Below, in pieces: positions 1 to 54,727 of a stretch of 54,727 bases of DNA. The DNA is taken from contig NZ_JAFMPY010000032.1 of NCBI RefSeq assembly GCF_017353515.1, forward strand, positions 1-54,727, in the 5' to 3' direction. Each line of letters starts with the position of its first letter. The stretch's first letter is position 1. A program made the translations under genes and the position numbers. A model generated the notes under the pieces. It did not search any database. It saw only the letters and a program-made list of their open reading frames with translations, and had not been told where the DNA came from. The stretch is from Jiella sonneratiae. GTDB taxonomy: Bacteria > Pseudomonadota > Alphaproteobacteria > Rhizobiales > Rhizobiaceae.

Positions 1-124
1 ACCTCGAGCTCGTTCTCGAAAAACGCTGCCGCGAACTCGACCAACAACGCCAAACCGTCGCGGCGCATACAAGCTTTACATGGTGGCCCAAGCCAGTCAG
101 GCCGACCTGATCACCCGAATCTGG
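1..124 (+). mobile_element. IS630-family element, right end only
   Basis: This is the 3' end of an insertion sequence that starts outside the window. It holds the last codons of a transposase and ends in a terminal inverted repeat at about 109-124. Read inward from the outer end, the repeat is CCAGATTCGGGTGAT. The left terminal repeat of the element at the other window edge (54479 onward) reads CCGAATTCGGGGGAT, so 12 of 15 positions agree. A TA dinucleotide at 125-126 is the expected IS630/Tc1-mariner target duplication. Both elements face the same way. They are probably related copies; identity cannot be tested because they show opposite ends. Confidence 0.72.
3..110 (+). CDS. IS630-family transposase, C-terminal fragment
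   Basis: The open frame enters from the left edge and ends at TGA 108-110, giving 35 residues. The peptide contains LEKRCRELDQQRQTV followed by FTWWPKPVRP. Many IS630-type DDE transposases end in a helix of this kind (a ...ERCR..L.... segment) and a short aromatic tail. The stop codon lies inside the inverted repeat, which is common in compact IS elements. The catalytic D,D,E residues would lie outside the window. The assignment rests on the tail, the terminal repeat and the TA flank together; the peptide alone is too short to be decisive. Confidence 0.6.
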   Translation, partial: LELVLEKRCRELDQQRQTVAAHTSFTWWPKPVRPT

Positions 125-287
125 TATAACGTCCCTCGCAGGCCGGCGTCCGCATCACCAGCGAGACGGCAGGCGGAAGCGACCGTCGTCGCCGATCCAA
201 CGGCCTGTCGATTCGGCGGTCTGCTGGACCGTGCGGGCAACTTCGGCAGGCGCCCCTGCCGCGAGCACCGCGGCGATCCCGGTCTGA

Positions 288-932
288 TCAGCTGCCGCGT
301 TTCGGCGATCTGTTCCCGCCCGGCCGCGCCCTGGCGGCGTTCAGGCGCTTTGCGATACCCAGAAACGCGTCCTTGATCCGCCGTTCGTCGACGGTGTGCG
401 GATCGTAGTCGTCGGCCCATTCGGTTGCGTCGGCATGGTTCGGGTGGCCTGGATCGGCCAGGGCGTCGAGCAGGTCGTAGAAGCCGGGGATGCCGCCGCA
501 ATCTTCGGGCGGAGCGTTTCTCTCACCCCCGACGTAGCGCGGATAGGAGGCCGCCGGATCGCTGGCCCTGACGCGGGTCACCGTGAGGCGGTGCTCCCAG
601 CTGTCGCCGAAGTCGTAGAGGTAGTCGATGGTCGTCCGGCGCGGCTTCAGGACATCGCGCAGGCGCACCTTGGATGCCTCTTGGCGCGTCTCGCTCCCCC
701 AATCCTCGTCCATCGGGGGGCCGTAGCCCTGCCTGCCGATGGTGAATTCCCAGAGATGACAGTCGAACCAGCCCATCGCGGTCTGGATGACGTCGTGCAG
801 CGCCGCCAGCGTCATCGCGGTGGGCACCTCGACCTCGCGCCAGATCAGCGGGTCGGTGTCGCGCAGCTCGATGCGGACGGTGGCGATCTCGTCGACGCCC
901 TCGGATGCGGCCGGCTTCGCGGATGGGTTCAT
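288..932 (-). CDS. Plasmid pRiA4b ORF-3 family protein
   Basis: The product has 214 residues and matches the pRiA4b ORF-3 family, first seen on an Agrobacterium rhizogenes plasmid and widespread in chromosomes and mobile DNA. Family features visible here are the start of the domain (VRIELRDTDPLIWREVEVP, residues about 19-37), the helix ALHDVIQTAMGWFDCHLWEF, the acidic-aromatic block DYLYDFGDSWEHRLTV (about 103-118), and the late PPEDCGGIPGFYDLLDAL. Its biochemical role is not known. The ATG at 932 is the start. It sits alone between an IS630 end and a transposase/LacI relic, on the opposite strand to both, which fits accessory DNA. The length is normal and the frame looks intact. Confidence 0.85.
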   Translation of the reverse strand: MNPSAKPAASEGVDEIATVRIELRDTDPLIWREVEVPTAMTLAALHDVIQTAMGWFDCHLWEFTIGRQGYGPPMDEDWGSETRQEASKVRLRDVLKPRRTTIDYLYDFGDSWEHRLTVTRVRASDPAASYPRYVGGERNAPPEDCGGIPGFYDLLDALADPGHPNHADATEWADDYDPHTVDERRIKDAFLGIAKRLNAARARPGGNRSPKRGS

Positions 933-945
933 GCAGCCAGCCTAA

Positions 946-1260
946 CAGATCGCGCCTGCCGGCTCCACTGCCGGAGATCGGTCAAGCACGGCGTCGAACG
1001 TCTTCGGCCGCAACGAGACGTTCGCCGCCAAGGGACTGCCCTCCAGCCTCTCTACGGATCGCGGCAGCCATTGTTTCGTGACGACGAAGGCCGGCGGCAG
1101 GGCCGATGCGGCCCGCCTCACCCAGGTGGGACGGGCGCTCGGGGTCGAGCGGCTCGGCGTCGAGCACATCCCGCTTCCTCGCCGCAGGCGCGCCGCCGCT
1201 CGGAGCGGATGTTCTCGCCCCTGCGAGAACCGCCTGCCCGAGGGACTGGCACTGACCGGG
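946..1260 (+). pseudogene. ISNCY-type transposase relic (frameshifted)
   Basis: One frame from 946 reads GLPSSLSTDRGSHCF (about 1039-1077), then LTQVGRALGVERLGVEHIP. This resembles the DDE core of ISNCY-type transposases, typically 'LYTDRGSHYF...PTQVGRAL..LGIEHI'. The alignment then shifts to the third frame (ASSPQARRRSERMFSPLRE, about 1170-1230, compare 'AYSPQARGRSER.F.TLQ') and returns to the first frame for NRLPEGLALTGI. Both shifts, the missing N- and C-terminal parts and the absence of terminal repeats show it is dead. It runs directly into the tail of a LacI-type gene. The family call comes from remembered motifs, not a search. Confidence 0.6.
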
Positions 1261-1261
1261 A

Positions 1262-1524
1262 TCGGCGACAGGCAAGCGGTCATCCGGATGGGGCTGACGC
1301 CGGGACACGACCTGTCGGTCATCGGCTTTGACGACGTCCATGATGCGGCCGTGGCGCCGCCGCCGCTGACGACCATGGCAATCCACCCGTATCGGCTCGG
1401 CCGCCGGCTCGCCCGTGTCACGCTCCGACGCATCCGCGATCCCGACATGTCCGTCGCGCTCTGCGAAGTCTCGGCCGAACTCGTCATCCGCGAAACGACG
1501 GGCGCGCCTCCGCAATACCGCTGA
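1262..1524 (+). pseudogene. LacI-family regulator, C-terminal relic
   Basis: After the transposase relic the frame reads DRQAVIRMGLTPGHDLSVIGFDD (in two overlapping pieces), then APPPLTTMAIHPYRLGRRLA and finally ELVIRETTG before TGA at 1522-1524. This is the last third of the periplasmic-binding-protein-like domain of LacI/GalR regulators: the 'G..PG.D.SV.GFDD' strand, the 'PPLTT' segment and the terminal 'ELV.R.ST' motif are all present. The helix-turn-helix and the first lobe are missing, so it cannot be a repressor. It is not a piece of the intact LacI genes at 9995 or 30480, whose tails differ. It marks a deletion or recombination scar beside mobile DNA. Confidence 0.72.
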
Positions 1525-1677
1525 AAACGGCGCTGCCGCTTCTCTCGGAGCCGCGGCGTGTCTGCCGATGCGGCCGGCAGTCGGCGCTCGATCACCCCGC
1601 TCGGCTGCCTCCCTCCCCGGCCCCTTTCACCGCTATGGACCGTCAAATACCGCTCGGCCGCAATCGGTCGTTTCCGG

Positions 1678-2748
1678 TCAGGAGAACGGGCGATGATCGA
1701 AGCGGCTCTGCATCCGCTCGAAGATGTCGACCCCCATCTGCTTGAGGAGATGCGGGATGTCGAGCGGCACCCAGTTCTCGCGGATCAGGCCTTCGTGGTG
1801 GAGATAGAAGTCCATCACCCGCATGGTGACCGGCCGGCCGGTCGGCCCGAGGCCCAGGAAGCCGCCGCCTTGGTGCATGGCGAAGACGCTCGGCCAGCCG
1901 CCGGTCACCGAATAGGGGCCGTCGCCGATCCGGATGTAGTGCCCGCCCCCGTGCTGCGCCTTGAGCTCGGCGATCTCGTCCCACTGCCCGCCACCCTTGC
2001 GGCCCGGGAAGGCGGTGCGGAACGGCAGCTGATGATAGTCGACGAAGCCCTCAAGGCCCCGCGTCGTACCGATCCCGGCAGGGCCGTACCACATCATCTT
2101 CGGATGCCAGTGCAGCCTCTGCGGCATGTCGAGGAGCCCCTGCCGCCCGGCAGTTCCCTGGTCGTCGTAGGCGCCGAGCGTCCCGTGCATGGCGAGCGTC
2201 TGGGCAAGGCTCGCCGCCGACTGGGCAGGATCGCTTTCGCCGATGACGATGCCGTCGGCGGTCAGCGGGGCCGGCCACATCCCCTCGGTGCCGAGGCTCG
2301 GCGCGATCGGCCAGTGCCCCGCCTGCCGCATCACGTCGAGAATGTCCCACAGACAGCTGCTCTGGACGATCCGGCCATCCTCGACCTGATGCACCTCGCC
2401 GTAGCGCAGATAGACCGGACGCCCGGTCGAGGGAATCGACAGCCAGTCCTCGCGGAACGCCCCGCAGTAGTGGCCGACGGCAGCGACGTAGTCGCGCCCC
2501 TCGAAGGAGCCGGCGACGAAGATCACGTCGCGGCGCTCGAGATCCGGAAACGCGTGCAGCAGGGGCCGCCATACCGCCGCCTCGATTGCCTCCGGTCCGC
2601 GCATCTCGTTCAGCGGATGCGAGCCCCGCCACTCGGCCCGCGGATGGTAGAGCCCGGCCAGCCGTGACCCGACGTCGGCGAGCGAACTTTCGGAGAGCGC
2701 TGCGAGGGCGCCCCGAAGCCACCGCTTGTTCTGAAGATGATCGGCCAT
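1678..2748 (-). CDS. SnoaL/NTF2-like ester cyclase family protein (two domains)
   Basis: The product has 356 residues from the ATG at 2748, chosen because GAGGGGGG lies just upstream. It holds two NTF2-like (SnoaL polyketide-cyclase-like) cone domains. The first is about residues 15-190, with AFPDLERRDVIFVAG; the second is about 235-350, with WYGPAGIGTTRGLEGF, then GPTGRPVTMRVMDF and IRENWVPLDIP. It is a full-length paralogue of the protein at 8155-9231, sharing AFPDLERRD, WYGPAGIGT.RGL.GF, HQ.PF and the DF...LIRENWV end. Family members are lyases, isomerases or cyclases acting on small, often aromatic or polyketide-like substrates; the substrate here is unknown. It is transcribed away from the ABC importer, from a promoter region with two LacI-type operators, so it is probably co-regulated with the main operon. 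Confidence 0.85.
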   Translation of the reverse strand: MADHLQNKRWLRGALAALSESSLADVGSRLAGLYHPRAEWRGSHPLNEMRGPEAIEAAVWRPLLHAFPDLERRDVIFVAGSFEGRDYVAAVGHYCGAFREDWLSIPSTGRPVYLRYGEVHQVEDGRIVQSSCLWDILDVMRQAGHWPIAPSLGTEGMWPAPLTADGIVIGESDPAQSAASLAQTLAMHGTLGAYDDQGTAGRQGLLDMPQRLHWHPKMMWYGPAGIGTTRGLEGFVDYHQLPFRTAFPGRKGGGQWDEIAELKAQHGGGHYIRIGDGPYSVTGGWPSVFAMHQGGGFLGLGPTGRPVTMRVMDFYLHHEGLIRENWVPLDIPHLLKQMGVDIFERMQSRFDHRPFS

Positions 2749-2807
2749 GCGCCCCCCCTCTCTTCCGGCATTCCAGAAAACCTCGGCGACCCATGCCTCG
2801 CACAAAA

Positions 2808-2823
2808 TTGGATACGTATGCAA
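2808..2823. promoter_or_regulatory. LacI-type operator 1
   Basis: TTGGATACGTATGCAA matches the perfect palindrome TTGCATACGTATGCAA at 15 of 16 positions, with the central CG typical of LacI/GalR operators. It lies 60 bp upstream of the start of the minus-strand SnoaL gene and about 200 bp upstream of the solute-binding protein gene. The LacI gene at 9995-11017 is the likely binder; that pairing is inferred. Confidence 0.72.
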
Positions 2824-2831
2824 TATCGCTC

Positions 2832-2847
2832 TTGCAAACGTATGCAA
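2832..2847. promoter_or_regulatory. LacI-type operator 2
   Basis: TTGCAAACGTATGCAA matches the same 16-bp palindrome as operator 1 at 15 of 16 positions. The mismatch lies elsewhere, so the two sites support one shared consensus. The centres are 24 bp apart, a little over two helical turns, which would allow paired dimers on nearly one face of the DNA. The site lies in the same divergent promoter region. Confidence 0.72.
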
Positions 2848-3018
2848 AATTGCTATCGTCGGTAAATCGAGGCTCGAGACGGCCCCGGACAGTCATCGAA
2901 GGCAAGCGCTGCGGAGCCCCACCCTTCTGCCCGGGCCATGCGCCGGCAGCGGCAGGATACGGTGCACCCCAAGGCCCGATCGGCACCTCCCCGGATCGGC
3001 ACCTCCAAGGAGAAGATG

Positions 3019-4254
3019 ATGAAGACCATCTACGGGTTTGCCATGGCGGCGAGCGCGCTGGCGCTCTCGACGGGTTCGGCCTTCGCCGGCTGCGGCATCG
3101 ACAAGGGGTCGGTCCGCATTCTCTCCAACGACTTCCCGGCGCTGCAGGAAGTCGTCGCGGCTGCCTCAAAATGTGCTGGCGACGGCGTGACCGTCACGAA
3201 GAATCTGACGACGGAACACGAGCAGCTGATGGTTCCTGCCCTGTCGGCCAATCCGTCGGAATACACCTCGGTCTTCGTCGCGACGAGTTCGATCCAGCCG
3301 CTCGTCGCCAACAGCCTGATCCGCCCGCTCGACGACTACGTCGCGACATACGGCAAAGGCATCGCCGACAAACAGAAGATCTCGATCGGCGGCAAGGTGA
3401 TGGCGATCGCCTTCGACGCCAACGCCCAGCATCTGTTCTACCGCGCCGACATCCTCGAAGAGGCGGGCGTCGAGCCGCCGAAGACCTACGAGGAGATGCT
3501 GGCGGCGGCAGAGGCGATCCGCGGCAAGGGGCTGATGCAGTACCCGATCGCCGGCACATACAAGGCCGGCTGGAACCTCGCCGAGGAATTCGTCAACATG
3601 TATATCGGCTTCGGCGGCGCGTTCTTCGAGCCGGGATCGGCGAAGCCGGCGATCGACAACGAGAAGGGGGTCGCCGCGCTCGAGATGATGAAGAAGCTCA
3701 GCGCCTACATGAATCCCGACTTCCTCACCTTCGATTCCAACTCGGTGCAGGCCGAGTTCGAGGCCGGCAACGCGGCGCTCTCGAACTTCTGGGGCTCGCG
3801 CTACGGCGCGGTGATCGACGACCAGGGATCGACCGAGAAGATCACCAGCGAGATCAAGATCGGCCCGGCGCCGACGGTCGGCGGCGGCAGCATTCCGGCG
3901 ACGACGCTCTGGTGGGACGGCTTCACCGTCGCCAGGAACATTTCCGACGAGGATGCGGCGGCGACGTTCCAGGCGCTGACCCACGGCGCTTCGGCCGAGA
4001 TGGCGAACGCCCACACCAACGACGCGGTCTGGCTGATCGACGGTTACGAGCCCGGCGTCGAGGCGGAGGTCGTCCTGAAGACGCTGTCGATGGGCGGCAA
4101 GACCTATCCCGCCGGCCCCTATATGGGCCTGATGCACACGGCGCTCGGCAACGAGATCGTCTCCTTCATGCAGGGCAAGGAGAACGCCGAGAAGGCACTT
4201 GCCGACACCGAGGCGGCCTATACCGCCGCCGCGAAGGAACAGGGCTACCTCTGA
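3019..4254 (+). CDS. Extracellular solute-binding protein (family 1) of carbohydrate-type ABC importer
   Basis: This is the periplasmic receptor of the importer encoded next to it. It has 411 residues with a Sec signal peptide (MKTIYGFAMAASALALSTGS, cleavage near AFA/GC). The mature part resembles family 1 binding proteins (MalE/UgpB class): VRILSNDFPALQEVV near the start, later YEEMLAAAEAIR, and WWDGFTVARN in the C-terminal lobe. AAGGAGA at 3007-3013 precedes two ATG codons, at 3016 and 3019; the second has the better spacing. Ligand class cannot be read from the sequence. Permeases of this family also carry glycosides, polyols and other organic solutes, so 'sugar' is only the family label. 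A short hairpin follows the gene. Confidence 0.88.
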   Translation: MKTIYGFAMAASALALSTGSAFAGCGIDKGSVRILSNDFPALQEVVAAASKCAGDGVTVTKNLTTEHEQLMVPALSANPSEYTSVFVATSSIQPLVANSLIRPLDDYVATYGKGIADKQKISIGGKVMAIAFDANAQHLFYRADILEEAGVEPPKTYEEMLAAAEAIRGKGLMQYPIAGTYKAGWNLAEEFVNMYIGFGGAFFEPGSAKPAIDNEKGVAALEMMKKLSAYMNPDFLTFDSNSVQAEFEAGNAALSNFWGSRYGAVIDDQGSTEKITSEIKIGPAPTVGGGSIPATTLWWDGFTVARNISDEDAAATFQALTHGASAEMANAHTNDAVWLIDGYEPGVEAEVVLKTLSMGGKTYPAGPYMGLMHTALGNEIVSFMQGKENAEKALADTEAAYTAAAKEQGYL

Positions 4255-4319
4255 ACCGGCCCGCCGCGGGGGCGGCCTGAGTCGCCGCTCCCTGCTTCCA
4301 GCAACCGTCGATCGAGGGA

Positions 4320-4336
4320 CCGGAGCGATGCTCCGG
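4320..4336 (+). other. Intercistronic hairpin after the binding-protein gene
   Basis: CCGGAGC, a 3-base loop and GCTCCGG form a perfect 7-bp stem between the binding-protein gene and the first permease gene. No T-run follows, so it is not a classic terminator. Such hairpins often protect the upstream message and raise binding protein over permease levels; that role is inferred. Confidence 0.5.
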
Positions 4337-4343
4337 ACCGGGG

Positions 4344-5372
4344 ATGCCGCACCGCACCTTCATCTGGTTCATCCTGCCGTCGGCCCTGGCGATGCTGATC
4401 TTCATCGCCCTGCCGATCGTCTCGATCCTCGTCCAGTCGCTCTTCGTCGAGAACGAGCGGGTGCTGGTCACGGTCGAGAACTGCGGGCCCTTCGGCTGCC
4501 AGAAGGAAGTCAGGGTCGACGCGCAGGCGACGGCGGCTTTGCAGCGCGAGCACCCGCTCGGCCGCTTCAACGGCCTCGGCACCTATGGCAACCGCAGCCA
4601 CCTCGCCTTCTCCGAGATCGCGGCGATCTGGAACGCCCGGCCGACGCTCGCCGGCTTCCTGTCCGAGGTCATGACGCTTCCCTTCTACCGGGCGCTCGCC
4701 TTCACCCTCGCCTACACCGCCGTCGTCACCCCCCTGGTCATCGCCCTCGGCTTCTTCATCGCGCTGGCGGTCGACGCCCTGCCGCGCATGGTCAAGGGAC
4801 CGGTCATCTTCATGTCGCTGCTGCCGATGATGATCACGCCGCTGATCGGCTCGCTGGTCCTGTTCTGGATGATCGATTCCAACGGCATCATCGGCGCCTC
4901 CATCCAGGCGCTGGCGAACGACCCGTCGCTGTCGCTGAAAGCCTCGGCGACGCTCGCCTGGATCACCCTCTTCGTCTACGGCATCTGGCATTCGGCGCCC
5001 TTCGCCTTCGTGGTCTTCTATGCCGGGCTGCAGACGGTGCCGCAGGATACGATGGAATCGGCGATGATCGACGGCGCCAGCCGCTGGGAACGCGTGCGCT
5101 ACGTCGTCCTGCCGCATCTCTCGCCGCTCGTCGTCTTCGTCGCCCTGATCCAGCTGATGGATAATTTCCGGGTGTTCGAGCCGATCGTCGGCTTCAGCGC
5201 CCAGGCCAACGCCACCTCGCTGTCCTTCAACATCTACAACGACCTGCGCAGCACCGGCACGCCGCTGTTCGGATCGGCCGCAGCGACCTCCGTCCTGACG
5301 CTCGCCGGCGTCGCCCTTCTCCTGACGCCCGTCCTCGTGCGGACCTGGCGCGACTTCAAGCGGTCGAGGTAG
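4344..5372 (+). CDS. ABC importer permease (MalF/UgpA type)
   Basis: The product is a 342-residue inner-membrane protein with about six transmembrane helices, the first at residues 5-30 (FIWFILPSALAMLIFIALPI). The EAA loop that docks on the ATPase is clear: ESAMIDGASRWERVRYVVLP, near residues 235-254. An unusually long periplasmic loop lies between helix 1 and helix 2 (about residues 35-105) and contains two cysteines in NCGPFGC. The gene begins 89 bp after the binding-protein gene and ends 4 bp before the second permease, so it belongs to one operon. It pairs with the product of 5377-6258 to form the membrane channel. Confidence 0.9.
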   Translation: MPHRTFIWFILPSALAMLIFIALPIVSILVQSLFVENERVLVTVENCGPFGCQKEVRVDAQATAALQREHPLGRFNGLGTYGNRSHLAFSEIAAIWNARPTLAGFLSEVMTLPFYRALAFTLAYTAVVTPLVIALGFFIALAVDALPRMVKGPVIFMSLLPMMITPLIGSLVLFWMIDSNGIIGASIQALANDPSLSLKASATLAWITLFVYGIWHSAPFAFVVFYAGLQTVPQDTMESAMIDGASRWERVRYVVLPHLSPLVVFVALIQLMDNFRVFEPIVGFSAQANATSLSFNIYNDLRSTGTPLFGSAAATSVLTLAGVALLLTPVLVRTWRDFKRSR

Positions 5373-5376
5373 CGCC

Positions 5377-6258
5377 ATGACCGCCAAGACGCGCCGCCGC
5401 CCGCCCGTCCTCGCCGTCCTGTCCACGGCCTTCATCGTCCTGTGGCTGGTGCTGGCGGCCTTCCCGTTCCTCTGGACGCTGTGGGGCTCGTTCAAGGTGC
5501 AGGGCGACTTCTTCTCCCGGCAGGACTGGGTCAACGCCCTCACCGGCGTCCACACGATCGCCGAGACCGGCGGCCCGTTCACCGGTCGCGGCTATTACGG
5601 CGCATGGGTGACCAAGGAGTTCTGGCGCGCCGCGATCAACACCGGCATCGTCACCGTTTCGGTCGTCCTGATCTCGCTGACCTTCGGCACGCTCGGCGGT
5701 TATGCCCTGTCGCGCTCGCCGCACCGCTACGCCTTCTGGATCCTGATCGCCGCACTGATCTTCCGGGCGATGCCGCACATCACGCTGGTCTCAGGCTACC
5801 TCCTGCCGTTCTTCCAGCTGAACGTCTGGGGCTACCTGACGACGGCGATCGTCGTCCTCGTGGCAATCAACCAGCCCTTCACGCTGTGGATGCTGCATTC
5901 CTTCTTCAAGAGCATCCCGAAGGATCTCGACGAGAGCGCGATGGTCGACGGCTGCTCGCGCTTCCAGGCGTTCCGGATGGTGATCATCCCGGTGATGTGG
6001 CCGGGCGTCGTGACCACCGGCCTGTTCTCCTTCCTCCTCGCCTACAACGACTTCGCGGTCACCGCGACGCTGCTCACACAGGACAACCAGACCATGGTGC
6101 CGAAGATCGCGAGCTTCCTCGGCACGACGCAGGTCCAGGGCAACGTCATGTACGCCGTCTCGGCCGTCGTCTCGGCGACGGTGCCGCTCTTCCTCCTCGT
6201 CCTTTTCTTCCAGCGCCAGATCGTCAGCGGCCTGACCGCCGGCGCCGTCAAGGGTTAG
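5377..6258 (+). CDS. ABC importer permease (MalG/UgpE type)
   Basis: The product is a 293-residue inner-membrane protein with about six helices. The first is LAVLSTAFIVLWLVLAAFPF at residues 8-27. The C-terminal half has the EAA docking loop ESAMVDGCSRFQAFRMVIIP (about residues 187-206), placed as in MalG-like permeases. It starts 4 bp after the first permease and ends 6 bp before the ATPase gene, typical of a tightly coupled importer operon. The length is that of the family. Which of the two permeases contacts substrate cannot be said from the sequence. Confidence 0.9.
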   Translation: MTAKTRRRPPVLAVLSTAFIVLWLVLAAFPFLWTLWGSFKVQGDFFSRQDWVNALTGVHTIAETGGPFTGRGYYGAWVTKEFWRAAINTGIVTVSVVLISLTFGTLGGYALSRSPHRYAFWILIAALIFRAMPHITLVSGYLLPFFQLNVWGYLTTAIVVLVAINQPFTLWMLHSFFKSIPKDLDESAMVDGCSRFQAFRMVIIPVMWPGVVTTGLFSFLLAYNDFAVTATLLTQDNQTMVPKIASFLGTTQVQGNVMYAVSAVVSATVPLFLLVLFFQRQIVSGLTAGAVKG

Positions 6259-6264
6259 CCCGCC

Positions 6265-7320
6265 ATGGCCGAGATCCAGCTCAAGAACGTCTCGAAGCGC
6301 TGGGGCAACTTCGTCGCCGTCGACGCCTTCGACCTTGCCATCGCCGACGAGGAGTTCCTCGTCCTGCTCGGACCCTCCGGCTGCGGCAAGACGACGACCA
6401 TGCGGATGATCGCCGGGCTGGAGGAGATCACGGACGGCGAGATCTTCATCGGCGAACGGCTGGTCAACCGGCTGGAACCGAAGGACCGCGACATCGCCAT
6501 GGTGTTCCAGAGCTACGGTCTCTACCCGACCATGAGCGTCTACGAGAACATCCGCTTTCCGCTGAAGGTCCGCCGCGTCGCCAAGGACGAGCACCACGAG
6601 CGGGTGATGCGCGCCGCGAAGATGGTGGAGCTCACCGACTTCCTCGAACGGCGGCCGGCGGAACTCTCGGGCGGGCAGCGTCAGCGGGTGGCGCTCGCCC
6701 GGGCGATCGTCCGCCAGCCGACGGTCTTCCTGATGGACGAGCCGCTGTCCAATCTCGACGCCAAGCTGCGCGTCTCCACCCGCTCGCAGATCAAGAACCT
6801 CCACCACGAGCTGCGCACCACGACGATCTACGTCACCCACGACCAGATCGAGGCGATGACGCTCGCCGACCGTGTGGTGGTGATGAACAAGGGCGTCGTG
6901 CAGCAGGTCGGCACGCCGCTCGAAATCTACGACCGCCCGGCCAACACCTTCGTCGCCGGCTTCATCGGCTCGCCGGCGATGAACCTGATCGACGGCACGA
7001 TCGGGGACGGGGTCTTCACGGGCCAGAACGTCACGATCAAGGGGCTTCCCGCCACGGTGTCCGGCCCGGTCACGCTCGGATTCCGCGCCGAGGACGCGGC
7101 GGCGAGGCCAGACGGCGGCGGCGAAATCGCCGCGCCGATCTTCTCGCTGGAACTCCTCGGCGAAGCCTCGATGGTCACCGTGCAGGCCGGCGGGGCGCTC
7201 GTCGCGGTCAAGGTGCCGAAGGACTTTGCCGCCGAGATCGGCAGCGCGTTCAGCGCCGCGGTGCCTGCCGGGATCTGCCACCTCTTCGACGCCGAGAGCG
7301 GCAAGCGCATCGCAGTCTGA
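6265..7320 (+). CDS. ABC importer ATP-binding protein (MalK/UgpC type)
   Basis: The product has 351 residues and powers the importer in the cytoplasm. The nucleotide-binding domain shows Walker [11 protein letters not shown] (about 36-45), signature [14 protein letters not shown] (about 133-146), Walker [13 protein letters not shown] and the switch histidine in YVTHDQ. A C-terminal regulatory TOBE/OB region follows from about residue 235, as in MalK/UgpC. The family usually energises carbohydrate or glycerol-phosphate importers. The gene starts 6 bp after the second permease, and a SnoaL-like gene follows 19 bp later, so importer and enzymes are in one transcription unit. Confidence 0.93.
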
Positions 7321-7339
7321 CATCCGACGGAGAACACAC

Positions 7340-7891
7340 ATGGCCGGCGCAAGACCCGAACAGGCGGTCCTCACCCGCGACACCGACATGACCAAGACCG
7401 AGGAGACCCGCCGGGTCGTCGAGGGCATGGTCGACGGGCTGAACGACCACCGCATCGCCGACATCGGCGAGTTCTTCTCCGAGACCTTCCGCTGGATCGG
7501 CAACCAGGGCTGCGGGCTGAAGAACGGCGTGCGCGAATTCCAGGACAACTGGCAGCGGCCGTTCCAGGCCGCCTTCTCCGACAAGGTCTGCATCGACGAG
7601 GCGCGGCTCTTCATGGGCGAGTGGGCGGCCGCCTTCGGTCGGCAGGAGGCGACGCATTCCGGCCCGTTCATGGGCGTCGCGCCGACCGGCAGGCGGGTCG
7701 AGATCCGCTACATGGACTTCTGGAAGGTCGAGGAGGGCAAGATCGTCGACAACTGGGTCAGCGTCGACTTCCCGCACGTCCTGGCGCAGCTCGGCGTCGA
7801 CGTGTTTTCCGGCGAGGGCTGGGAGGCCTTCGACCGCGGCGAGAAGACGCCGCCCCGCCCGCTGCGTCAGTCACGCTCGTCGATCGGCTAG
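7340..7891 (+). CDS. SnoaL/NTF2-like ester cyclase family protein (single domain)
   Basis: The product has 183 residues and a single NTF2-like domain. ATG 7340 is preceded by GGAG at suitable spacing. The C-terminal half carries the same block as the larger paralogues: APTGRRVEIRYMDFWKVEEG, then NWVSVDFPHVL and QLGVDVF. It corresponds to the second domain of the proteins at 1678 and 8155, so one-domain and two-domain versions occur in one locus. Partner or substrate specialisation is possible but not shown. The enzymatic role (cyclase, lyase or isomerase) is only a family expectation. A long inverted repeat follows the gene. Confidence 0.85.
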   Translation: MAGARPEQAVLTRDTDMTKTEETRRVVEGMVDGLNDHRIADIGEFFSETFRWIGNQGCGLKNGVREFQDNWQRPFQAAFSDKVCIDEARLFMGEWAAAFGRQEATHSGPFMGVAPTGRRVEIRYMDFWKVEEGKIVDNWVSVDFPHVLAQLGVDVFSGEGWEAFDRGEKTPPRPLRQSRSSIG

Positions 7892-7963
7892 TGGTCTTTC
7901 CATTCCGACATTTGCTTCGCGGTCTCCACAGGAAGGCACCAAATGTCGGAACCAGACCACCAG
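7888..7963. repeat. Imperfect inverted repeat, about 24-bp arms
   Basis: The core arms TTCCGACATTTG (7903-7914) and CAAATGTCGGAA (7940-7951) are perfectly complementary, and the outer GTGGTC (7891-7896) and GACCAC (7955-7960) pair again. The central loop is 25 bases. The left arm begins just before the stop codon of the 183-residue SnoaL gene. No T-run follows, so an intrinsic terminator is unlikely. It could be an mRNA-stability hairpin, a regulator site or a MITE-like remnant. Confidence 0.65.
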
Positions 7964-8011
7964 CGGTCCGCGACAAGTCAACGAGAACAAGAAAAACGAC
8001 GAGGGATGGAA

Positions 8012-8158
8012 ATGGCCGTCACCGATCTGAAGCGAAGCAAGCCTGGGGCCGGCGGGCCGCAGGGCGCAAAAAGGGCGCGCCCCGTCGGCGTGGCGACGGC
8101 GAAGAGCGTCGAGCCCTGCTGCACGAGGATCCTCACCGACGCGGCGGCCGCGCAATGA
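8012..8158 (+). CDS. Small protein of unknown function, coupled to the next gene
   Basis: This 48-residue frame starts at ATG 8012, with GAGGG at 8001-8005; an in-frame ATG at 8006 is less well spaced. It ends at TGA 8156-8158, overlapping the ATG of the next gene (8155) in an ATGA junction. The next gene has no clear ribosome-binding site of its own, so translational coupling is plausible. The peptide is basic and Ala/Gly-rich in the middle and ends CCTRILTDAAAAQ, with a Cys-Cys pair. I recognise no family. It could be a genuine small subunit or only a leader that delivers ribosomes downstream. Confidence 0.4.
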   Translation: MAVTDLKRSKPGAGGPQGAKRARPVGVATAKSVEPCCTRILTDAAAAQ

Positions 8159-9231
8159 ACGCCGCCGACATCAACACGGCCCAGCGGAACAAGGCGGCGC
8201 TCGCACCGCTGCGGGCGGCGATGGCCGACTTCGAGGCGAAGGCCGTGCGCACGGCTGTGGCGGAGCTCCTCGATGCCGGCGCCGTCGTTCATCTCTGCGA
8301 GCCTTTCGGCGACTGCACCGGGCCGCAGGCGTTCTACGATCGCGCCTATGCGCCGCTTCTCGCCGCCTTCCCCGACCTCGAACGCCGCGACCTGATCGTC
8401 ATCGCCGGACGGACGGCCGAGGGCGCCGAGTGGGTGGGCTGCTGCGGCTATTACACCGGAACTTTCGCGCGGGCCTTCCTGGACATTCCGCCCACCGGCC
8501 ACCAGGCGGCGATGCGCTTTCACGAATTCTTCCGCTTCGCGGCAGGCCGGGTGGTCGAGGTCCAGGCGATCTGGGACGTGCCGGAGCTGATGCTGCAGGC
8601 CGGCGCCTGGCCGCTCGCGCCGAGCCTCGGGCGCGAATGGCAGGTGCCGGGCCCGGCGACGCAGGACGGGCTGTTTCCGGGTCCCGGAGCTTCGCCGGCA
8701 GACGCCGAACGGGGCGCCGAGACGTGCCGGCTCGTCGTCGACATGCTGGCGCACATGACGCGGCATCCGGCCAAGGGCGGCCCCGAGGTGATGGAACTCG
8801 AGCGCTTCTGGCATGAGCGGATGAGTTGGTACGGCCCGGCCGGAATCGGCACTGCCCGCGGCTTGAAGGGCTTCCGCAACTGGCACCAGATCCCGTTCCT
8901 GACGGCGATGCCGGATCGCGGCCAGTACCCGGGCGAGACCGCGCACCACTTCTTCGGTGAGCGCAACTATGCGGCGGTGACCGGCTGGCCGAACATGATG
9001 CAGACGGTCAGCGGCAGCGGCTGGCTCGGCATCGCGCCGACGGGACGGCGCATCGCCATGCGCAGCCTCGACTTCTGGCGGGTCGAGGGCGGTCTGATCC
9101 GCGAGAACTGGGTGCTCGTCGACCTTCTCGACGTCTATCGCCAGCTGGGGCTCGACGTCTTCGCGCGGCTGCGCGAGTTCAACAAAGCGCGGGCCGGCTT
9201 CGATTGCGAGACCGGGAGAGTGCTGCCGTGA
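8155..9231 (+). CDS. SnoaL/NTF2-like ester cyclase family protein (two domains)
   Basis: The product has 358 residues and two NTF2-like domains. The first has AFPDLERRDLIVIAG (about 71-85); the second starts near WYGPAGIGTARGLKGF (about 224-239) and ends GRRIAMRSLDFWR...LIRENWVLVD. It is a clear paralogue of the divergently transcribed protein at 1678-2748, with the same two-domain length. Conserved histidines and aromatic residues (HQIPF, WYGP) may line the cavity, but catalytic residues of the subgroup are not established. The start overlaps the upstream small frame by ATGA, and the stop overlaps the next gene's GTG by GTGA, so translation through this part of the operon is coupled. Confidence 0.85.
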   Translation: MNAADINTAQRNKAALAPLRAAMADFEAKAVRTAVAELLDAGAVVHLCEPFGDCTGPQAFYDRAYAPLLAAFPDLERRDLIVIAGRTAEGAEWVGCCGYYTGTFARAFLDIPPTGHQAAMRFHEFFRFAAGRVVEVQAIWDVPELMLQAGAWPLAPSLGREWQVPGPATQDGLFPGPGASPADAERGAETCRLVVDMLAHMTRHPAKGGPEVMELERFWHERMSWYGPAGIGTARGLKGFRNWHQIPFLTAMPDRGQYPGETAHHFFGERNYAAVTGWPNMMQTVSGSGWLGIAPTGRRIAMRSLDFWRVEGGLIRENWVLVDLLDVYRQLGLDVFARLREFNKARAGFDCETGRVLP

Positions 9232-9995
9232 CGCCGCTTCCCACCTCTCCTTCCTTCCGGCTCGAAGGCCGGCGGGCGCTCGTCACCGGGGCCTCCTCCG
9301 GCATCGGCCTCGGCTGCGCGGTAGCGCTCGCCGAAGCGGGCGCGGAAGTCGTGCTGGCGGCGCGGCGCATCGAGCGGCTGGACGACGCCGTGGCGGCGCT
9401 TCGTGCGAGAGGCTGCCGCGCCGAAGCCCTGCGGCTCGACGTCGCCGAGGTCGAGGCCAGCGCCGATGCCGTCGCGGGCCGCGGCCCTTTCGACATTCTG
9501 GTCAACAGCGCCGGGCTCGGCCGCCATGGTCCCGCCGTCGACACGAAGCCGGAGGACTTCGATGCCGTCGCCGCCATCAACCTTCGCGGCGCCTATTTCC
9601 TGACGCAGGCCGTGGCGAGGGGGCTGATCGCCGCCAAACGTTCCGGATCGCTGATCAACGTCACCTCGCAGATGGGCCATGTCGGCGGCATCGACCGTGC
9701 CGTCTACTGCGCGACCAAGCATGCCGTCGAGGGGTTTACCAAGGCGATGGCGATCGAGTGGGGCCCGCACCGCATCCGGGTCAACACCGTCGCCCCGACC
9801 TTCATACGCACGCCGCTGACCGAGGCGACCTTCGCCGGTCCGGAGCGGCGGCGCTGGATCGAGGAGAAGATCAAGCTGCCGCGGGTGGGCGAAGTCTCCG
9901 ACGTGATGGGCGCGGTCCTCTATCTCGCGAGCGATGCCGCGTCCATGGTGACGGGAACCTCGCTCCTGGTCGACGGCGGCTGGACGGCCGGCTGA
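9228..9995 (+). CDS. Short-chain dehydrogenase/reductase (SDR)
   Basis: The product has 255 residues and is a classical SDR, a cytoplasmic NAD(P)-dependent oxidoreductase of alcohols or ketones. Motifs are the cofactor-binding TGASSGIG near residue 21, NSAGLG near 91, and the catalytic Ser in NVTSQMG followed by the YCATK motif (Tyr and Lys). The C-terminus has DGGWTAG, standard for the family. GTG 9228 overlaps the previous stop (GTGA), and the stop overlaps the LacI start (TGATG). It is likely to oxidise or reduce an intermediate of the imported compound. Substrate and cofactor preference are not determined. Confidence 0.9.
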   Translation: MTPLPTSPSFRLEGRRALVTGASSGIGLGCAVALAEAGAEVVLAARRIERLDDAVAALRARGCRAEALRLDVAEVEASADAVAGRGPFDILVNSAGLGRHGPAVDTKPEDFDAVAAINLRGAYFLTQAVARGLIAAKRSGSLINVTSQMGHVGGIDRAVYCATKHAVEGFTKAMAIEWGPHRIRVNTVAPTFIRTPLTEATFAGPERRRWIEEKIKLPRVGEVSDVMGAVLYLASDAASMVTGTSLLVDGGWTAG

Positions 9996-11017
9996 TGGCA
10001 CAGGACAAGGTCACCTCGATCGACGTCGCGCGGCTGGCAGGCGTCAGCCAGTCGGCCGTGTCGCGGGTCTTCACGCCGGGCGCCTCCGTGTCGAAGCGCA
10101 CGGCGCAGAAGGTGCGCGAGGCGGCAGAGGCGCTCGGCTACCGCCCGAACATCCTGGCCCGATCGCTGATCACCGGCCGCAGCCGGATCATCGGCCTCGT
10201 GGTCGCCTATCTGGAAAACTACTTCTACCCCGAGGCTTTGGAAAAGCTCTCCAACGCCCTGCAGGCCGAGGGCTACCACGTCCTCGTCTTCATGGCCTCG
10301 CAGACCGCCGGCAACATCGACGACGTCCTGACCGAGATCCTCGACTATCAGGTCGACGGCATCATCATGGCCTCCGTCGCGCTGTCGTCCGACCTCTCCT
10401 CGCGCTGCCAGGCGGCGGGAGTGCCGGTCGTCCTGTTCAACCGGCATCAGGACGACGACACGCTGACGGCGGTCATTTCCGACAATGCGGGTGGCGCACG
10501 GATGCTGGCCAGCTTTCTCGTCGAAGCCGGACACGAGCGGATCGCCCATATCGCCGGCTGGGAAGGCGCCTCCACCCAGCGCGATCGGGAGTCCGGCTTC
10601 CGCGATGGCCTTGCGGCCTGCGGCCGGGCGCTGTTCGCCCGCGAGGTCGGGAATTTCGAGCCGGAGACCGCCCGGCAGGCGGCGCGGCGCATGTTCGACC
10701 GAGAAGACCGCCCGGACGCCGTCTTCGTCGCGAACGACCACATGGCCTTCTTCGTGATGGACGTCCTGCGCTTCGAGCTCGGCCTGCAGGTTCCGGACGA
10801 CGTCTCGGTCGTCGGCTTCGACGACGTGCCGCCGGCGGCCTGGCCGGCCTACGGCCTCACCACCGTCCGCCAGCGCGCCAACCGCATGGTGGAAGAGACC
10901 GTCAAGGCGCTGCTGGAGCGCATCGAGAACCCGCATGCAGACCCGAAGCGGATCGCGCTCGACGCGCCGCTGATCGTCCGCACGTCGTCACGCACACCGG
11001 AAGGATGGGGCCGATGA
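9995..11017 (+). CDS. LacI-family transcriptional regulator of the SnoaL/ABC locus
   Basis: The product has 340 residues. An N-terminal helix-turn-helix (SIDVARLAGVSQSAVSRVF, about residues 8-26) is followed by the hinge and the periplasmic-binding-like effector domain. The later part contains DAVFVANDHMAF and VPDDVSVVGFDDVP, typical for the family. It overlaps the genes on both sides, so it sits inside the operon it probably controls. The two near-identical palindromes at 2808-2847 are the likely operators. The effector would then be the imported compound or a product of the pathway. Whether it represses or activates is inferred; most relatives repress. Confidence 0.93.
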   Translation: MAQDKVTSIDVARLAGVSQSAVSRVFTPGASVSKRTAQKVREAAEALGYRPNILARSLITGRSRIIGLVVAYLENYFYPEALEKLSNALQAEGYHVLVFMASQTAGNIDDVLTEILDYQVDGIIMASVALSSDLSSRCQAAGVPVVLFNRHQDDDTLTAVISDNAGGARMLASFLVEAGHERIAHIAGWEGASTQRDRESGFRDGLAACGRALFAREVGNFEPETARQAARRMFDREDRPDAVFVANDHMAFFVMDVLRFELGLQVPDDVSVVGFDDVPPAAWPAYGLTTVRQRANRMVEETVKALLERIENPHADPKRIALDAPLIVRTSSRTPEGWGR

Positions 11018-11982
11018 AGGGCTTCGACGAAAAATTCCGAGACTTTCCCGACTACATCATCGGCATCACCAAGGAGATCTGGGAAGACCGCGGCATCGCG
11101 ACGCTCACCCGCTATTACGCGCCGGACATCGTGGTGCGTTCGCCCGCCTCGGTGGTCACCGGCAATGCGGGCGTGATCGCCGCGACGCTCGCCACGCTCG
11201 CCGAGTTTCCCGACCGCACGCTGCTCGCCGAGGACGTGATCTGGGCCGGCACGCCGGAAGACGGGATGCTGTCCTCGCACCGCATCCTCTCGACCGCGAC
11301 GCACCTTGCCGACGGCGTCTACGGCAAGGCGAGCGGCAGAAAGCTCTCCTATCGCATCATCGCCGACTGCCACGCCATCGATAACCGGATCGACGACGAG
11401 TGGCTGATCCGCGACCAGGGCGCGATCGTGCGCCAGATGGGGCTCGACCCGAAGGACTACGCACGCGACCTGATCGCCCGCGAGGGCGGGCCGGAGGCCT
11501 GCGTCCGCCCGCTGACGCCGGAGACCGACCGGCCCGGCCCTTACCAGGGGCGCGGCAACGACGACGCATGGGGCCGGCGCCATGCCGACATCCTCACCCG
11601 CATCATGAACGCCGACATGGCGGTCATCCCGGCCGAATACGACCGCGGCTGCCAGCTCGAATATCCGGGCGGCGTCACCGGGCACGGCACCGGCCCCGCC
11701 GACCGCTTCTGGATGGGGCTGAGGGCGAGCTTTCCCTCCGCCACCTTTCGCATCGAGCACGTCATCGGCCGCGACGATCCCCTGATGCCGCCGCGCGCGG
11801 CGATCCGCTGGAGCCTCACCGGCAGGCACGACGGCTGGGGCGCCTTCGGCCCGCCGACCGGCGCCCAGGTCTACGTCCTCGGCGCATCGCATGCCGAGTT
11901 CGGGCCCTGGGGCCTGCGGCGCGAATACACGCTCTACGACGAGACCGCGATCTGGAAGCAGATCGTCCTGAAGACCGGCTAA
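11014..11982 (+). CDS. SnoaL/NTF2-like family protein (two domains), divergent member
   Basis: The product has 322 residues from ATG 11014, which overlaps the LacI stop (ATGA) and has GGAAGG 9 bases upstream; an in-frame ATG at 11005 is the alternative. The first NTF2-like half has TRYYAPDIVVRSPASVV, and the second (from about residue 185) has ADILTRIMNADMAVIPAEYD and ends FGPWGLRREYTLYDETAIWK. It lacks the WYGPAGIGT block of its two neighbours, so it is a separate branch of the superfamily and may act on a different intermediate. It is the fourth SnoaL-like protein in 10 kb. Confidence 0.75.
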   Translation: MKGFDEKFRDFPDYIIGITKEIWEDRGIATLTRYYAPDIVVRSPASVVTGNAGVIAATLATLAEFPDRTLLAEDVIWAGTPEDGMLSSHRILSTATHLADGVYGKASGRKLSYRIIADCHAIDNRIDDEWLIRDQGAIVRQMGLDPKDYARDLIAREGGPEACVRPLTPETDRPGPYQGRGNDDAWGRRHADILTRIMNADMAVIPAEYDRGCQLEYPGGVTGHGTGPADRFWMGLRASFPSATFRIEHVIGRDDPLMPPRAAIRWSLTGRHDGWGAFGPPTGAQVYVLGASHAEFGPWGLRREYTLYDETAIWKQIVLKTG

Positions 11983-12038
11983 CCGTCCCGCAACCACTGC
12001 GGACGAAGGCGACCTTGAGACAAGACGCGAGGAAACTG

Positions 12039-13019
12039 ATGACACTTTCCCGGGAAGACATGGAGCGGCGCATCGTCCGCTACGGCGAACTCCAGCCCTG
12101 CCGCACCGCCTTCATCGACGCCCATACGCCGGGCTCGAACCAGAAGGAGAACTTCACCATCATCGGAGGCGGCGTCTCGGAAAGCCCCGACCAGCACGTC
12201 CACATCAAGGAGACGCCGGGCTTCAACATCGGCGCCGCCGGCCAGCCGCCGCACTGCCGCAACTCGCTCCACTCGCACCGCACGGCGGAGGTCTTCTTCG
12301 TCCTCAAAGGGCGCTGGCGCTTCTTCTGGGGCCGCTTCGGCACCGCCGGCGAGGTGGTGCTCGAAGAGGGCGACATCTTCAACATTCCGACCGGCATCTT
12401 CCGCGGCTTCGAGAACGTCGGCACGGACTACGGGATGATCATGGCGATCCTCGGCGGCGACGATGCCGGAGGCGGCGTCGTCTGGGCGCCGCAGGTGATC
12501 GAGGACGCGCGGGACCACGGCCTCGTGCTCGGCGAGAACGGCAAGCTCTACGATACCAAGAAGGGCCAGCGCCTGCCGGACGGCGTCCGCCCGATGCCGC
12601 TCCTGACGGACGAAGAATTGACGGCGTTCCCGGAGACGCCAGCCGAGGCTGTCGTGCCGTTTCACGTTGCGCGCTACTGGGACCTGATGGCGCTCGCCGG
12701 CAAGGCGCCGGCCAGGGTGATCGGCGCCGATGCCCTCCTGAAGGACCGGCCGGGCTTTTCGGTCGAGCTCCTGACCCGGGGCTCGATCCCGGAGGACGCT
12801 TACGAGACCCCGCGCCACGAAGTGCTGATGCCGGTGCGCGGCCACTGGCGCCTCGCCTGGGACGGCAACAGCACCGTGCTCGCGCCCGGGGACACCTGCG
12901 CCGTGCCTCCGGGTCTTCGCCACGCCCTTGCGCCGTCGATGACCGGCGAGGCGAGCCTCTACCGCATCACCAACACCGACGATCCGGCAGGCGCGACCTG
13001 GCGGGCCGAGGCGGCCTGA
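12039..13019 (+). CDS. Two-domain cupin protein
   Basis: The product has 326 residues and two cupin barrels. The first (about residues 60-145) has the metal-ligand pattern NSLHSHRTAEVFFVLKGRW and then EEGDIFNIPTGIFRGFEN. The second (about 250-315) has RHEVLMPVRGHWRLAWDG and APGDTCAVPPGLRHAL. Bicupins include dioxygenases of the gentisate/hydroxynaphthoate type, as well as isomerases and metal-free binding proteins. The His-x-His and Glu of the first barrel suggest metal binding there; the second keeps fewer ligands. AGGAAA precedes ATG 12039. In this locus a ring-opening or isomerising step is possible but unproven. Confidence 0.82.
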   Translation: MTLSREDMERRIVRYGELQPCRTAFIDAHTPGSNQKENFTIIGGGVSESPDQHVHIKETPGFNIGAAGQPPHCRNSLHSHRTAEVFFVLKGRWRFFWGRFGTAGEVVLEEGDIFNIPTGIFRGFENVGTDYGMIMAILGGDDAGGGVVWAPQVIEDARDHGLVLGENGKLYDTKKGQRLPDGVRPMPLLTDEELTAFPETPAEAVVPFHVARYWDLMALAGKAPARVIGADALLKDRPGFSVELLTRGSIPEDAYETPRHEVLMPVRGHWRLAWDGNSTVLAPGDTCAVPPGLRHALAPSMTGEASLYRITNTDDPAGATWRAEAA

Positions 13020-13020
13020 C

Positions 13021-13731
13021 ATGCCGGAGCGCCGACCGCTGCCGCTCGTGCTGATCCCCGGCATGATGTGCGACGCGCGGCTGTTCGGCCCGCAGATCGC
13101 AGCATTCTCGGCGGAGCGCGCAACCCATGTCGCGGCGATCCTCGCCAAGGACACGGTGGAGGCAATGGCGGCGGACCTTCTCGTCGGCGCGCCGGCGCGC
13201 TTCGCCCTCGCCGGGTTGTCGATGGGCGGCATCGTCGCGATGGAGGTGCTGCGTCAGGCGCCGGAGCGGGTGGAGCGGATCGCCCTCCTCGACACCAATC
13301 CCCTCGCCGAGGCGGCGAATGTCCGGGACGGCCGGGAGCCGCAGATCGAAAAGGCCCGGCAGGGCGGCCTGGAGGCGGTGATGCGCGAGGCGATGCTGCC
13401 GCGCTACGTCGCCGATCCCGTCGCTGGCGCCGGCATCCTCGATCTCTGCCTCCAGATGGCGCTGGCGCTCGGCCCGGCCGTCTTCGAGCGGCAGTCGCGG
13501 GCGCTGCAGACGCGGCCCGACCAGACCGGGACGCTGCGGGCCGCGAAACTCCCGACCCTCATTCTCTGCGGCGAGAACGACGCGCTCTGTCCGGTGGACC
13601 GACACCGGCTCATGCATGACCTCATGCCGGGATCGCGGCTGGAGATCCTGCCCGCCACCGGCCACCTGCCGACGCTGGAACGGCCGGAGACGACGACGAA
13701 AATCCTTCGCGAATGGCTGGATACGCAATGA
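13021..13731 (+). CDS. Alpha/beta hydrolase
   Basis: The product has 236 residues with an alpha/beta-hydrolase fold. LVLIPGMMCDARLFGPQ forms the first strand and oxyanion region. The nucleophile elbow is GLSMGGIVA, with Ser near residue 66. The acid is probably in CGENDALCP (about 182-190), and the histidine is in ATGHLPTLE near residue 219. The full catalytic triad can therefore be placed. It could cleave an ester, lactone or C-C bond (MhpC-like enol-lactone type). It begins 1 bp after the cupin stop and overlaps the next gene by ATGA. Confidence 0.88.
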   Translation: MPERRPLPLVLIPGMMCDARLFGPQIAAFSAERATHVAAILAKDTVEAMAADLLVGAPARFALAGLSMGGIVAMEVLRQAPERVERIALLDTNPLAEAANVRDGREPQIEKARQGGLEAVMREAMLPRYVADPVAGAGILDLCLQMALALGPAVFERQSRALQTRPDQTGTLRAAKLPTLILCGENDALCPVDRHRLMHDLMPGSRLEILPATGHLPTLERPETTTKILREWLDTQ

Positions 13732-14426
13732 TCGACGACACGCTGCTTTCACTGCTGCGCCGGGTCGACACCCCGACCGTCTGCAACGCCATCGAGGTGG
13801 CGGAGGGCAGGCGCGGCTTTGCCGCTTTCACGCGCGGCACCATGCTCGCCTCGGATCCGACGGCCGGACCGATGGTCGGATACGCCCGGACGGCGAAGAT
13901 CGCCGCGCTCGCACCGCCTGCCGAGAACGCGGCGATCATCCGGCAGCGGCGGATGGACTACTACCGCCACATGGCCGAGGCGCCCCGGCCGGCCGTTGCC
14001 GTCGTCGAGGACGTCGACTTCCCGTCCTGCATCGGCGCCTATTGGGGCGAGATCAACAGCACCGTCCACAAGGGTTTCGGGCTGTCCGGCGCCCTCACCA
14101 ACGGCGTCATGCGCGATCTCGGCGACCTGCCCGACGGGTTTCCCGTCGTCGCCGGCTCGGTGGGCCCGAGCCACGGCTTCGTGCATGTCCGCGAGATCGG
14201 CACGAAGGTGACGATCTTCGGCCTGACGATCGGCGACGGCGATCTCGTCCACGCCGATCGCCATGGCGCCCTCGTCGTCCCGCCGGACACCATGCCGCGT
14301 CTCGCCGAGGCCATCGACAAGCTTCTGGCGACCGAGAAGATCGTGCTGGAGCCGGCGCGCCGGGACGGCTTTGATTTCGCGACGTTCGAAAAGGCTTGGG
14401 CGGCATTCGAGGCCGCGCGGACATGA
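13728..14426 (+). CDS. RraA-family protein (HMG/oxaloacetate aldolase-like)
   Basis: The product has 232 residues. It carries the RraA-fold blocks: DTPTVCNAIEVAEG near the start, ALTNGVMRDLGDLP (about 122-135, including the Arg-Asp pair that positions the substrate and metal), and GDLVHADRHGALVVP (about 169-183). Catalytic members cleave 4-hydroxy-4-methyl-2-oxoglutarate or decarboxylate oxaloacetate at the end of aromatic meta-cleavage pathways; others inhibit RNase E or are uncharacterised. In a catabolic operon the lyase role is more likely. ATG 13728 overlaps the hydrolase stop. It is the last gene of the locus. Confidence 0.85.
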   Translation: MIDDTLLSLLRRVDTPTVCNAIEVAEGRRGFAAFTRGTMLASDPTAGPMVGYARTAKIAALAPPAENAAIIRQRRMDYYRHMAEAPRPAVAVVEDVDFPSCIGAYWGEINSTVHKGFGLSGALTNGVMRDLGDLPDGFPVVAGSVGPSHGFVHVREIGTKVTIFGLTIGDGDLVHADRHGALVVPPDTMPRLAEAIDKLLATEKIVLEPARRDGFDFATFEKAWAAFEAART

Positions 14427-15293
14427 GGGTCCAGATTTGCAAGGTGAATCGCACCGACTTTCCCGGAGACCGGTTGGCTCGATGTCACCGGGTCGATTGC
14501 GACGGTCTCGCTGGCCTTCAGCCGCACCTCGAGCGGCCTGCTGCGAGCCGTCTCCGGGCTCTCGATCCCCCCTTACCGTCTCGGCGACGTTTGATGGGAT
14601 GGTCCACCCCGAACGGCCGGTGGGAGGTCTTCGCCGGCGATGAGCGCCGGTTCGGCCCGAAAGCCGGTCACGCGGCGGGTCTCTGCGCCGGTCGGCGAGC
14701 GCCGACGGTTCCCGGCCATCATCGCTTCGCCCGGCTCGACGTCACGGCCTTCGTGTCGCCGGCCACAGGCAACGCGAGGCCGCCGCGTGCCGCGGGGAGC
14801 CGGAGGGCGCTGGCCGAAGTCGCGGAAAAAGGGATGCCCATAAAGGCAGAGAGCCGCCACGGCCTGGAGGGGGATACGCCGTGACGACTCTCTTGCACTC
14901 TCATGACGCCGGTCCTGGAGAGGGGGGGAAGAGGACCGCGGCGTCTCTAATTTCGGCTCTAAAGCGGGGGACGTGCCTTGGCCGAATACGACGCCATGAA
15001 GTGCGTCGTCGCTCATGATATTGCGACTCGCGGCGGCCAAAATCAAGCTACGGGCAAGGCTGGCCCTGTCACATCGACGTGAAGGGCGACCGAGCCGACC
15101 TGATCACGGATCGGACGGCGTTGCAACGCCCGGATTCCGGGTCTTTCCACGGAAATCCGCCAACGTGACTTTTTCGCAACGTTGGCCGGCGCCGGTGCTT
15201 CGATCAGGCCGGACGAGACCGCGCAGCCGGCGGCGGAGCGGTGCTGCCGCCGCCGATGGACAGGACGGCGGGCGCGCGGTACCAGCATGCCCC
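14427..15293. other. Non-coding or decayed stretch before polA
   Basis: These 867 bp contain no frame I can assign to a family on either strand. Several frames remain open by chance because of the GC content, and their peptides are Arg/Pro/Ala-rich without motifs. The end of the stretch must hold the polA promoter. It may be decayed coding DNA: one frame at about 14470-14590 reads WLDVTGSIATVSLAFS, which looks protein-like but is too short to assign. Confidence 0.5.
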
Positions 15294-18242
15294 ATGAAAA
15301 AGGGCGATCACCTCTTCCTCGTCGACGGCTCGGCCTACATCTTCCGTGCCTATCACGCGCTGCCGCCGCTCACCCGCAAGTCCGACGGCCTGCCGGTCGG
15401 CGCCGTCTCGGGCTTCTGCAACATGCTGTGGAAGCTGGTCGAGGAATCGCGCGACACCTCGGTCGGCACGATCCCCACGCATTTCGCGGTGATCTTCGAC
15501 CATTCCTCGACGACCTTCCGCAATGCGCTCTACGACCAGTACAAGGCCAACCGCACGGCGCCGCCGGAAGACCTCGTGCCGCAGTTCCCGCTGATCCGCG
15601 AGGCGGTGCGGGCCTTCGACCTGCCCTGCATCGAGAAACAGGGCTTCGAGGCGGACGACCTCATCGCCACCTATACCCGCCAGGCGGTCGCCGCCGGCGG
15701 CGACGTCACCATCGTCTCCTCGGACAAGGACCTGATGCAGCTCGTCGGGCCGGGGGTGATCCTCTACGACCAGATGAAGGACAAGCGCCTCGGCCCGGAA
15801 GAGGTGAAGGAGAAGTTCGGCGTCTATCCGGAGAAGATGATCGACCTGCAGGCGCTCGTCGGCGACACCTCCGACAACGTGCCGGGCGTGCCGGGCATCG
15901 GCCCGAAGACCGCCGCCCAGCTCCTCGACGAATATGGCGACCTCGAAGCGCTGCTTGAGCGCGCCGGCGAAATCAAGCAGGCGAAGCGGCGGGAAAACCT
16001 CATCCAGTTCGCCGAGCAGGCGCGGCTGTCGAAGCGGCTCGTCACCCTCGACTGCGAGACGCCGCTCGACGTCGCCCTCGACGAACTCTTCCTCAACGAG
16101 CCGGACGGCGAGAAGCTGATCGCCTTCCTGAAGGCGATGGAATTCACCACCCTCACCCGCCGCGTCGCCGCGACGCTCGCGGTCTCGGCGAGCGAGGTCG
16201 AGACCGCGACGATCGCGGTGGACGGGCCGGCCCGCGGTCCCGACCTCGATCCCCCGGCGGCGGACGGCGCGGCGCCCTTGACCGCGGCGAACGGCGCCGG
16301 CGGCGCGGCGCGCCTCGCCCTGACGCCGGCAATGCTGGTCGAAGCCCGCCGGGCCGAAGCGGCAGCCGCGACGTTCGACCATGCCGCCTATCTGACGATC
16401 CGCGACGAGGCGGCGCTCAAGGCCTTCCTCGCCGAGGCGACCGAGACCGGCATCCTCGCCTTCGACACGGAGACCGACACGCTCTCGGCGATGAACGGCC
16501 GGCTCGTCGGCGTCTCCCTCGCCGTCGCGCCCGGCCGCGCCGCCTATGTGCCGCTCGGCCACGTCTCGCCGAACGGCGAGGCCGACCTTCTCTCCGACAC
16601 CTCGCTCGAGGACGAGATCGGCCCGCAGATCCCGCTCGAGACGGCGCTCTCCGCGATGAAGCCGGTGCTCGAGGACGAGGCGATCCTCAAGGTCGGGCAG
16701 AACACCAAATACGACACGCTGGTCATGCTGCGGCACGGCATCGCCGTCGCGCCCTTCGACGACACCATGCTGATCTCCTATGCCCTCGACGCCTCCGCGT
16801 CGCTCGCCGGCCACGGCATGGACGAACTGTCGGAGCGCTTCCTCGGCCACAAGCCGATCTCGTTCAAGGATCTCTGCGGCTCGGGCCGCAACGCCCGGCC
16901 GATCGCTTCCTGCGAGATCGAGCGGGTGACGCATTACGCCGCCGAGGACGCCGACGTGACGCTGCGGCTCTGGCGGGTGCTGAAGCCGCGGCTCGCGGCG
17001 GAAGGCCTCGCCTCGGTCTACGAGCGGCTGGAGAAGCCTCTCGTGCCGGTCCTGGCGCGGATGGAACGGCGCGGCATCATGGTCGACCGGCAGATCCTGT
17101 CGCGGCTGTCCGGCCGCTTCGCCCAGAAGCAGGGAGCGCTGGAGGCGGAGATCGCCGATCTCGCCGGCGAGGAGTTCAATCCGGGCTCGCCCAAGCAGCT
17201 CGGCGAGATCCTGTTCGGCAAGCTCGGCCTTCCCGGCGGCAAGAAGACCAAGAGCGGCCAGTGGTCGACCGACGTGAAGGTGCTGGAGGATCTCGCCGCC
17301 GAGGGCCATGCGCTGCCGGCGAAGATCGTCGAATGGCGCCAGCTGACCAAGCTGAAGGGCACCTATACCGATACCCTGCCGAACCACATGGACGAGCGGG
17401 GCCGGATCCACACCTCCTATTCCATGGCCTCGACGACCACCGGCCGGCTCTCCTCCTCCGAGCCGAACCTGCAGAACATTCCGGTGCGCACCGAGGAGGG
17501 CCGGGCGATCCGCACCGCCTTCGTGGCGCCCGAAGGCACCCGGCTCGTCTCCGCCGACTACAGCCAGATCGAGCTGCGGATCCTCGCCCACATCGCCGAC
17601 ATCCCGCAGCTCAAGCAGGCCTTCCGGGAAGGACTCGACATCCACGCGATGACCGCCTCGGAGATGTTCGGCCTGCCCGTCGAGGGCATGGACCCGATGG
17701 TCCGCCGGCGCGCCAAGGCGATCAATTTCGGCATCATCTACGGCATCTCGGCCTTCGGCCTCGCCAACCAGCTGTCGATCCCGCGCGAGGAGGCCGGCCT
17801 CTACATCAAGCGCTATTTCGAGCGCTTCCCTGGTATCCGCGACTACATGGACGAGACCAAGGCCTTCGCGAAGAAGCACGGCTATGTCGAGACGCTGTTC
17901 GGCCGGCGGGCGCACTATCCCGACATCTCGGCCTCCAACCCGTCGATGCGCGCCTTCAACGAGCGGGCGGCGATCAACGCGCCGATCCAGGGCACGGCGG
18001 CCGACATCATCCGCCGCGCGATGATCCGGATGGACGATGCGCTCGCCAAGGCGGGGCTTGCCGCACGGATGCTTCTCCAGGTGCATGACGAGCTGGTCTT
18101 CGAGGTGCCGGAGGACGAGGTGGAGCCGACGCTTCTGCTCGTCTCGGAAGTCATGGCCGAGGCGCCGCTTCCGCGCGTCGATCTCTCCGTGCCGCTGGTG
18201 GTCGACGCCAAGGCCGCCGGAAACTGGGAAGCGGCACATTGA
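15294..18242 (+). CDS. polA: DNA polymerase I
   Basis: The product has 982 residues and is the repair and Okazaki-fragment polymerase. The 5'-3' exonuclease domain (about 1-290) shows LFLVDGSAYIFRAYHALP, GFEADDLIATY and VSSDKDLMQLV. An Ala/Pro-rich linker of about 50 residues follows. The 3'-5' exonuclease domain has FDTETDTLSAMNG, so the metal-binding Asp and Glu are present and proofreading is probably active. The polymerase domain shows motif A DYSQIELRILAHI, motif B RRRAKAINFGIIYG and motif C LQVHDELVFEVP. ATG 15294 begins MKKGDHLFLVDG, as in alphaproteobacterial relatives. Confidence 0.97.
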   Translation: MKKGDHLFLVDGSAYIFRAYHALPPLTRKSDGLPVGAVSGFCNMLWKLVEESRDTSVGTIPTHFAVIFDHSSTTFRNALYDQYKANRTAPPEDLVPQFPLIREAVRAFDLPCIEKQGFEADDLIATYTRQAVAAGGDVTIVSSDKDLMQLVGPGVILYDQMKDKRLGPEEVKEKFGVYPEKMIDLQALVGDTSDNVPGVPGIGPKTAAQLLDEYGDLEALLERAGEIKQAKRRENLIQFAEQARLSKRLVTLDCETPLDVALDELFLNEPDGEKLIAFLKAMEFTTLTRRVAATLAVSASEVETATIAVDGPARGPDLDPPAADGAAPLTAANGAGGAARLALTPAMLVEARRAEAAAATFDHAAYLTIRDEAALKAFLAEATETGILAFDTETDTLSAMNGRLVGVSLAVAPGRAAYVPLGHVSPNGEADLLSDTSLEDEIGPQIPLETALSAMKPVLEDEAILKVGQNTKYDTLVMLRHGIAVAPFDDTMLISYALDASASLAGHGMDELSERFLGHKPISFKDLCGSGRNARPIASCEIERVTHYAAEDADVTLRLWRVLKPRLAAEGLASVYERLEKPLVPVLARMERRGIMVDRQILSRLSGRFAQKQGALEAEIADLAGEEFNPGSPKQLGEILFGKLGLPGGKKTKSGQWSTDVKVLEDLAAEGHALPAKIVEWRQLTKLKGTYTDTLPNHMDERGRIHTSYSMASTTTGRLSSSEPNLQNIPVRTEEGRAIRTAFVAPEGTRLVSADYSQIELRILAHIADIPQLKQAFREGLDIHAMTASEMFGLPVEGMDPMVRRRAKAINFGIIYGISAFGLANQLSIPREEAGLYIKRYFERFPGIRDYMDETKAFAKKHGYVETLFGRRAHYPDISASNPSMRAFNERAAINAPIQGTAADIIRRAMIRMDDALAKAGLAARMLLQVHDELVFEVPEDEVEPTLLLVSEVMAEAPLPRVDLSVPLVVDAKAAGNWEAAH

Positions 18243-18585
18243 CGCAGTTTGCAACCGTCTCTTTCGCGGCCGCCATTCGCGCTGCACCGCCGAAGCGAGG
18301 CGCCGACCGGTAACGTTAGCCGGAGAGCGATCGCCCATCTTGCAATTGCAACCGAAATGGGGCCGACTTGCCTCATTCCGGGACGCGAGGGCCGTTTCGG
18401 GCCGCGCGCCCCGCTTGAAATCTTCGTGTGTGAACCAACTTCTTTGGAAGTCGTCGAAACAATCCCCGCATCGACCCGTCGAAACCCTCGCAGCCCGTTC
18501 GAATCCGGGGCGGGCGAGGCTCGGGCAAAGGCGGGTGACACCTCGGCCTCGGCATGGATGCGACGCGCGGCAGGACAACGGTCTA
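18243..18585. other. Intergenic region with a perfect palindrome
   Basis: These 343 bp separate polA from the LOV kinase gene, and no gene is convincing here. TTGCAATTGCAA at 18340-18351 is a perfect 12-bp palindrome. The region should carry the kinase promoter; I could not place -35/-10 boxes with confidence. Confidence 0.45.
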
Positions 18586-19869
18586 ATGGACAAGCGTGAG
18601 GATGAAGACCCCGAGACCTTCGGTGTGCCCTCGAACATCACGACGGCGGCCCTCGCCAAGCTTCCGCTCGCCCTGGTTCTGTCCAATCCCCATCTCGACG
18701 GCAATCCGATCATCTATGCGAATGCCGCCTTCGCGCGGATCACCGGCTACTCTTCCGCGGCGACGATCGGACGGAACTGCCGCTTCCTGCAGGGCGACGA
18801 GACCGATCCGGACCATGCCAGGCAGATCGGCGAGGCGCTCCGGCGCGAGCGCGACATCTCGATCGACATTTTGAACTACCGCGCCGACGGCACCAAGTTC
18901 GTCAACCGGCTGATGATCACCCCGCTTTATGACGACAACGACAAACTCCAGTGCTTCCTGGGGGTGCAGCGCGACATGAGCGAGGGGCGCGACGCGGAAA
19001 GCGGCACGAAGACCGGCGGCACCGCGTCCCCCGTCGACGCGGCGCTCGGCGAGATCCAGCACCGGGTGAAGAACCATCTGTCGATGATCGTCGGCATGAT
19101 CCGCATGCAGGCGCGCGCCAAGACCAGCCAGGAGAGCTTCTCGGCGCTGGCGCGACGCATCGAGAGCCTGCAGCTGCTCTATCAGGAAATGACCGAGGCG
19201 GGCGTCGCCTCCTCGCGCTCCGAACGCGTGCCGCTCGGCGCCTATGTCAGCCGCGTCGCGGCGACGATCGGCCATCTCGACGGCCGGCGCTCGGTGCGCA
19301 TCAACGTCGACTGCGACGCCATCGACGTGAAGGTGGACCGGGCGGCACGGATCGGCCTCTTGTTTTCCGAACTGCTGACCAACGCCCTCAAGCACGCCTT
19401 CGATGGCCGCGAGGAGGGTCTCGTCGAGGCACGGCTGAAGATGCTGTCTTCCGGCGTCATCCGGCTGACCGTCACCGACGACGGCATCGGCCTGCCCGGC
19501 GACAGCACCTGGCCCTACGACAGCCGTCAGCCGAAGCCGTTGAACCGCGGCGAGATCACCCGGATATCCGACGAGGCACGCCGCGCCAGCAAGGCGGCGG
19601 AAGTCAACGAGGCGCGGCAGCTCGCCGATTCCATGGGCATGTCGCGCCAGGCCGCCGCGCCGGCGACGCCGGCCGGGGAAGAGCCCGACGTCGGCAGCCT
19701 CGTCGCGGAGACCGGCGACCAGGCCGGCCGCCGCCAGAAGGCGCGCGAGAACGAGGGCGGGCTCGGCGGACGCATCACCGTTTCTCTGGTCAGGGGCCTC
19801 GACGCCGCGATCGACGTGAACTCCCACACCACCGGCACCACCGTCACGGTCGACATTCCGCCGGAATGA
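18586..19869 (+). CDS. LOV-domain sensor histidine kinase (HisKA_2/HWE type)
   Basis: The product has 427 residues and no membrane segment, so it is a soluble blue-light sensor kinase. The LOV domain (about 20-130) carries GRNCRFLQG with the flavin-adduct Cys at residue 65. The dimerisation/phosphoacceptor helix has [16 protein letters not shown] with the predicted phospho-His at 159. The ATPase domain has the N box [12 protein letters not shown] (261-272) and DDGIGLPG (298-305). About 85 residues of low-complexity, charged sequence then separate this from the last strands ([11 protein letters not shown]... to [11 protein letters not shown]). Related alphaproteobacterial LOV kinases feed the general stress response or light-dependent adhesion and virulence. 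No response regulator is adjacent. Confidence 0.93.
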
Positions 19870-19918
19870 TGGAAAGACGGGCGCGGCGGCACCGGACGGC
19901 CGCGGCGTGGAGGCTGAG

Positions 19919-20623
19919 TTGAACACCGTGGCTGCGAGAGACAGGCTGATCGTCGGGCTCGACCTGACCGGCCGGAGCGAGGCGGAGCGCATCGTCGAGA
20001 CCCTCGGCGAGACGGTGATCTGGTACAAGATCGGCTTCCAGCTCGCCCTCTCCGGCGGCCTGCCGCTGGTTTCGGATCTCGCGCGTGCCGGCAAGCGCGT
20101 CTTCCTCGACCTCAAGCTCCTCGACATTTCCAACACCGTCGAAAAGGGCGTCGAAAGCGCGCTCGACCTCGGCGCGTCGATGCTGACCATCCACGCCTAT
20201 CCCCATGCGATGCGCGCCGCCGTCGCCGCCGCGCGCGGCAGCGACCTCACCCTTCTCGGCGTCACCGTGCTCACCTCCCTCGACGACGCCGACCTCGAAG
20301 CGAGCGGCTACCGCTGCGGGGTCGAGGAACTCGTCGCGACCCGCGTGCGCCAGGCCCGCGACGCGGGAATGGGCGGCGTCGTCGCATCGCCGGCGGAGGC
20401 CGCGGCGATCCGCGCGGCGGTCGGGCCGGACATGGCGATCGTGACGCCCGGCATCCGTCCGGCCGGCAGCGCGGCCTTCGACCAGAAGCGCATCGCGACG
20501 CCGGCCGATGCGCTGTCGGCCGGCGCGTCGCATCTCGTCGTCGCCCGGCCGATCGTCGCGTCCGCCGACCCGAAGGCGGCGGCCGAGGCGATCCTCGCCG
20601 AGATGGATGCCGCGGGCGCCTGA
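19919..20623 (+). CDS. pyrF: Orotidine 5'-phosphate decarboxylase
   Basis: The enzyme makes UMP from OMP, the last step of de novo pyrimidine synthesis, in the cytoplasm. The product has 234 residues from TTG 19919, favoured because GGAGG lies at 19909-19913; GTG 19907 and GTG 19928 are alternatives. Family motifs are DRLIVGLDL near the start, the catalytic [13 protein letters not shown] (Asp-x-Lys-x-x-Asp), [11 protein letters not shown], and VTPGIRPAG followed by [10 protein letters not shown] at the phosphate site. It follows the LOV kinase by about 50 bp and is followed by the DUF1330 gene. Confidence 0.96.
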
Positions 20624-20733
20624 CCCGCAGCCCCGCGAAAATTGCCGCCGGGCGCGACCGGGACCGCCGGCAGCGGCGAATGTCGAGGCACCGGGAACGA
20701 CCGGGAGATCGACCGGAAAGGGAGGTAGGAGAC

Positions 20734-21027
20734 ATGCCGAAGGGATACTGGATCGCATCGATCGACGTCCGCGACCCGGAGGGCTACAAGGCCTATGTCG
20801 CGGCGGCAAAACCCGCCTTCGAGGCGCATGGCGCGAAGTTTCTGGCGCGTGGCGGCACGGTGGAGGCGCTCGAAGGCAAGGCGCGGCCCCGCAACGTCAT
20901 CATCGAGTTCGACAGCGTCGCGGCGGCGAGGGCCTGCTACGAAAGCCCCGACTACCAGAAGGCCCGGGCGATCCGGCAGAAGGTCGCCGACGGCGACATC
21001 CTCATCCTCGAGGGCTATGACGGCTGA
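20734..21027 (+). CDS. DUF1330 family protein
   Basis: The product has 97 residues and a single DUF1330 domain, a dimeric ferredoxin-like alpha/beta-barrel fold related to small monooxygenases and EthD-like proteins. Typical parts are GYWIASIDVRDPEGYKAYV at the start, FLARGG in the middle, RNVIIEFDS, and the segment YESPDYQKARAIR before the end. ATG 20734 is preceded by GGGAGG at about 20720-20726. The function of the family is unknown. It overlaps the start of the next gene by 11 bp. Confidence 0.9.
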   Translation: MPKGYWIASIDVRDPEGYKAYVAAAKPAFEAHGAKFLARGGTVEALEGKARPRNVIIEFDSVAAARACYESPDYQKARAIRQKVADGDILILEGYDG

Positions 21028-21622
21028 GGCGGCCGCCGGGGCTCCCGCCGGGCACGGCGTCGCGGCAGGATCGAAGGCCGGGCGCAAGGCCTTCGGAGGC
21101 ATCGCCCCGAAAGGCCACCGCATCCGCATGATGGAGCCCGGCGAGGCCGAGGCGCTGCTTTCCCTGCGGCGTGCCGGCCATGCCGACGCCGATGCGCGGC
21201 TTTCCAGGCCGGCGGAGACGGCGTCGCCGAGCCTTTGCGACTTCGTCGAATATCTCGTCACGCGGGAAATCTTCGTCTGCGAGGAAAAGAAGAGCGGCGC
21301 GATCGCCGCCTATGCCGCCGCGAGCGCGCTGTTCGAGCTCTACCTCGTCGAGGAGATCGTCGTCGGACCGGACCATGCGGGATCGGGAGCCGACGCCGCG
21401 CTGATCCGGGCTGTGACCCGAAGGGCACGGTGGTTCCACCACAGGGCCGTGGCGGTGCTCGCCTGGCTCGACTCGCCCAGCGAATCGGCATTCTATGACG
21501 AAAATGCGTTCATGAAGGTTTCGCGAAAGCATTTATCGCCTAACTTGCAGGCAGAGCTCGAGACGCGGGCGGGCCGATTCGGAGCGACCGGGCAGCCCGG
21601 CCTGCGGCTGCGCTGGCTCTGA
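21017..21622 (+). CDS. GNAT-like acetyltransferase fold protein (putative)
   Basis: The product has 201 residues. The C-terminal two-thirds read like a GNAT fold: YLVEEIVVGPDHAGSGADAA resembles the strand-4/acetyl-CoA loop, and SPSESAFYDENAFMKV resembles the usual 'N..A...Y...GF' end. The classical Q/R-x-x-G-x-G/A loop is degenerate, so acetyl-CoA binding is not assured. The first 30 residues are Ala/Gly-rich. It overlaps the DUF1330 gene, implying co-transcription. Substrate unknown. Confidence 0.6.
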   Translation: MTAEAAAGAPAGHGVAAGSKAGRKAFGGIAPKGHRIRMMEPGEAEALLSLRRAGHADADARLSRPAETASPSLCDFVEYLVTREIFVCEEKKSGAIAAYAAASALFELYLVEEIVVGPDHAGSGADAALIRAVTRRARWFHHRAVAVLAWLDSPSESAFYDENAFMKVSRKHLSPNLQAELETRAGRFGATGQPGLRLRWL

Positions 21623-21696
21623 CCGCGGCAGCGGCCCGCCGGATTTGTGCATTGCAGCAACGATTGCTATGATTGGCCGAAAGGAAGGCTGTTGCG

Positions 21697-23964
21697 ATGT
21701 TATACCAGCTCTACGAGTGGAACCACGCCGCGCTGACGCCGTTTCGGGCCGTCGCCGACGCCACGCGGCTGTTCTACCAGAACCCGCTGAACCCGCTCTC
21801 CCACACGACGGCCGGCCGCTCGGTGGCGGCGATGGCGGAACTGTTCGAGCGCACGACGCGGATCTACGGCAAGCCGGAATTCGGGCTCGACGAGACGACG
21901 ATCCGCGGCCAGCGGGTCCCGGTGGTCGACAAGCCGGTCTGGCGCCAGCCGTTCTGCGACCTTCTGCATTTCGAGCGGGCGCTGCCGAAGGGCCACGGCA
22001 AGGATCCGCGCATCCTCGTCGTCGCGCCGATGTCCGGCCATTACGCGACGCTGCTGCGCGGCACGGTGGAGGCGCTGCTTCCCTATGCCGACGTCTATAT
22101 CAGCGACTGGAAGGACGCCCGCACGGTGCCGCTGTCGCGCGGCCGCTTCGACCTCGACGACTACGTCGACTACGTGATCGAGATGCTGCGCTTCCTCGGG
22201 CCGGACACCCATGTCATCGGCGTCTGCCAGCCGGCGGTGCCGGTGCTGATGGCGACGGCGGTGATGGAGGCGGCGAAGGACCCCTGCGCCCCCGCCACCA
22301 TGACCCTGATGGGCGGCCCGATCGACACGCGGGTCAATCCGACGGCGGTCAACAATCTCGCCGAAGAGCGCGGCATCGACTGGTTCCGCGACAACGTCGT
22401 GATGGCCGTGCCCTTCCCGCATGGCGGCTTCATGCGCCAGGTCTATCCGGGCTTCCTGCAGCTCACCGGCTTCATGTCGATGAATCTCGACCGGCACTTC
22501 ATCGCCCACAAGGACTTCTTCTGGCATCTGGTGCGGGACGACGGCGACTCGGCGGAAAAGCACCGCACCTTCTACGACGAATACAACGCCGTGATGGATC
22601 TGACCGCCGAGTTCTATCTGCAGACGGTCGAGCAGGTGTTCATCCGGCATTCGCTGCCGAAGGGGGAGATCACCCATCGCGGCGTGCGGGTCGACCTGAC
22701 GGCGATCCGCAACACCGGGCTTTTGACCGTCGAGGGCGAGAACGACGACATTTCCGGCGTCGGCCAGACCGAGGCCGCCCAGGATCTCTGCGTCAACATT
22801 CCGGACGAGAAGCGCGTCCACTACGTCCAGGCGAAGGTCGGCCATTACGGCGTGTTCAACGGCTCGCGCTTCCGCGCCGAAATCGCGCCGCGCATCGTCG
22901 ACTTCGCCCTGACCCACGGCACCACCCATACAGGCGCCAGCGGCGCCCGGCCCGAGGCGACACACACCACCGGCCCGCGCCGCACCGGCGCCTATGCCGA
23001 GCGCATCGCCAAGGCCGGAACGCTCGGCCGGAGCCTGCCGGCGACCGCCGGCGAGAGCGCCTTCGGCGCCGTCGCGGGGATCGGCGGCCTCAATGCGGCG
23101 ATGGACGTCCTCACCGCGCCGGCAAAGGCGATGATGTCGACGGCGATGGACGCCGCGAAGCTCTCCTTCGGGTCTTTCGCCGGCAGCAACAATGCCGGCT
23201 TCTCGGCGCCGCTCGTCTCGCGCGGGCAGGAAACGGCTCCGACAAGGCCCGCCGCCGCGCCGCGGCAGCCGGCTGCCGCGGCGCCGGTCGTCCAGCCTGC
23301 CCCAGCGGCAGCTGAAACGGTCCAGCCTTCGCCGGCGGCGGTGGAGACGGCCGTGATCGAGGCCCCCGCCGCTGTCGCGGAAAGTCGGAGCCCCGATCCG
23401 ACGCCCGCCGCGCATGACGACAGCACCGCCCCGCGAGCCGCCTCGCCCGCGCCGACGGGCATCGAGGAATCCGTCGCGGAAACGGCTTCGCAGCAGGCGA
23501 CCGGCGGTGAATCGACCGCAGTGACCGCCTCAGAGCCCGCTACCCCGTTCCCGGTCGATGCTCCCGCAGCCGAGACCGACGCGGCCGACACCCAGGCCGC
23601 GACCGTAGACGAGGCCGGGCAGGACGCGCCCCGTGCAGGCGGCCCCGGCCCGGATGACTCCCGCCCGGACAGCCCCGTTGGCGAGGCCGACGCGCAGCAG
23701 GCCGGGTCGGGCGAGGCCGTGGCGGATAGCGAGCCGGTTGCCGCCATGGCCGTCGACAGTGTCGAGACCGTCCAGACCACCCCGACCGCCCGGATCACGG
23801 CGACTGCCGAGACCGACATGCCGCGCCGCCGCGCCGCGTCGGCGGCGGCCGCCCGCGAGGCCGCGACCGACAAGCCGAAGCGGCCGGCCGGCGCCGCAGG
23901 CATGGCCCGCAAGTCGCGGGCCCCGGGCGGCAAGAACGCGCCGGGCCGCGGCCGCAAGCACTGA
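21697..23964 (+). CDS. phaZ: Intracellular polyhydroxyalkanoate depolymerase with long disordered tail
   Basis: The product has 755 residues, against about 400-430 for usual intracellular PhaZ. Residues 1 to about 408 are the depolymerase domain, with LYQLYEWNHAALTPFRA at the N-terminus, YISDWKDARTVPLSRGRFDL, and the lipase-box-like VIGVCQPAVPVL with a cysteine nucleophile. It would mobilise stored polyhydroxybutyrate granules. The remaining ~345 residues are Ala/Pro/Glu/Thr-rich without motifs and end in a basic, Lys/Arg/Gly-rich stretch (KSRAPGGKNAPGRGRKH). That end resembles PHA-granule or nucleoid-binding tails. AAGGAAGG at 21680-21687 supports ATG 21697. Gene symbol by family similarity. 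Confidence 0.9.
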   Translation: MLYQLYEWNHAALTPFRAVADATRLFYQNPLNPLSHTTAGRSVAAMAELFERTTRIYGKPEFGLDETTIRGQRVPVVDKPVWRQPFCDLLHFERALPKGHGKDPRILVVAPMSGHYATLLRGTVEALLPYADVYISDWKDARTVPLSRGRFDLDDYVDYVIEMLRFLGPDTHVIGVCQPAVPVLMATAVMEAAKDPCAPATMTLMGGPIDTRVNPTAVNNLAEERGIDWFRDNVVMAVPFPHGGFMRQVYPGFLQLTGFMSMNLDRHFIAHKDFFWHLVRDDGDSAEKHRTFYDEYNAVMDLTAEFYLQTVEQVFIRHSLPKGEITHRGVRVDLTAIRNTGLLTVEGENDDISGVGQTEAAQDLCVNIPDEKRVHYVQAKVGHYGVFNGSRFRAEIAPRIVDFALTHGTTHTGASGARPEATHTTGPRRTGAYAERIAKAGTLGRSLPATAGESAFGAVAGIGGLNAAMDVLTAPAKAMMSTAMDAAKLSFGSFAGSNNAGFSAPLVSRGQETAPTRPAAAPRQPAAAAPVVQPAPAAAETVQPSPAAVETAVIEAPAAVAESRSPDPTPAAHDDSTAPRAASPAPTGIEESVAETASQQATGGESTAVTASEPATPFPVDAPAAETDAADTQAATVDEAGQDAPRAGGPGPDDSRPDSPVGEADAQQAGSGEAVADSEPVAAMAVDSVETVQTTPTARITATAETDMPRRRAASAAAAREAATDKPKRPAGAAGMARKSRAPGGKNAPGRGRKH

Positions 23965-23966
23965 GG

Positions 23967-23982
23967 CCCGCCGGCCGGCGGG
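23967..23982. terminator. Possible bidirectional hairpin between convergent phaZ and trmD
   Basis: CCCGCCGGCCGGCGGG is a perfect 16-bp palindrome lying 2 bp after the phaZ stop and 28 bp from the trmD stop, between convergent genes. No T-run follows on either strand, so intrinsic termination is uncertain. Confidence 0.35.
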
Positions 23983-24009
23983 TCTGACCGAGGCGGCCGG
24001 GCGCGGCCG

Positions 24010-24720
24010 TCATCCGTCTTCGGGTGACAGGTCTTTCCAGCCGCGGAAGAGATCCGGCCGGCGTTCGCGGGTCAGCCGCTCGGCCTCGGCGAGGCGCCAG
24101 CGTTCCACCGCGGCATGGTCGCCGGAGGCGAGGACCGGCGGGATGCGCCGCCCCTCCCATTCCGCCGGACGCGTATAGTGGGGATGCTCGAGCAGCGGCG
24201 TCTCGAAGCTCTCCCTTATCCCCGACTGCTCGTTGCCCATCACCCCCGGCAGCAGCCGGATCACGGCGTCGAGCAGCGCCATCGCCGCGATCTCGCCGCC
24301 GGAGAGGACATAATCGCCGATCGACACTTCGGTGAGGCTTCGGCCCGCGATGACCCGCTCGTCGACCCCCTCGAAGCGGCCGCAGACGATCAACGCCCCC
24401 TCGCCGCCCGCGAGCTCGCGCACCAAGCCCTGGGTCAGCGGCCGGCCGCGCGGGCTCATCAAAAGCCGCGGCCTGCCGTCGTCGGGCTGAAGCGCCGCGT
24501 CGATCGCCTCGGCGAGGACGTCCGCCCTCAGCACCATGCCGGCGCCGCCGCCGGCCGGCGTGTCGTCCACCGCGCGATGCCGGCCCTTGCCGAAGTCGCG
24601 GATCTGCCGCGCCTCGACGACCGCGTCGCCGCGGGCGAGCGCCCTGCCGGCGAGCGAGATGCCGAGCGGTCCCGGAAACATCTCCGGATAGAGCGTCAGG
24701 ACGGTGGCGCGGAACGCCAT
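24010..24720 (-). CDS. trmD: tRNA (guanine-37-N1)-methyltransferase
   Basis: The enzyme methylates G37 next to the anticodon of several tRNAs and prevents frameshifting. The product has 236 residues, normal for TrmD. The SPOUT trefoil-knot motifs are present: [14 protein letters not shown] near the start, [17 protein letters not shown], the knot [13 protein letters not shown], and [11 protein letters not shown] at the SAM site. ATG 24720 overlaps the upstream gene's stop. In most alphaproteobacteria rplS follows trmD; here a convergent PHA depolymerase gene follows instead. Confidence 0.96.
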
Positions 24721-25022
24721 CAGCCGAGCGGCTCCGCCTTGCCGGCCTCGATGACCTGCAGGTTCCTGCCGAGGACGCTGACCGTGGCAAGGGCCCGATG
24801 CCAGGCGGCGACGTGGCCGGACCTGCCGTGCGCGGCGAGCGCCTCGCGGCTCTCCCATTCCTCGTAGATGCGCACCAGCCCCGCCTCGAGCAGATCCTCG
24901 GCGAAGCTGTAGGTGATGCAGCCGGCTTCCGCCCGGGTCGCCGTCACCACGGCGGCAGCCGCCACCCTGACGCTCGCGAGGTCGCCGGGGGAAAGGCGCA
25001 GCGTGCCGGAAACGATGATCAT
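24720..25022 (-). CDS. Antibiotic biosynthesis monooxygenase (ABM) domain protein
   Basis: The product has 100 residues and a single ABM-type ferredoxin-like domain. Typical elements are the early IIVSGTLRL strand, [30 protein letters not shown] and HVAAWHRAL. Relatives include YgiN-like quinol monooxygenases, heme-degrading proteins and many uncharacterised enzymes. It lies between rimM and trmD and overlaps both by a few bases, so it is translated as part of that operon. This insertion into a translation operon is uncommon. It is not closely similar to the ABM-like gene at 35563. Confidence 0.85.
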
Positions 25023-25642
25023 CGGATGTCCTCCTCCTCTGTGGTTTCTGCCGGCGCGTCGTCCTCGTCCCCGGAAGCTTCGAGACCGGCCGCGACCGGC
25101 TCGACGGTGATCGTCGCCGCCTCGACGTCGATTTCGGGCACGGCAGCTTCAGAGAACGGGATCATCACCGTCGGCCCCGCTTCGGGCGCGATCTCCAGAA
25201 TGTCGCCGGCACCGAAATTGTGGACGGCGACGACCCGGCCGATCGCCTCGCCCGAAACCGAGATGGCCGACAGGCCGATCAGGTCGTCGAGATAGAACTC
25301 GTCGGCATCGCCGGTCTCCGGCAGGACGCTCCGATCGACGAAGAGTTCCGTTCCGTTCAGCCGCTCCGCCGCCGTGCGGTCGCCGACCTCGGCGAAGCGG
25401 ACGAGCAGCACCGACTTCTGCGGCCGCGCGGATTTCACCGTGTAGCGGTTGCCCTTTTCGTCGAAGAGCGGGCCGTAGCGGCCGAGCGCCTCCGGCTCGT
25501 CGGTGAAGGATTTCACCCGGCACTCGCCGCGGATGCCGTGGGCGCCGCCGATGACGGCGAGAAGAACGCGGCGGTCGGCTCCGTCCGAACCGTCCTTGCC
25601 GGGCGGCGGGGGTGCCTCGCTGGTGGGCGGGTTCGTGTACAA
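25019..25642 (-). CDS. rimM: Ribosome maturation factor RimM
   Basis: RimM helps assemble the head of the 30S subunit. The product has 207 residues from a TTG at 25642, chosen because GAGGAG lies just upstream; the longer frame has no good start. The N-terminal RimM domain has [21 protein letters not shown] split over about residues 24-45. The PRC-barrel-like C-terminal domain has [12 protein letters not shown] and [15 protein letters not shown]. The last 25 residues are acidic and low-complexity ([18 protein letters not shown]), longer than in many relatives. It overlaps the ABM gene by 4 bp. Confidence 0.94.
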
Positions 25643-25782
25643 GGGCGCTCCTCGCGTCCGCGTTGCGTCGCTGCGGTCCCCGGAACGCCGCCGGCAGGCC
25701 GCCGGCGCGCCGACCGCTGCCGGAGAACCGAGGCGATGCATTAGAGCTTCCCGCCGCCGCCGTCGACGGGCTGGCGAAAAGT

Positions 25783-27300
25783 TCAGGCGCTGCCGCCGTC
25801 CGGCGACGGATCCGCGCGCCGATCCTCAACGGTGCCGTCGTAATGCCTGCGCTTGGCCTCGTACATCCGCCGGTCGGCGCGCTTGACCGTGTCCTCCAGC
25901 CGCTCCGTCGCCATCGAGGTGGCAACGCCGAGCGAGAAGGAAAGCGTCGGGCCCGAATAGAACTGGTTGTTGACGTCGACGAGTTCCTCGATCGCCGCGG
26001 TCATCTGCTGGCCCTCGGCCTCGTTCGATGCCGGCATCATGACGACGAACTCGTCGCCGCCGATCCGCGCCGCGCAATGCGGCTTCTGCACAGCCTCCTG
26101 CAGCACCTCGCCGGCCCGCCGCAACAGCGCGTCGCCGGCGCCGTGGCCGAGCGTGTCGTTGATCGCCTTCAGGCCGTTGAGGTCGGCGACGATGACGGTC
26201 ACCGGCAGCGGCCCCTTGCGCTCCAGGCGGTTCAATTCGTCGACGAAGAAGGACCGGTTGTAGAGCTTGGTCAGGATGTCGTGCTTGCCGAGGAATTCGA
26301 GATAGGCCTCGGCCTTCTTGCGGGCGGTGATGTCGGTGAGCGCCACCTGCACCAGCGACCAGTCCGTGTCGCGGCCGGGAAACACCGAGAACTGCAGATG
26401 CACGTGCAGCAGCTCGCCGTCGAGCGAATAGTTCACCACCTCCCGCTGCTGGAACAGCTTGCCGTTCCACAGGTCGATGAGCTGCTCGCGGAAATGCGGC
26501 TCCATGTCGTCGCGGAAGACGTCGCCGAGCCGGCTGAGGAGGGTCGGCTTGTCCTCCGCCTTGAAGAGGTCGAGCGTGTGGCGGTTGACGTCGACGACGC
26601 GGATCTCGCTCATGCAGCGGCTGACGAATTCCGGATGGACGTCGAGAAAGGTGCGGAAGTCGACGACGCCGCGCCAGCGCACCTCGTCCATCAGGCTCTT
26701 GACGACGGAAAAGTCCTCGACCCAGAGCGAGATCGGCGAATGCTCGAACAGTCCCCGGGCAAAGCTCTCGCTGGCGGCGAGCCGCCGCCGGCCTTCCTCG
26801 CGCTCGGTCACGTCCTCGGTGGAGACCAGCACCCGCCGCCAGTCCTCCTCGTGTCCCGGCAGGATGCGCGCCTTGAGCTGGACGTCGAGCCGGCGGCCGC
26901 CGAGGGTGTAGTTCACCGCGAGGCTGGTGAAGGTCGTCCGCCCCTGCCAAAGCTGCGTCAGCTCGTCGGCATGGCTGTTGAACATGTCGCCGGAAAACAC
27001 CCGGCCGAGATTGGCGGCAAGGTCCTCGAAGCTCGACGCCTCGAAGAGATCGAGCGTCCGCTGGTTGACCGCGACGACGCGGATCTGCCGCGCCGCCGCC
27101 TCGACGACGTCGGGATTATCCGCAAGGTGCCGGCGGATCTCGGTGACGCCAGCGTCCCGCCAGGCGGCGAGCAGCCGCTTCACGCCGCTGAAGTCCTCCA
27201 GCCAGAGCGGGACCGGGGCGAGCCCGAAGCTGTCCGTCGCCTCGACCGGCACCGCCTCTTCCGCGGCCGCTACGGATGGAACGCGATTCGACCTCGACAT
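25783..27300 (-). CDS. Diguanylate cyclase with two PAS-like sensor domains
   Basis: The product has 505 residues and would make cyclic di-GMP from GTP. Two PAS-like domains, at about residues 25-165 and 185-330, share the pattern LWLEDF/LWVEDFS..K and IRVV.VN..TLDLF, so they look like an internal duplication. A GGDEF domain follows, with the active-site motif RIGGDEFVVM near residue 415. The RxxD inhibitory site that normally lies five residues before GGDEF is absent, so product feedback through it is not expected. No transmembrane segment or EAL domain is seen. It lies between rpsP and rimM on the same strand, downstream of the rpsP terminator, so it needs its own promoter within 27301-27670. 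Confidence 0.93.
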   Translation of the reverse strand: MSRSNRVPSVAAAEEAVPVEATDSFGLAPVPLWLEDFSGVKRLLAAWRDAGVTEIRRHLADNPDVVEAAARQIRVVAVNQRTLDLFEASSFEDLAANLGRVFSGDMFNSHADELTQLWQGRTTFTSLAVNYTLGGRRLDVQLKARILPGHEEDWRRVLVSTEDVTEREEGRRRLAASESFARGLFEHSPISLWVEDFSVVKSLMDEVRWRGVVDFRTFLDVHPEFVSRCMSEIRVVDVNRHTLDLFKAEDKPTLLSRLGDVFRDDMEPHFREQLIDLWNGKLFQQREVVNYSLDGELLHVHLQFSVFPGRDTDWSLVQVALTDITARKKAEAYLEFLGKHDILTKLYNRSFFVDELNRLERKGPLPVTVIVADLNGLKAINDTLGHGAGDALLRRAGEVLQEAVQKPHCAARIGGDEFVVMMPASNEAEGQQMTAAIEELVDVNNQFYSGPTLSFSLGVATSMATERLEDTVKRADRRMYEAKRRHYDGTVEDRRADPSPDGGSA

Positions 27301-27670
27301 CTAGCAACCCCTGGCAATCAGGCTCTCGGCCCAGCTCTCGGCGGAACGCGGATGCGATCCGCCGATCGCGTCCCGTCCATGGATCTGCCCCGCGAAGGTC
27401 CGGGATGCCGTCGATCCCTTCCGCATCGCACGACGACGGCCGGGGTCCGGCGCCGAGACCGGGGGCCGGCGGACCGTCATCGCCGACTCATACAAGTCGT
27501 TTCAGAAAGTTAAGCTTATATTGGCATCGCCGGCGGTGGAACGATTTTTCTACCTGGGCGCGGATGAGACCTTCGTCGCGGGTCGCAAAATCCACTCCTG
27601 GGTGCATCAAAAGACGGCTGCGTTCGAAAATGCCGTCGCGGCGACAGGCATGCCGCTGGCGGCCGAAACG
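27301..27670. other. Intergenic region upstream of the diguanylate cyclase gene
   Basis: No gene is supported in these 370 bp. An AT-richer patch near 27500-27560 (GTTAAGCTTATATTGG) stands out from the surrounding GC and is the most likely place for the diguanylate cyclase promoter. Confidence 0.45.
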
Positions 27671-27700
27671 AAAAAAAGCGGCGCCTTCGGGGGCGCCGCT
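27671..27700 (-). terminator. Intrinsic terminator of ffh-rpsP
   Basis: On the minus strand a perfect 9-bp stem (AGCGGCGCC paired with GGCGCCGCT, loop of 6) is followed by seven T. It lies 84 bp after the rpsP stop and should separate ffh-rpsP transcription from the diguanylate cyclase gene. Confidence 0.88.
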
Positions 27701-27717
27701 CGCTGTGACCACGGATG

Positions 27718-27768
27718 GCCGGCGCGTCGGCCGGCCATGCGTCGTCGATTGCCGGCGCGTCGGCCGGC
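27718..27768. repeat. Two direct copies of an 18-bp GC repeat
   Basis: GCCGGCGCGTCGGCCGGC occurs at 27718-27735 and again at 27751-27768, 33 bp apart, between the rpsP stop and its terminator. Each copy is nearly self-complementary, so both can form small hairpins. Confidence 0.7.
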
Positions 27769-27783
27769 GGGATGTCATCGCCC

Positions 27784-28191
27784 TCAGGCGCCGGCTTCCT
27801 CGGAGGCTGCCTCGGAGCTGCCGGCCGCAGCGGCCTCGGCGGCAGCGGCCGCGGCGTCTTCCTCGCGCTGCTTGCGCTCGGCCTCGCGCTCCTGCGCCTT
27901 CTTGCCGGGCAGGCCCTTGGTCGGGTTCTTGCGCTCCGGGCGGCTGGCGATGCCGGCCTTGTCGAGGAAGCGGAGCACGCGGTCGGTCGGCTGGGCGCCT
28001 TCCGACAGCCAGTGCTTGATCCGGTCCTCCTTCAGGGCGACGCGCTCGGCGTCCTTCGGCAGCATCGGGTTCCACGAGCCGATCTGCTCGATGAAGCGGC
28101 CGTCGCGCGGCGAACGGGCGTCGGCGACGACGATGTGGTAGTAGGGGCGCTTCTTCGAGCCGGCACGGGCAAGGCGCATCTTCAGGGGCAT
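27784..28191 (-). CDS. rpsP: 30S ribosomal protein S16
   Basis: The product has 135 residues. The conserved core is [20 protein letters not shown] at the start, then [15 protein letters not shown] and IGSWNPML; these fix the ATG at 28191. The core of about 85 residues is followed by a 45-residue, Ala/Glu/Arg-rich extension ([12 protein letters not shown] then poly-Ala), as seen in several Hyphomicrobiales. It follows ffh on the same strand with about 100 bp between them and is closed by a strong terminator. Confidence 0.97.
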
Positions 28192-28293
28192 TGGCTTACG
28201 TCCTTTTCTTGGCTTTCGGTGCCGGCCTTCTTGACCGCCGGCATCCATTTCGTTGAATTTCTCGAGATTTCGCGCAGATGCCGTCCGGCACCG

Positions 28294-29844
28294 CTACTTC
28301 TTCTTCCCCGGCATGCCGGGGAGCCCCGGAAAGCCGCCCGGCATGCCGCCGGCGCCGCCGAAGCCGGGGGGCAGACCCTTGGGCATGCCCGGCAGGCCGC
28401 CGGACTGCGCCGCGCGGGCCATGGCTTCGAGTTCCTTCGGGTCCATCTTCGAAAGGTCCGGCATGCCGCCCGGCATGCCGCCCCCGGGAAGCCCCATCTT
28501 GCCGGCGAGGCCGCCCATCATCTTCTGCATCATGCCGCCCTTGCCGCCCTTGCCCATGGCCTTCATCATATCGGCCATCTGACGGTGCATCTTCAGAAGC
28601 TTGTTGATGTCGGCGGCGTTGGTGCCCGAGCCGCTCGCGATGCGCTTCTTGCGGGAATGCTTGAGGAGGTCGGGGTTGGAGCGCTCGGCCGCGGTCATCG
28701 AGGAGATGATCGCCAGCTGGCGCTTCAGCATCTTGTCGTCGAGGCCGGCGGCGGCCATCTGGCTCTTCATCTTGCCCATGCCGGGCATCAGGCCCATCAT
28801 GCCGCCCATTCCGCCCATCTTCTGCATCTGGCGGATCTGGTCGGAAAGGTCGTTCAGGTCGAACTTTCCCGACTGCATCTTCCGGGCCATCGCCGCGGCC
28901 TTTTCCGCGTCGATGTTCTCCGCCGCCTTTTCGACGAGCGAGACGATGTCGCCCATGCCGAGGATGCGGTCGGCGATACGGGCCGGGTGGAAGTCCTCCA
29001 GCGCGTCCATCTTCTCGCCGACGCCGATCAGCTTGATCGGCTTGCCGGTGACGGCGCGCATCGACAGCGCCGCACCGCCGCGCCCGTCGCCGTCGACGCG
29101 GGTGAGCACGATTCCCGTGATCCCCACCCGCTCGTCGAAGGAGCGCGCGAGGTTGACGGCGTCCTGGCCGGTGAGGCTGTCGGCGACGAGCAGGATCTCG
29201 TGGGGCTTCGCCCGCCGCTTGATCTCGGCCATCTCGACCATCAGCGGCTCGTCGATATGGGTGCGGCCGGCGGTGTCGAGGATGACGACGTCGTAGCCGC
29301 CGAGGCGGGCGGCCTGCTCGGCCCTTCCGGCGATCTCCACCGGGCCCTGGCCGGGAATGATCGGCAGGGTGGCGACGCCGGTCTGCTCGCCGAGGATCTT
29401 CAGCTGCTCCTGCGCGGCCGGCCGCCGCGTGTCGAGCGAGGCCATCAGCACCTTCTTCTTCTGGCGCTCGGTCAGCCTCTTCGCGATCTTGCCGGTGGTG
29501 GTGGTCTTGCCCGACCCCTGCAGGCCGACCATCATGACGACGACGGGCGCCGGGGCGTTCAGGTCGATCGGGACCTGGGTCTCGCCGAGGGTGGCGATCA
29601 GCTCGTCATGGACGATCTTGACGACCATCTGGCCGGGCTTGATCGACTTCAGGATCTCGGCGCCGACGGCCTTTTCGCGCACCCGGTCGGTGAAGCCGCG
29701 GACGACCTCCAGGGAAACGTCGGCCTCGAGCAGCGCCCGGCGCACCTCGCGCAGCGCCGCCGACACGTCCTTGTCGGAGAGCGCACCGCGGCCGGTGAGG
29801 CCGTTCAGAATGGACCCGAGGCGGTCCTGGAGCGAATCGAACAT
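28294..29844 (-). CDS. ffh: Signal recognition particle protein Ffh
   Basis: Ffh binds signal peptides and 4.5S RNA and delivers membrane proteins to FtsY. The product has 516 residues. The N domain begins MFDSLQDRLGSILNGLTGRG. The G domain has P-loop GLQGSGKTTTTGKIA (about 107-121), DTRRPAAQEQLK, DTAGRTHIDEPL and the TRVDGDGRGGAAL insertion-box end. The M domain (from about 325) has the methionine-rich groove (MMGLMPGMGKMKSQM) and the RNA-binding KRIASGSGTN. A Gly/Met/Pro-rich tail of about 80 residues ends GLPGMPGKKK. ATG 29844 has GGAAGGAAG upstream. Confidence 0.97.
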   Translation of the reverse strand: MFDSLQDRLGSILNGLTGRGALSDKDVSAALREVRRALLEADVSLEVVRGFTDRVREKAVGAEILKSIKPGQMVVKIVHDELIATLGETQVPIDLNAPAPVVVMMVGLQGSGKTTTTGKIAKRLTERQKKKVLMASLDTRRPAAQEQLKILGEQTGVATLPIIPGQGPVEIAGRAEQAARLGGYDVVILDTAGRTHIDEPLMVEMAEIKRRAKPHEILLVADSLTGQDAVNLARSFDERVGITGIVLTRVDGDGRGGAALSMRAVTGKPIKLIGVGEKMDALEDFHPARIADRILGMGDIVSLVEKAAENIDAEKAAAMARKMQSGKFDLNDLSDQIRQMQKMGGMGGMMGLMPGMGKMKSQMAAAGLDDKMLKRQLAIISSMTAAERSNPDLLKHSRKKRIASGSGTNAADINKLLKMHRQMADMMKAMGKGGKGGMMQKMMGGLAGKMGLPGGGMPGGMPDLSKMDPKELEAMARAAQSGGLPGMPKGLPPGFGGAGGMPGGFPGLPGMPGKKK

Positions 29845-29859
29845 CGAACTTCCTTCCGT

Positions 29860-29881
29860 CCTTCCGGCGTGGGCCGGAAGG
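29860..29881 (-). other. Hairpin in the ffh leader
   Basis: CCTTCCGGC, four bases and GCCGGAAGG form a perfect 9-bp stem only about 15 bp upstream of the ffh start codon, next to the Shine-Dalgarno sequence. It could limit translation initiation; this is inferred from position only. Confidence 0.45.
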
Positions 29882-30420
29882 TTGGGGGCCGTCCTTCCGG
29901 CGCGATGCGGGCGGCGGATCGCGGCGCCGCCGGCTCCGGTCTGTCCCGCAAGCTGGCGGCCGGCCCGTTCCGCCGGCATCGCCCCGAGAAGGTGGGGCAG
30001 CGACGCGCCGCACGCAAACCCCGATGCTTCGCCCGAACGATGGCACAAAGCATGATCGCATCCCCGGGCGAAACTCGCTGGGGGATGGTGACCTCCGGGC
30101 GGCTCGGTGCTCCGTTCAGGGATTTCCTGTCAGGACGAGGGGCCCGGTCGGCGGGTCGCGGACGGCATGTCGCGGATTTGCGGCGGGTTGAAACAGGATG
30201 GATGGCGGATGTCAAGTCCGATGACCCAGGGCTATCGCTCGAAGCCGGGGGGAGCACGGGGATTGGCCTGACCGTCCGCCTGCATGGCAGATGGCCCGCT
30301 TTGCCAGCGCTCGGGAGCCGCGGCCTCGGACGAGCCGGCGGCGGCGCCCGGCATCGCGCGCCCGCCGTCAGGCCATTGCTCGATCCCGTCTCGACACGGC
30401 GAGAATCCCCGTCCATGTTT
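29882..30420. other. Divergent intergenic region ffh / lacI
   Basis: No protein or RNA gene is convincing in this stretch of about 540 bp between the divergent ffh and LacI genes. It should hold the ffh promoter. I saw no 4.5S RNA signature or tRNA. Confidence 0.45.
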
Positions 30421-30421
30421 C

Positions 30422-30435
30422 TTGGATCGATCCAA
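30422..30435. promoter_or_regulatory. LacI-type operator upstream of the second lacI gene
   Basis: TTGGATCGATCCAA is a perfect 14-bp palindrome with central CG, 45 bp before the GTG start of the regulator at 30480. It shares the core GATCGATC and flanking AA/TT with the palindrome at 31514-31529. Autoregulation is likely. Confidence 0.75.
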
Positions 30436-30479
30436 ACCGATTGCCGTCGCGACGTGGAACTGATCCGGGAGAGATTGCC

Positions 30480-31496
30480 GTGCCGAAGCGCCCCACCCTG
30501 CTCGACGTCGCCGACCGGGCCGGCGTCTCGCGCGCGACGGCCTCGCTGGTCGTGCGCAACAGCCCGCTGGTCTCGGCCTCGACGCGAGAGCGGGTCGAAG
30601 CCGCCATGGCGGAACTCGGCTACGTCTACAATGCGGGCGCGGCCCGCATGCGCGCCGCGCAGAGCCGGACCGTCGGCGTCGTCGTCCCCAATCTCACCAA
30701 CCCGTTCTTCGCCGTGCTCCTCGCCGGCATGGAATCGGTCTTCGAGACGGCGGGGCTCGCCGTCATCTTCGCCAATTCCAACGAATCGCCGGAAAAGCAG
30801 GCCGGTCTCTTGAAGCGCATGCGCGAACACGCCGCCGACGGGGTCATCGTCTGTCCCTGCGAGGGCACCGATGCCAGGCTGGTGGAGGACGCGGCGCAGT
30901 GGGAGCTGCCGCTCGTCCAGGCGCTGCGCTACGTGCCGGGGACGGCGAGCGACTATGCCGGCATCGACTATCGCGAGGGAATGCGCGACGCGACCGGGCG
31001 GCTGATCGCCCTCGGCCACCGGCGGATCCTCTTCGTCAGCGGCAATCGCCGGCACTCGGCACAGGCCGACAGGCTGGAGGGCTTTCGGACGGCGATGCGC
31101 GCCCACGGCCTCGGCGACGGGGCGGTGCTGGAGATGGCCCTGACGCACGAGGCCGCGCGGGAGGCCGCCGCCGCCATTGCGGGGCGGCCCGACCGGCCGA
31201 CGGCCGTCGTCTGCTTCAACGACGTCGTCGCCCTCGGCCTTCACCGCGGCTTCCTCGACCTCGGCCTTCGCCTCGCGGAGGACGTCTCGCTGGTCGGTTT
31301 CGACAATGTCGCCGAAGCCGCCCTCGTCCTGCCCGGACTGACCACGGTGGCGACCCGCCCCTTCGCGGTGGGAGAGAACGCCGCGCGCCTGCTGATCCGC
31401 CGGATCACCGCACCGGCTCTGCCGGTCGAGCGATCGGTGGTGCCGACGCAATTCGTCGAACGCCAGTCGATCGGGCCGGTTCGGAATGCCCCTTGA
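30480..31496 (+). CDS. LacI-family transcriptional regulator of the amino acid importer operon
   Basis: The product has 338 residues from GTG 30480, with GGGAGAG just upstream. The helix-turn-helix TLLDVADRAGVSRATASLVV is at residues 6-25. The effector domain includes VGVVVPNLTNPFFAVLLAGM, DGVIVCPCEGTD, PTAVVCFNDVVALGLH and VSLVGFDNVAEAAL. Palindromes with the same core lie before its own start and just before the downstream permease gene, so it probably controls itself and the importer operon. The ligand is unknown; the neighbours suggest an amino acid or hydroxy acid. Confidence 0.93.
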   Translation: MPKRPTLLDVADRAGVSRATASLVVRNSPLVSASTRERVEAAMAELGYVYNAGAARMRAAQSRTVGVVVPNLTNPFFAVLLAGMESVFETAGLAVIFANSNESPEKQAGLLKRMREHAADGVIVCPCEGTDARLVEDAAQWELPLVQALRYVPGTASDYAGIDYREGMRDATGRLIALGHRRILFVSGNRRHSAQADRLEGFRTAMRAHGLGDGAVLEMALTHEAAREAAAAIAGRPDRPTAVVCFNDVVALGLHRGFLDLGLRLAEDVSLVGFDNVAEAALVLPGLTTVATRPFAVGENAARLLIRRITAPALPVERSVVPTQFVERQSIGPVRNAP

Positions 31497-31513
31497 CCGT
31501 CAGCCTCTCGTCC

Positions 31514-31529
31514 TTTAGATCGATCTAAA
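31514..31529. promoter_or_regulatory. LacI-type operator upstream of amino acid importer operon
   Basis: TTTAGATCGATCTAAA is a perfect 16-bp palindrome, 64 bp before the first permease start. It agrees with the site at 30421-30436 at 13 of 16 positions including the whole GATCGATC core. A pair of related sites around the regulator gene supports specific binding by that regulator. Confidence 0.78.
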
Positions 31530-31592
31530 CGACGTCAAGTCGCTCGAAAATGCCGCATCTTGGGAGATGTCGCGGCTCGGAGGTTTCGGGAC

Positions 31593-32264
31593 TTGAACTA
31601 CCAACTGAATTTTGCGCCGGTCCTTGCGAATTTCGACCACCTTCTCTCGGGAATGCTGGTCACGCTCGAACTGTCCTTCGGCGCCATGCTGCTCGGCACC
31701 GTCGTCGCGATCGTCTGCGCGGCGGGCAAGACCGGCGGCCCGCGGCCGGTGCGCTGGGTCGTCGACGCCTATATCGAGATCATCCGGAACACGCCGTTCC
31801 TCATCCAGATCTTCTTCATCTTCTTCGGCCTTCCGGCGCTCGGCATCCGCTTCTCGCCGAACACCGCCGCGCTCGTCGCGCTGACGGTGAATGTCGGCGC
31901 CTATGCGACGGAGATCATCCGGGCCGGCATCGAGTCGATCCAGAAGGGTCAGGTCGAGGCCGGCACGGCGCTGGGGCTGCGGCCGGTCCAGATCTTCCGC
32001 TACATCGTCGTCAAGCCGGCGCTGCGCACCGTCTATCCGGCCCTGACCTCCCAGTTCATCTATCTGATGCTGACCTCGAGCGTCGTCTCCGTGATCTCGG
32101 CGACGGACCTCGCGGCGGCCGGCAACGACATCCAGTCGCAGACCTTCGCCTCCTTCGAGGTCTATCTCGTCATCACCGGCATGTACCTCGTCCTCGCCAT
32201 CGCCTTCTCCGGGCTGTTCTCGCTCGTCCGGCGCTGGGCCTTCGACTACCCGTTGAGCCGATAG
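31593..32264 (+). CDS. Polar amino acid ABC importer permease
   Basis: The product is a 223-residue inner-membrane protein of the His/Glu/Gln/Arg-Opine (HisM/GlnP) permease family. Typical segments are LLSGMLVTLELSFGAMLLGT at the first helix, EIIRNTPFLIQIFFIFFGLP and the EAA-like IESIQKGQVEAGTALGL. TTG 31593 is chosen because GGAGG lies at 31578-31582; a longer frame opens at ATG 31560 but without a good ribosome-binding site. A second permease follows 9 bp later. Confidence 0.9.
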   Translation: MNYQLNFAPVLANFDHLLSGMLVTLELSFGAMLLGTVVAIVCAAGKTGGPRPVRWVVDAYIEIIRNTPFLIQIFFIFFGLPALGIRFSPNTAALVALTVNVGAYATEIIRAGIESIQKGQVEAGTALGLRPVQIFRYIVVKPALRTVYPALTSQFIYLMLTSSVVSVISATDLAAAGNDIQSQTFASFEVYLVITGMYLVLAIAFSGLFSLVRRWAFDYPLSR

Positions 32265-32273
32265 GAGCCGCCG

Positions 32274-32930
32274 ATGATCCGCCCCTTCGGCATCAACGAA
32301 GCCCTGTTCATCGTCGAGGCCATCCGCTGGACGCTGGCGCTGTCGGCCGTGGCCTTCGCCGGCGGCGCGATCGGCGGTCTGATCGTGGCGCTCTGCCGGG
32401 TCTCGAGCGTCGCCCCGCTGCGCTACCTCGCACTCGGCTATATCCGGCTGTTCCAGGGCACGCCGCTGCTGATGCAGCTCTTTCTCGTCTATTTCGGCCT
32501 CAACATCTTCGGTGCCGGCATCAATCCGTGGCTCGCCGCCTCGCTGGCCCTGACGCTGCATGCCAGCGCCTTTCTCGGCGAGATCTGGCGCGGCTGCATC
32601 GAGGCGGTGCCCTCCGGCCAGTCGGAAGCGGCCTGGGCGCTGGGCCTTGGCTATGTCGACCGGATGAAGTCGATCGTCCTGCCGCAGGCGGCGAAGATCG
32701 CCGTCGCCCCGACGGTCGGCTTCCTGGTGCAGCTGATCAAGGGCACCTCGCTCGCCTCGATCATCGGCTTCGTCGAACTGACCCGGGCGGGCCAGATCAT
32801 CAACAACGCCACCTTCGTGCCGTTCAAGGTCTTCGGCCTGGTGGCGATACTCTATTTCGTCCTGTGCTGGCCGCTGTCGCTGGTCGCGCGCTGGACCGAA
32901 CGCCGTTTCGCAGTGGCCACGCAGCGCTGA
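32274..32930 (+). CDS. Polar amino acid ABC importer permease
   Basis: The product is a 218-residue inner-membrane protein, partner of the preceding permease. It shows IRLFQGTPLLMQLFLVYFGL, the docking segment EAVPSGQSEAAWALGLGY and the helix LVQLIKGTSLASIIGFVELT, all typical of HisM/GlnP-type permeases. It starts 9 bp after the first permease. Two different permease genes imply a heterodimeric channel. Confidence 0.92.
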   Translation: MIRPFGINEALFIVEAIRWTLALSAVAFAGGAIGGLIVALCRVSSVAPLRYLALGYIRLFQGTPLLMQLFLVYFGLNIFGAGINPWLAASLALTLHASAFLGEIWRGCIEAVPSGQSEAAWALGLGYVDRMKSIVLPQAAKIAVAPTVGFLVQLIKGTSLASIIGFVELTRAGQIINNATFVPFKVFGLVAILYFVLCWPLSLVARWTERRFAVATQR

Positions 32931-32962
32931 GCTGCCGGCCCGACAACAGGGAGAGAACGATC

Positions 32963-33766
32963 ATGAATCTCATCAGGAAGGTCGCCGCGCTGGCGGCTGC
33001 CGCCGCGGTGTTCGCGGGCCTCGGCACGGCCGCGGTGAAGGCCCAGACGCTGGACGAGGTCAAGTCGCGCGGCACCATCAACGTCGGCATGCTCGTCGAC
33101 TTCCCGCCCTTCGGCATCCTCGACAACGACGGCAAACCGGACGGCTACGACGCCGACGTCGCCAGGCTGCTCGCCAAGGATCTCGGCGTGAAGCTCAACC
33201 TCGTTCCGGTGACCGGGCCGAACCGCATCCCCTATCTCCTCTCCGGCCAGGTCGACGTCCTCGTCGCCTCGCTCGGCATCACCCCGGCGCGCGCCGAGCA
33301 GGTCGACTTCTCGCAGCCCTATGCCGGGATCGAGATCTTCGTCTATGGCGACAAGGGCACCGAGGTGAAGTCGGCCGAGGATCTCGCCGGCAAGAGCGTC
33401 GGCGTCGCCCGCGCCTCGACGCAGGATACGGCGATCACCAAGGTCGCGCCCGACAGCGCCACCATCCAGCGCTTCGACGACGACGCCTCCGCGGTGCAGG
33501 CGCTGCTCTCCGGCCAGGTGCCGCTGATCGGCTGCTCGAACACGGTGGTGGCGCAGGTCGAGAAGGTGCGGCCCGACACCTACGACACCAAGTTCTCGCT
33601 CAGCCAGCAGAAGCAGGGCATCGCCACCCGCCCCGGCGCCGACAAGCTGATGGCGGCGGTCAACGACTTCCTGAACAAGGTGAAGACGGACGGCGAGCTC
33701 GACAAGCTGCACCAGAAATGGCTGGACGCGCCGCTGCCGGACTTCCTCGCCAAGACCAAGAGCTGA
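32963..33766 (+). CDS. Amino acid ABC importer periplasmic binding protein
   Basis: The product has 267 residues. A Sec signal peptide covers residues 1-28 (hydrophobic [17 protein letters not shown], cleavage near VKA/QT). The mature protein is a family 3 solute-binding protein: [40 protein letters not shown] and [20 protein letters not shown] are characteristic of lysine/arginine/ornithine- and glutamine-type receptors. An internal cysteine lies in [17 protein letters not shown] precedes ATG 32963. The exact ligand is not readable. Confidence 0.93.
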
Positions 33767-33782
33767 GCGGAAAGAGCGCGGG

Positions 33783-34571
33783 ATGTCAGCGATGAGCACC
33801 ACCTCGCCCGCCGGGCGCGCGGACGCAGCCGCCGACACGCCCGCGGTCACCATGGAAGGTGTCGAGAAATATTACGGCACCTTCCACGCACTCAAACACA
33901 TCGACCTGTCGGTCGCACGCGGCGAGAAGATCGTCGTCTGCGGCCCGTCGGGTTCCGGCAAGTCGACGTTGATCCGCTGCGTCAACCAGCTGGAGGCGGT
34001 CCAAAAGGGCCGGATCGTCGTCGACGGCATCGAGCTGACCGCCGGGCCGAAGAACGTCGAACAGATCCGCCGCGACGTCGGCATGGTGTTCCAGCAGTTC
34101 AACCTGTTTCCGCACATGACGGTGCTTCGCAACTGCATGCTGGCGCCGATGAAGGTGCGCGGCGTTTCGAAGGACGAGGCCGAAGCCACGGCGCGCAAAT
34201 ATCTCGAACGGGTGAAGATCCCCGAACAGGCGGAGAAATATCCGGCACAGCTTTCCGGCGGCCAGCAGCAGCGCGTGGCGATCGCGCGGGCGCTCTGCAT
34301 GAACCCGAAGATCATGCTGTTCGACGAGCCGACCTCGGCCCTCGACCCGGAAATGGTCAAGGAAGTGCTCGACACGATGATCGATCTCGCCCGCGAGGGC
34401 ATGACGATGATGGTCGTCACCCACGAGATGGGCTTCGCGCGGCAGGTCGCCGACCGGGTGATCTTCATGGATCGCGGCGAGATCGTCGAGATCGCCGGGC
34501 CGAAAGAGTTCTTCGCCAATCCCAAGCACGAACGCACGCGAACCTTCCTCGGCCAGATCACCGGCCACTGA
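33783..34571 (+). CDS. Amino acid ABC importer ATP-binding protein (GlnQ type)
   Basis: The product has 262 residues. It has Walker [12 protein letters not shown]-loop [15 protein letters not shown], signature [15 protein letters not shown], Walker [17 protein letters not shown] and the switch region [10 protein letters not shown], all standard for polar amino acid importers. The first 22 residues are an Ala/Thr-rich extension; a later start at ATG 33792 is possible. It energises the importer formed by the two permeases and binding protein just upstream. Confidence 0.95.
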
Positions 34572-34600
34572 AGACGTCGCGGCGAGGCACGAGGCATCCA

Positions 34601-35566
34601 GTGAAAAACGACATCCTGCTCGTCGAGCCGATGCTCGCCGAGATCGAGGAACGGCTCGACGCCGCCTACCGGGTCATCCGCCTCTTCGGGCCGGACGGAC
34701 AGGCGGAGGCAGAGGCGGCCGCGGACAGGATCCGCGCCGTCGTCACCGGCGGCGGCACCGGCCTTTCCCCGGCATGGTTCGCCAGGCTTCCGGCCCTCGG
34801 CCTCGTCGCGGTGAACGGCGTCGGCACCGACAAGGTCGACCTCGACCTCGCGCGCCGGCGCGGCATCCACGTCTCGACGACGCCGGGCGTCCTCACCGAC
34901 GACGTCGCCGATCTCGGCATGGCACTGATTCTCGGCGTCATGCGCCGTCTCGGCGAGGGCGACCGGCTGGTGCGCAGCGGCGGCTGGGCCGCGGGCGGCA
35001 GGCTGGCGCTCGGCGCGAGCCTTGCTGGCAAGCGCCTCGGCATCCTCGGCTTCGGCCAGATCGGTCGGGCGCTCGCCCGCCGCGCCGAGGCATTCGGCAT
35101 GAAAATCGCCATCTGGAACCGCTCGCAGGTCGACGTGCCCGCCGGCTACTTCAGGGCCGGCTCCGCCCTTGCGCTTGCCGAGGGAAGCGACGTCCTCGCC
35201 GTCTGCCTCGCCGGCACGGCGGGGACCGAGAAGATGGTCGGGGCCGAGATGCTGGCGGCACTCGGGCCGGACGGCATGATCGTCAACGTCGCGCGCGGCA
35301 GCGTCGTCGACGAGGACGCGCTGATCGCGGCGCTTTCCAACGGCACGATCGCCGCGGCCGGGCTCGACGTCTTCGTCGGCGAACCGTCGATCCGCAGCGC
35401 GTTCCTGGGGATGGAGAACGTCCTCCTGATGCCGCATCAGGGAAGCGCCACGATCGAGACCCGGCGCGCCATGGGCGATCTCGTGCTCGCCAATCTCGCC
35501 GCCTTCTTCAGGGGCGAGGTGCCGCCGACCTCGGTCGTCCGCCTCGATCGGGGAGCCGGCCGATGA
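34601..35566 (+). CDS. D-2-hydroxyacid dehydrogenase
   Basis: The product has 321 residues from GTG 34601. It is a cytoplasmic NAD(P)-dependent dehydrogenase of D-2-hydroxy acids (glyoxylate/hydroxypyruvate reductase-like). The Rossmann motif is LGILGFGQIGRALARR (about 147-162). The catalytic Arg is in VARGSVVDED, Glu in DVFVGEPS and His in LMPHQGSAT, so the triad is complete. It is in the importer operon, suggesting that the imported compound is, or gives rise to, a 2-oxo or D-2-hydroxy acid. The stop overlaps the next ATG. Confidence 0.92.
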   Translation: MKNDILLVEPMLAEIEERLDAAYRVIRLFGPDGQAEAEAAADRIRAVVTGGGTGLSPAWFARLPALGLVAVNGVGTDKVDLDLARRRGIHVSTTPGVLTDDVADLGMALILGVMRRLGEGDRLVRSGGWAAGGRLALGASLAGKRLGILGFGQIGRALARRAEAFGMKIAIWNRSQVDVPAGYFRAGSALALAEGSDVLAVCLAGTAGTEKMVGAEMLAALGPDGMIVNVARGSVVDEDALIAALSNGTIAAAGLDVFVGEPSIRSAFLGMENVLLMPHQGSATIETRRAMGDLVLANLAAFFRGEVPPTSVVRLDRGAGR

Positions 35567-35883
35567 TCGTCCGCCAGGCCTTCTTCGAGGGCACCGTCCA
35601 TCCCGGCCGCGAGGCCGAGTTCCGCCAGTTCGTCGAGACCCGCCTCGTCCCGATGTGGCGGCAGTTTCCTGGCGTGCGGGATCTACGCGTGATGTTCGCG
35701 CTGTCGCGGGACGACGGCGCCCCGCCCTTCCCGCTGTCGCTGGCGATGCGCTTCGACGACGAGGCGGCGCTCGCCGAGGCGCTGGAGGCGCCGATCCGCT
35801 TCGAGAGCCGGGCGGTGACAGGGGAACTCATGGCCATGTTCGACGGCCGGATCCATCATCACGTCTTCGAGGTGGTGGCGTAG
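35563..35883 (+). CDS. Small protein with a dimeric alpha/beta-barrel-like fold, unknown function
   Basis: The product has 106 residues. MIVRQAFFEGTVHPGREAEF at the start and a regular alternation of strands and helices suggest a ferredoxin-like dimeric alpha/beta barrel similar to ABM/EthD proteins; I cannot name the family. It overlaps the dehydrogenase stop by ATGA and is the last gene of the importer operon. Its 3' end overlaps the convergent ccoS gene by 56 bp, so the two transcripts are complementary there. Confidence 0.7.
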   Translation: MIVRQAFFEGTVHPGREAEFRQFVETRLVPMWRQFPGVRDLRVMFALSRDDGAPPFPLSLAMRFDDEAALAEALEAPIRFESRAVTGELMAMFDGRIHHHVFEVVA

Positions 35884-36064
35884 AACGCCGGGCTGCCGGT
35901 CCTGCCGGCGTCCTCTCCTCGTCCTCCTCCTCCTCCTGCAGCGCCCGCCAGGCGGCGCCGTCGACGTCCTCGTACTGGCCGCTCCTCAGCGCCCAGACGA
36001 AGGCGCCGAGGCCGAGCAGCCCGAGGAAGAGCGCGATCGGCACCAGGAAGAGCAGCGCGTTCAC
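35828..36064 (-). CDS. ccoS: cbb3-type cytochrome oxidase assembly protein CcoS
   Basis: The product has 78 residues. It starts with one transmembrane helix (NALLFLVPIALFLGLLGLGA), then AFVWALRSGQYEDVDGAAWR, the CcoS/FixS signature in which a short acidic segment follows the helix. CcoS is needed for cofactor insertion into the cbb3 oxidase. A charged, low-complexity tail of about 35 residues follows, longer than in many relatives. It overlaps ccoI by 4 bp and the convergent gene at 35563 by 56 bp. Confidence 0.93.
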   Translation of the reverse strand: MNALLFLVPIALFLGLLGLGAFVWALRSGQYEDVDGAAWRALQEEEEDEERTPAGPAARRSTPPPRRRDDGSGRRTWP

Positions 36065-38439
36065 GCCGCCCTCCCCTCGGCGAGATCCGGCAGCGCGGGG
36101 CCCGTGTCGGGCGTGCCGCCTCGCCGCCCGGGTCCGGAGACGGCCTTACCGCCGCTCTTCCGGTAAAGGTTCCGGCGGTCGCTGCGCGCCAGCCGCAGGC
36201 TGTTGGCGACGACGAGGATCGAGGAGGCGGACATCGCGATCGCCGCGACGAGCGGCGTGACGAGGCCGGCCATCGCCAGGGGAACGGCAACGGCGTTGTA
36301 GAGGATCGCCAGGCCGAAATTCTGCGCCACCAGCCACCTCGCCCGCCGCGCGACGTCGAGGGTGTAGGGCACGGCGTCGAGGCCCTCGCGGGTGAAGACG
36401 AAGTCCGCCGCGAGCCGGCCGGCGTCGCAGGCCGACGCCGGGGCCATCGAGACGTCGCCTGCGGCAAGCGAAGGCGCATCGTTGAGCCCGTCGCCGACCA
36501 TCAGCACCGGACTGCCGCCGGCCTGGAGCTGGCGAATGCGGGCAAGCTTGTCGCCGGGCCGCGCCCCCGCCGTCCACCGCCCGATCCCGAGGCGTCCGGC
36601 GATCCGCGCCACCGGCCGCTCTGCGTCGCCGGAGAGGAGCTCGACCGAAATTCCGGCATCGCGGAGCCCCGCGAGCGCCGGCGCCGCACCCGGACGAAGC
36701 GTCTCGTCGAGTTCGAACGTCGCGAGCGGCCCCCCCGACAGGGCGAAGGCGACGCCGCCCGCGGCAGCCTCGCCCCGGCCCGGCGCCATCGCCGCCACGT
36801 CCTGCGGCGCGGCGATGGCGGCCACCCAGTCGGGGCGTCCGAGCCGCGCGGTGCGCCCGCCGATCCGCGCCTCGACGCCGCAGCCGGGCCATTCGCGCGC
36901 CGCTTCCACCGGCGGTTCGTCTTCGTCGTTTCCGGCGGCGGGAAGGGCGCGGATCGCCCGCGCGGCGGGATGGTGCGAGCGGGCGGCGAGCGCCCGCGCC
37001 GCCGCAGCGTCCAGGCCCGCGGCGGGGTTCGTCGCCACGACGCGCGGCTCGCCGGTGGTCAGGGTTCCGGTCTTGTCGAAGACCACCGCCCGGACCCCGG
37101 CGAGACGCTCCAGCGCCGAGCCGTCCTTCATCAGGATGCCGGCCTCGAACAGACGCGCTGCGCCGATCACGTGGACCACCGGCACGGCGAGGCCGAGGGC
37201 GCAGGGACAGGTGACGATGAGGACGGCGATGGCGACGGTGACGGCGTGATAAACGTCGCCGCCGCCCGCCCAGAGCCAGAAGAGGAAGGTCGCCGCCGCG
37301 ACGAGGTGGACGGCCGGGGCGTAAAGCCGCGCCATCCGGTCGGCGACGCGCACATAGGCGCCCCGCCCGTTCTCGGCCGCCTGCATCATCGCCGCCATCT
37401 CGGCGAGGAAGCTGTCCTTCGCCCCGGACAGCGCCTCGACGTCGAGCGGTCCGGAAAGATTGAGGACGCCCGCCTCGACGCGCATGCCGGGCACCGCCTG
37501 CAGCGGTTCGCTCTCGCCGGTGACGAGCGAGCGGTCGAGGTCGCAAGTGCCGTCAAGGACGAGCGCGTCGACCGGCATGCGCTCGCCGGCCATGACGCGC
37601 AGCCGCATGCCCGGAACGACCTCGTCGATCGGCACGTAGACCGGCACGCTGCCGTCGATCAGCGTCGCGCCTTTGGCGGCGAGCCTGGCGATGCCGACGA
37701 CCGCGCTTCGGGCGCGTTCGCGCATGAGCTGGTCGAGATAGCGCCCGACCAGCAGGAAGAAGGTCAGCGTCACCGCCGCGTCGAAATAGGCTTCAGTGCC
37801 GCCGGAAAGGCTCTCGTAGAGGCTGAGCCCGAGGGAGAGCAGCAGCGCCAGGGAGATCGGCACGTCCATGTTCAGCCGCCCGGCGCCAAGCGCGCCGATC
37901 GCCGAGCGGAAGAACACCTGCCCGGCGACGGCGACGGCCGGCACGGCGATCAGCGCCGAGATCAGGTGGAAGAGATCGCGCGTCGCCGCATCCGCGCCCG
38001 ACCAGACCGACACCGAGAGCAGCATGACGTTCGCGGCGGCAAAGCCCGCAATGGCGAGCGCCAGCAGCAGCCTGCCGGACTGCCGGTCGCGGGCGAGCTG
38101 GTCGAGATCGCCGAGATCGACGGGGGTTCCGGGATAGCCGATGCGCCGCAGCGTCTGCGCGACGGCGAGCGGCGAGGCCGCGGCATCGTCGAGGACGACG
38201 GTGACGCGGCGCAGCGTCAGGTTGACCCGCGCCGAGACCATCCCCGGCAGCGGCCGCAGTGCGTCCTCCACCGACGCCATGGCGGCGCCGCCGCGAAGCG
38301 CGGGAACCGCGAAGACGAAGGTCACCCTCCCGTCCTGGCCGAGCCGTCCGGCATGGCGGAGTTCCTCGCCGCTGCGGTCGGCCGCAGGAATGCCGGCCTC
38401 GGCGGCGGCAATCTCGAGGGACGGGCTGCAGCAGCTCAT
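36061..38439 (-). CDS. ccoI: Copper-translocating P-type ATPase CcoI/FixI
   Basis: CcoI supplies copper for cbb3 oxidase assembly. The product has 792 residues. It has eight predicted helices, the transport motif CPC (VTCPCALGLAVPV), the phosphorylation site DKTGTLTTGEP, TGES (LVTGESEPLQ), the nucleotide-binding HP pair (SHHPAARA) and GDGLNDAPSLA in the hinge. The N-terminal HMA-like domain (about residues 38-90) keeps the fold but reads VPALRGGAAMASVEDAL where relatives have a Cys-x-x-Cys copper site, so that site is lost. A Cys-Cys pair occurs at residues 3-4. It lies between ccoH and ccoS on one transcript. Confidence 0.95.
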   Translation of the reverse strand: MSCCSPSLEIAAAEAGIPAADRSGEELRHAGRLGQDGRVTFVFAVPALRGGAAMASVEDALRPLPGMVSARVNLTLRRVTVVLDDAAASPLAVAQTLRRIGYPGTPVDLGDLDQLARDRQSGRLLLALAIAGFAAANVMLLSVSVWSGADAATRDLFHLISALIAVPAVAVAGQVFFRSAIGALGAGRLNMDVPISLALLLSLGLSLYESLSGGTEAYFDAAVTLTFFLLVGRYLDQLMRERARSAVVGIARLAAKGATLIDGSVPVYVPIDEVVPGMRLRVMAGERMPVDALVLDGTCDLDRSLVTGESEPLQAVPGMRVEAGVLNLSGPLDVEALSGAKDSFLAEMAAMMQAAENGRGAYVRVADRMARLYAPAVHLVAAATFLFWLWAGGGDVYHAVTVAIAVLIVTCPCALGLAVPVVHVIGAARLFEAGILMKDGSALERLAGVRAVVFDKTGTLTTGEPRVVATNPAAGLDAAAARALAARSHHPAARAIRALPAAGNDEDEPPVEAAREWPGCGVEARIGGRTARLGRPDWVAAIAAPQDVAAMAPGRGEAAAGGVAFALSGGPLATFELDETLRPGAAPALAGLRDAGISVELLSGDAERPVARIAGRLGIGRWTAGARPGDKLARIRQLQAGGSPVLMVGDGLNDAPSLAAGDVSMAPASACDAGRLAADFVFTREGLDAVPYTLDVARRARWLVAQNFGLAILYNAVAVPLAMAGLVTPLVAAIAMSASSILVVANSLRLARSDRRNLYRKSGGKAVSGPGRRGGTPDTGPALPDLAEGRAA

Positions 38440-38453
38440 GGGCCCCGGTCCCC

Positions 38454-38936
38454 TCAGCGCACCGAGAAGCGCACGGCGCGGTGCCAGGTGGCGAGCCCGG
38501 CCCGGTCGACCTCGAGCCGCGCCTCCCAGCGGCCGCGCGTCAGCATGGTCTCCGCATCGTAGGCGCCGCCCGCGGCCGGCGCGAGGGTCAGCGTCCGGTC
38601 GAAATTGGCGTTCACCGGATGGCCGATCGTCGCGCGCACCGCCGCGCCCCGCACCGGGCGCCCGGCAGCGTCTTCGAGAACCAGGCGGAAGCGGCCGTCG
38701 CGATAGTCGGTGTGCGCCGTCCAGCCGCGGGCGAGCTCGCTCTCCCTCTCCTCGGTATCGGCGTCGAAGGTCTGGCTGGCGACGTAGCTGTTGGCAACGA
38801 CGAGGCCGCTCCAGGTGCTTTCGGCGAAATAGGCCATGGTGAGGTTGACCGCGATGATCGTGCCGAAGAAGCCGGCCATGACGAGCGCCATGTGCCGGCC
38901 GGTGAATTCGCGGGGGGCTCTCGGTTCTGCGCTCAT
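38454..38936 (-). CDS. ccoH: cbb3 oxidase assembly protein CcoH/FixH
   Basis: The product has 160 residues. A transmembrane helix at about residues 17-38 (ALVMAGFFGTIIAVNLTMAY) is followed by a periplasmic FixH domain with FAESTWSGLVVANSYVASQ and the later RAGLATWHRAVRFSVR. FixH/CcoH is needed for stable cbb3 oxidase assembly. The start overlaps the ccoG stop by ATGA. It is 14 bp upstream of ccoI. Confidence 0.93.
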   Translation of the reverse strand: MSAEPRAPREFTGRHMALVMAGFFGTIIAVNLTMAYFAESTWSGLVVANSYVASQTFDADTEERESELARGWTAHTDYRDGRFRLVLEDAAGRPVRGAAVRATIGHPVNANFDRTLTLAPAAGGAYDAETMLTRGRWEARLEVDRAGLATWHRAVRFSVR

Positions 38937-40519
38937 CGACCTTTCTCCGGCGCTTCGAAGGCGGCGTCGTAGACGGCGCTTTCGGAACTGTTCATGTCGC
39001 GCAGCACGAAGCGGAAGTCGCTGCTGCCGGGTTCGACCGCATCCTTCGGCTGGGCGACGAAGACCTTCAGCGTCCGCAGCCGGTCGGGATCGACCGTGAC
39101 GGCGAAGCTGCGGCCCTCGGGCTGCTTCAATTCGTCGGAGAACATCGTCGCCTGCGGCAGGCCTTCGAGGCTCAGCACAAATTCCCGCGGCTCGGGGATC
39201 ATGTTGAGCAGCTTGACGGTGAAGCCGTTGCGGATCGAGCCGTCGCTGAGCCGCACGTAGACCGGGTTGCGGTCGCGCTGGACGTTCAGCTCGAGGCGTT
39301 CGCGCGCGGTCAGGAGGAACAGCATGCCGAGGCCGATCGCCGCCCAGAGGCCGGCATAGATCAGCGTGCGCAGCCGCAGGAAGACGTGCCAGTCGAAATG
39401 GCGGACCGCCGGGACGAAGCGCCCGGCGACGTCGCGCACGCGCTCCGGCTCGATGGCGTGGGTGACGGGGCTGGTCGCGAGCGCGACGTTGGAATCGTAG
39501 TCCCGCAGCGTCGCATAGGAGATCAGGCCGCGCTCGCGGCCGAGCTTGTCCATCACCCCGTTGCAGGCGTCGATGCACAGTGCGCAGGTGATGCAGGCGA
39601 GCTGCTGGCCGTCGCGGATGTCGATGCCGACCGGGCAGACGGCGACGCAGGCGTTGCAGTCGACGCAGTCGCCGACGGAAAGCCCCGCCGTCTTCGCCCG
39701 GCGGGCGCCGTGGCTGCGCGGCTCGCCGCGCCAGTCGTTGTAGGTGACGACGAGCGAATCCTCGTCGAGCATCGCCGCCTGGATGCGCGGCCAGGGGCAC
39801 ATGTAGATGCAGACCTGCTCGCGCATGAAGCCGCCGAGGACGTAGGTGGTCGCCGTCAGGATCGCCACCGTCGAATAGGCGACGAAGGGCGCGTCGCCCT
39901 CGACGAAGTCCTGCAGGAGGTTCGGTGCGTCGGCGAAATAGAAGATCCAGGCGCCGCCGGTCGCCACCGAGATCAAGAGCCAGGTCGCGTGCTTCATCGC
40001 GCGCTTGCGCAGCTTGTCGAAGCTCCAGGGCGCCGCGTCGAGGCGGATGCGCGCGTTCCGGTCGCCCTCGAAGAAGCGCTCGACGACGAGGAAGAGGTCG
40101 GTCCAGACGGTCTGCGGGCAGGTGTAGCCGCACCAGGCGCGGCCGACCACGGAGGTGACGAGGAAGAGGCCGACGCCGGCCATGACCAGGAGGCCGGCGA
40201 CGAAGATGAATTCCTGCGGCCAGATCTCGATGAAGAAGAAGTAGAAGCGCCGGTGGGCGAGATCGATGAGCACCGCCTGGTCCGGGGCGAAGGGTCCGCG
40301 GTCCCAGCGCAGCCAGGGGGTCACGTAATAGATGCCGAGCGTCACCGCCATGATGATCCACTTCAGGCGCCGGAAGCTGCCCTCGGCGCGCTTGGGATGG
40401 ATCTTCTGGCGCTTGGCATAGAGCGGCCGCGTCTGCTGGGCCTCCGGCGAATTCACCGGTGCGACGTCGAACTGGCTGATCTCGGGGCCTTGCAGCATGA
40501 ACGGGTCTCGGCTTCGCAT
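38933..40519 (-). CDS. ccoG: cbb3 oxidase accessory protein CcoG/FixG (polyferredoxin-like)
   Basis: The product has 528 residues from ATG 40519; ATG 40498 is an alternative. The membrane part begins at FRRLKWIIMAVTLGIYYVTP and contains WCGYTCPQTVWTDLF. The soluble part has two [4Fe-4S] cysteine clusters: CVDCNACVAVCPVGI and CITCALCIDACNGVM. A C-terminal Ig-like domain follows. CcoG reduces Cu(II) to Cu(I) for oxidase assembly. It is the first gene of ccoGHIS and has a FixK/FNR-like box upstream. Confidence 0.95.
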   Translation of the reverse strand: MRSRDPFMLQGPEISQFDVAPVNSPEAQQTRPLYAKRQKIHPKRAEGSFRRLKWIIMAVTLGIYYVTPWLRWDRGPFAPDQAVLIDLAHRRFYFFFIEIWPQEFIFVAGLLVMAGVGLFLVTSVVGRAWCGYTCPQTVWTDLFLVVERFFEGDRNARIRLDAAPWSFDKLRKRAMKHATWLLISVATGGAWIFYFADAPNLLQDFVEGDAPFVAYSTVAILTATTYVLGGFMREQVCIYMCPWPRIQAAMLDEDSLVVTYNDWRGEPRSHGARRAKTAGLSVGDCVDCNACVAVCPVGIDIRDGQQLACITCALCIDACNGVMDKLGRERGLISYATLRDYDSNVALATSPVTHAIEPERVRDVAGRFVPAVRHFDWHVFLRLRTLIYAGLWAAIGLGMLFLLTARERLELNVQRDRNPVYVRLSDGSIRNGFTVKLLNMIPEPREFVLSLEGLPQATMFSDELKQPEGRSFAVTVDPDRLRTLKVFVAQPKDAVEPGSSDFRFVLRDMNSSESAVYDAAFEAPEKGR

Positions 40520-40576
40520 CGACGTCCCGGGCCGGGAGCGTGGCCGTTGCCCTAGCGGGGCGAGGCCGGCCGGTCC

Positions 40577-40590
40577 TTGATCTCGGTCAA
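40577..40590. promoter_or_regulatory. FNR/FixK-like box upstream of ccoG
   Basis: TTGATCTCGGTCAA matches the anaerobox consensus TTGAT-N4-ATCAA with one change. It lies about 58 bp upstream of the ccoG start on the minus strand, in a position compatible with activation near -40. Low-oxygen control by FixK/FnrN is expected for ccoGHIS in rhizobial genomes. Confidence 0.72.
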
Positions 40591-40716
40591 GCCGGAGCGG
40601 CGCCCGGCGTGCCGCGGCGTTCCTCCGCCGGGTTGCGGAGGCGGTGGCGAGAGGCTTAGATCCCCGCCGATCCGGGCGCCGGAGGGGCCGGACGCCGGGT
40701 GCGAGGAGGGGCAGGC

Positions 40717-41343
40717 TTGAAGAGGCGCGACAGAAACACCCGGCCGCGACCCGGTGCCGCACCCGGCCTCGCCGCAGCCTCCGCGGCGTTTCTCGATGCC
40801 GCCGCCCGCGGCGATTTCGCGAGCGCCTCGGCCGCGCTCGCGACGCTGGTCGCCGCCGAACCCGAAAACGCCTCGCTGAACTACAACCACGCCCTCGCCC
40901 TGCGGCTGTCCGGCAGGCCCGTCGAGGCGCTCGCGGCGGCGCGGCGGGCCCGCGGGCTCGATCCGGCCAATGCCAAGATCCTCTTCGAGATCGCCGCCTC
41001 GGCGCTCGAGGCCGGCGAGCCGGCGGCCTCGCTGGAGGCGGGAGCGGCCTATCTCGAACGCCATCCCGGCGATGCCGACGCGGCGCTCAACGCCGCGCGG
41101 GCGGCGCTGCTCCTCGACCGGCCAAGCGCGGCGCTTGCGCTGCTCGACACGGTGAGGGAAGGCGACGCCGGCGATCCCCACCTGCTCTGCCGCGGCGAGG
41201 CGCTGCGCGATCTCGGCCGGTTCGAGGAGGCCGAAGCCGCCTGGGCGGGGCTGCCTGCCGGCCTCGCCGGGCTCGTCCTGTCGCTGCGCAGCAAGGGGCC
41301 GCGCGGCAGGCTGACGCTCACTCTGCCCCGGCCTTCGCCCTGA
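40717..41343 (+). CDS. TPR-repeat protein
   Basis: The product has 208 residues from TTG 40717, chosen because GAGGAGG lies at about 40703-40709. It is Ala-rich and helical. Tetratricopeptide-like units such as NYNHALALRLSGRPVEALAA and ALRDLGRFEEAEAAWAGLPA repeat along the protein. TPR proteins mediate protein contacts; no partner can be named. It is divergent from ccoG and overlaps the convergent gene at 41318 by 26 bp. Confidence 0.75.
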   Translation: MKRRDRNTRPRPGAAPGLAAASAAFLDAAARGDFASASAALATLVAAEPENASLNYNHALALRLSGRPVEALAAARRARGLDPANAKILFEIAASALEAGEPAASLEAGAAYLERHPGDADAALNAARAALLLDRPSAALALLDTVREGDAGDPHLLCRGEALRDLGRFEEAEAAWAGLPAGLAGLVLSLRSKGPRGRLTLTLPRPSP

Positions 41344-42019
41344 AGCGCTTGCGGTAGACCCCGGGATCTGCGTCGAGCGCGTCCTGGAGGGCAAGGCTTT
41401 CGGCGAGTTCGTCCTCGTCCATCTCGCGGCAGGCGATGGCGATCGCCTCGCGCCGGACGAGCATCGCCTGCGCGACCGGGGTTCCTGCCGGAAGCGTGCC
41501 CTCGAATTCCGGATCGGCCCACAGGGCGGGAAAATGGACGAAGCCGCCGGAAAAACCGTCGACGAGGCCGGTCAGCGTGCGGAACGGCAGGTCGAGCCGG
41601 TTGTGAGGGTGCGAGAACAGCATCGACCAGCCTTCGGGCATCGCGATCGTCCAGGGGTTGGTGAACTTGACGGCGAAGCGCTCCGGGTCCGCGCCCGGAA
41701 AGCCGGTCAGCTGTTCCGGCAGGTGCACCCCGATCGGCGAGCGCGTGAGACGGGCCAGCGGATGGGCCGGCAGGCCGCTGTCCCACGTGAAGCTGCCGCC
41801 TTCGACCCTGAGGTCGGCGATCAGCGGAAACAGCAGCCCCGCCCCCATCGCATCGACGAAGGGCGGGCACTGCTTGACGGTGCGGATCTGGCTGCCGAGA
41901 AGCTCCGAGACCGCGCCTCTCGGCATCGCCCGCAGCCAGGCGGGCAGGTTCGCCGAGGCGGGCATGGGCTCGGGCACCCGGCCCTTCCAGCCGGGCAGGC
42001 AGCGAAATTCGATCTTCAT
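41318..42019 (-). CDS. DUF6065-like protein of unknown function
   Basis: The product has 233 residues from ATG 42019, with GGAGAGCGAGAG upstream. It begins MKIEFRCLPGWKGRVPEPMP and contains WLRAMPRG, then VKQCPPFVDAMGAGLLFPLI and SFTWDSGLPAHP. These resemble the DUF6065 family as I remember it; I have no search to confirm. It has no signal peptide or membrane helix. It follows the polyamine-type importer on the same strand, with about 50 bp between, and may be in that operon. Its 3' end overlaps the convergent TPR gene. Confidence 0.6.
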   Translation of the reverse strand: MKIEFRCLPGWKGRVPEPMPASANLPAWLRAMPRGAVSELLGSQIRTVKQCPPFVDAMGAGLLFPLIADLRVEGGSFTWDSGLPAHPLARLTRSPIGVHLPEQLTGFPGADPERFAVKFTNPWTIAMPEGWSMLFSHPHNRLDLPFRTLTGLVDGFSGGFVHFPALWADPEFEGTLPAGTPVAQAMLVRREAIAIACREMDEDELAESLALQDALDADPGVYRKRFRAKAGAE

Positions 42020-42071
42020 GGAGCAACTCTCGCTCTCCCCGCCCGGCATGGCAAGGCGAAGGGATCGGCGC

Positions 42072-42947
42072 TCACGAACCGGCCTGCGCGCGCCTTTCGG
42101 CCCGCATGCGGCCGATCGCCCAGACCAGCGACGCGGCCACCGTCACCGCGATGAAGATGACGCCGATGGCATTGATCATCGGCGACAGGCCGAAGCGCAT
42201 GCGGCTCGCGATTTCGGTCACCAGCGTGTAGTCCGGCCCGATCGCGAAGAAGGTCGTCGGGAAGTTCTCGATCGACTGCAGGAAGGCGATGACCGAGGCC
42301 ATGCCGATGGTCGGCGAAAGGAACGGCAGCGTCACCCGCCGGAAGGTGAAGAAGGGCGTCGCGCCGAGATCGGCGGCGGCCTCTTCCAGGCTGCGGTCCT
42401 GGCGCGACAGGCGCGCCATGAACATCAGGAGGCAGTAGGAGGCGATGAAGGCGGTCTGCGCCATCATTGCCGTGAACAGCCCCGCATCGACGCCGAAGGC
42501 GTCGCGCCAGAAGATCATCGTGGTGCAGCCGAGGACGATGCCGGGGATCATGATCGGCGCGACGAGCACCGTGTAGAGGATGCCGTTCGCCCGGCTTTCG
42601 AGCCGGGTCAGAAGCAATGCCCCGGACAGCCCCAGCGGGATGGCGATGGCGATGACGCCGGCGGCGATCATCAGCGAGTTCAACAGCCCGTTCATGATCC
42701 GGGCGTCGTCGACGATCGCCGCGAACCATTTCAGCGTGAAGCCCTGCCAGATGGTGATCGTCGGCGAGGGATAGGCGTTGAAGGCCGCCGCGACCATGAA
42801 GACGATCGGGGCGAACAGGACGAAGAAGAACAGGCCGAGATAGGCCTTGATCAGAAGCTCGCCGAAGCTTTGACCGAAGCCCAGCCCGCCGGCGGCGGAG
42901 GCGGCGGTGGCATCGAGGGCGGCCGGCCGGCCGATGGTGGTGCTCAT
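42072..42947 (-). CDS. Polyamine-type ABC importer permease (PotC-like)
   Basis: The product has 291 residues and about six transmembrane helices, the first near residues 35-57 (FFFVLFAPIVFMVAAAFNAY). The docking loop is RSLEEAAADLGATPFFTF. Subsequent MIPGIVLGCTTMIFW and SIENFPTTFFAIGP are typical of spermidine/putrescine-type permeases. It starts inside the end of the PotB-like gene (4-bp overlap). In PotABCD systems it pairs with PotB. Real substrate could also be another cationic or small organic solute. Confidence 0.9.
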   Translation of the reverse strand: MSTTIGRPAALDATAASAAGGLGFGQSFGELLIKAYLGLFFFVLFAPIVFMVAAAFNAYPSPTITIWQGFTLKWFAAIVDDARIMNGLLNSLMIAAGVIAIAIPLGLSGALLLTRLESRANGILYTVLVAPIMIPGIVLGCTTMIFWRDAFGVDAGLFTAMMAQTAFIASYCLLMFMARLSRQDRSLEEAAADLGATPFFTFRRVTLPFLSPTIGMASVIAFLQSIENFPTTFFAIGPDYTLVTEIASRMRFGLSPMINAIGVIFIAVTVAASLVWAIGRMRAERRAQAGS

Positions 42948-44200
42948 CGGGCGATCTCCCGGATCGAGACGCGGAAGACGCCGAGCACCATCAGGATGAA
43001 GACGATGCAGCTGAACAGCAGCATCAGCGAATAGGCCGAACCCTGGTTCCAGTTGCCGCTCTCGAAGAACCGCCGGTAGATCACCTGGCTGAACCAGTCC
43101 GGATGCAGGCCGCGACCGACGAGATCCGGCACCGTGATGACGCCGGCGGACAGCATGAAGACGACGATCGAACCCATCGCGATCCCGGGCTTGGCGTGCG
43201 GCAGGACCACCCGGTAGTGCACCCGCCAGACCGAGGCGCCGAGGTCGCGCGCCGCCTCGACTTGGCTGCGGTCGAGGGTGCCGAGCGTGTTCATCAGCGG
43301 GAACATCATGAAGAGGATGTAGGCATAGGCCATCACCAGGAAGACGGCGTTGTTCGAGGCGACCCATTGCGGCGGCTCGCCGCCGACCAGCCCGAGGCCC
43401 TCCAGCACGGAATTGAGCACGCCCTCCCGGGCGAGGATCATCACCCAGGCATAGACCCGCAGCAGTTCGTTGATCGAATAGGGGATGACGAGGAGGAGAA
43501 GGATCAGCCCGGCGCCGAGCGCGCCCTTCAGGCTCGACGCGTAATAGGCGACCGGATAGCAGACGAGGAAGGCGATCGCCGTCACCAGCGTGGCATAGAG
43601 GATCGTCTTCAGGAAGATCTTCAGATGCAGCGGCTCGATGGTCGAGTAGTTGCCGAGCGAATAATGCGGCGCGCCGGCCTGTTCCTCGACGAGGCGCGCC
43701 TGCTTTTGCCTGAGCGCGTCCATCTGCGTCTCGTGGGAATTCCGCTTCGCTTCGAGGTCGGAAATTTCCTTTCGAAGGGCCTCGGGCGTCCTATCGTCGG
43801 GCGCGGCGCTTCCGAAGGACGGCAGCAGCGGCGCCGACGGAGCGGCCGGCGAAGCCGACGGCTCCTCCGCTCGATCCTGCACCGAGGGAACGCCCAATCC
43901 GGGCACGAGCATGCCGCCGCCGCCCGAGCCGCCCGCGGCGTCCGCGCCGCCCTGTTTCGTCAGGTCGGCGAGTTCCTTCTTCCGCGCGTCGATGTCGTAG
44001 TCGACGGTCGCGATGTCGCGCGACAGGCGGTTGATGTCGTTCCTGGTCAGGCCGAGCGCATTGCCGCGGTCGACATGGACGAGCGAGCGCTCGCCCATGG
44101 TGAGGAGCGGTGCGGCGATCATCCCGCCGATCCACAGCGCGACGAGGACGACGATCAGGCTGGTCAACGGCCAGCCATAGGTGCGCAGCAGCGAGCCCAT
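42944..44200 (-). CDS. Polyamine-type ABC importer permease (PotB-like) with long periplasmic insertion
   Basis: The product has 418 residues, about 120-130 more than usual PotB. After transmembrane helix 1 (about 14-36) comes an insertion of roughly 150 residues. It has two predicted coiled-coil segments, around DIATVDYDIDARKKELADL and RKEISDLEAKRNSHETQMDA, separated by a Gly/Pro/Ser/Ala-rich linker. The normal permease follows from residue 195, with the EAA loop SQVEAARDLGASVWRVHYRV. The insertion would be periplasmic. It probably contacts the binding protein or the envelope, but that is inference. The frame is intact and the compositional bias is limited to the linker. Confidence 0.9.
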   Translation of the reverse strand: MGSLLRTYGWPLTSLIVVLVALWIGGMIAAPLLTMGERSLVHVDRGNALGLTRNDINRLSRDIATVDYDIDARKKELADLTKQGGADAAGGSGGGGMLVPGLGVPSVQDRAEEPSASPAAPSAPLLPSFGSAAPDDRTPEALRKEISDLEAKRNSHETQMDALRQKQARLVEEQAGAPHYSLGNYSTIEPLHLKIFLKTILYATLVTAIAFLVCYPVAYYASSLKGALGAGLILLLLVIPYSINELLRVYAWVMILAREGVLNSVLEGLGLVGGEPPQWVASNNAVFLVMAYAYILFMMFPLMNTLGTLDRSQVEAARDLGASVWRVHYRVVLPHAKPGIAMGSIVVFMLSAGVITVPDLVGRGLHPDWFSQVIYRRFFESGNWNQGSAYSLMLLFSCIVFILMVLGVFRVSIREIAR

Positions 44201-44203
44201 CGG

Positions 44204-45304
44204 TCAGGCCTCCGCGGCCGGGGCAGGCCGCGCCTCCGCCGGCATGACGATGGCGTCCTCCGGCCTGAAGCCGATGGTCGCGGCGCCTTCCGTCGGATGC
44301 GCCCGTCCGTCGTTGGAAAGATGCAGGACGATCCGCCGGCCGGTGGCATCGCGGGTGACGAGGTTGAGATAGGGCCCTTCAAGCTCCCGCCCCTCGACGC
44401 GGGCGCTCAGCCGGTTGACGCCGGCCGCATCGGCGGCGACGAGGCCGGTCCGTTCGGGCCGGACCATCAGCACCGCCTGGTCGCCGGGCGCGATCTCCGG
44501 CGTGCGCCTTCCGGTGAAGCTGCCGCCCGGTCCGTCGATGCGGGCGTAGCCGTCCTCCACCGTGGTCACCCGGCCGGTGAAGACGTTCTGCTCGCCGACG
44601 AAGCCGGCGACGAAGGCCGTCGCCGGCGCGTCGTAGATGTCGGTCGGCGTGCCGACCTGCTCGATCCTGCCGCGATTCATCACCGAGATGCGGTCCGACA
44701 TGGTCAGCGCCTCGCCCTGGTCGTGGGTGATGTAGATGAAGGTGACGCCGGTGCGCTTCTGCAGCGCGCGAAGCTCCGAGCGCATGTGCTGGCGCAGCTT
44801 CAGGTCGAGGGCCGAGAGCGGCTCGTCGAGGCAGAGCACCGCCGGCTCGACGGCAAGCGCACGGGCGACCGCGACGCGCTGCCGCTGGCCGCCGGAGAGC
44901 TGATCGGGCTTCTTGTCGGCGTGGGTCTCGAGCGCGACGAGGGCGAGGAGCTCGTCGGCCCTCGCCAGGCGTTCGCGTTTTGCGACGCCGCGCGCCTCGA
45001 GGCCGAAGGCGACGTTTTCGCGCACGCTCATGCGCGGGAAGAGCGCCAGGCTCTGGAAGATCATCGCCGTCGGCCGGCGGTTGGCGGGAAGGTGGTCGAC
45101 CGCCTCGCCGCCGATCAGGACATGGCCGCCGCTCGGCCGCTGGAAACCGGAGAGGATCCGCAAGAGCGTGGTCTTGCCGCAGCCGGACGGCCCGAGGATC
45201 GAATGGAACTCCCCGGCCGGGATGGACAGATCGGTCGGATAAACGGCGGTAAAGCCGTCGAAGACCATGGTCACCCCGACGAGTTCGACGCTCTTGCCAT
45301 TCAT
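44204..45304 (-). CDS. Polyamine-type ABC importer ATP-binding protein (PotA-like)
   Basis: The product has 366 residues. The ATPase domain has Walker [15 protein letters not shown], signature [15 protein letters not shown], Walker B LCLDEPLSALDLKLR and the switch IYITHDQGEAL. The C-terminal TOBE domain starts near residue 270 (APGDQAVLMVRPERTGLV). Together these are typical for the PotA/FbpC subgroup. It lies 3 bp upstream of the PotB-like gene, and about 110 bp downstream of an acyltransferase gene on the same strand. Confidence 0.93.
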   Translation of the reverse strand: MNGKSVELVGVTMVFDGFTAVYPTDLSIPAGEFHSILGPSGCGKTTLLRILSGFQRPSGGHVLIGGEAVDHLPANRRPTAMIFQSLALFPRMSVRENVAFGLEARGVAKRERLARADELLALVALETHADKKPDQLSGGQRQRVAVARALAVEPAVLCLDEPLSALDLKLRQHMRSELRALQKRTGVTFIYITHDQGEALTMSDRISVMNRGRIEQVGTPTDIYDAPATAFVAGFVGEQNVFTGRVTTVEDGYARIDGPGGSFTGRRTPEIAPGDQAVLMVRPERTGLVAADAAGVNRLSARVEGRELEGPYLNLVTRDATGRRIVLHLSNDGRAHPTEGAATIGFRPEDAIVMPAEARPAPAAEA

Positions 45305-45380
45305 ACGCTACCCCATCGTTTCGGCTGCGATCGCCCGCAGCGATTGTCGCCGCAACGCCGGGGCGCTGCAATCCCGCTCA

Positions 45381-45420
45381 AAGGGCCCGCTCGGAGGGCC
45401 CGCTCGCTCGGCCCGCTCAG
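45381..45420. repeat. Short GC tandem repeats (GGCCCGCTC)
   Basis: GGCCCGCTC occurs three times, unevenly spaced, just after the stop of the acyltransferase gene (minus strand). It may reflect slippage in non-coding DNA; no function is evident. Confidence 0.55.
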
Positions 45421-46349
45421 ACGGCCGGCATCGCCCCGCTCTCGGCCGGTCCGTCTTGGAACATGCCGGCGAACGGATCCGGCTCGTCCGCGACGCCGGC
45501 GCCTTCGAGCGCGAACACCTGCCGGCGCAGCCACTGCGTCAGGGCCACCGCATCGGCAAAGCCCGCGATCGCCTGCGGCTCGATCGGCCTGCCGATCGTC
45601 ATCGCGATCTTACCGTCGATCGTCCGCGCCGCCTCGTGGAACAGAAGCGCGTAGCGCAGCGACTGCGACATGTGGCTGGCGATCTGGAAGAGCCGCGAAT
45701 TCTGGCCCGGCACGTGGATCGGCAGGACCGTCGCCCCCGAACGCATGATCAGCCGCGCGGAGAGCGGCCCCCAGTCGAGCTCGACGGCGCGCCGCGACAG
45801 GGGATGCGGCGTCGTCATCACCCCGCCCGCCGGAAACACCATCAGGCAGCCACCGCCCTTCAGATGGGCGAGCGCCCCGGCGCGCGCCCTGATATTGGCG
45901 CGCTCGGCCTCCCGCGTCCCGGAAAAGTCGATGGCGAAGAGCTTTTCGGCAAGTTCCGGCACCCGTGCCAGCGCCGAATGGGCGATGATCCTGACGTCGC
46001 CGCGCACCCGCCCGAGCAGGCAGCCGAGGGCGATGCCGTCCATCGCCCCGAAAGGATGGTTGGCGACGACGGCGAGCGGACCCGTCCGCGGGATTCGCGA
46101 CGTGCCGCGCGCGGAAAGGCCGACATTCATGCGGGCGATCGCCTCGGCGAAGAAGTCGCCGCGGGCGGGATCCCGGAGATAGTCGCGATAAAGGCTCTCG
46201 AGCCGGCGCCGGCCGCTCAGGGCCTCGAGCCCGAGGCACAGCCCGCGCATCAGGCGGTGATCGATGGTCGCCGCATAGGAGAGGCGCACCTCGCGCCGCG
46301 GCCCGTCTGCCGTCTCGTTTCGGCCTTCCTTCTGCTTGCCGTCGTCCAC
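45417..46349 (-). CDS. Lysophospholipid acyltransferase family protein
   Basis: The product has 310 residues and the PlsC-type acyltransferase fold. Motif I is NHPFGAMDG (about residues 95-103), matching the N/H-H-x4-D pattern with catalytic His and Asp. Motif III lies in LMVFPAGGVMTTP. Such enzymes acylate lysophosphatidic acid or lyso-ornithine lipid (PlsC/OlsA). The length fits the OlsA-like subgroup. No transmembrane helix is strong, so it is probably peripheral to the inner membrane. It interrupts the order of a polyamine importer operon between the binding-protein gene and the ATPase gene, which is unusual. Confidence 0.85.
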   Translation of the reverse strand: MDDGKQKEGRNETADGPRREVRLSYAATIDHRLMRGLCLGLEALSGRRRLESLYRDYLRDPARGDFFAEAIARMNVGLSARGTSRIPRTGPLAVVANHPFGAMDGIALGCLLGRVRGDVRIIAHSALARVPELAEKLFAIDFSGTREAERANIRARAGALAHLKGGGCLMVFPAGGVMTTPHPLSRRAVELDWGPLSARLIMRSGATVLPIHVPGQNSRLFQIASHMSQSLRYALLFHEAARTIDGKIAMTIGRPIEPQAIAGFADAVALTQWLRRQVFALEGAGVADEPDPFAGMFQDGPAESGAMPAV

Positions 46350-46364
46350 GTCTCGTCACCTTCG

Positions 46365-46388
46365 AAAAGGGGCCGTCGCGACGGCCCC
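46365..46388 (-). terminator. Intrinsic terminator/attenuator after the polyamine binding-protein gene
   Basis: On the minus strand a perfect 20-bp palindrome (46369-46388; arms GGGGCCGTCG and CGACGGCCCC) is followed by TTTT. It lies 110 bp after the binding-protein stop and 16 bp before the acyltransferase start. It should terminate much of the binding-protein transcript, letting the rest read into the acyltransferase and importer genes. Confidence 0.72.
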
Positions 46389-46498
46389 GGCAGGAAGAGG
46401 CCGGTCGTGGCGGCCCCGGATGAATGGCGGCGCGGAGCCCTCGACGCCCGCCCGCCGCCGCCGCGATAGCTCGCCGCGGCGGTCGGGCGCCGCTCCGG

Positions 46499-47647
46499 CT
46501 ACGACGCGTTGGTGATCTTCTCGGCATATTCCTGCTGGCCCGCCGCGAAGAACGGCGTGTCGGGCTGCCACCACCAGAGATTGGCGAGGTTGTCCTTGGT
46601 GTAGACTTCCTGGAACTGCTTGGCGTAGGTCTCGCCGGCGTGCTGGGCGGCGCCGTCGACGCAGGAATTGTAGCCGGTGTTGGCGCTCATGATGCCGGCC
46701 ATTTCCGGATCGAGCATGGCGTTCAGGAAGGCGTAGGCCTGCTCGAGGTTCTCCGCGCCGGACGGGATCGCCATGGAGTCCATCCAGGTCATGCCGCCTT
46801 CCCGGGGCATGCGGTACTTCAGCGCCGGCTTGTCGCGGTTGAGCAGCAGGCCGGTCGAGTCCCAGGTCTGGCCGGCGACGCAGCCCGACTGCTGGAAGGC
46901 GTTGAGCGCCTCGGTGGCGTTGTTCCAGAACGCCCCGAAGTTCTCCTTGTGGTCGACGATATAGGCGGCCACCTTGTCGAAGATCCGGCGCATGTCCGCT
47001 TCGCTCTTGTAGACGTCGAGCATGCGGTTCGAGTTGATCTCGCCCTTGGCGTCGAGATAGAGGCCGGTGCCGATGAGCACGGACTTCTGGCGGAAGGCGG
47101 CCTTGTTCTTGGCCCGCGGGTCCCACAGCATGCCGTAGGAGACGTCGCCGTCGCCGACGTCCTTGAACACTTCCGCGTCGAAGGTCACCGCCTCGGTGCC
47201 CCAGTTGAACGGCACGGCCACCCGCTTGCCGTTCTGGACGGCGCCGAGCTGGATCGAGTCGCGATACATCGACGCGATGACGTTGCCGGTCTTCACCTTC
47301 CCTTCGTCGATCGGCTGCAGCAGGAAGGTGTCGCCGTCCTGGTAGTTCGCGACGTTGGTGATCGACGGGAAGATGACGTCGAAGCCCTTGCCGCCGGAAG
47401 CCTTCAGCTTCTGCGTGGCCTCGTCGTTGGAACCGTAGGTCGAGAGGTTGAGCTTGATGCCCGTGTCCTTCTCGAACTTCTGGATCATGTTCGGCTGGAC
47501 GTAGTCGCCCCAGGTGAAGACGTTCACCGTCCCCGAGCTCTGGCCGAAGCCCGGCCGGGTCAGCACCGCCGGTGCCGCGAGGAGCGTGGCGGAAGCCGCG
47601 CCGGCCTTCAGCATCGAGCGGCGCGTGATCGAATTGATGAGGGTCAT
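46499..47647 (-). CDS. Polyamine-type ABC importer binding protein (PotD-like), Tat-exported
   Basis: The product has 382 residues. The N-terminus contains a twin-arginine motif (TRRSMLKAG) followed by a hydrophobic core ATLLAAPAVL, so export by the Tat route is likely; many PotD-like proteins in this group use Tat. The mature part has VNVFTWGDYVQPNMIQKFEK, GKGFDVIFPSITNV and AFLNAMLDPEMAGIM, typical of spermidine/putrescine binding proteins. It is the first gene of the importer group and is separated from the ATPase gene by an acyltransferase gene and a terminator. Confidence 0.92.
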   Translation of the reverse strand: MTLINSITRRSMLKAGAASATLLAAPAVLTRPGFGQSSGTVNVFTWGDYVQPNMIQKFEKDTGIKLNLSTYGSNDEATQKLKASGGKGFDVIFPSITNVANYQDGDTFLLQPIDEGKVKTGNVIASMYRDSIQLGAVQNGKRVAVPFNWGTEAVTFDAEVFKDVGDGDVSYGMLWDPRAKNKAAFRQKSVLIGTGLYLDAKGEINSNRMLDVYKSEADMRRIFDKVAAYIVDHKENFGAFWNNATEALNAFQQSGCVAGQTWDSTGLLLNRDKPALKYRMPREGGMTWMDSMAIPSGAENLEQAYAFLNAMLDPEMAGIMSANTGYNSCVDGAAQHAGETYAKQFQEVYTKDNLANLWWWQPDTPFFAAGQQEYAEKITNAS

Positions 47648-47820
47648 TCGGGAAATCCCATCCGGTAAGAGGTCGGATCTGCCGGCGCCTTTTAGACGCC
47701 TCGGATGACGTTTCGTTATCGCGAGGATGACAGAAAGGTGACGACGGAAACCACTCTGTCACAGCGCCGTCATTGTTCAAGCCGAAGGATCGCGAGCGGG
47801 AATCAACAGGGGGCGACGCC

Positions 47821-48732
47821 ATGGACGGGCGCGAGGTCTTTTCCACCGAAGGGCAATACTTCCGCGGCAACATCCATACCCATTCGACCCGCTCGGACGG
47901 GGCGTATTCGCCCGAGGAGGTCTGCGAGCACTATCGCGCCATGGGCTACGACTTCCTGTGCCTCTCCGACCATTTCCTCGGGGAGTACGGCTTTCCGATC
48001 ACCGACACGAACGGCCTTCACGGCGGCGGCTTCACGACGATCCTCGGGGCGGAAATTCACGCGCCGAAAAACAGCCAGGGCGAGATCTGGCACGTGCTCG
48101 CCTGCGGCCTGCCGGCGGACTTCGACCCGCCCTCCCCCGACGAGCGGATGGAGGCGCTCGCCCGCCGCGCCAGGCAGGCCGGCGCCTTCGTCGGGATCGC
48201 CCATCCGCAATGGTCGTCGCTGACCATCGAGGACGGCCGGGCCCTCGCCGGAATCGGACATGCCGTGGAGATCTGGAACACCGGCTGCGCGCTCGAGACC
48301 GGCCGCGCCGACGGCACGGCGCTGCTCGACCAGCTGCTCAACGAAGGCCATCGCCACCTCACCGGCTATGCGACCGACGACGCGCATCTGAAGATCCCGG
48401 ATTCCGGCGGCGGCTGGATGATGGTGAAGGCGGCGGCGAACGAGCCGCAGGCGCTGGTTTCGGCGATGCAGGCCGGGCGCTACTATTCGAGCCAAGGTCC
48501 GACGATCGAGGCGGTCGAGACGGCGGGCGACAGGCTGTCCGTCAAAACCTCGCCGGCGCGGATGATCTCGCTCGTCGGGCGGGGCAGCCGGGCCGAGACC
48601 GCCTTTTCGGCAGACGGCGCCATGACGGCCGCGGAACTTTCGCTCGAACGCTTCCTCGGCGACTGGTGCCGCCTCGTCGTCAGCGACCGGGACGGACGGC
48701 TCGCCTGGTCGAACCCGATCTTTCCCGGCTGA
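47821..48732 (+). CDS. PHP-domain metallo-hydrolase
   Basis: The product has 303 residues. PHP motifs are NIHTHSTRSDG near residue 17 (metal-binding His-x-His and Asp), FLCLSDHF (Asp-His), GAEIH, AHPQW and the late TDDAH. They point to a phosphoesterase with a two- or three-metal site. No polymerase or other domain is fused. It lies next to and convergent with phnF, upstream of a C-P lyase operon. PHP-type enzymes can hydrolyse the phosphoribosyl cyclic phosphate made by C-P lyase (PhnPP in Eggerthella lenta), so a PhnP-like role is possible but unproven. ATG 47821 is preferred over an upstream in-frame start without a ribosome-binding site. Confidence 0.88.
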   Translation: MDGREVFSTEGQYFRGNIHTHSTRSDGAYSPEEVCEHYRAMGYDFLCLSDHFLGEYGFPITDTNGLHGGGFTTILGAEIHAPKNSQGEIWHVLACGLPADFDPPSPDERMEALARRARQAGAFVGIAHPQWSSLTIEDGRALAGIGHAVEIWNTGCALETGRADGTALLDQLLNEGHRHLTGYATDDAHLKIPDSGGGWMMVKAAANEPQALVSAMQAGRYYSSQGPTIEAVETAGDRLSVKTSPARMISLVGRGSRAETAFSADGAMTAAELSLERFLGDWCRLVVSDRDGRLAWSNPIFPG

Positions 48733-48791
48733 CGTGACGTGCTTTCCGGCCGACGGCTCGCAGGTGGGAGGCCGGCCGCCGCCGGCAGTTT

Positions 48792-49529
48792 TCAGCCGAC
48801 CTCCGACGCATGGTCGAAGGAGAGTTCGAAGCGGCTGCCGAGAAAGCGCGAGCGGGCATATTGGAGCGGCGCGCCGGCGACGCTCGCGGTGAGGCTCTTC
48901 GTCTCGATCAGCGGCGCTCCCGGCGGACAGTGCAGGCATTCGGCATCGCCGGCATCGGCGGCGACGGCCGCGACTTTCGTCCAGAGCCTGCGGTAGTCCG
49001 AGTGGCCGAGGCTCGCCAGCGCCTTGGTGATCGACCCGGTTTCGGCATAGGCGGCGACGATCCCCGGCACCGTCGTCTCCTCGAACCACAGCGTCGAGAC
49101 GATCACCGGCGCGCCGTCTGCGACCCGGACGAGTTCGAGCCGCGTCAGCGGTGTCGCGACCGGACAGCCGAGAAGCGTCGCGAGTTGCGCGGTGGCCGGC
49201 TCGCGCGCCGCGCCGATCATCGTGCCGCCGGCCTCGCGCGAACCGGCGCCGACATTTTCGGAAAATCGGCTCTTCGAACCGACGGGATAGACCATCCGGC
49301 CCGGCGGCGGCGTGACGAAGGTGCCCTTGCCGCGCGCCGCGGTCAAAAGGCCTTCGCCGGCAAGGACGGCGATCGCCCGGCGCACCGTGTGGCGGTTGGC
49401 GGCAAAGCGCGCCGCGAGCTTCGTCTCGCTGGGCAGAGTGCCGGAAAGGCGAGCCTCCGCGATGTCGTGGCGCAGGCTGTCGGCGATCTGCCGCCAGCGC
49501 GCGATCCCAGCACCGTCGATGTCCGCCAC
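48792..49529 (-). CDS. phnF: GntR-family regulator PhnF of the phosphonate operon
   Basis: The product has 245 residues from GTG 49529, supported by GAGGAAGGGG upstream. A winged helix (RWRQIADSLRHDIAEARLSG and then LPSETKLAARFAANRHTVRR) is followed by a HutC/UTRA effector domain with LTRLELVRVADGAPVIVST. PhnF-type repressors control C-P lyase operons and respond to phosphate or phosphonate ligands. It is divergent from phnG. A near-perfect palindrome at 49682-49701 between them is its likely operator. Confidence 0.9.
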   Translation of the reverse strand: MADIDGAGIARWRQIADSLRHDIAEARLSGTLPSETKLAARFAANRHTVRRAIAVLAGEGLLTAARGKGTFVTPPPGRMVYPVGSKSRFSENVGAGSREAGGTMIGAAREPATAQLATLLGCPVATPLTRLELVRVADGAPVIVSTLWFEETTVPGIVAAYAETGSITKALASLGHSDYRRLWTKVAAVAADAGDAECLHCPPGAPLIETKSLTASVAGAPLQYARSRFLGSRFELSFDHASEVG

Positions 49530-49681
49530 GTGCCTGCCCCTTCCTCGAAAACCCGAACCGCCCGAACCGCCCGGCGTCGACCCGCCCCTTGGCGGGGGGC
49601 CCCGCACGCGCAGTCGACGCGCCGCATCGCGTCTTCGTCATTTCACCGTCATCGAAATCATGCTAAACGGGATATATCGAG

Positions 49682-49701
49682 TTGTCTATACAAATAGACA
49701 A
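49682..49701. promoter_or_regulatory. Probable PhnF operator
   Basis: Arms TTGTCTA and TAGACAA flank a 6-base centre, and the core GTCTATAC (49684-49691) fits the HutC-subfamily pattern GT-N-TA-N-AC. The site ends 21 bp before the phnG start, so a bound protein would block the operon. Confidence 0.72.
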
Positions 49702-49721
49702 ATGACGAAAGCGGAACCGGC

Positions 49722-50201
49722 ATGACGGACGATCCCGGACGACGGGCGGAGGCGGAAAAGCGGGGCGGAGCGCGGCGGCGGACCGTTTCCGCCTTCGCGC
49801 AGGCCGGTGCCGGCTTCCTGTCGGAGGCCTGGGATCGGCTCGGGGCCGGCCGAACCGTCGCCGTCATCCGCGGTCCCGAAACCGGCCTCGTCATGGTGCG
49901 CGGCCGTGCCGGAGGCGGCGGCGCGCCGTTCAATCTCGGCGAGGCCAGCGTGACGCGGGCGAGCGTCCGGCTCGACGGAGAGACGGTCGGCCATGCGATG
50001 GTGCTCGGCCGCGACGGCGAGCGGGCACGGCTCGCCGCGGCCTTCGACGCGCTGTGGCAGGTCGAGGCGGCGAGGGGCGCCGTCGAGCGCGAGGTCGTTG
50101 CGGCCGTCGAGGCGGCGATCGCCTCCGCCGACCGCGACCGCCGGGCCGAGACCGAGGCGACGAAGGTCGACTTCTTCACGATGATGCGCGGGGAGGACTG
50201 A
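49722..50201 (+). CDS. phnG: C-P lyase subunit PhnG
   Basis: PhnG is part of the PhnGHIJ core complex that transfers phosphonate to ribose triphosphate. The product has 159 residues, normal for PhnG. It contains TVAVIRGPETGLVMVRGRAG, then FNLGEASVTRASVRL and HAMVLGRD; the C-terminus ends KVDFFTMMRGED, conserved in the family. The stop overlaps the phnH start (TGATG). Confidence 0.95.
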   Translation: MTDDPGRRAEAEKRGGARRRTVSAFAQAGAGFLSEAWDRLGAGRTVAVIRGPETGLVMVRGRAGGGGAPFNLGEASVTRASVRLDGETVGHAMVLGRDGERARLAAAFDALWQVEAARGAVEREVVAAVEAAIASADRDRRAETEATKVDFFTMMRGED

Positions 50202-50809
50202 TGCCGGCGAACCGACCGATCGATCTTTCCAGCCGCGCGGTCGAGGGCGGCTTCGCCAATCCGGTGTTCGACGCGCAGGCAGTGTTTGCCGCTGTGCTGC
50301 AGGCGATCTCGCGCCCCGGCACCGTCGCCGATTGCGGCTCGCGGGCGGCTCCGCCGGCGCCGCTCTCGCCTGCCCAGGGCGCGATCCTCCTGGCCCTCGC
50401 CGATGCGGAGACCGGCCTCTTCGTCGAAGCCGCCGACGCCGCGCTCGAGGCCTGGCTCGGCTTCCAGACCGGCGCGCGCCTGACCGAGGCGGCCGGCGCC
50501 GAGATCGCCGTCGCCGGGCGTTTCGACAGGTCGGCGCTCGGACGCTTCCCGCTCGGCACGCTCGCCTATCCCGATCGCTCCGCGACGCTCATTGTCGAAG
50601 TGCCGTCCTTCAATGCGGGGCCGCCGCTCCGCCTCTCGGGCCCGGGCGTCAGGGGCAGCGCCGAGATCCGGCCGGCCGGCCTCGGCGAGGGCTTCGTCGC
50701 GGCGCGGCGCGCCAACCGGGCGCTCGCGCCCTGCGGGCTCGACCTGCTTCTCACTTGCGGCAGCCGCGTCCTCGCCCTGCCCCGTTCAACCCTCGTCGAG
50801 GAGGCGTGA
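50201..50809 (+). CDS. phnH: C-P lyase subunit PhnH
   Basis: The product has 202 residues, within the PhnH range. It shows FANPVFDAQAVFAAVLQAIS, ILLALADAETGLFVE, GFQTGAR and the late LLTCGSRVLALPRSTLVEE. PhnH is a dimeric component of the PhnGHIJ core, with a fold resembling PLP-dependent transferases but no cofactor. It overlaps phnG by one base and is 1 bp from phnI. Confidence 0.95.
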   Translation: MPANRPIDLSSRAVEGGFANPVFDAQAVFAAVLQAISRPGTVADCGSRAAPPAPLSPAQGAILLALADAETGLFVEAADAALEAWLGFQTGARLTEAAGAEIAVAGRFDRSALGRFPLGTLAYPDRSATLIVEVPSFNAGPPLRLSGPGVRGSAEIRPAGLGEGFVAARRANRALAPCGLDLLLTCGSRVLALPRSTLVEEA

Positions 50810-50810
50810 G

Positions 50811-51929
50811 ATGTATGTCGCGGTGAAGGGCGGCGAGGCCGCCATCGCCAATGCCCACCGCCTCCTCGCCGACAGGCGGCGCGGCGACCGCTCCGTTCCC
50901 GCACTGACGCTGTCGCAGATCGCCGGACAGCTGGCTCTCGCCGTCGACCGGGTGATGGCGGAGGGCTCGCTCTATGATCCGGAACTGGCGGCGATGGCGG
51001 TGCGCCAGTCGCGCGGCGACCTGATCGAGGCGATCTTCCTGATCCGCGCCTATCGCACCACGCTGCCCCGCTTCGCCGCGACGCGGCCGATCGACACGGC
51101 TGCGATGGTGATCGAGCGGCGGATCTCGGCGACCTACAAGGACGTTCCGGGCGGCCAGGTGCTCGGGCCGACCTTCGACTACACCCACCGGCTGATCGAA
51201 CCGGAGATGGCCGAAGACGCGCCGGTCGCCGCGCCGGCGCGGCGCGATCCGCCCGAGGATGCCGGCCATGCACCGCGCGTCACCGACATTCTCGGCGACG
51301 AGGCGCTGATCGAGGCGGACGGCGAGGGCAAGGGCGCCGAGCCCGCCGACCTCACCCGCACGCCGCTCGCCTTTCCGGCATCCCGGGACCTCAGGCTGCA
51401 GGCGCTCGCGAGAGGCGACGAGGGCTTTCTCCTCGGTCTCGGCTATTCGACCCAGCGCGGCTTCGGCCGCACCCATCCCTTCGTCGGCGAGATCCGCATC
51501 GGCGAGGTGGAGGTCGAGGTGGACCTGCCGGAATTCGGCTTTCCGGTCGTCATCGGCCGGGTCCGCGTCACCGAATGCCAGATGGTCTCGCAGTTCACCG
51601 GCTCGAAGGCCGTCGCACCGAAATTTTCCCGCGGATACGGTCTCGTCTTCGGACAGCTCGAACGAAAGGCGATGGCGATGAGCCTCGTCGACCGGGCGCT
51701 GCGCGCCGACGCGTTCGACGAGGAGCGCAGGGCCCCGGCGCAGGACGAGGAATTCGTCCTCGCCCATTGCGACAACGTCCAGGCGACCGGCTTCGTCGAG
51801 CATCTGAAACTGCCGCATTACGTCGACTTCCAGGCCGAACTGGAGCTGCTCCGCAAGATGCGGAAGGCGGCCGGAGCGACGGACGAAACAGTGTCCGGAT
51901 CCAAGGGCGACGTGGAGGTGGTGCAATGA
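50811..51929 (+). CDS. phnI: C-P lyase subunit PhnI
   Basis: The product has 372 residues. PhnI catalyses displacement of adenine from ATP by the phosphonate. Typical segments are MYVAVKGGEAAIANAHRLLA at the start, SQIAGQLALAVDRVMAEGSL, the block FLLGLGYSTQRGFGRTHPFV, EIRIGEVEVEV and ECQMVSQFTGSK. The stop overlaps the phnJ start by ATGA. It has an acidic insertion near residues 130-190, a variable part of the family. Confidence 0.96.
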   Translation: MYVAVKGGEAAIANAHRLLADRRRGDRSVPALTLSQIAGQLALAVDRVMAEGSLYDPELAAMAVRQSRGDLIEAIFLIRAYRTTLPRFAATRPIDTAAMVIERRISATYKDVPGGQVLGPTFDYTHRLIEPEMAEDAPVAAPARRDPPEDAGHAPRVTDILGDEALIEADGEGKGAEPADLTRTPLAFPASRDLRLQALARGDEGFLLGLGYSTQRGFGRTHPFVGEIRIGEVEVEVDLPEFGFPVVIGRVRVTECQMVSQFTGSKAVAPKFSRGYGLVFGQLERKAMAMSLVDRALRADAFDEERRAPAQDEEFVLAHCDNVQATGFVEHLKLPHYVDFQAELELLRKMRKAAGATDETVSGSKGDVEVVQ

Positions 51930-52810
51930 CCTCCACCACTGCCTACAATTTCGCTTATCTCGACGAGCAGACCAAACGGATGATCCGCCGGGCGATCCTG
52001 AAGGCCGTCGCGATTCCCGGCTACCAGGTGCCGTTTGCCTCACGCGAGATGCCGATGCCCTACGGCTGGGGCACCGGCGGGGTGCAGGTGACCGCCGCGA
52101 TCATCGGGCCGGACGACGTCCTGAAGGTCATCGACCAAGGCTCCGACGACACCACCAACGCCGTGTCGATCCGGGCCTTCTTCGCCCGCGTCGCCAATGT
52201 CGCGGTGACGACGAAGACCGGCGAGGCGACGATCGTCCAGACACGGCACCGGATCCCCGAGGCGCCGCTTTCCGAAGGCCAGACCATGGTCTACCAGGTG
52301 CCGATCCCCGAGCCGCTGCGCTTCCTCGAGCCGCGCGAGACCGAGACGCGGATCATGCATGCGCTCGAGGAATACGGGCTGATGCATGTGAAGCTCTACG
52401 AGGACATCGCCCAGCACGGCCACATCGCCACGACCTACGCCTATCCGGTGAAGGTCGAAGGCCGCTACGTGATGGATCCTTCGCCGATCCCGAAATTCGA
52501 CAATCCGAAGATGGATGACAGCCCGGCGCTCCAGCTCTTCGGCGCCGGCCGCGAGCAGCGCATCTATGCGATCCCGCCCTATACCAGCGTCGAGAGCCTC
52601 GACTTCGAGGACCATCCCTTCGCGGTGCAGCGCTTCTCCCAGCCCTGCGGCCTCTGCGGCGCGACGGGCGTCTATCTGGATGAAATCGTCACCGACGACC
52701 GCGGCGGCCGGCTCCACGCCTGTTCCGATACGGACTATTGCGAGGAGCGGCGCGCGGCGGGGCATTTCGGGGCGGACGGGGCGCCCGTCCCGGCAGAGGC
52801 GCGGCCATGA
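51926..52810 (+). CDS. phnJ: C-P lyase radical SAM subunit PhnJ
   Basis: PhnJ is the enzyme that breaks the C-P bond using a [4Fe-4S]/SAM radical. The product has 294 residues. The cysteines of the family are in place: C241, C244 and C266 with C272 (CGLCGATG, then HACSDTDYC). The glycyl-radical Gly is at residue 32 (PGYQVPF). Both are at the positions known from E. coli PhnJ, so the enzyme should be active. In intact operons phnK follows directly; here about 890 bp of inserted DNA intervene. Confidence 0.97.
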   Translation: MTSTTAYNFAYLDEQTKRMIRRAILKAVAIPGYQVPFASREMPMPYGWGTGGVQVTAAIIGPDDVLKVIDQGSDDTTNAVSIRAFFARVANVAVTTKTGEATIVQTRHRIPEAPLSEGQTMVYQVPIPEPLRFLEPRETETRIMHALEEYGLMHVKLYEDIAQHGHIATTYAYPVKVEGRYVMDPSPIPKFDNPKMDDSPALQLFGAGREQRIYAIPPYTSVESLDFEDHPFAVQRFSQPCGLCGATGVYLDEIVTDDRGGRLHACSDTDYCEERRAAGHFGADGAPVPAEARP

Positions 52811-52839
52811 GCGCTTTCGAAAGCGTGGCGGCGGCCATC

Positions 52840-53011
52840 CCCCCCTCTGCCTGCCGGCATCTCCCCCGCAAGGGGGGAGATCGAGGCTTCGCCGGCGTCG
52901 ACTCCGCAGACACCTGTATCGGCAAGCATGATCGTCTCAAAAAAGGGCGAGGCGAAAGCCGCCGCCGATCTCCTCCCTTGCGGGGGAGATGTCCGGCAGG
53001 ACAGAGGGGGG
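52840..53011. repeat. Paired palindromic repeat (two ~45-bp inverted arms)
   Basis: The left arm (52840-52883) and right arm (52966-53011) are inverted copies sharing, for example, CATCTCCCCCGCAAGGG. Each arm also folds into its own hairpin (CTCCCCC, GCAA, GGGGGGAG). The 82-bp middle is non-coding. Such palindromic units are common between genes in rhizobial genomes, often as mobile non-autonomous elements. It sits 29 bp after the phnJ stop and about 30 bp before the antitoxin stop. Confidence 0.8.
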
Positions 53012-53045
53012 TGCGACGGCTCGATGACTCGAGCCGGCCAACCGC

Positions 53046-53372
53046 TTACTCCGCAGGAGCCGCTTCGCGCAGAATGGTATTGATGCGCTCCTGCCAGTCG
53101 GAGCTCGCCCGGCGAAACCTGTCGACGACGTCACGGTCGATCAGGACGGTCGTCTGGTTTTCCGGAATGAAATCGAAAGGCCGGTCGAGTGGCACGAGGC
53201 GAGCTCCCTCGTCGATGGGCGGATTGTCCGGATCCAGCAATGCATCGGCAGTAATTGCCGCGTCCTCTTCTGGCGTCATTTCCGCCAAAGCCTCTTTAGT
53301 CTTCCGACGTACCTCCGCCCAATCCTCAGCGCTGGCTCGCGTCTTCACGGAAACCGTTCGCGTAACGATCAT
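53046..53372 (-). CDS. BrnA-family antitoxin
   Basis: The product has 108 residues from ATG 53372 (AGAGAGG 9 bases upstream); ATG 53393 is an alternative. It is acidic in the middle (MTPEEDAAITADALLDPDNP). It ends in a ribbon-helix-helix-like segment (ENQTTVLIDRDVVDRFRRAS, then WQERINTILREA) typical of BrnA. BrnA neutralises BrnT and represses the pair's promoter. The start overlaps the toxin gene's end. It is antisense to the phn operon. Confidence 0.87.
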   Translation of the reverse strand: MIVTRTVSVKTRASAEDWAEVRRKTKEALAEMTPEEDAAITADALLDPDNPPIDEGARLVPLDRPFDFIPENQTTVLIDRDVVDRFRRASSDWQERINTILREAAPAE

Positions 53373-53637
53373 AGATGCCAACCTCTCTGTCATTGGCCTT
53401 CCGAAACGAAATGATGCGAACCCGATCACCGCGTTCCGTATAGACGACCACATGGTGGCGCGCGCCAATCATGCCAATGGCGATCTTGCGCACTTCGCCG
53501 TAGTTGCGCCGCTCGTCGCGGAAGATTGCCGCCGTGGCGAAGTCGAATTGACGGACATCATCGAAGGCCGGCCGCCCCAGAGCGACGTTGGCGTCGGATT
53601 TTGCCTGATCCCATTCAAACTGGACGTCGCCATTCAT
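53326..53637 (-). CDS. BrnT-family toxin (RNase-fold)
   Basis: The product has 103 residues. The BrnT pattern is clear: VQFEWDQAKSDANVALGRPA, FDDVRQFDFATAAIFRDERR, VRKIAIGMIGARHHVVVYTE and RVRIISFRKANDREVGIY. BrnT is a RelE-like RNase toxin. It is upstream of the antitoxin, the usual BrnT-BrnA order, and overlaps it. Both genes lie on the minus strand between phnJ and phnK, so they were inserted into the C-P lyase operon. Confidence 0.88.
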   Translation of the reverse strand: MNGDVQFEWDQAKSDANVALGRPAFDDVRQFDFATAAIFRDERRNYGEVRKIAIGMIGARHHVVVYTERGDRVRIISFRKANDREVGIYDRYANGFREDASQR

Positions 53638-53700
53638 CAGGGAGCATTAGCGCAGGTTGCATTCGGGCGGCAATCGATCGAGCGAGGAACATTGCTGCCA

Positions 53701-54476
53701 TGACCGACCTCCCACTCCTCTCCGTCCGCTCCATCACCCGCCGCTACGGCCGCCATGTCGGCTGCGAGGATGTCTCCTTCGACCTCTATCCGGGAGAAAT
53801 CCTCGCCGTCGTCGGCGAATCCGGCTCCGGCAAGACGACGCTTCTGAACTGCATCTCCTGCCGCATGCAGCCGACCGCCGGCACGGTCTCCTACCGGATG
53901 CGGGACGGCGAGACCCGCGACCTTGCGGCGTTGACCGAGGCCGAGCGGCGCTTCCTGATGCGCACCGACTGGGGCTTCGTCCACCAGAACCCGGCCGACG
54001 GCCTCAGGATGCGGGTCTCGGCCGGCGCCAATATCGGCGAGCGGATGATGGCCGTCGGCGAGCGCCACTACGGCCGCATCCGTGCCAGCGCCGAGGACTG
54101 GCTGTCGCGCGTCGAGATCCCCGGCGCGCGGATCGACGACCGGCCGACGGCCTTTTCGGGCGGCATGCGCCAGCGCCTGCAGATCGCCCGCAATCTCGTC
54201 ACCGGCCCGCGCCTCGTCTTCATGGACGAGCCGACCGGCGGCCTCGACGTCTCGGTCCAGGCGCGGCTCCTCGATCTGTTGCGCTCGCTCGTCGCCGAGA
54301 TGGGGCTCTCGGCCGTCGTCGTCACCCACGATCTCGCCGTCGCTCGGCTGCTCTCCCACCGCATGATGGTGATGCGGCGGGGCCGGGTCGTCGAGCACGG
54401 GCTCACCGACCGGGTGCTCGACGATCCGCAGGACGCCTACACCCAGCTTCTCGTCGCCTCGATCCTGGAGGTCTGA
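53701..54476 (+). CDS. phnK: C-P lyase ATP-binding protein PhnK
   Basis: The product has 258 residues. It has Walker A VGESGSGKTTLLNCIS, signature FSGGMRQRLQIARNL, Walker B LVFMDEPTGGLD and the switch VVTHDLAV. The long insert TEAERRFLMRTDWGFVHQNP is characteristic of PhnK. PhnK binds the PhnGHIJ core rather than a membrane permease. It now stands apart from phnJ and is followed immediately by an IS630-type element; phnL and later genes are not in the window. Confidence 0.94.
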
Positions 54477-54478
54477 TA

Positions 54479-54727
54479 CCGAATTCGGGGGATTGATTCA
54501 GAGGATTCCCGCTTGGGCGCGAATTTCATAGGCTTGATGGGAGCGATTTGAAGGAGGCCTTTGATGGCGTTCAGTCCCGAGCCGCTGACGATCGATGAGC
54601 TTGAACGGCGATTTCGCGACGCCGCCGACGTCGTCGAGCGCAACCATTTCCAGACGATCCTGCTTCTGGCGAAGGGTCGATCGCGGGCAGAGGTGGCGGA
54701 GATCCTGGCCTTTTCGGAACGCTGGGT
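54479..54727 (+). mobile_element. IS630-family element, left end only
   Basis: The element begins at CCGAATTCGGGGGATTG (54479-54495), its left terminal repeat. A TA at 54477-54478 directly follows the phnK TGA and fits an IS630/Tc1-mariner target site. The transposase gene starts at 54564. The element continues beyond the window. Its orientation is the same as the one at the left window edge. Confidence 0.8.
54564..54727 (+). CDS. IS630-family transposase, N-terminal fragment
   Basis: The first 54 residues are visible before the window ends. The start is ATG 54564 with AAGGAGG at 54551-54557. The peptide contains LTIDELERRFRDAADVVERN then FQTILLLAKGRSRAEVAEIL, matching the N-terminal helix-turn-helix of IS630-type transposases that recognise the terminal repeat. 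The catalytic domain is outside. Confidence 0.8.
   Translation, partial: MAFSPEPLTIDELERRFRDAADVVERNHFQTILLLAKGRSRAEVAEILAFSERW

Follow-up and report, generated by a model that had tools for sequence, protein, structure and literature searches.

A probable catabolic module rich in SnoaL-like proteins in Jiella sonneratiae, with a possible role in the breakdown of mycosporine-like amino acids

Mycosporine-like amino acids (MAAs) commonly serve algae, corals and cyanobacteria as sunscreens, and to our knowledge there are no reference genes for their catabolism; bacterial genes for their breakdown were not found in the open-access literature. The bicupin dioxygenases that cleave gentisate or salicylate carry a canonical three-histidine metal site, and an Arg-Asp pair has a recognised role in class II aldolases of the RraA fold. 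Bacterial conversion of MAAs has been described in Vibrio harveyi (PMC3083659), and this conversion is the reaction that we propose for the SnoaL-like proteins described here; the available text of that report names no genes, and the likeness is our proposal.

The window, by which we mean the whole 54,727-nucleotide stretch of J. sonneratiae DNA that was analysed (contig NZ_JAFMPY010000032.1), contains 13 intact genes in two divergent units between positions 1678 and 14426, plus one small frame (8012-8158). The gene classes are all supported by Pfam scores above gathering, and every gene named and classed in the earlier note is present. Its list stands for the 13 intact genes, but the small frame is the remnant of a deletion rather than a pathway gene. 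The nature of this scar had been overlooked, as had two predicted LacI operators at 2808-2823 and 2832-2847.

On the forward strand, an ABC importer is encoded by genes for a solute-binding protein (3016..4254; SBP_bac_8, 1.4e-19), two permeases (4344..5372 and 5377..6258; BPD_transp_1, 1.8e-10 and 6.6e-16, respectively) and an ATPase with a MalK-type OB domain (6265..7320; ABC_tran, 1.2e-31; OB_MalK, 1.9e-7), which is the full complement of a CUT1 sugar importer. The PDB relatives of the binding protein are mostly sugar binders, for example the trehalose/maltose binder 1eu8 (1.6e-12) and SmoF (7nbz, 8.5e-9). Four SnoaL/NTF2-like proteins, all above the gathering score of PF07366/PF12680, accompany the importer. 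SnoaL-1 has two domains and belongs to the leftward unit (1678..2748, reverse strand; SnoaL, 8.8e-19), while the other three are read rightward: the single-domain SnoaL-2 (7388..7891; 8.3e-20), and the two-domain SnoaL-3 (8155..9231; 1.4e-24) and SnoaL-4 (11005..11982; SnoaL, 1.7e-14; SnoaL_2, 1.1e-11). An AlphaFold model of SnoaL-3 (pLDDT 90.9) has two tandem NTF2-type domains. We rejected the idea that these are polyketide cyclases proper, as they fall below the 200-bit cut-off of NF033407 (SnoaL/DnrD polyketide methyl ester cyclase), with 34.6 bits for SnoaL-2, 19.1 bits for SnoaL-3 and no match listed for SnoaL-1 or SnoaL-4.

The remaining rightward genes encode an SDR oxidoreductase (9249..9995, with a possible start at 9204; adh_short_C2, 7.4e-59), a LacI-family regulator (9995..11017; LacI, 1.3e-12; Peripla_BP_3, 5.4e-31), a bicupin that is a candidate ring-cleaving dioxygenase (12039..13019), a PcaD/BioH-like alpha/beta hydrolase (13021..13731; Abhydrolase_6, 4.8e-11) and an RraA-fold protein that is a candidate 4-hydroxy-2-oxo acid aldolase (13713..14426; RraA-like, 1.2e-14). 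In the bicupin, H78, H80, E84 and R122 are invariant in 36 sequences; R122 takes the place of the usual third His, so the first domain lacks a three-histidine site, and the second domain looks degenerate. Structure searches, which speak at the level of fold only, place quercetinase in a tie with seed-storage cupins. Gentisate-type aromatic cleavage was discarded for want of the third His and of any match to gentisate/salicylate dioxygenase models in Pfam and NCBIfam at E 0.1. The hydrolase scores 86.7 bits against the PcaD enol-lactonase model, short of the cut-off of 255.9. In the RraA-fold protein, N130, R134 and D135 are invariant in 24 sequences, and the R-D pair lines up with its counterpart in 3noj, a 4-carboxy-4-hydroxy-2-oxoadipate aldolase; RraA-like domain and Arg-Asp pair together fit an RraA-fold class II aldolase. 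Against the CHA/oxaloacetate aldolase (LigK/PcmE) model it reaches only 21.6 bits, where the cut-off is 304.5.

Both predicted operators lie within the divergent promoter, between SnoaL-1 and the importer. Copy 1 (TTGGATACGTATGCAA, 2808..2823) has one mismatch to the palindrome TTGCATACGTATGCAA, and copy 2 (TTGCAAACGTATGCAA, 2832..2847) follows 24 bp from it; 0.02 matches to the palindrome at up to three mismatches would be expected in the window. The LacI regulator likely binds these sites. The motif recurs in 43 of the 69 related loci counted (defined below) and is absent from those of Kineobactrum, HTCC2148, Glaciecola, Pseudoalteromonas, Thalassotalea and Colwellia. A wider pattern had no match in 6 of 30 genomes, and a search of Vibrio europaeus revealed nothing resembling the operator. 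In three loci (L061, L066 and L079) a different palindrome, ATTGACTTCGAAGTCAAT, marks SnoaL/SSS promoters. Outside the locus, a looser pattern finds one exact and four one-mismatch places in the J. sonneratiae genome, and the exact match precedes an unrelated importer-like gene set (L152). The Jannaschia genome has 17 operator-like places; among 14 of these, in 13 regions, cluster genes stand at the site in only four regions, plus one TRAP-type operon.

With SnoaL-3 as the query, relatives turned up at 71 loci in genomes and in 23 plasmid records. Locus counts use 69 of the 71, leaving out L012 (the same stretch as L011) and L054 (a near-copy of L053); the plasmid region L205 was covered by the search only. 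Variant forms of the cluster occur in many bacteria and on a single haloarchaeal plasmid, and in many loci a two-domain SnoaL-1 homologue is divergent from the importer. Because the same set recurs in nearly the same order in many genomes, it is more than a chance assembly. The earlier note had described an uptake-and-catabolism unit with a sugar-class importer, enzymes of ring-opening type and an aldolase-type end, and the gene order kept across classes and the common LacI operator support this: the locus is very probably a single catabolic unit. Some parts are exchanged in relatives, with an HpaI aldolase in place of the RraA-fold protein, an SSS symporter in place of the ABC importer, and either a GMC enzyme or an aldehyde dehydrogenase with another dehydrogenase in place of an HpsN-like enzyme.

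This last enzyme, of the HpsN/HisD family, is kept in most relatives, and its gene accounts for the small frame. The scar (7997..8151, forward strand) retains the 5' end of the gene and a stretch near codons 387-396, and about 1.0 kb between them is gone. A blastn comparison with the Fulvimarina gene aligns 47 bp at 89% (E 9e-9) and then, in collinear order, 22 bp at 91% (E 0.002), with gap sizes of 1131 bp in Fulvimarina and 87 bp in the window; this evidence ruled out a peptide gene. Among solved structures, the relatives' protein (the window gene is deleted) is closest to HpsN, at 386 bits compared to 249 bits for HisD. Two enzymes are missing from this copy: one for oxidation, found in 43 of the 69 related loci, and one resembling MetE, found in 40. 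Contig C4 of the same genome carries an HpsN-like paralog that shares 85% identity with the enzyme of the Fulvimarina cluster. The genome has no MetE-like ortholog, and with the HpsN-like gene also gone from the cluster, the window copy may be impaired.

Serine or threonine catabolic genes adjoin the cluster in several lineages; the neighbours seen are SdaA, Tdh-Kbl, GcvT, sarcosine oxidase and Asp/Glu racemase-family genes. In Ensifer, the kbl-tdh promoter has operator-related palindromes and adjoins a LacI paralog. For controls, 60 regions were drawn from genomes unmatched by lineage. Removal of one that held the cluster, another at a distance of about 13 kb, three that overlapped with other draws and four absent from the named contig left 51, from seven genomes. 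A general enrichment of amino-acid genes was not upheld: with all 12 reference proteins considered, 9 of 69 loci had such a neighbour, compared with 3 of the 51 randomly drawn controls (p 0.16). For the SdaA/Tdh/Kbl subset, picked post hoc and representing four lineages, the counts were 7 of 69 and 0 of 51 (p 0.018). These neighbours are moderate evidence for a substrate whose breakdown also releases serine, threonine or glycine, a narrower description than the glycoside, polyol or aromatic-polyketide-like substrate first suggested, which was too vague.

From the gene content, conservation, operator, scar, enzyme replacements and neighbours observed here, we infer the ligand and all steps of the following route. 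The chance that the cluster acts on an amino-acid-bearing compound seems to us about even, and somewhat lower that it acts on MAAs in particular. Our tentative proposal is that the LacI-controlled module imports a small polyol-like, carboxylated ring compound and opens its ring by oxidation to yield central metabolites; this compound would most likely be an MAA (shinorine or porphyra-334, for instance) or something closely related. Uptake would fall to the CUT1 importer, or in other lineages to SSS or perhaps MFS transporters, and the two-domain SnoaL proteins would hydrolyse its imine and enaminone C-N bonds to give serine or threonine, glycine and 4-deoxygadusol. An HpsN-like dehydrogenase, deleted here and perhaps supplied by the C4 paralog, would oxidise the ring CH2OH to COOH. 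The methyl group may be removed by the MetE-like enzyme in other clusters; as this genome has no such ortholog, it must leave by another route, for instance through cutting of a methyl ester by the alpha/beta hydrolase once the ring has been cleaved. The bicupin would use O2 to cleave the enediol-type ring, on paper C7H8O6 + O2 -> C7H8O8, or 4-carboxy-4-hydroxy-2-oxoadipate, which the RraA-fold enzyme (elsewhere HpaI) would split to pyruvate and oxaloacetate. The ring carbinol of 4-deoxygadusol is tertiary, so the SDR has no clear step in this route.

Several observations weigh against MAAs, and some of them speak for a different substrate. LacI regulators and CUT1 and SSS transporters are typical of sugars, and the main rival, possible but in our judgement unlikely, is the breakdown of an uncommon and perhaps O-methylated sugar acid, cyclitol or branched polyol. 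In that case LacI, CUT1/SSS, SDR, HpsN-like enzyme, lactonase and HpaI/RraA would form an oxidative sugar-acid route in which the SnoaL proteins act as dehydratases or lyases. The SDR comes nearest, though always below cut-off, to models such as those for gluconate 5-dehydrogenase, glucose 1-dehydrogenase and KduD, and some loci have a fuconolactonase-like amidohydrolase and SMP-30. A close HpsN-like paralog of this genome sits in an operon resembling tetronate or tetritol use (L115), so the enzyme type may serve plain polyols, and L027, L033 and L039 are adjoined by aldo/keto reductase and SDR-domain genes, not by amino-acid genes. However, there is no glycosidase among the genes annotated, and such a substrate by itself leaves unexplained both the three or more two-domain SnoaL proteins and the Ser/Thr genes beside the module, which in Ensifer are under operator-like sites. 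MAAs themselves have no direct link to the locus, nor has any other substrate, and they must also contend with the altered metal site, degenerate-looking second domain and storage-cupin tie of the bicupin, the 60 of 69 loci lacking any amino-acid neighbour and the two enzymes missing from this copy.

The same neighbours would fit another amino-acid-bearing compound, such as a glycosylated or Schiff-base conjugate of serine, threonine or glycine that is not an MAA, but this is improbable, as it would not by itself need the combination of a dioxygenase for ring cleavage, an enzyme that handles the methyl group and a 4-hydroxy-2-oxo acid aldolase. More improbable still is a methoxylated aromatic or aromatic glycoside degraded by gentisate-type ring cleavage. 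The dioxygenase-like fold of the bicupin and the PcaD-like and LigK-like proteins, both below cut-off, speak for it; against it, the conserved set has no ring hydroxylase or CoA ligase, the bicupin matches no corresponding dioxygenase model, and LacI with CUT1 import is unusual for aromatics. That the SnoaL genes adjoin a sugar operon by chance and act separately is hardly credible: SnoaL-3 does stand apart from other cluster genes in some loci (e.g. L051, L058, L060, L063 and L081), but SnoaL genes are interleaved in an order kept across classes, and SnoaL-1 and the importer flank the operators. Moreover, three genomes with a lone SnoaL-3 (L051, L063 and L072) carry an HpsN-like ortholog farther off (L117, L118 and L119), which in all three has SnoaL-4 and LacI homologs as neighbours and in two also SnoaL-1-type homologs.

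If MAAs are the substrate, the module could be the first genetic pathway for complete bacterial MAA breakdown, a suggestion we make with slightly more reserve than that of the substrate itself: two-domain SnoaL proteins would act as C-N hydrolases on a cyclohexenone-amino acid conjugate and the ring would be oxidised and then cleaved to 4-carboxy-4-hydroxy-2-oxoadipate, in module variants, some plasmid-borne, from Proteobacteria to Actinobacteria, Chloroflexi and haloarchaea. Whatever the substrate, this is a widespread, partly plasmid-borne and tightly regulated module. The earlier note knew of no pathway with this gene set, and searches of the open-access literature likewise yielded no description of one, or of this enzyme combination.

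Several parts of the module can be set beside known systems. The importer matches CUT1 sugar importers (trehalose/maltose, SmoF) in every part, but its binding protein is only weakly similar to their solved binders. The closest known fold for the SnoaL proteins is that of the SnoaL/AknH polyketide cyclases, within the wider NTF2/SnoaL fold (SnoaL2, ketosteroid isomerase, PhzA/B); unlike those cyclases, the proteins here include tandem two-domain forms, stand in a catabolic cluster and score below the NF033407 cut-off. HpsN, a sulfopropanediol 3-dehydrogenase of the HisD family, is the nearest solved structure to the relatives' enzyme, although the surrounding gene set is different and the window's own gene is deleted. 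The bicupin departs from quercetin 2,3-dioxygenase and gentisate/salicylate 1,2-dioxygenase in its Arg for the third metal His and its degenerate-looking second domain. Finally, the RraA-fold protein is far below the cut-off of the LigK/PcmE equivalog, but shares the RraA-like domain and the R-D pair with the CHA/HMG aldolases LigK and ProA, and in other lineages its place is taken by an HpaI aldolase.

The window forms the start of contig C23 in a genome totalling 5.15 Mb, and gene calling finds 13 intact genes at 1678-14426, arranged as two divergent units, in agreement with an earlier note that had claimed a shared locus of 13 likely genes. The leftward unit is SnoaL-1 alone, and the rightward unit opens with an importer of CUT1 type (binding protein, two permeases and ATPase), SnoaL-2 and SnoaL-3, continues with the SDR, the LacI regulator and SnoaL-4, and closes with the bicupin, the alpha/beta hydrolase and the RraA-fold protein. 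SnoaL-1, SnoaL-3 and SnoaL-4 are two-domain proteins, and the AlphaFold model of SnoaL-3 (8155-9231; pLDDT 90.9, alignment of 51 sequences) has two tandem NTF2-type domains. An NCBIfam scan of ten proteins gave none that reached the cut-off among the matches listed (SDR best 25 of 236, hydrolase best 25 of 31). Directly left of the cluster, at 1078-1524, another LacI-type regulator survives as a C-terminal remnant (Peripla_BP_3, 1.5e-12), the DNA-binding part of which was unmatched, and close to the contig end (288-932, minus strand) is a PRiA4_ORF3-family protein (3.3e-60), whose family takes its name from a plasmid gene. Full-text searches of an open-access library, which leaves out most subscription papers, turned up no account of the cluster and none of catabolic genes for mycosporine-like amino acids (MAAs); as far as those searches reach, the earlier view that no described pathway has this gene set holds.

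Used as a query against genome contigs, SnoaL-3 found 71 loci, many of them in MAGs, with record titles spanning Alpha-, Gamma- and Betaproteobacteria, SAR324, Desulfobacteraceae, Acidimicrobiia and Chloroflexi, and from these titles we take many of the genera to be marine. Within the organism's own taxonomic order, 51 of 397 genomes have a SnoaL-3 match of any kind and 12 besides its own have one at 59-71% identity (E < 1e-100); the match in the only same-genus genome searched is weak. Two duplicates were removed, and the remaining 69 loci, many on cut contigs, were gene-called and clustered. The S1/S3-type family is present in 69/69 by construction, as the loci were found through SnoaL-3, followed by SnoaL-4 (54), LacI (45), bicupin (44), HpsN-like (43), SDR (42), MetE-like (40), importer parts (37-40), hydrolase (37) and RraA (31). 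The earlier note had proposed looking for the same gene order elsewhere, and a common order does recur among these loci, with SnoaL-1 divergent from ATPase, binding protein, permeases, SnoaL-2, HpsN-like, SnoaL-3, SDR, LacI, SnoaL-4, bicupin, MetE-like, hydrolase and RraA. Two roseobacters, Shimia marina (L024) and Leisingera aquimarina (L037), have loci with the set. The nearest cluster, in Fulvimarina manganoxydans (permease 2 at 90% identity), keeps the HpsN-like gene and, like the window, shows no MetE-like gene in the stretch seen. Matches to SnoaL-3 also occur in 23 of 72,556 plasmid records, some via SnoaL-1-type homologs; 16 of the 23 regions were fetched and 15 of those read. They include those of a coral-derived Ruegeria, of Marinovum algicola, Tritonibacter, Octadecabacter and Vibrio pelagius, of a soil Ensifer with nearly the full gene set minus SnoaL-3, and of Halobellus limi, a haloarchaeon from a solar saltern.

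In most relatives a HisD-family gene of ~440 codons lies between SnoaL-2 and SnoaL-3. Against solved structures, the relatives' enzyme is nearer to the sulfopropanediol 3-dehydrogenase HpsN (386 bits) than to histidinol dehydrogenase (249 bits). The window retains its first codons and a collinear short stretch near codons 387-396, which match the Fulvimarina copy over 47 bp at 89% (E 9e-9) and 22 bp at 91% (E 0.002). The gap between the two pieces measures 1131 bp in Fulvimarina vs 87 bp in the window, so the small frame at 8012-8158, previously listed as a cluster gene, is the scar of a ~1.0 kb internal deletion in this HpsN/HisD-family gene. Another HpsN-like copy, with 85% identity to the enzyme of the Fulvimarina cluster, lies on contig C4 of the same genome (L115). 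Its operon, judged by gene names that we read off the sequences, looks like one for tetronate or tetritol use; that operon has its own LacI and its own ABC importer. A search of the genome for the relatives' MetE-like protein gave no ortholog (best match 26 bits). The window cluster, whose function may be impaired, lacks both the HpsN-like gene, with a paralog elsewhere in the genome, and the MetE-like gene, which some other clusters also lack. At a second Fulvimarina copy (L116), an HpaI aldolase, HpsN-like dehydrogenase and SDR form a trio, the SDR being 71% identical to that of the window; its 20 kb held no SnoaL match, and the trio is a possible sub-pathway.

The divergent promoter carries a 16-bp palindrome twice, at 2808-2823 and 2832-2847, 24 bp apart (chance expectation in the window, 0.02 matches). 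The strict palindrome occurs at no other place in the genome, and a looser form gives one more exact and four one-mismatch places. The motif (at least 13/16) is found in 43 of the 69 loci, mostly in the SnoaL-1/importer promoter and often paired 54-55 bp apart; base-shuffled versions of all 69 gave one match. A slightly wider pattern, its places counted by pattern alone, is present in 24 of 30 whole genomes, at 1-3 places in 23 of them, and the reversed pattern gave zero matches in the same 30. In L061, L066 and L079 a different palindrome marks the corresponding promoters. Recurring as it does in cluster promoters, the predicted operator, to which LacI would bind, places the SnoaL genes together with the importer and the enzymes in a single regulon.

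The remaining genome, of Jannaschia aquimarina (G431; L136-L148), has 17 places; its cluster genes are scattered, and several sites lie within unrelated genes. At two further loci, L149 (genome of L019) and L151 (genome of L014), the pattern stands upstream of a different CUT1-like importer, near a presumed D-amino acid dehydrogenase gene.

Several loci adjoin genes of serine, threonine and glycine metabolism. SnoaL-3 of Kineobactrum is near glyA, sdaA and gcvT, after which come presumed gcvH and gcvP genes; HTCC2148 has a SnoaL-4 homolog adjoining sdaA and a Gly_transporter protein; and in three Litoreibacter loci SnoaL-3 adjoins sdaA, in two with an Asp/Glu racemase-family gene. Halomonas L017 and L020 have tdh-kbl amid SnoaL genes. 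The cluster region L123 (Halomonas urmiana, genome of L022) has tdh in two pieces and a cut kbl, beside presumed transposase genes. Among plasmids, V. europaeus has sdaA and SSS divergent from MFS, a SnoaL-1-like gene, porin and LacI; V. pelagius WXL662 has SnoaL-3, then sarcosine oxidase, purU and sdaA; and in Ensifer tdh-kbl adjoins the cluster. Matches to amino-acid references occur in 4 of 16 plasmid regions. Compared with 51 random 20-kb regions from seven of the genomes, unmatched for lineage, all 12 reference proteins gave a non-significant difference (9/69 loci vs 3/51, p 0.16), and SdaA/Tdh/Kbl only, chosen post hoc, gave 7/69 (four lineages) vs 0/51 (p 0.018). The strongest single observation for a possible amino acid link is the Ensifer kbl/second-LacI promoter, with its two palindromes ATGCATATATATGC(A/T)A. 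Over 31 kb of Ensifer sequence just three sites match the cluster operator at 13/16 or better, at the importer promoter, upstream of the other LacI gene and at this promoter (0.03 expected; three sites in 0/400 simulated sequences). The stretch VARLAGVSQSAVSRVF is common to the second LacI and the window LacI, and within the organism's order 18 of the 21 genomes with the best matches to the second LacI also have a SnoaL-3-type match (E < 1e-40).

The traits proposed for the substrate, namely sugar-like to importers, carboxylated, methylated, with CH2OH beside a carbinol and a ring cleavable to a 4-hydroxy-2-oxo acid, and yielding Ser or Thr plus Gly, match those of an MAA. Conversion of the CH2OH of 4-deoxygadusol to COOH and removal of its methyl group would give C7H8O6, and addition of O2 with a cut between the enediol carbons would then give C7H8O8, 4-carboxy-4-hydroxy-2-oxoadipate, the compound on which RraA-fold CHA aldolases usually act. 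One review (PMC3083659) cites Vibrio harveyi as converting shinorine and porphyra-334 into mycosporine-glycine and 4-deoxygadusol. The SDR has no place in this route, the tetronate-type operon around the HpsN-like paralog counts against it, and the neighbour-gene statistics are modest, so an MAA is put forward tentatively, as a candidate a little short of probable. The alternative, that the cluster handles a rare sugar acid or cyclitol, ranks only a little below it. For the MAA reading, a comparison is offered by PhzA/B, an NTF2-fold protein acting on amino-cyclohexenone compounds, which is among the fold matches of the SnoaL-3 model together with AclR, SnoaL2, SnoaL and ketosteroid isomerase, tied with many others.
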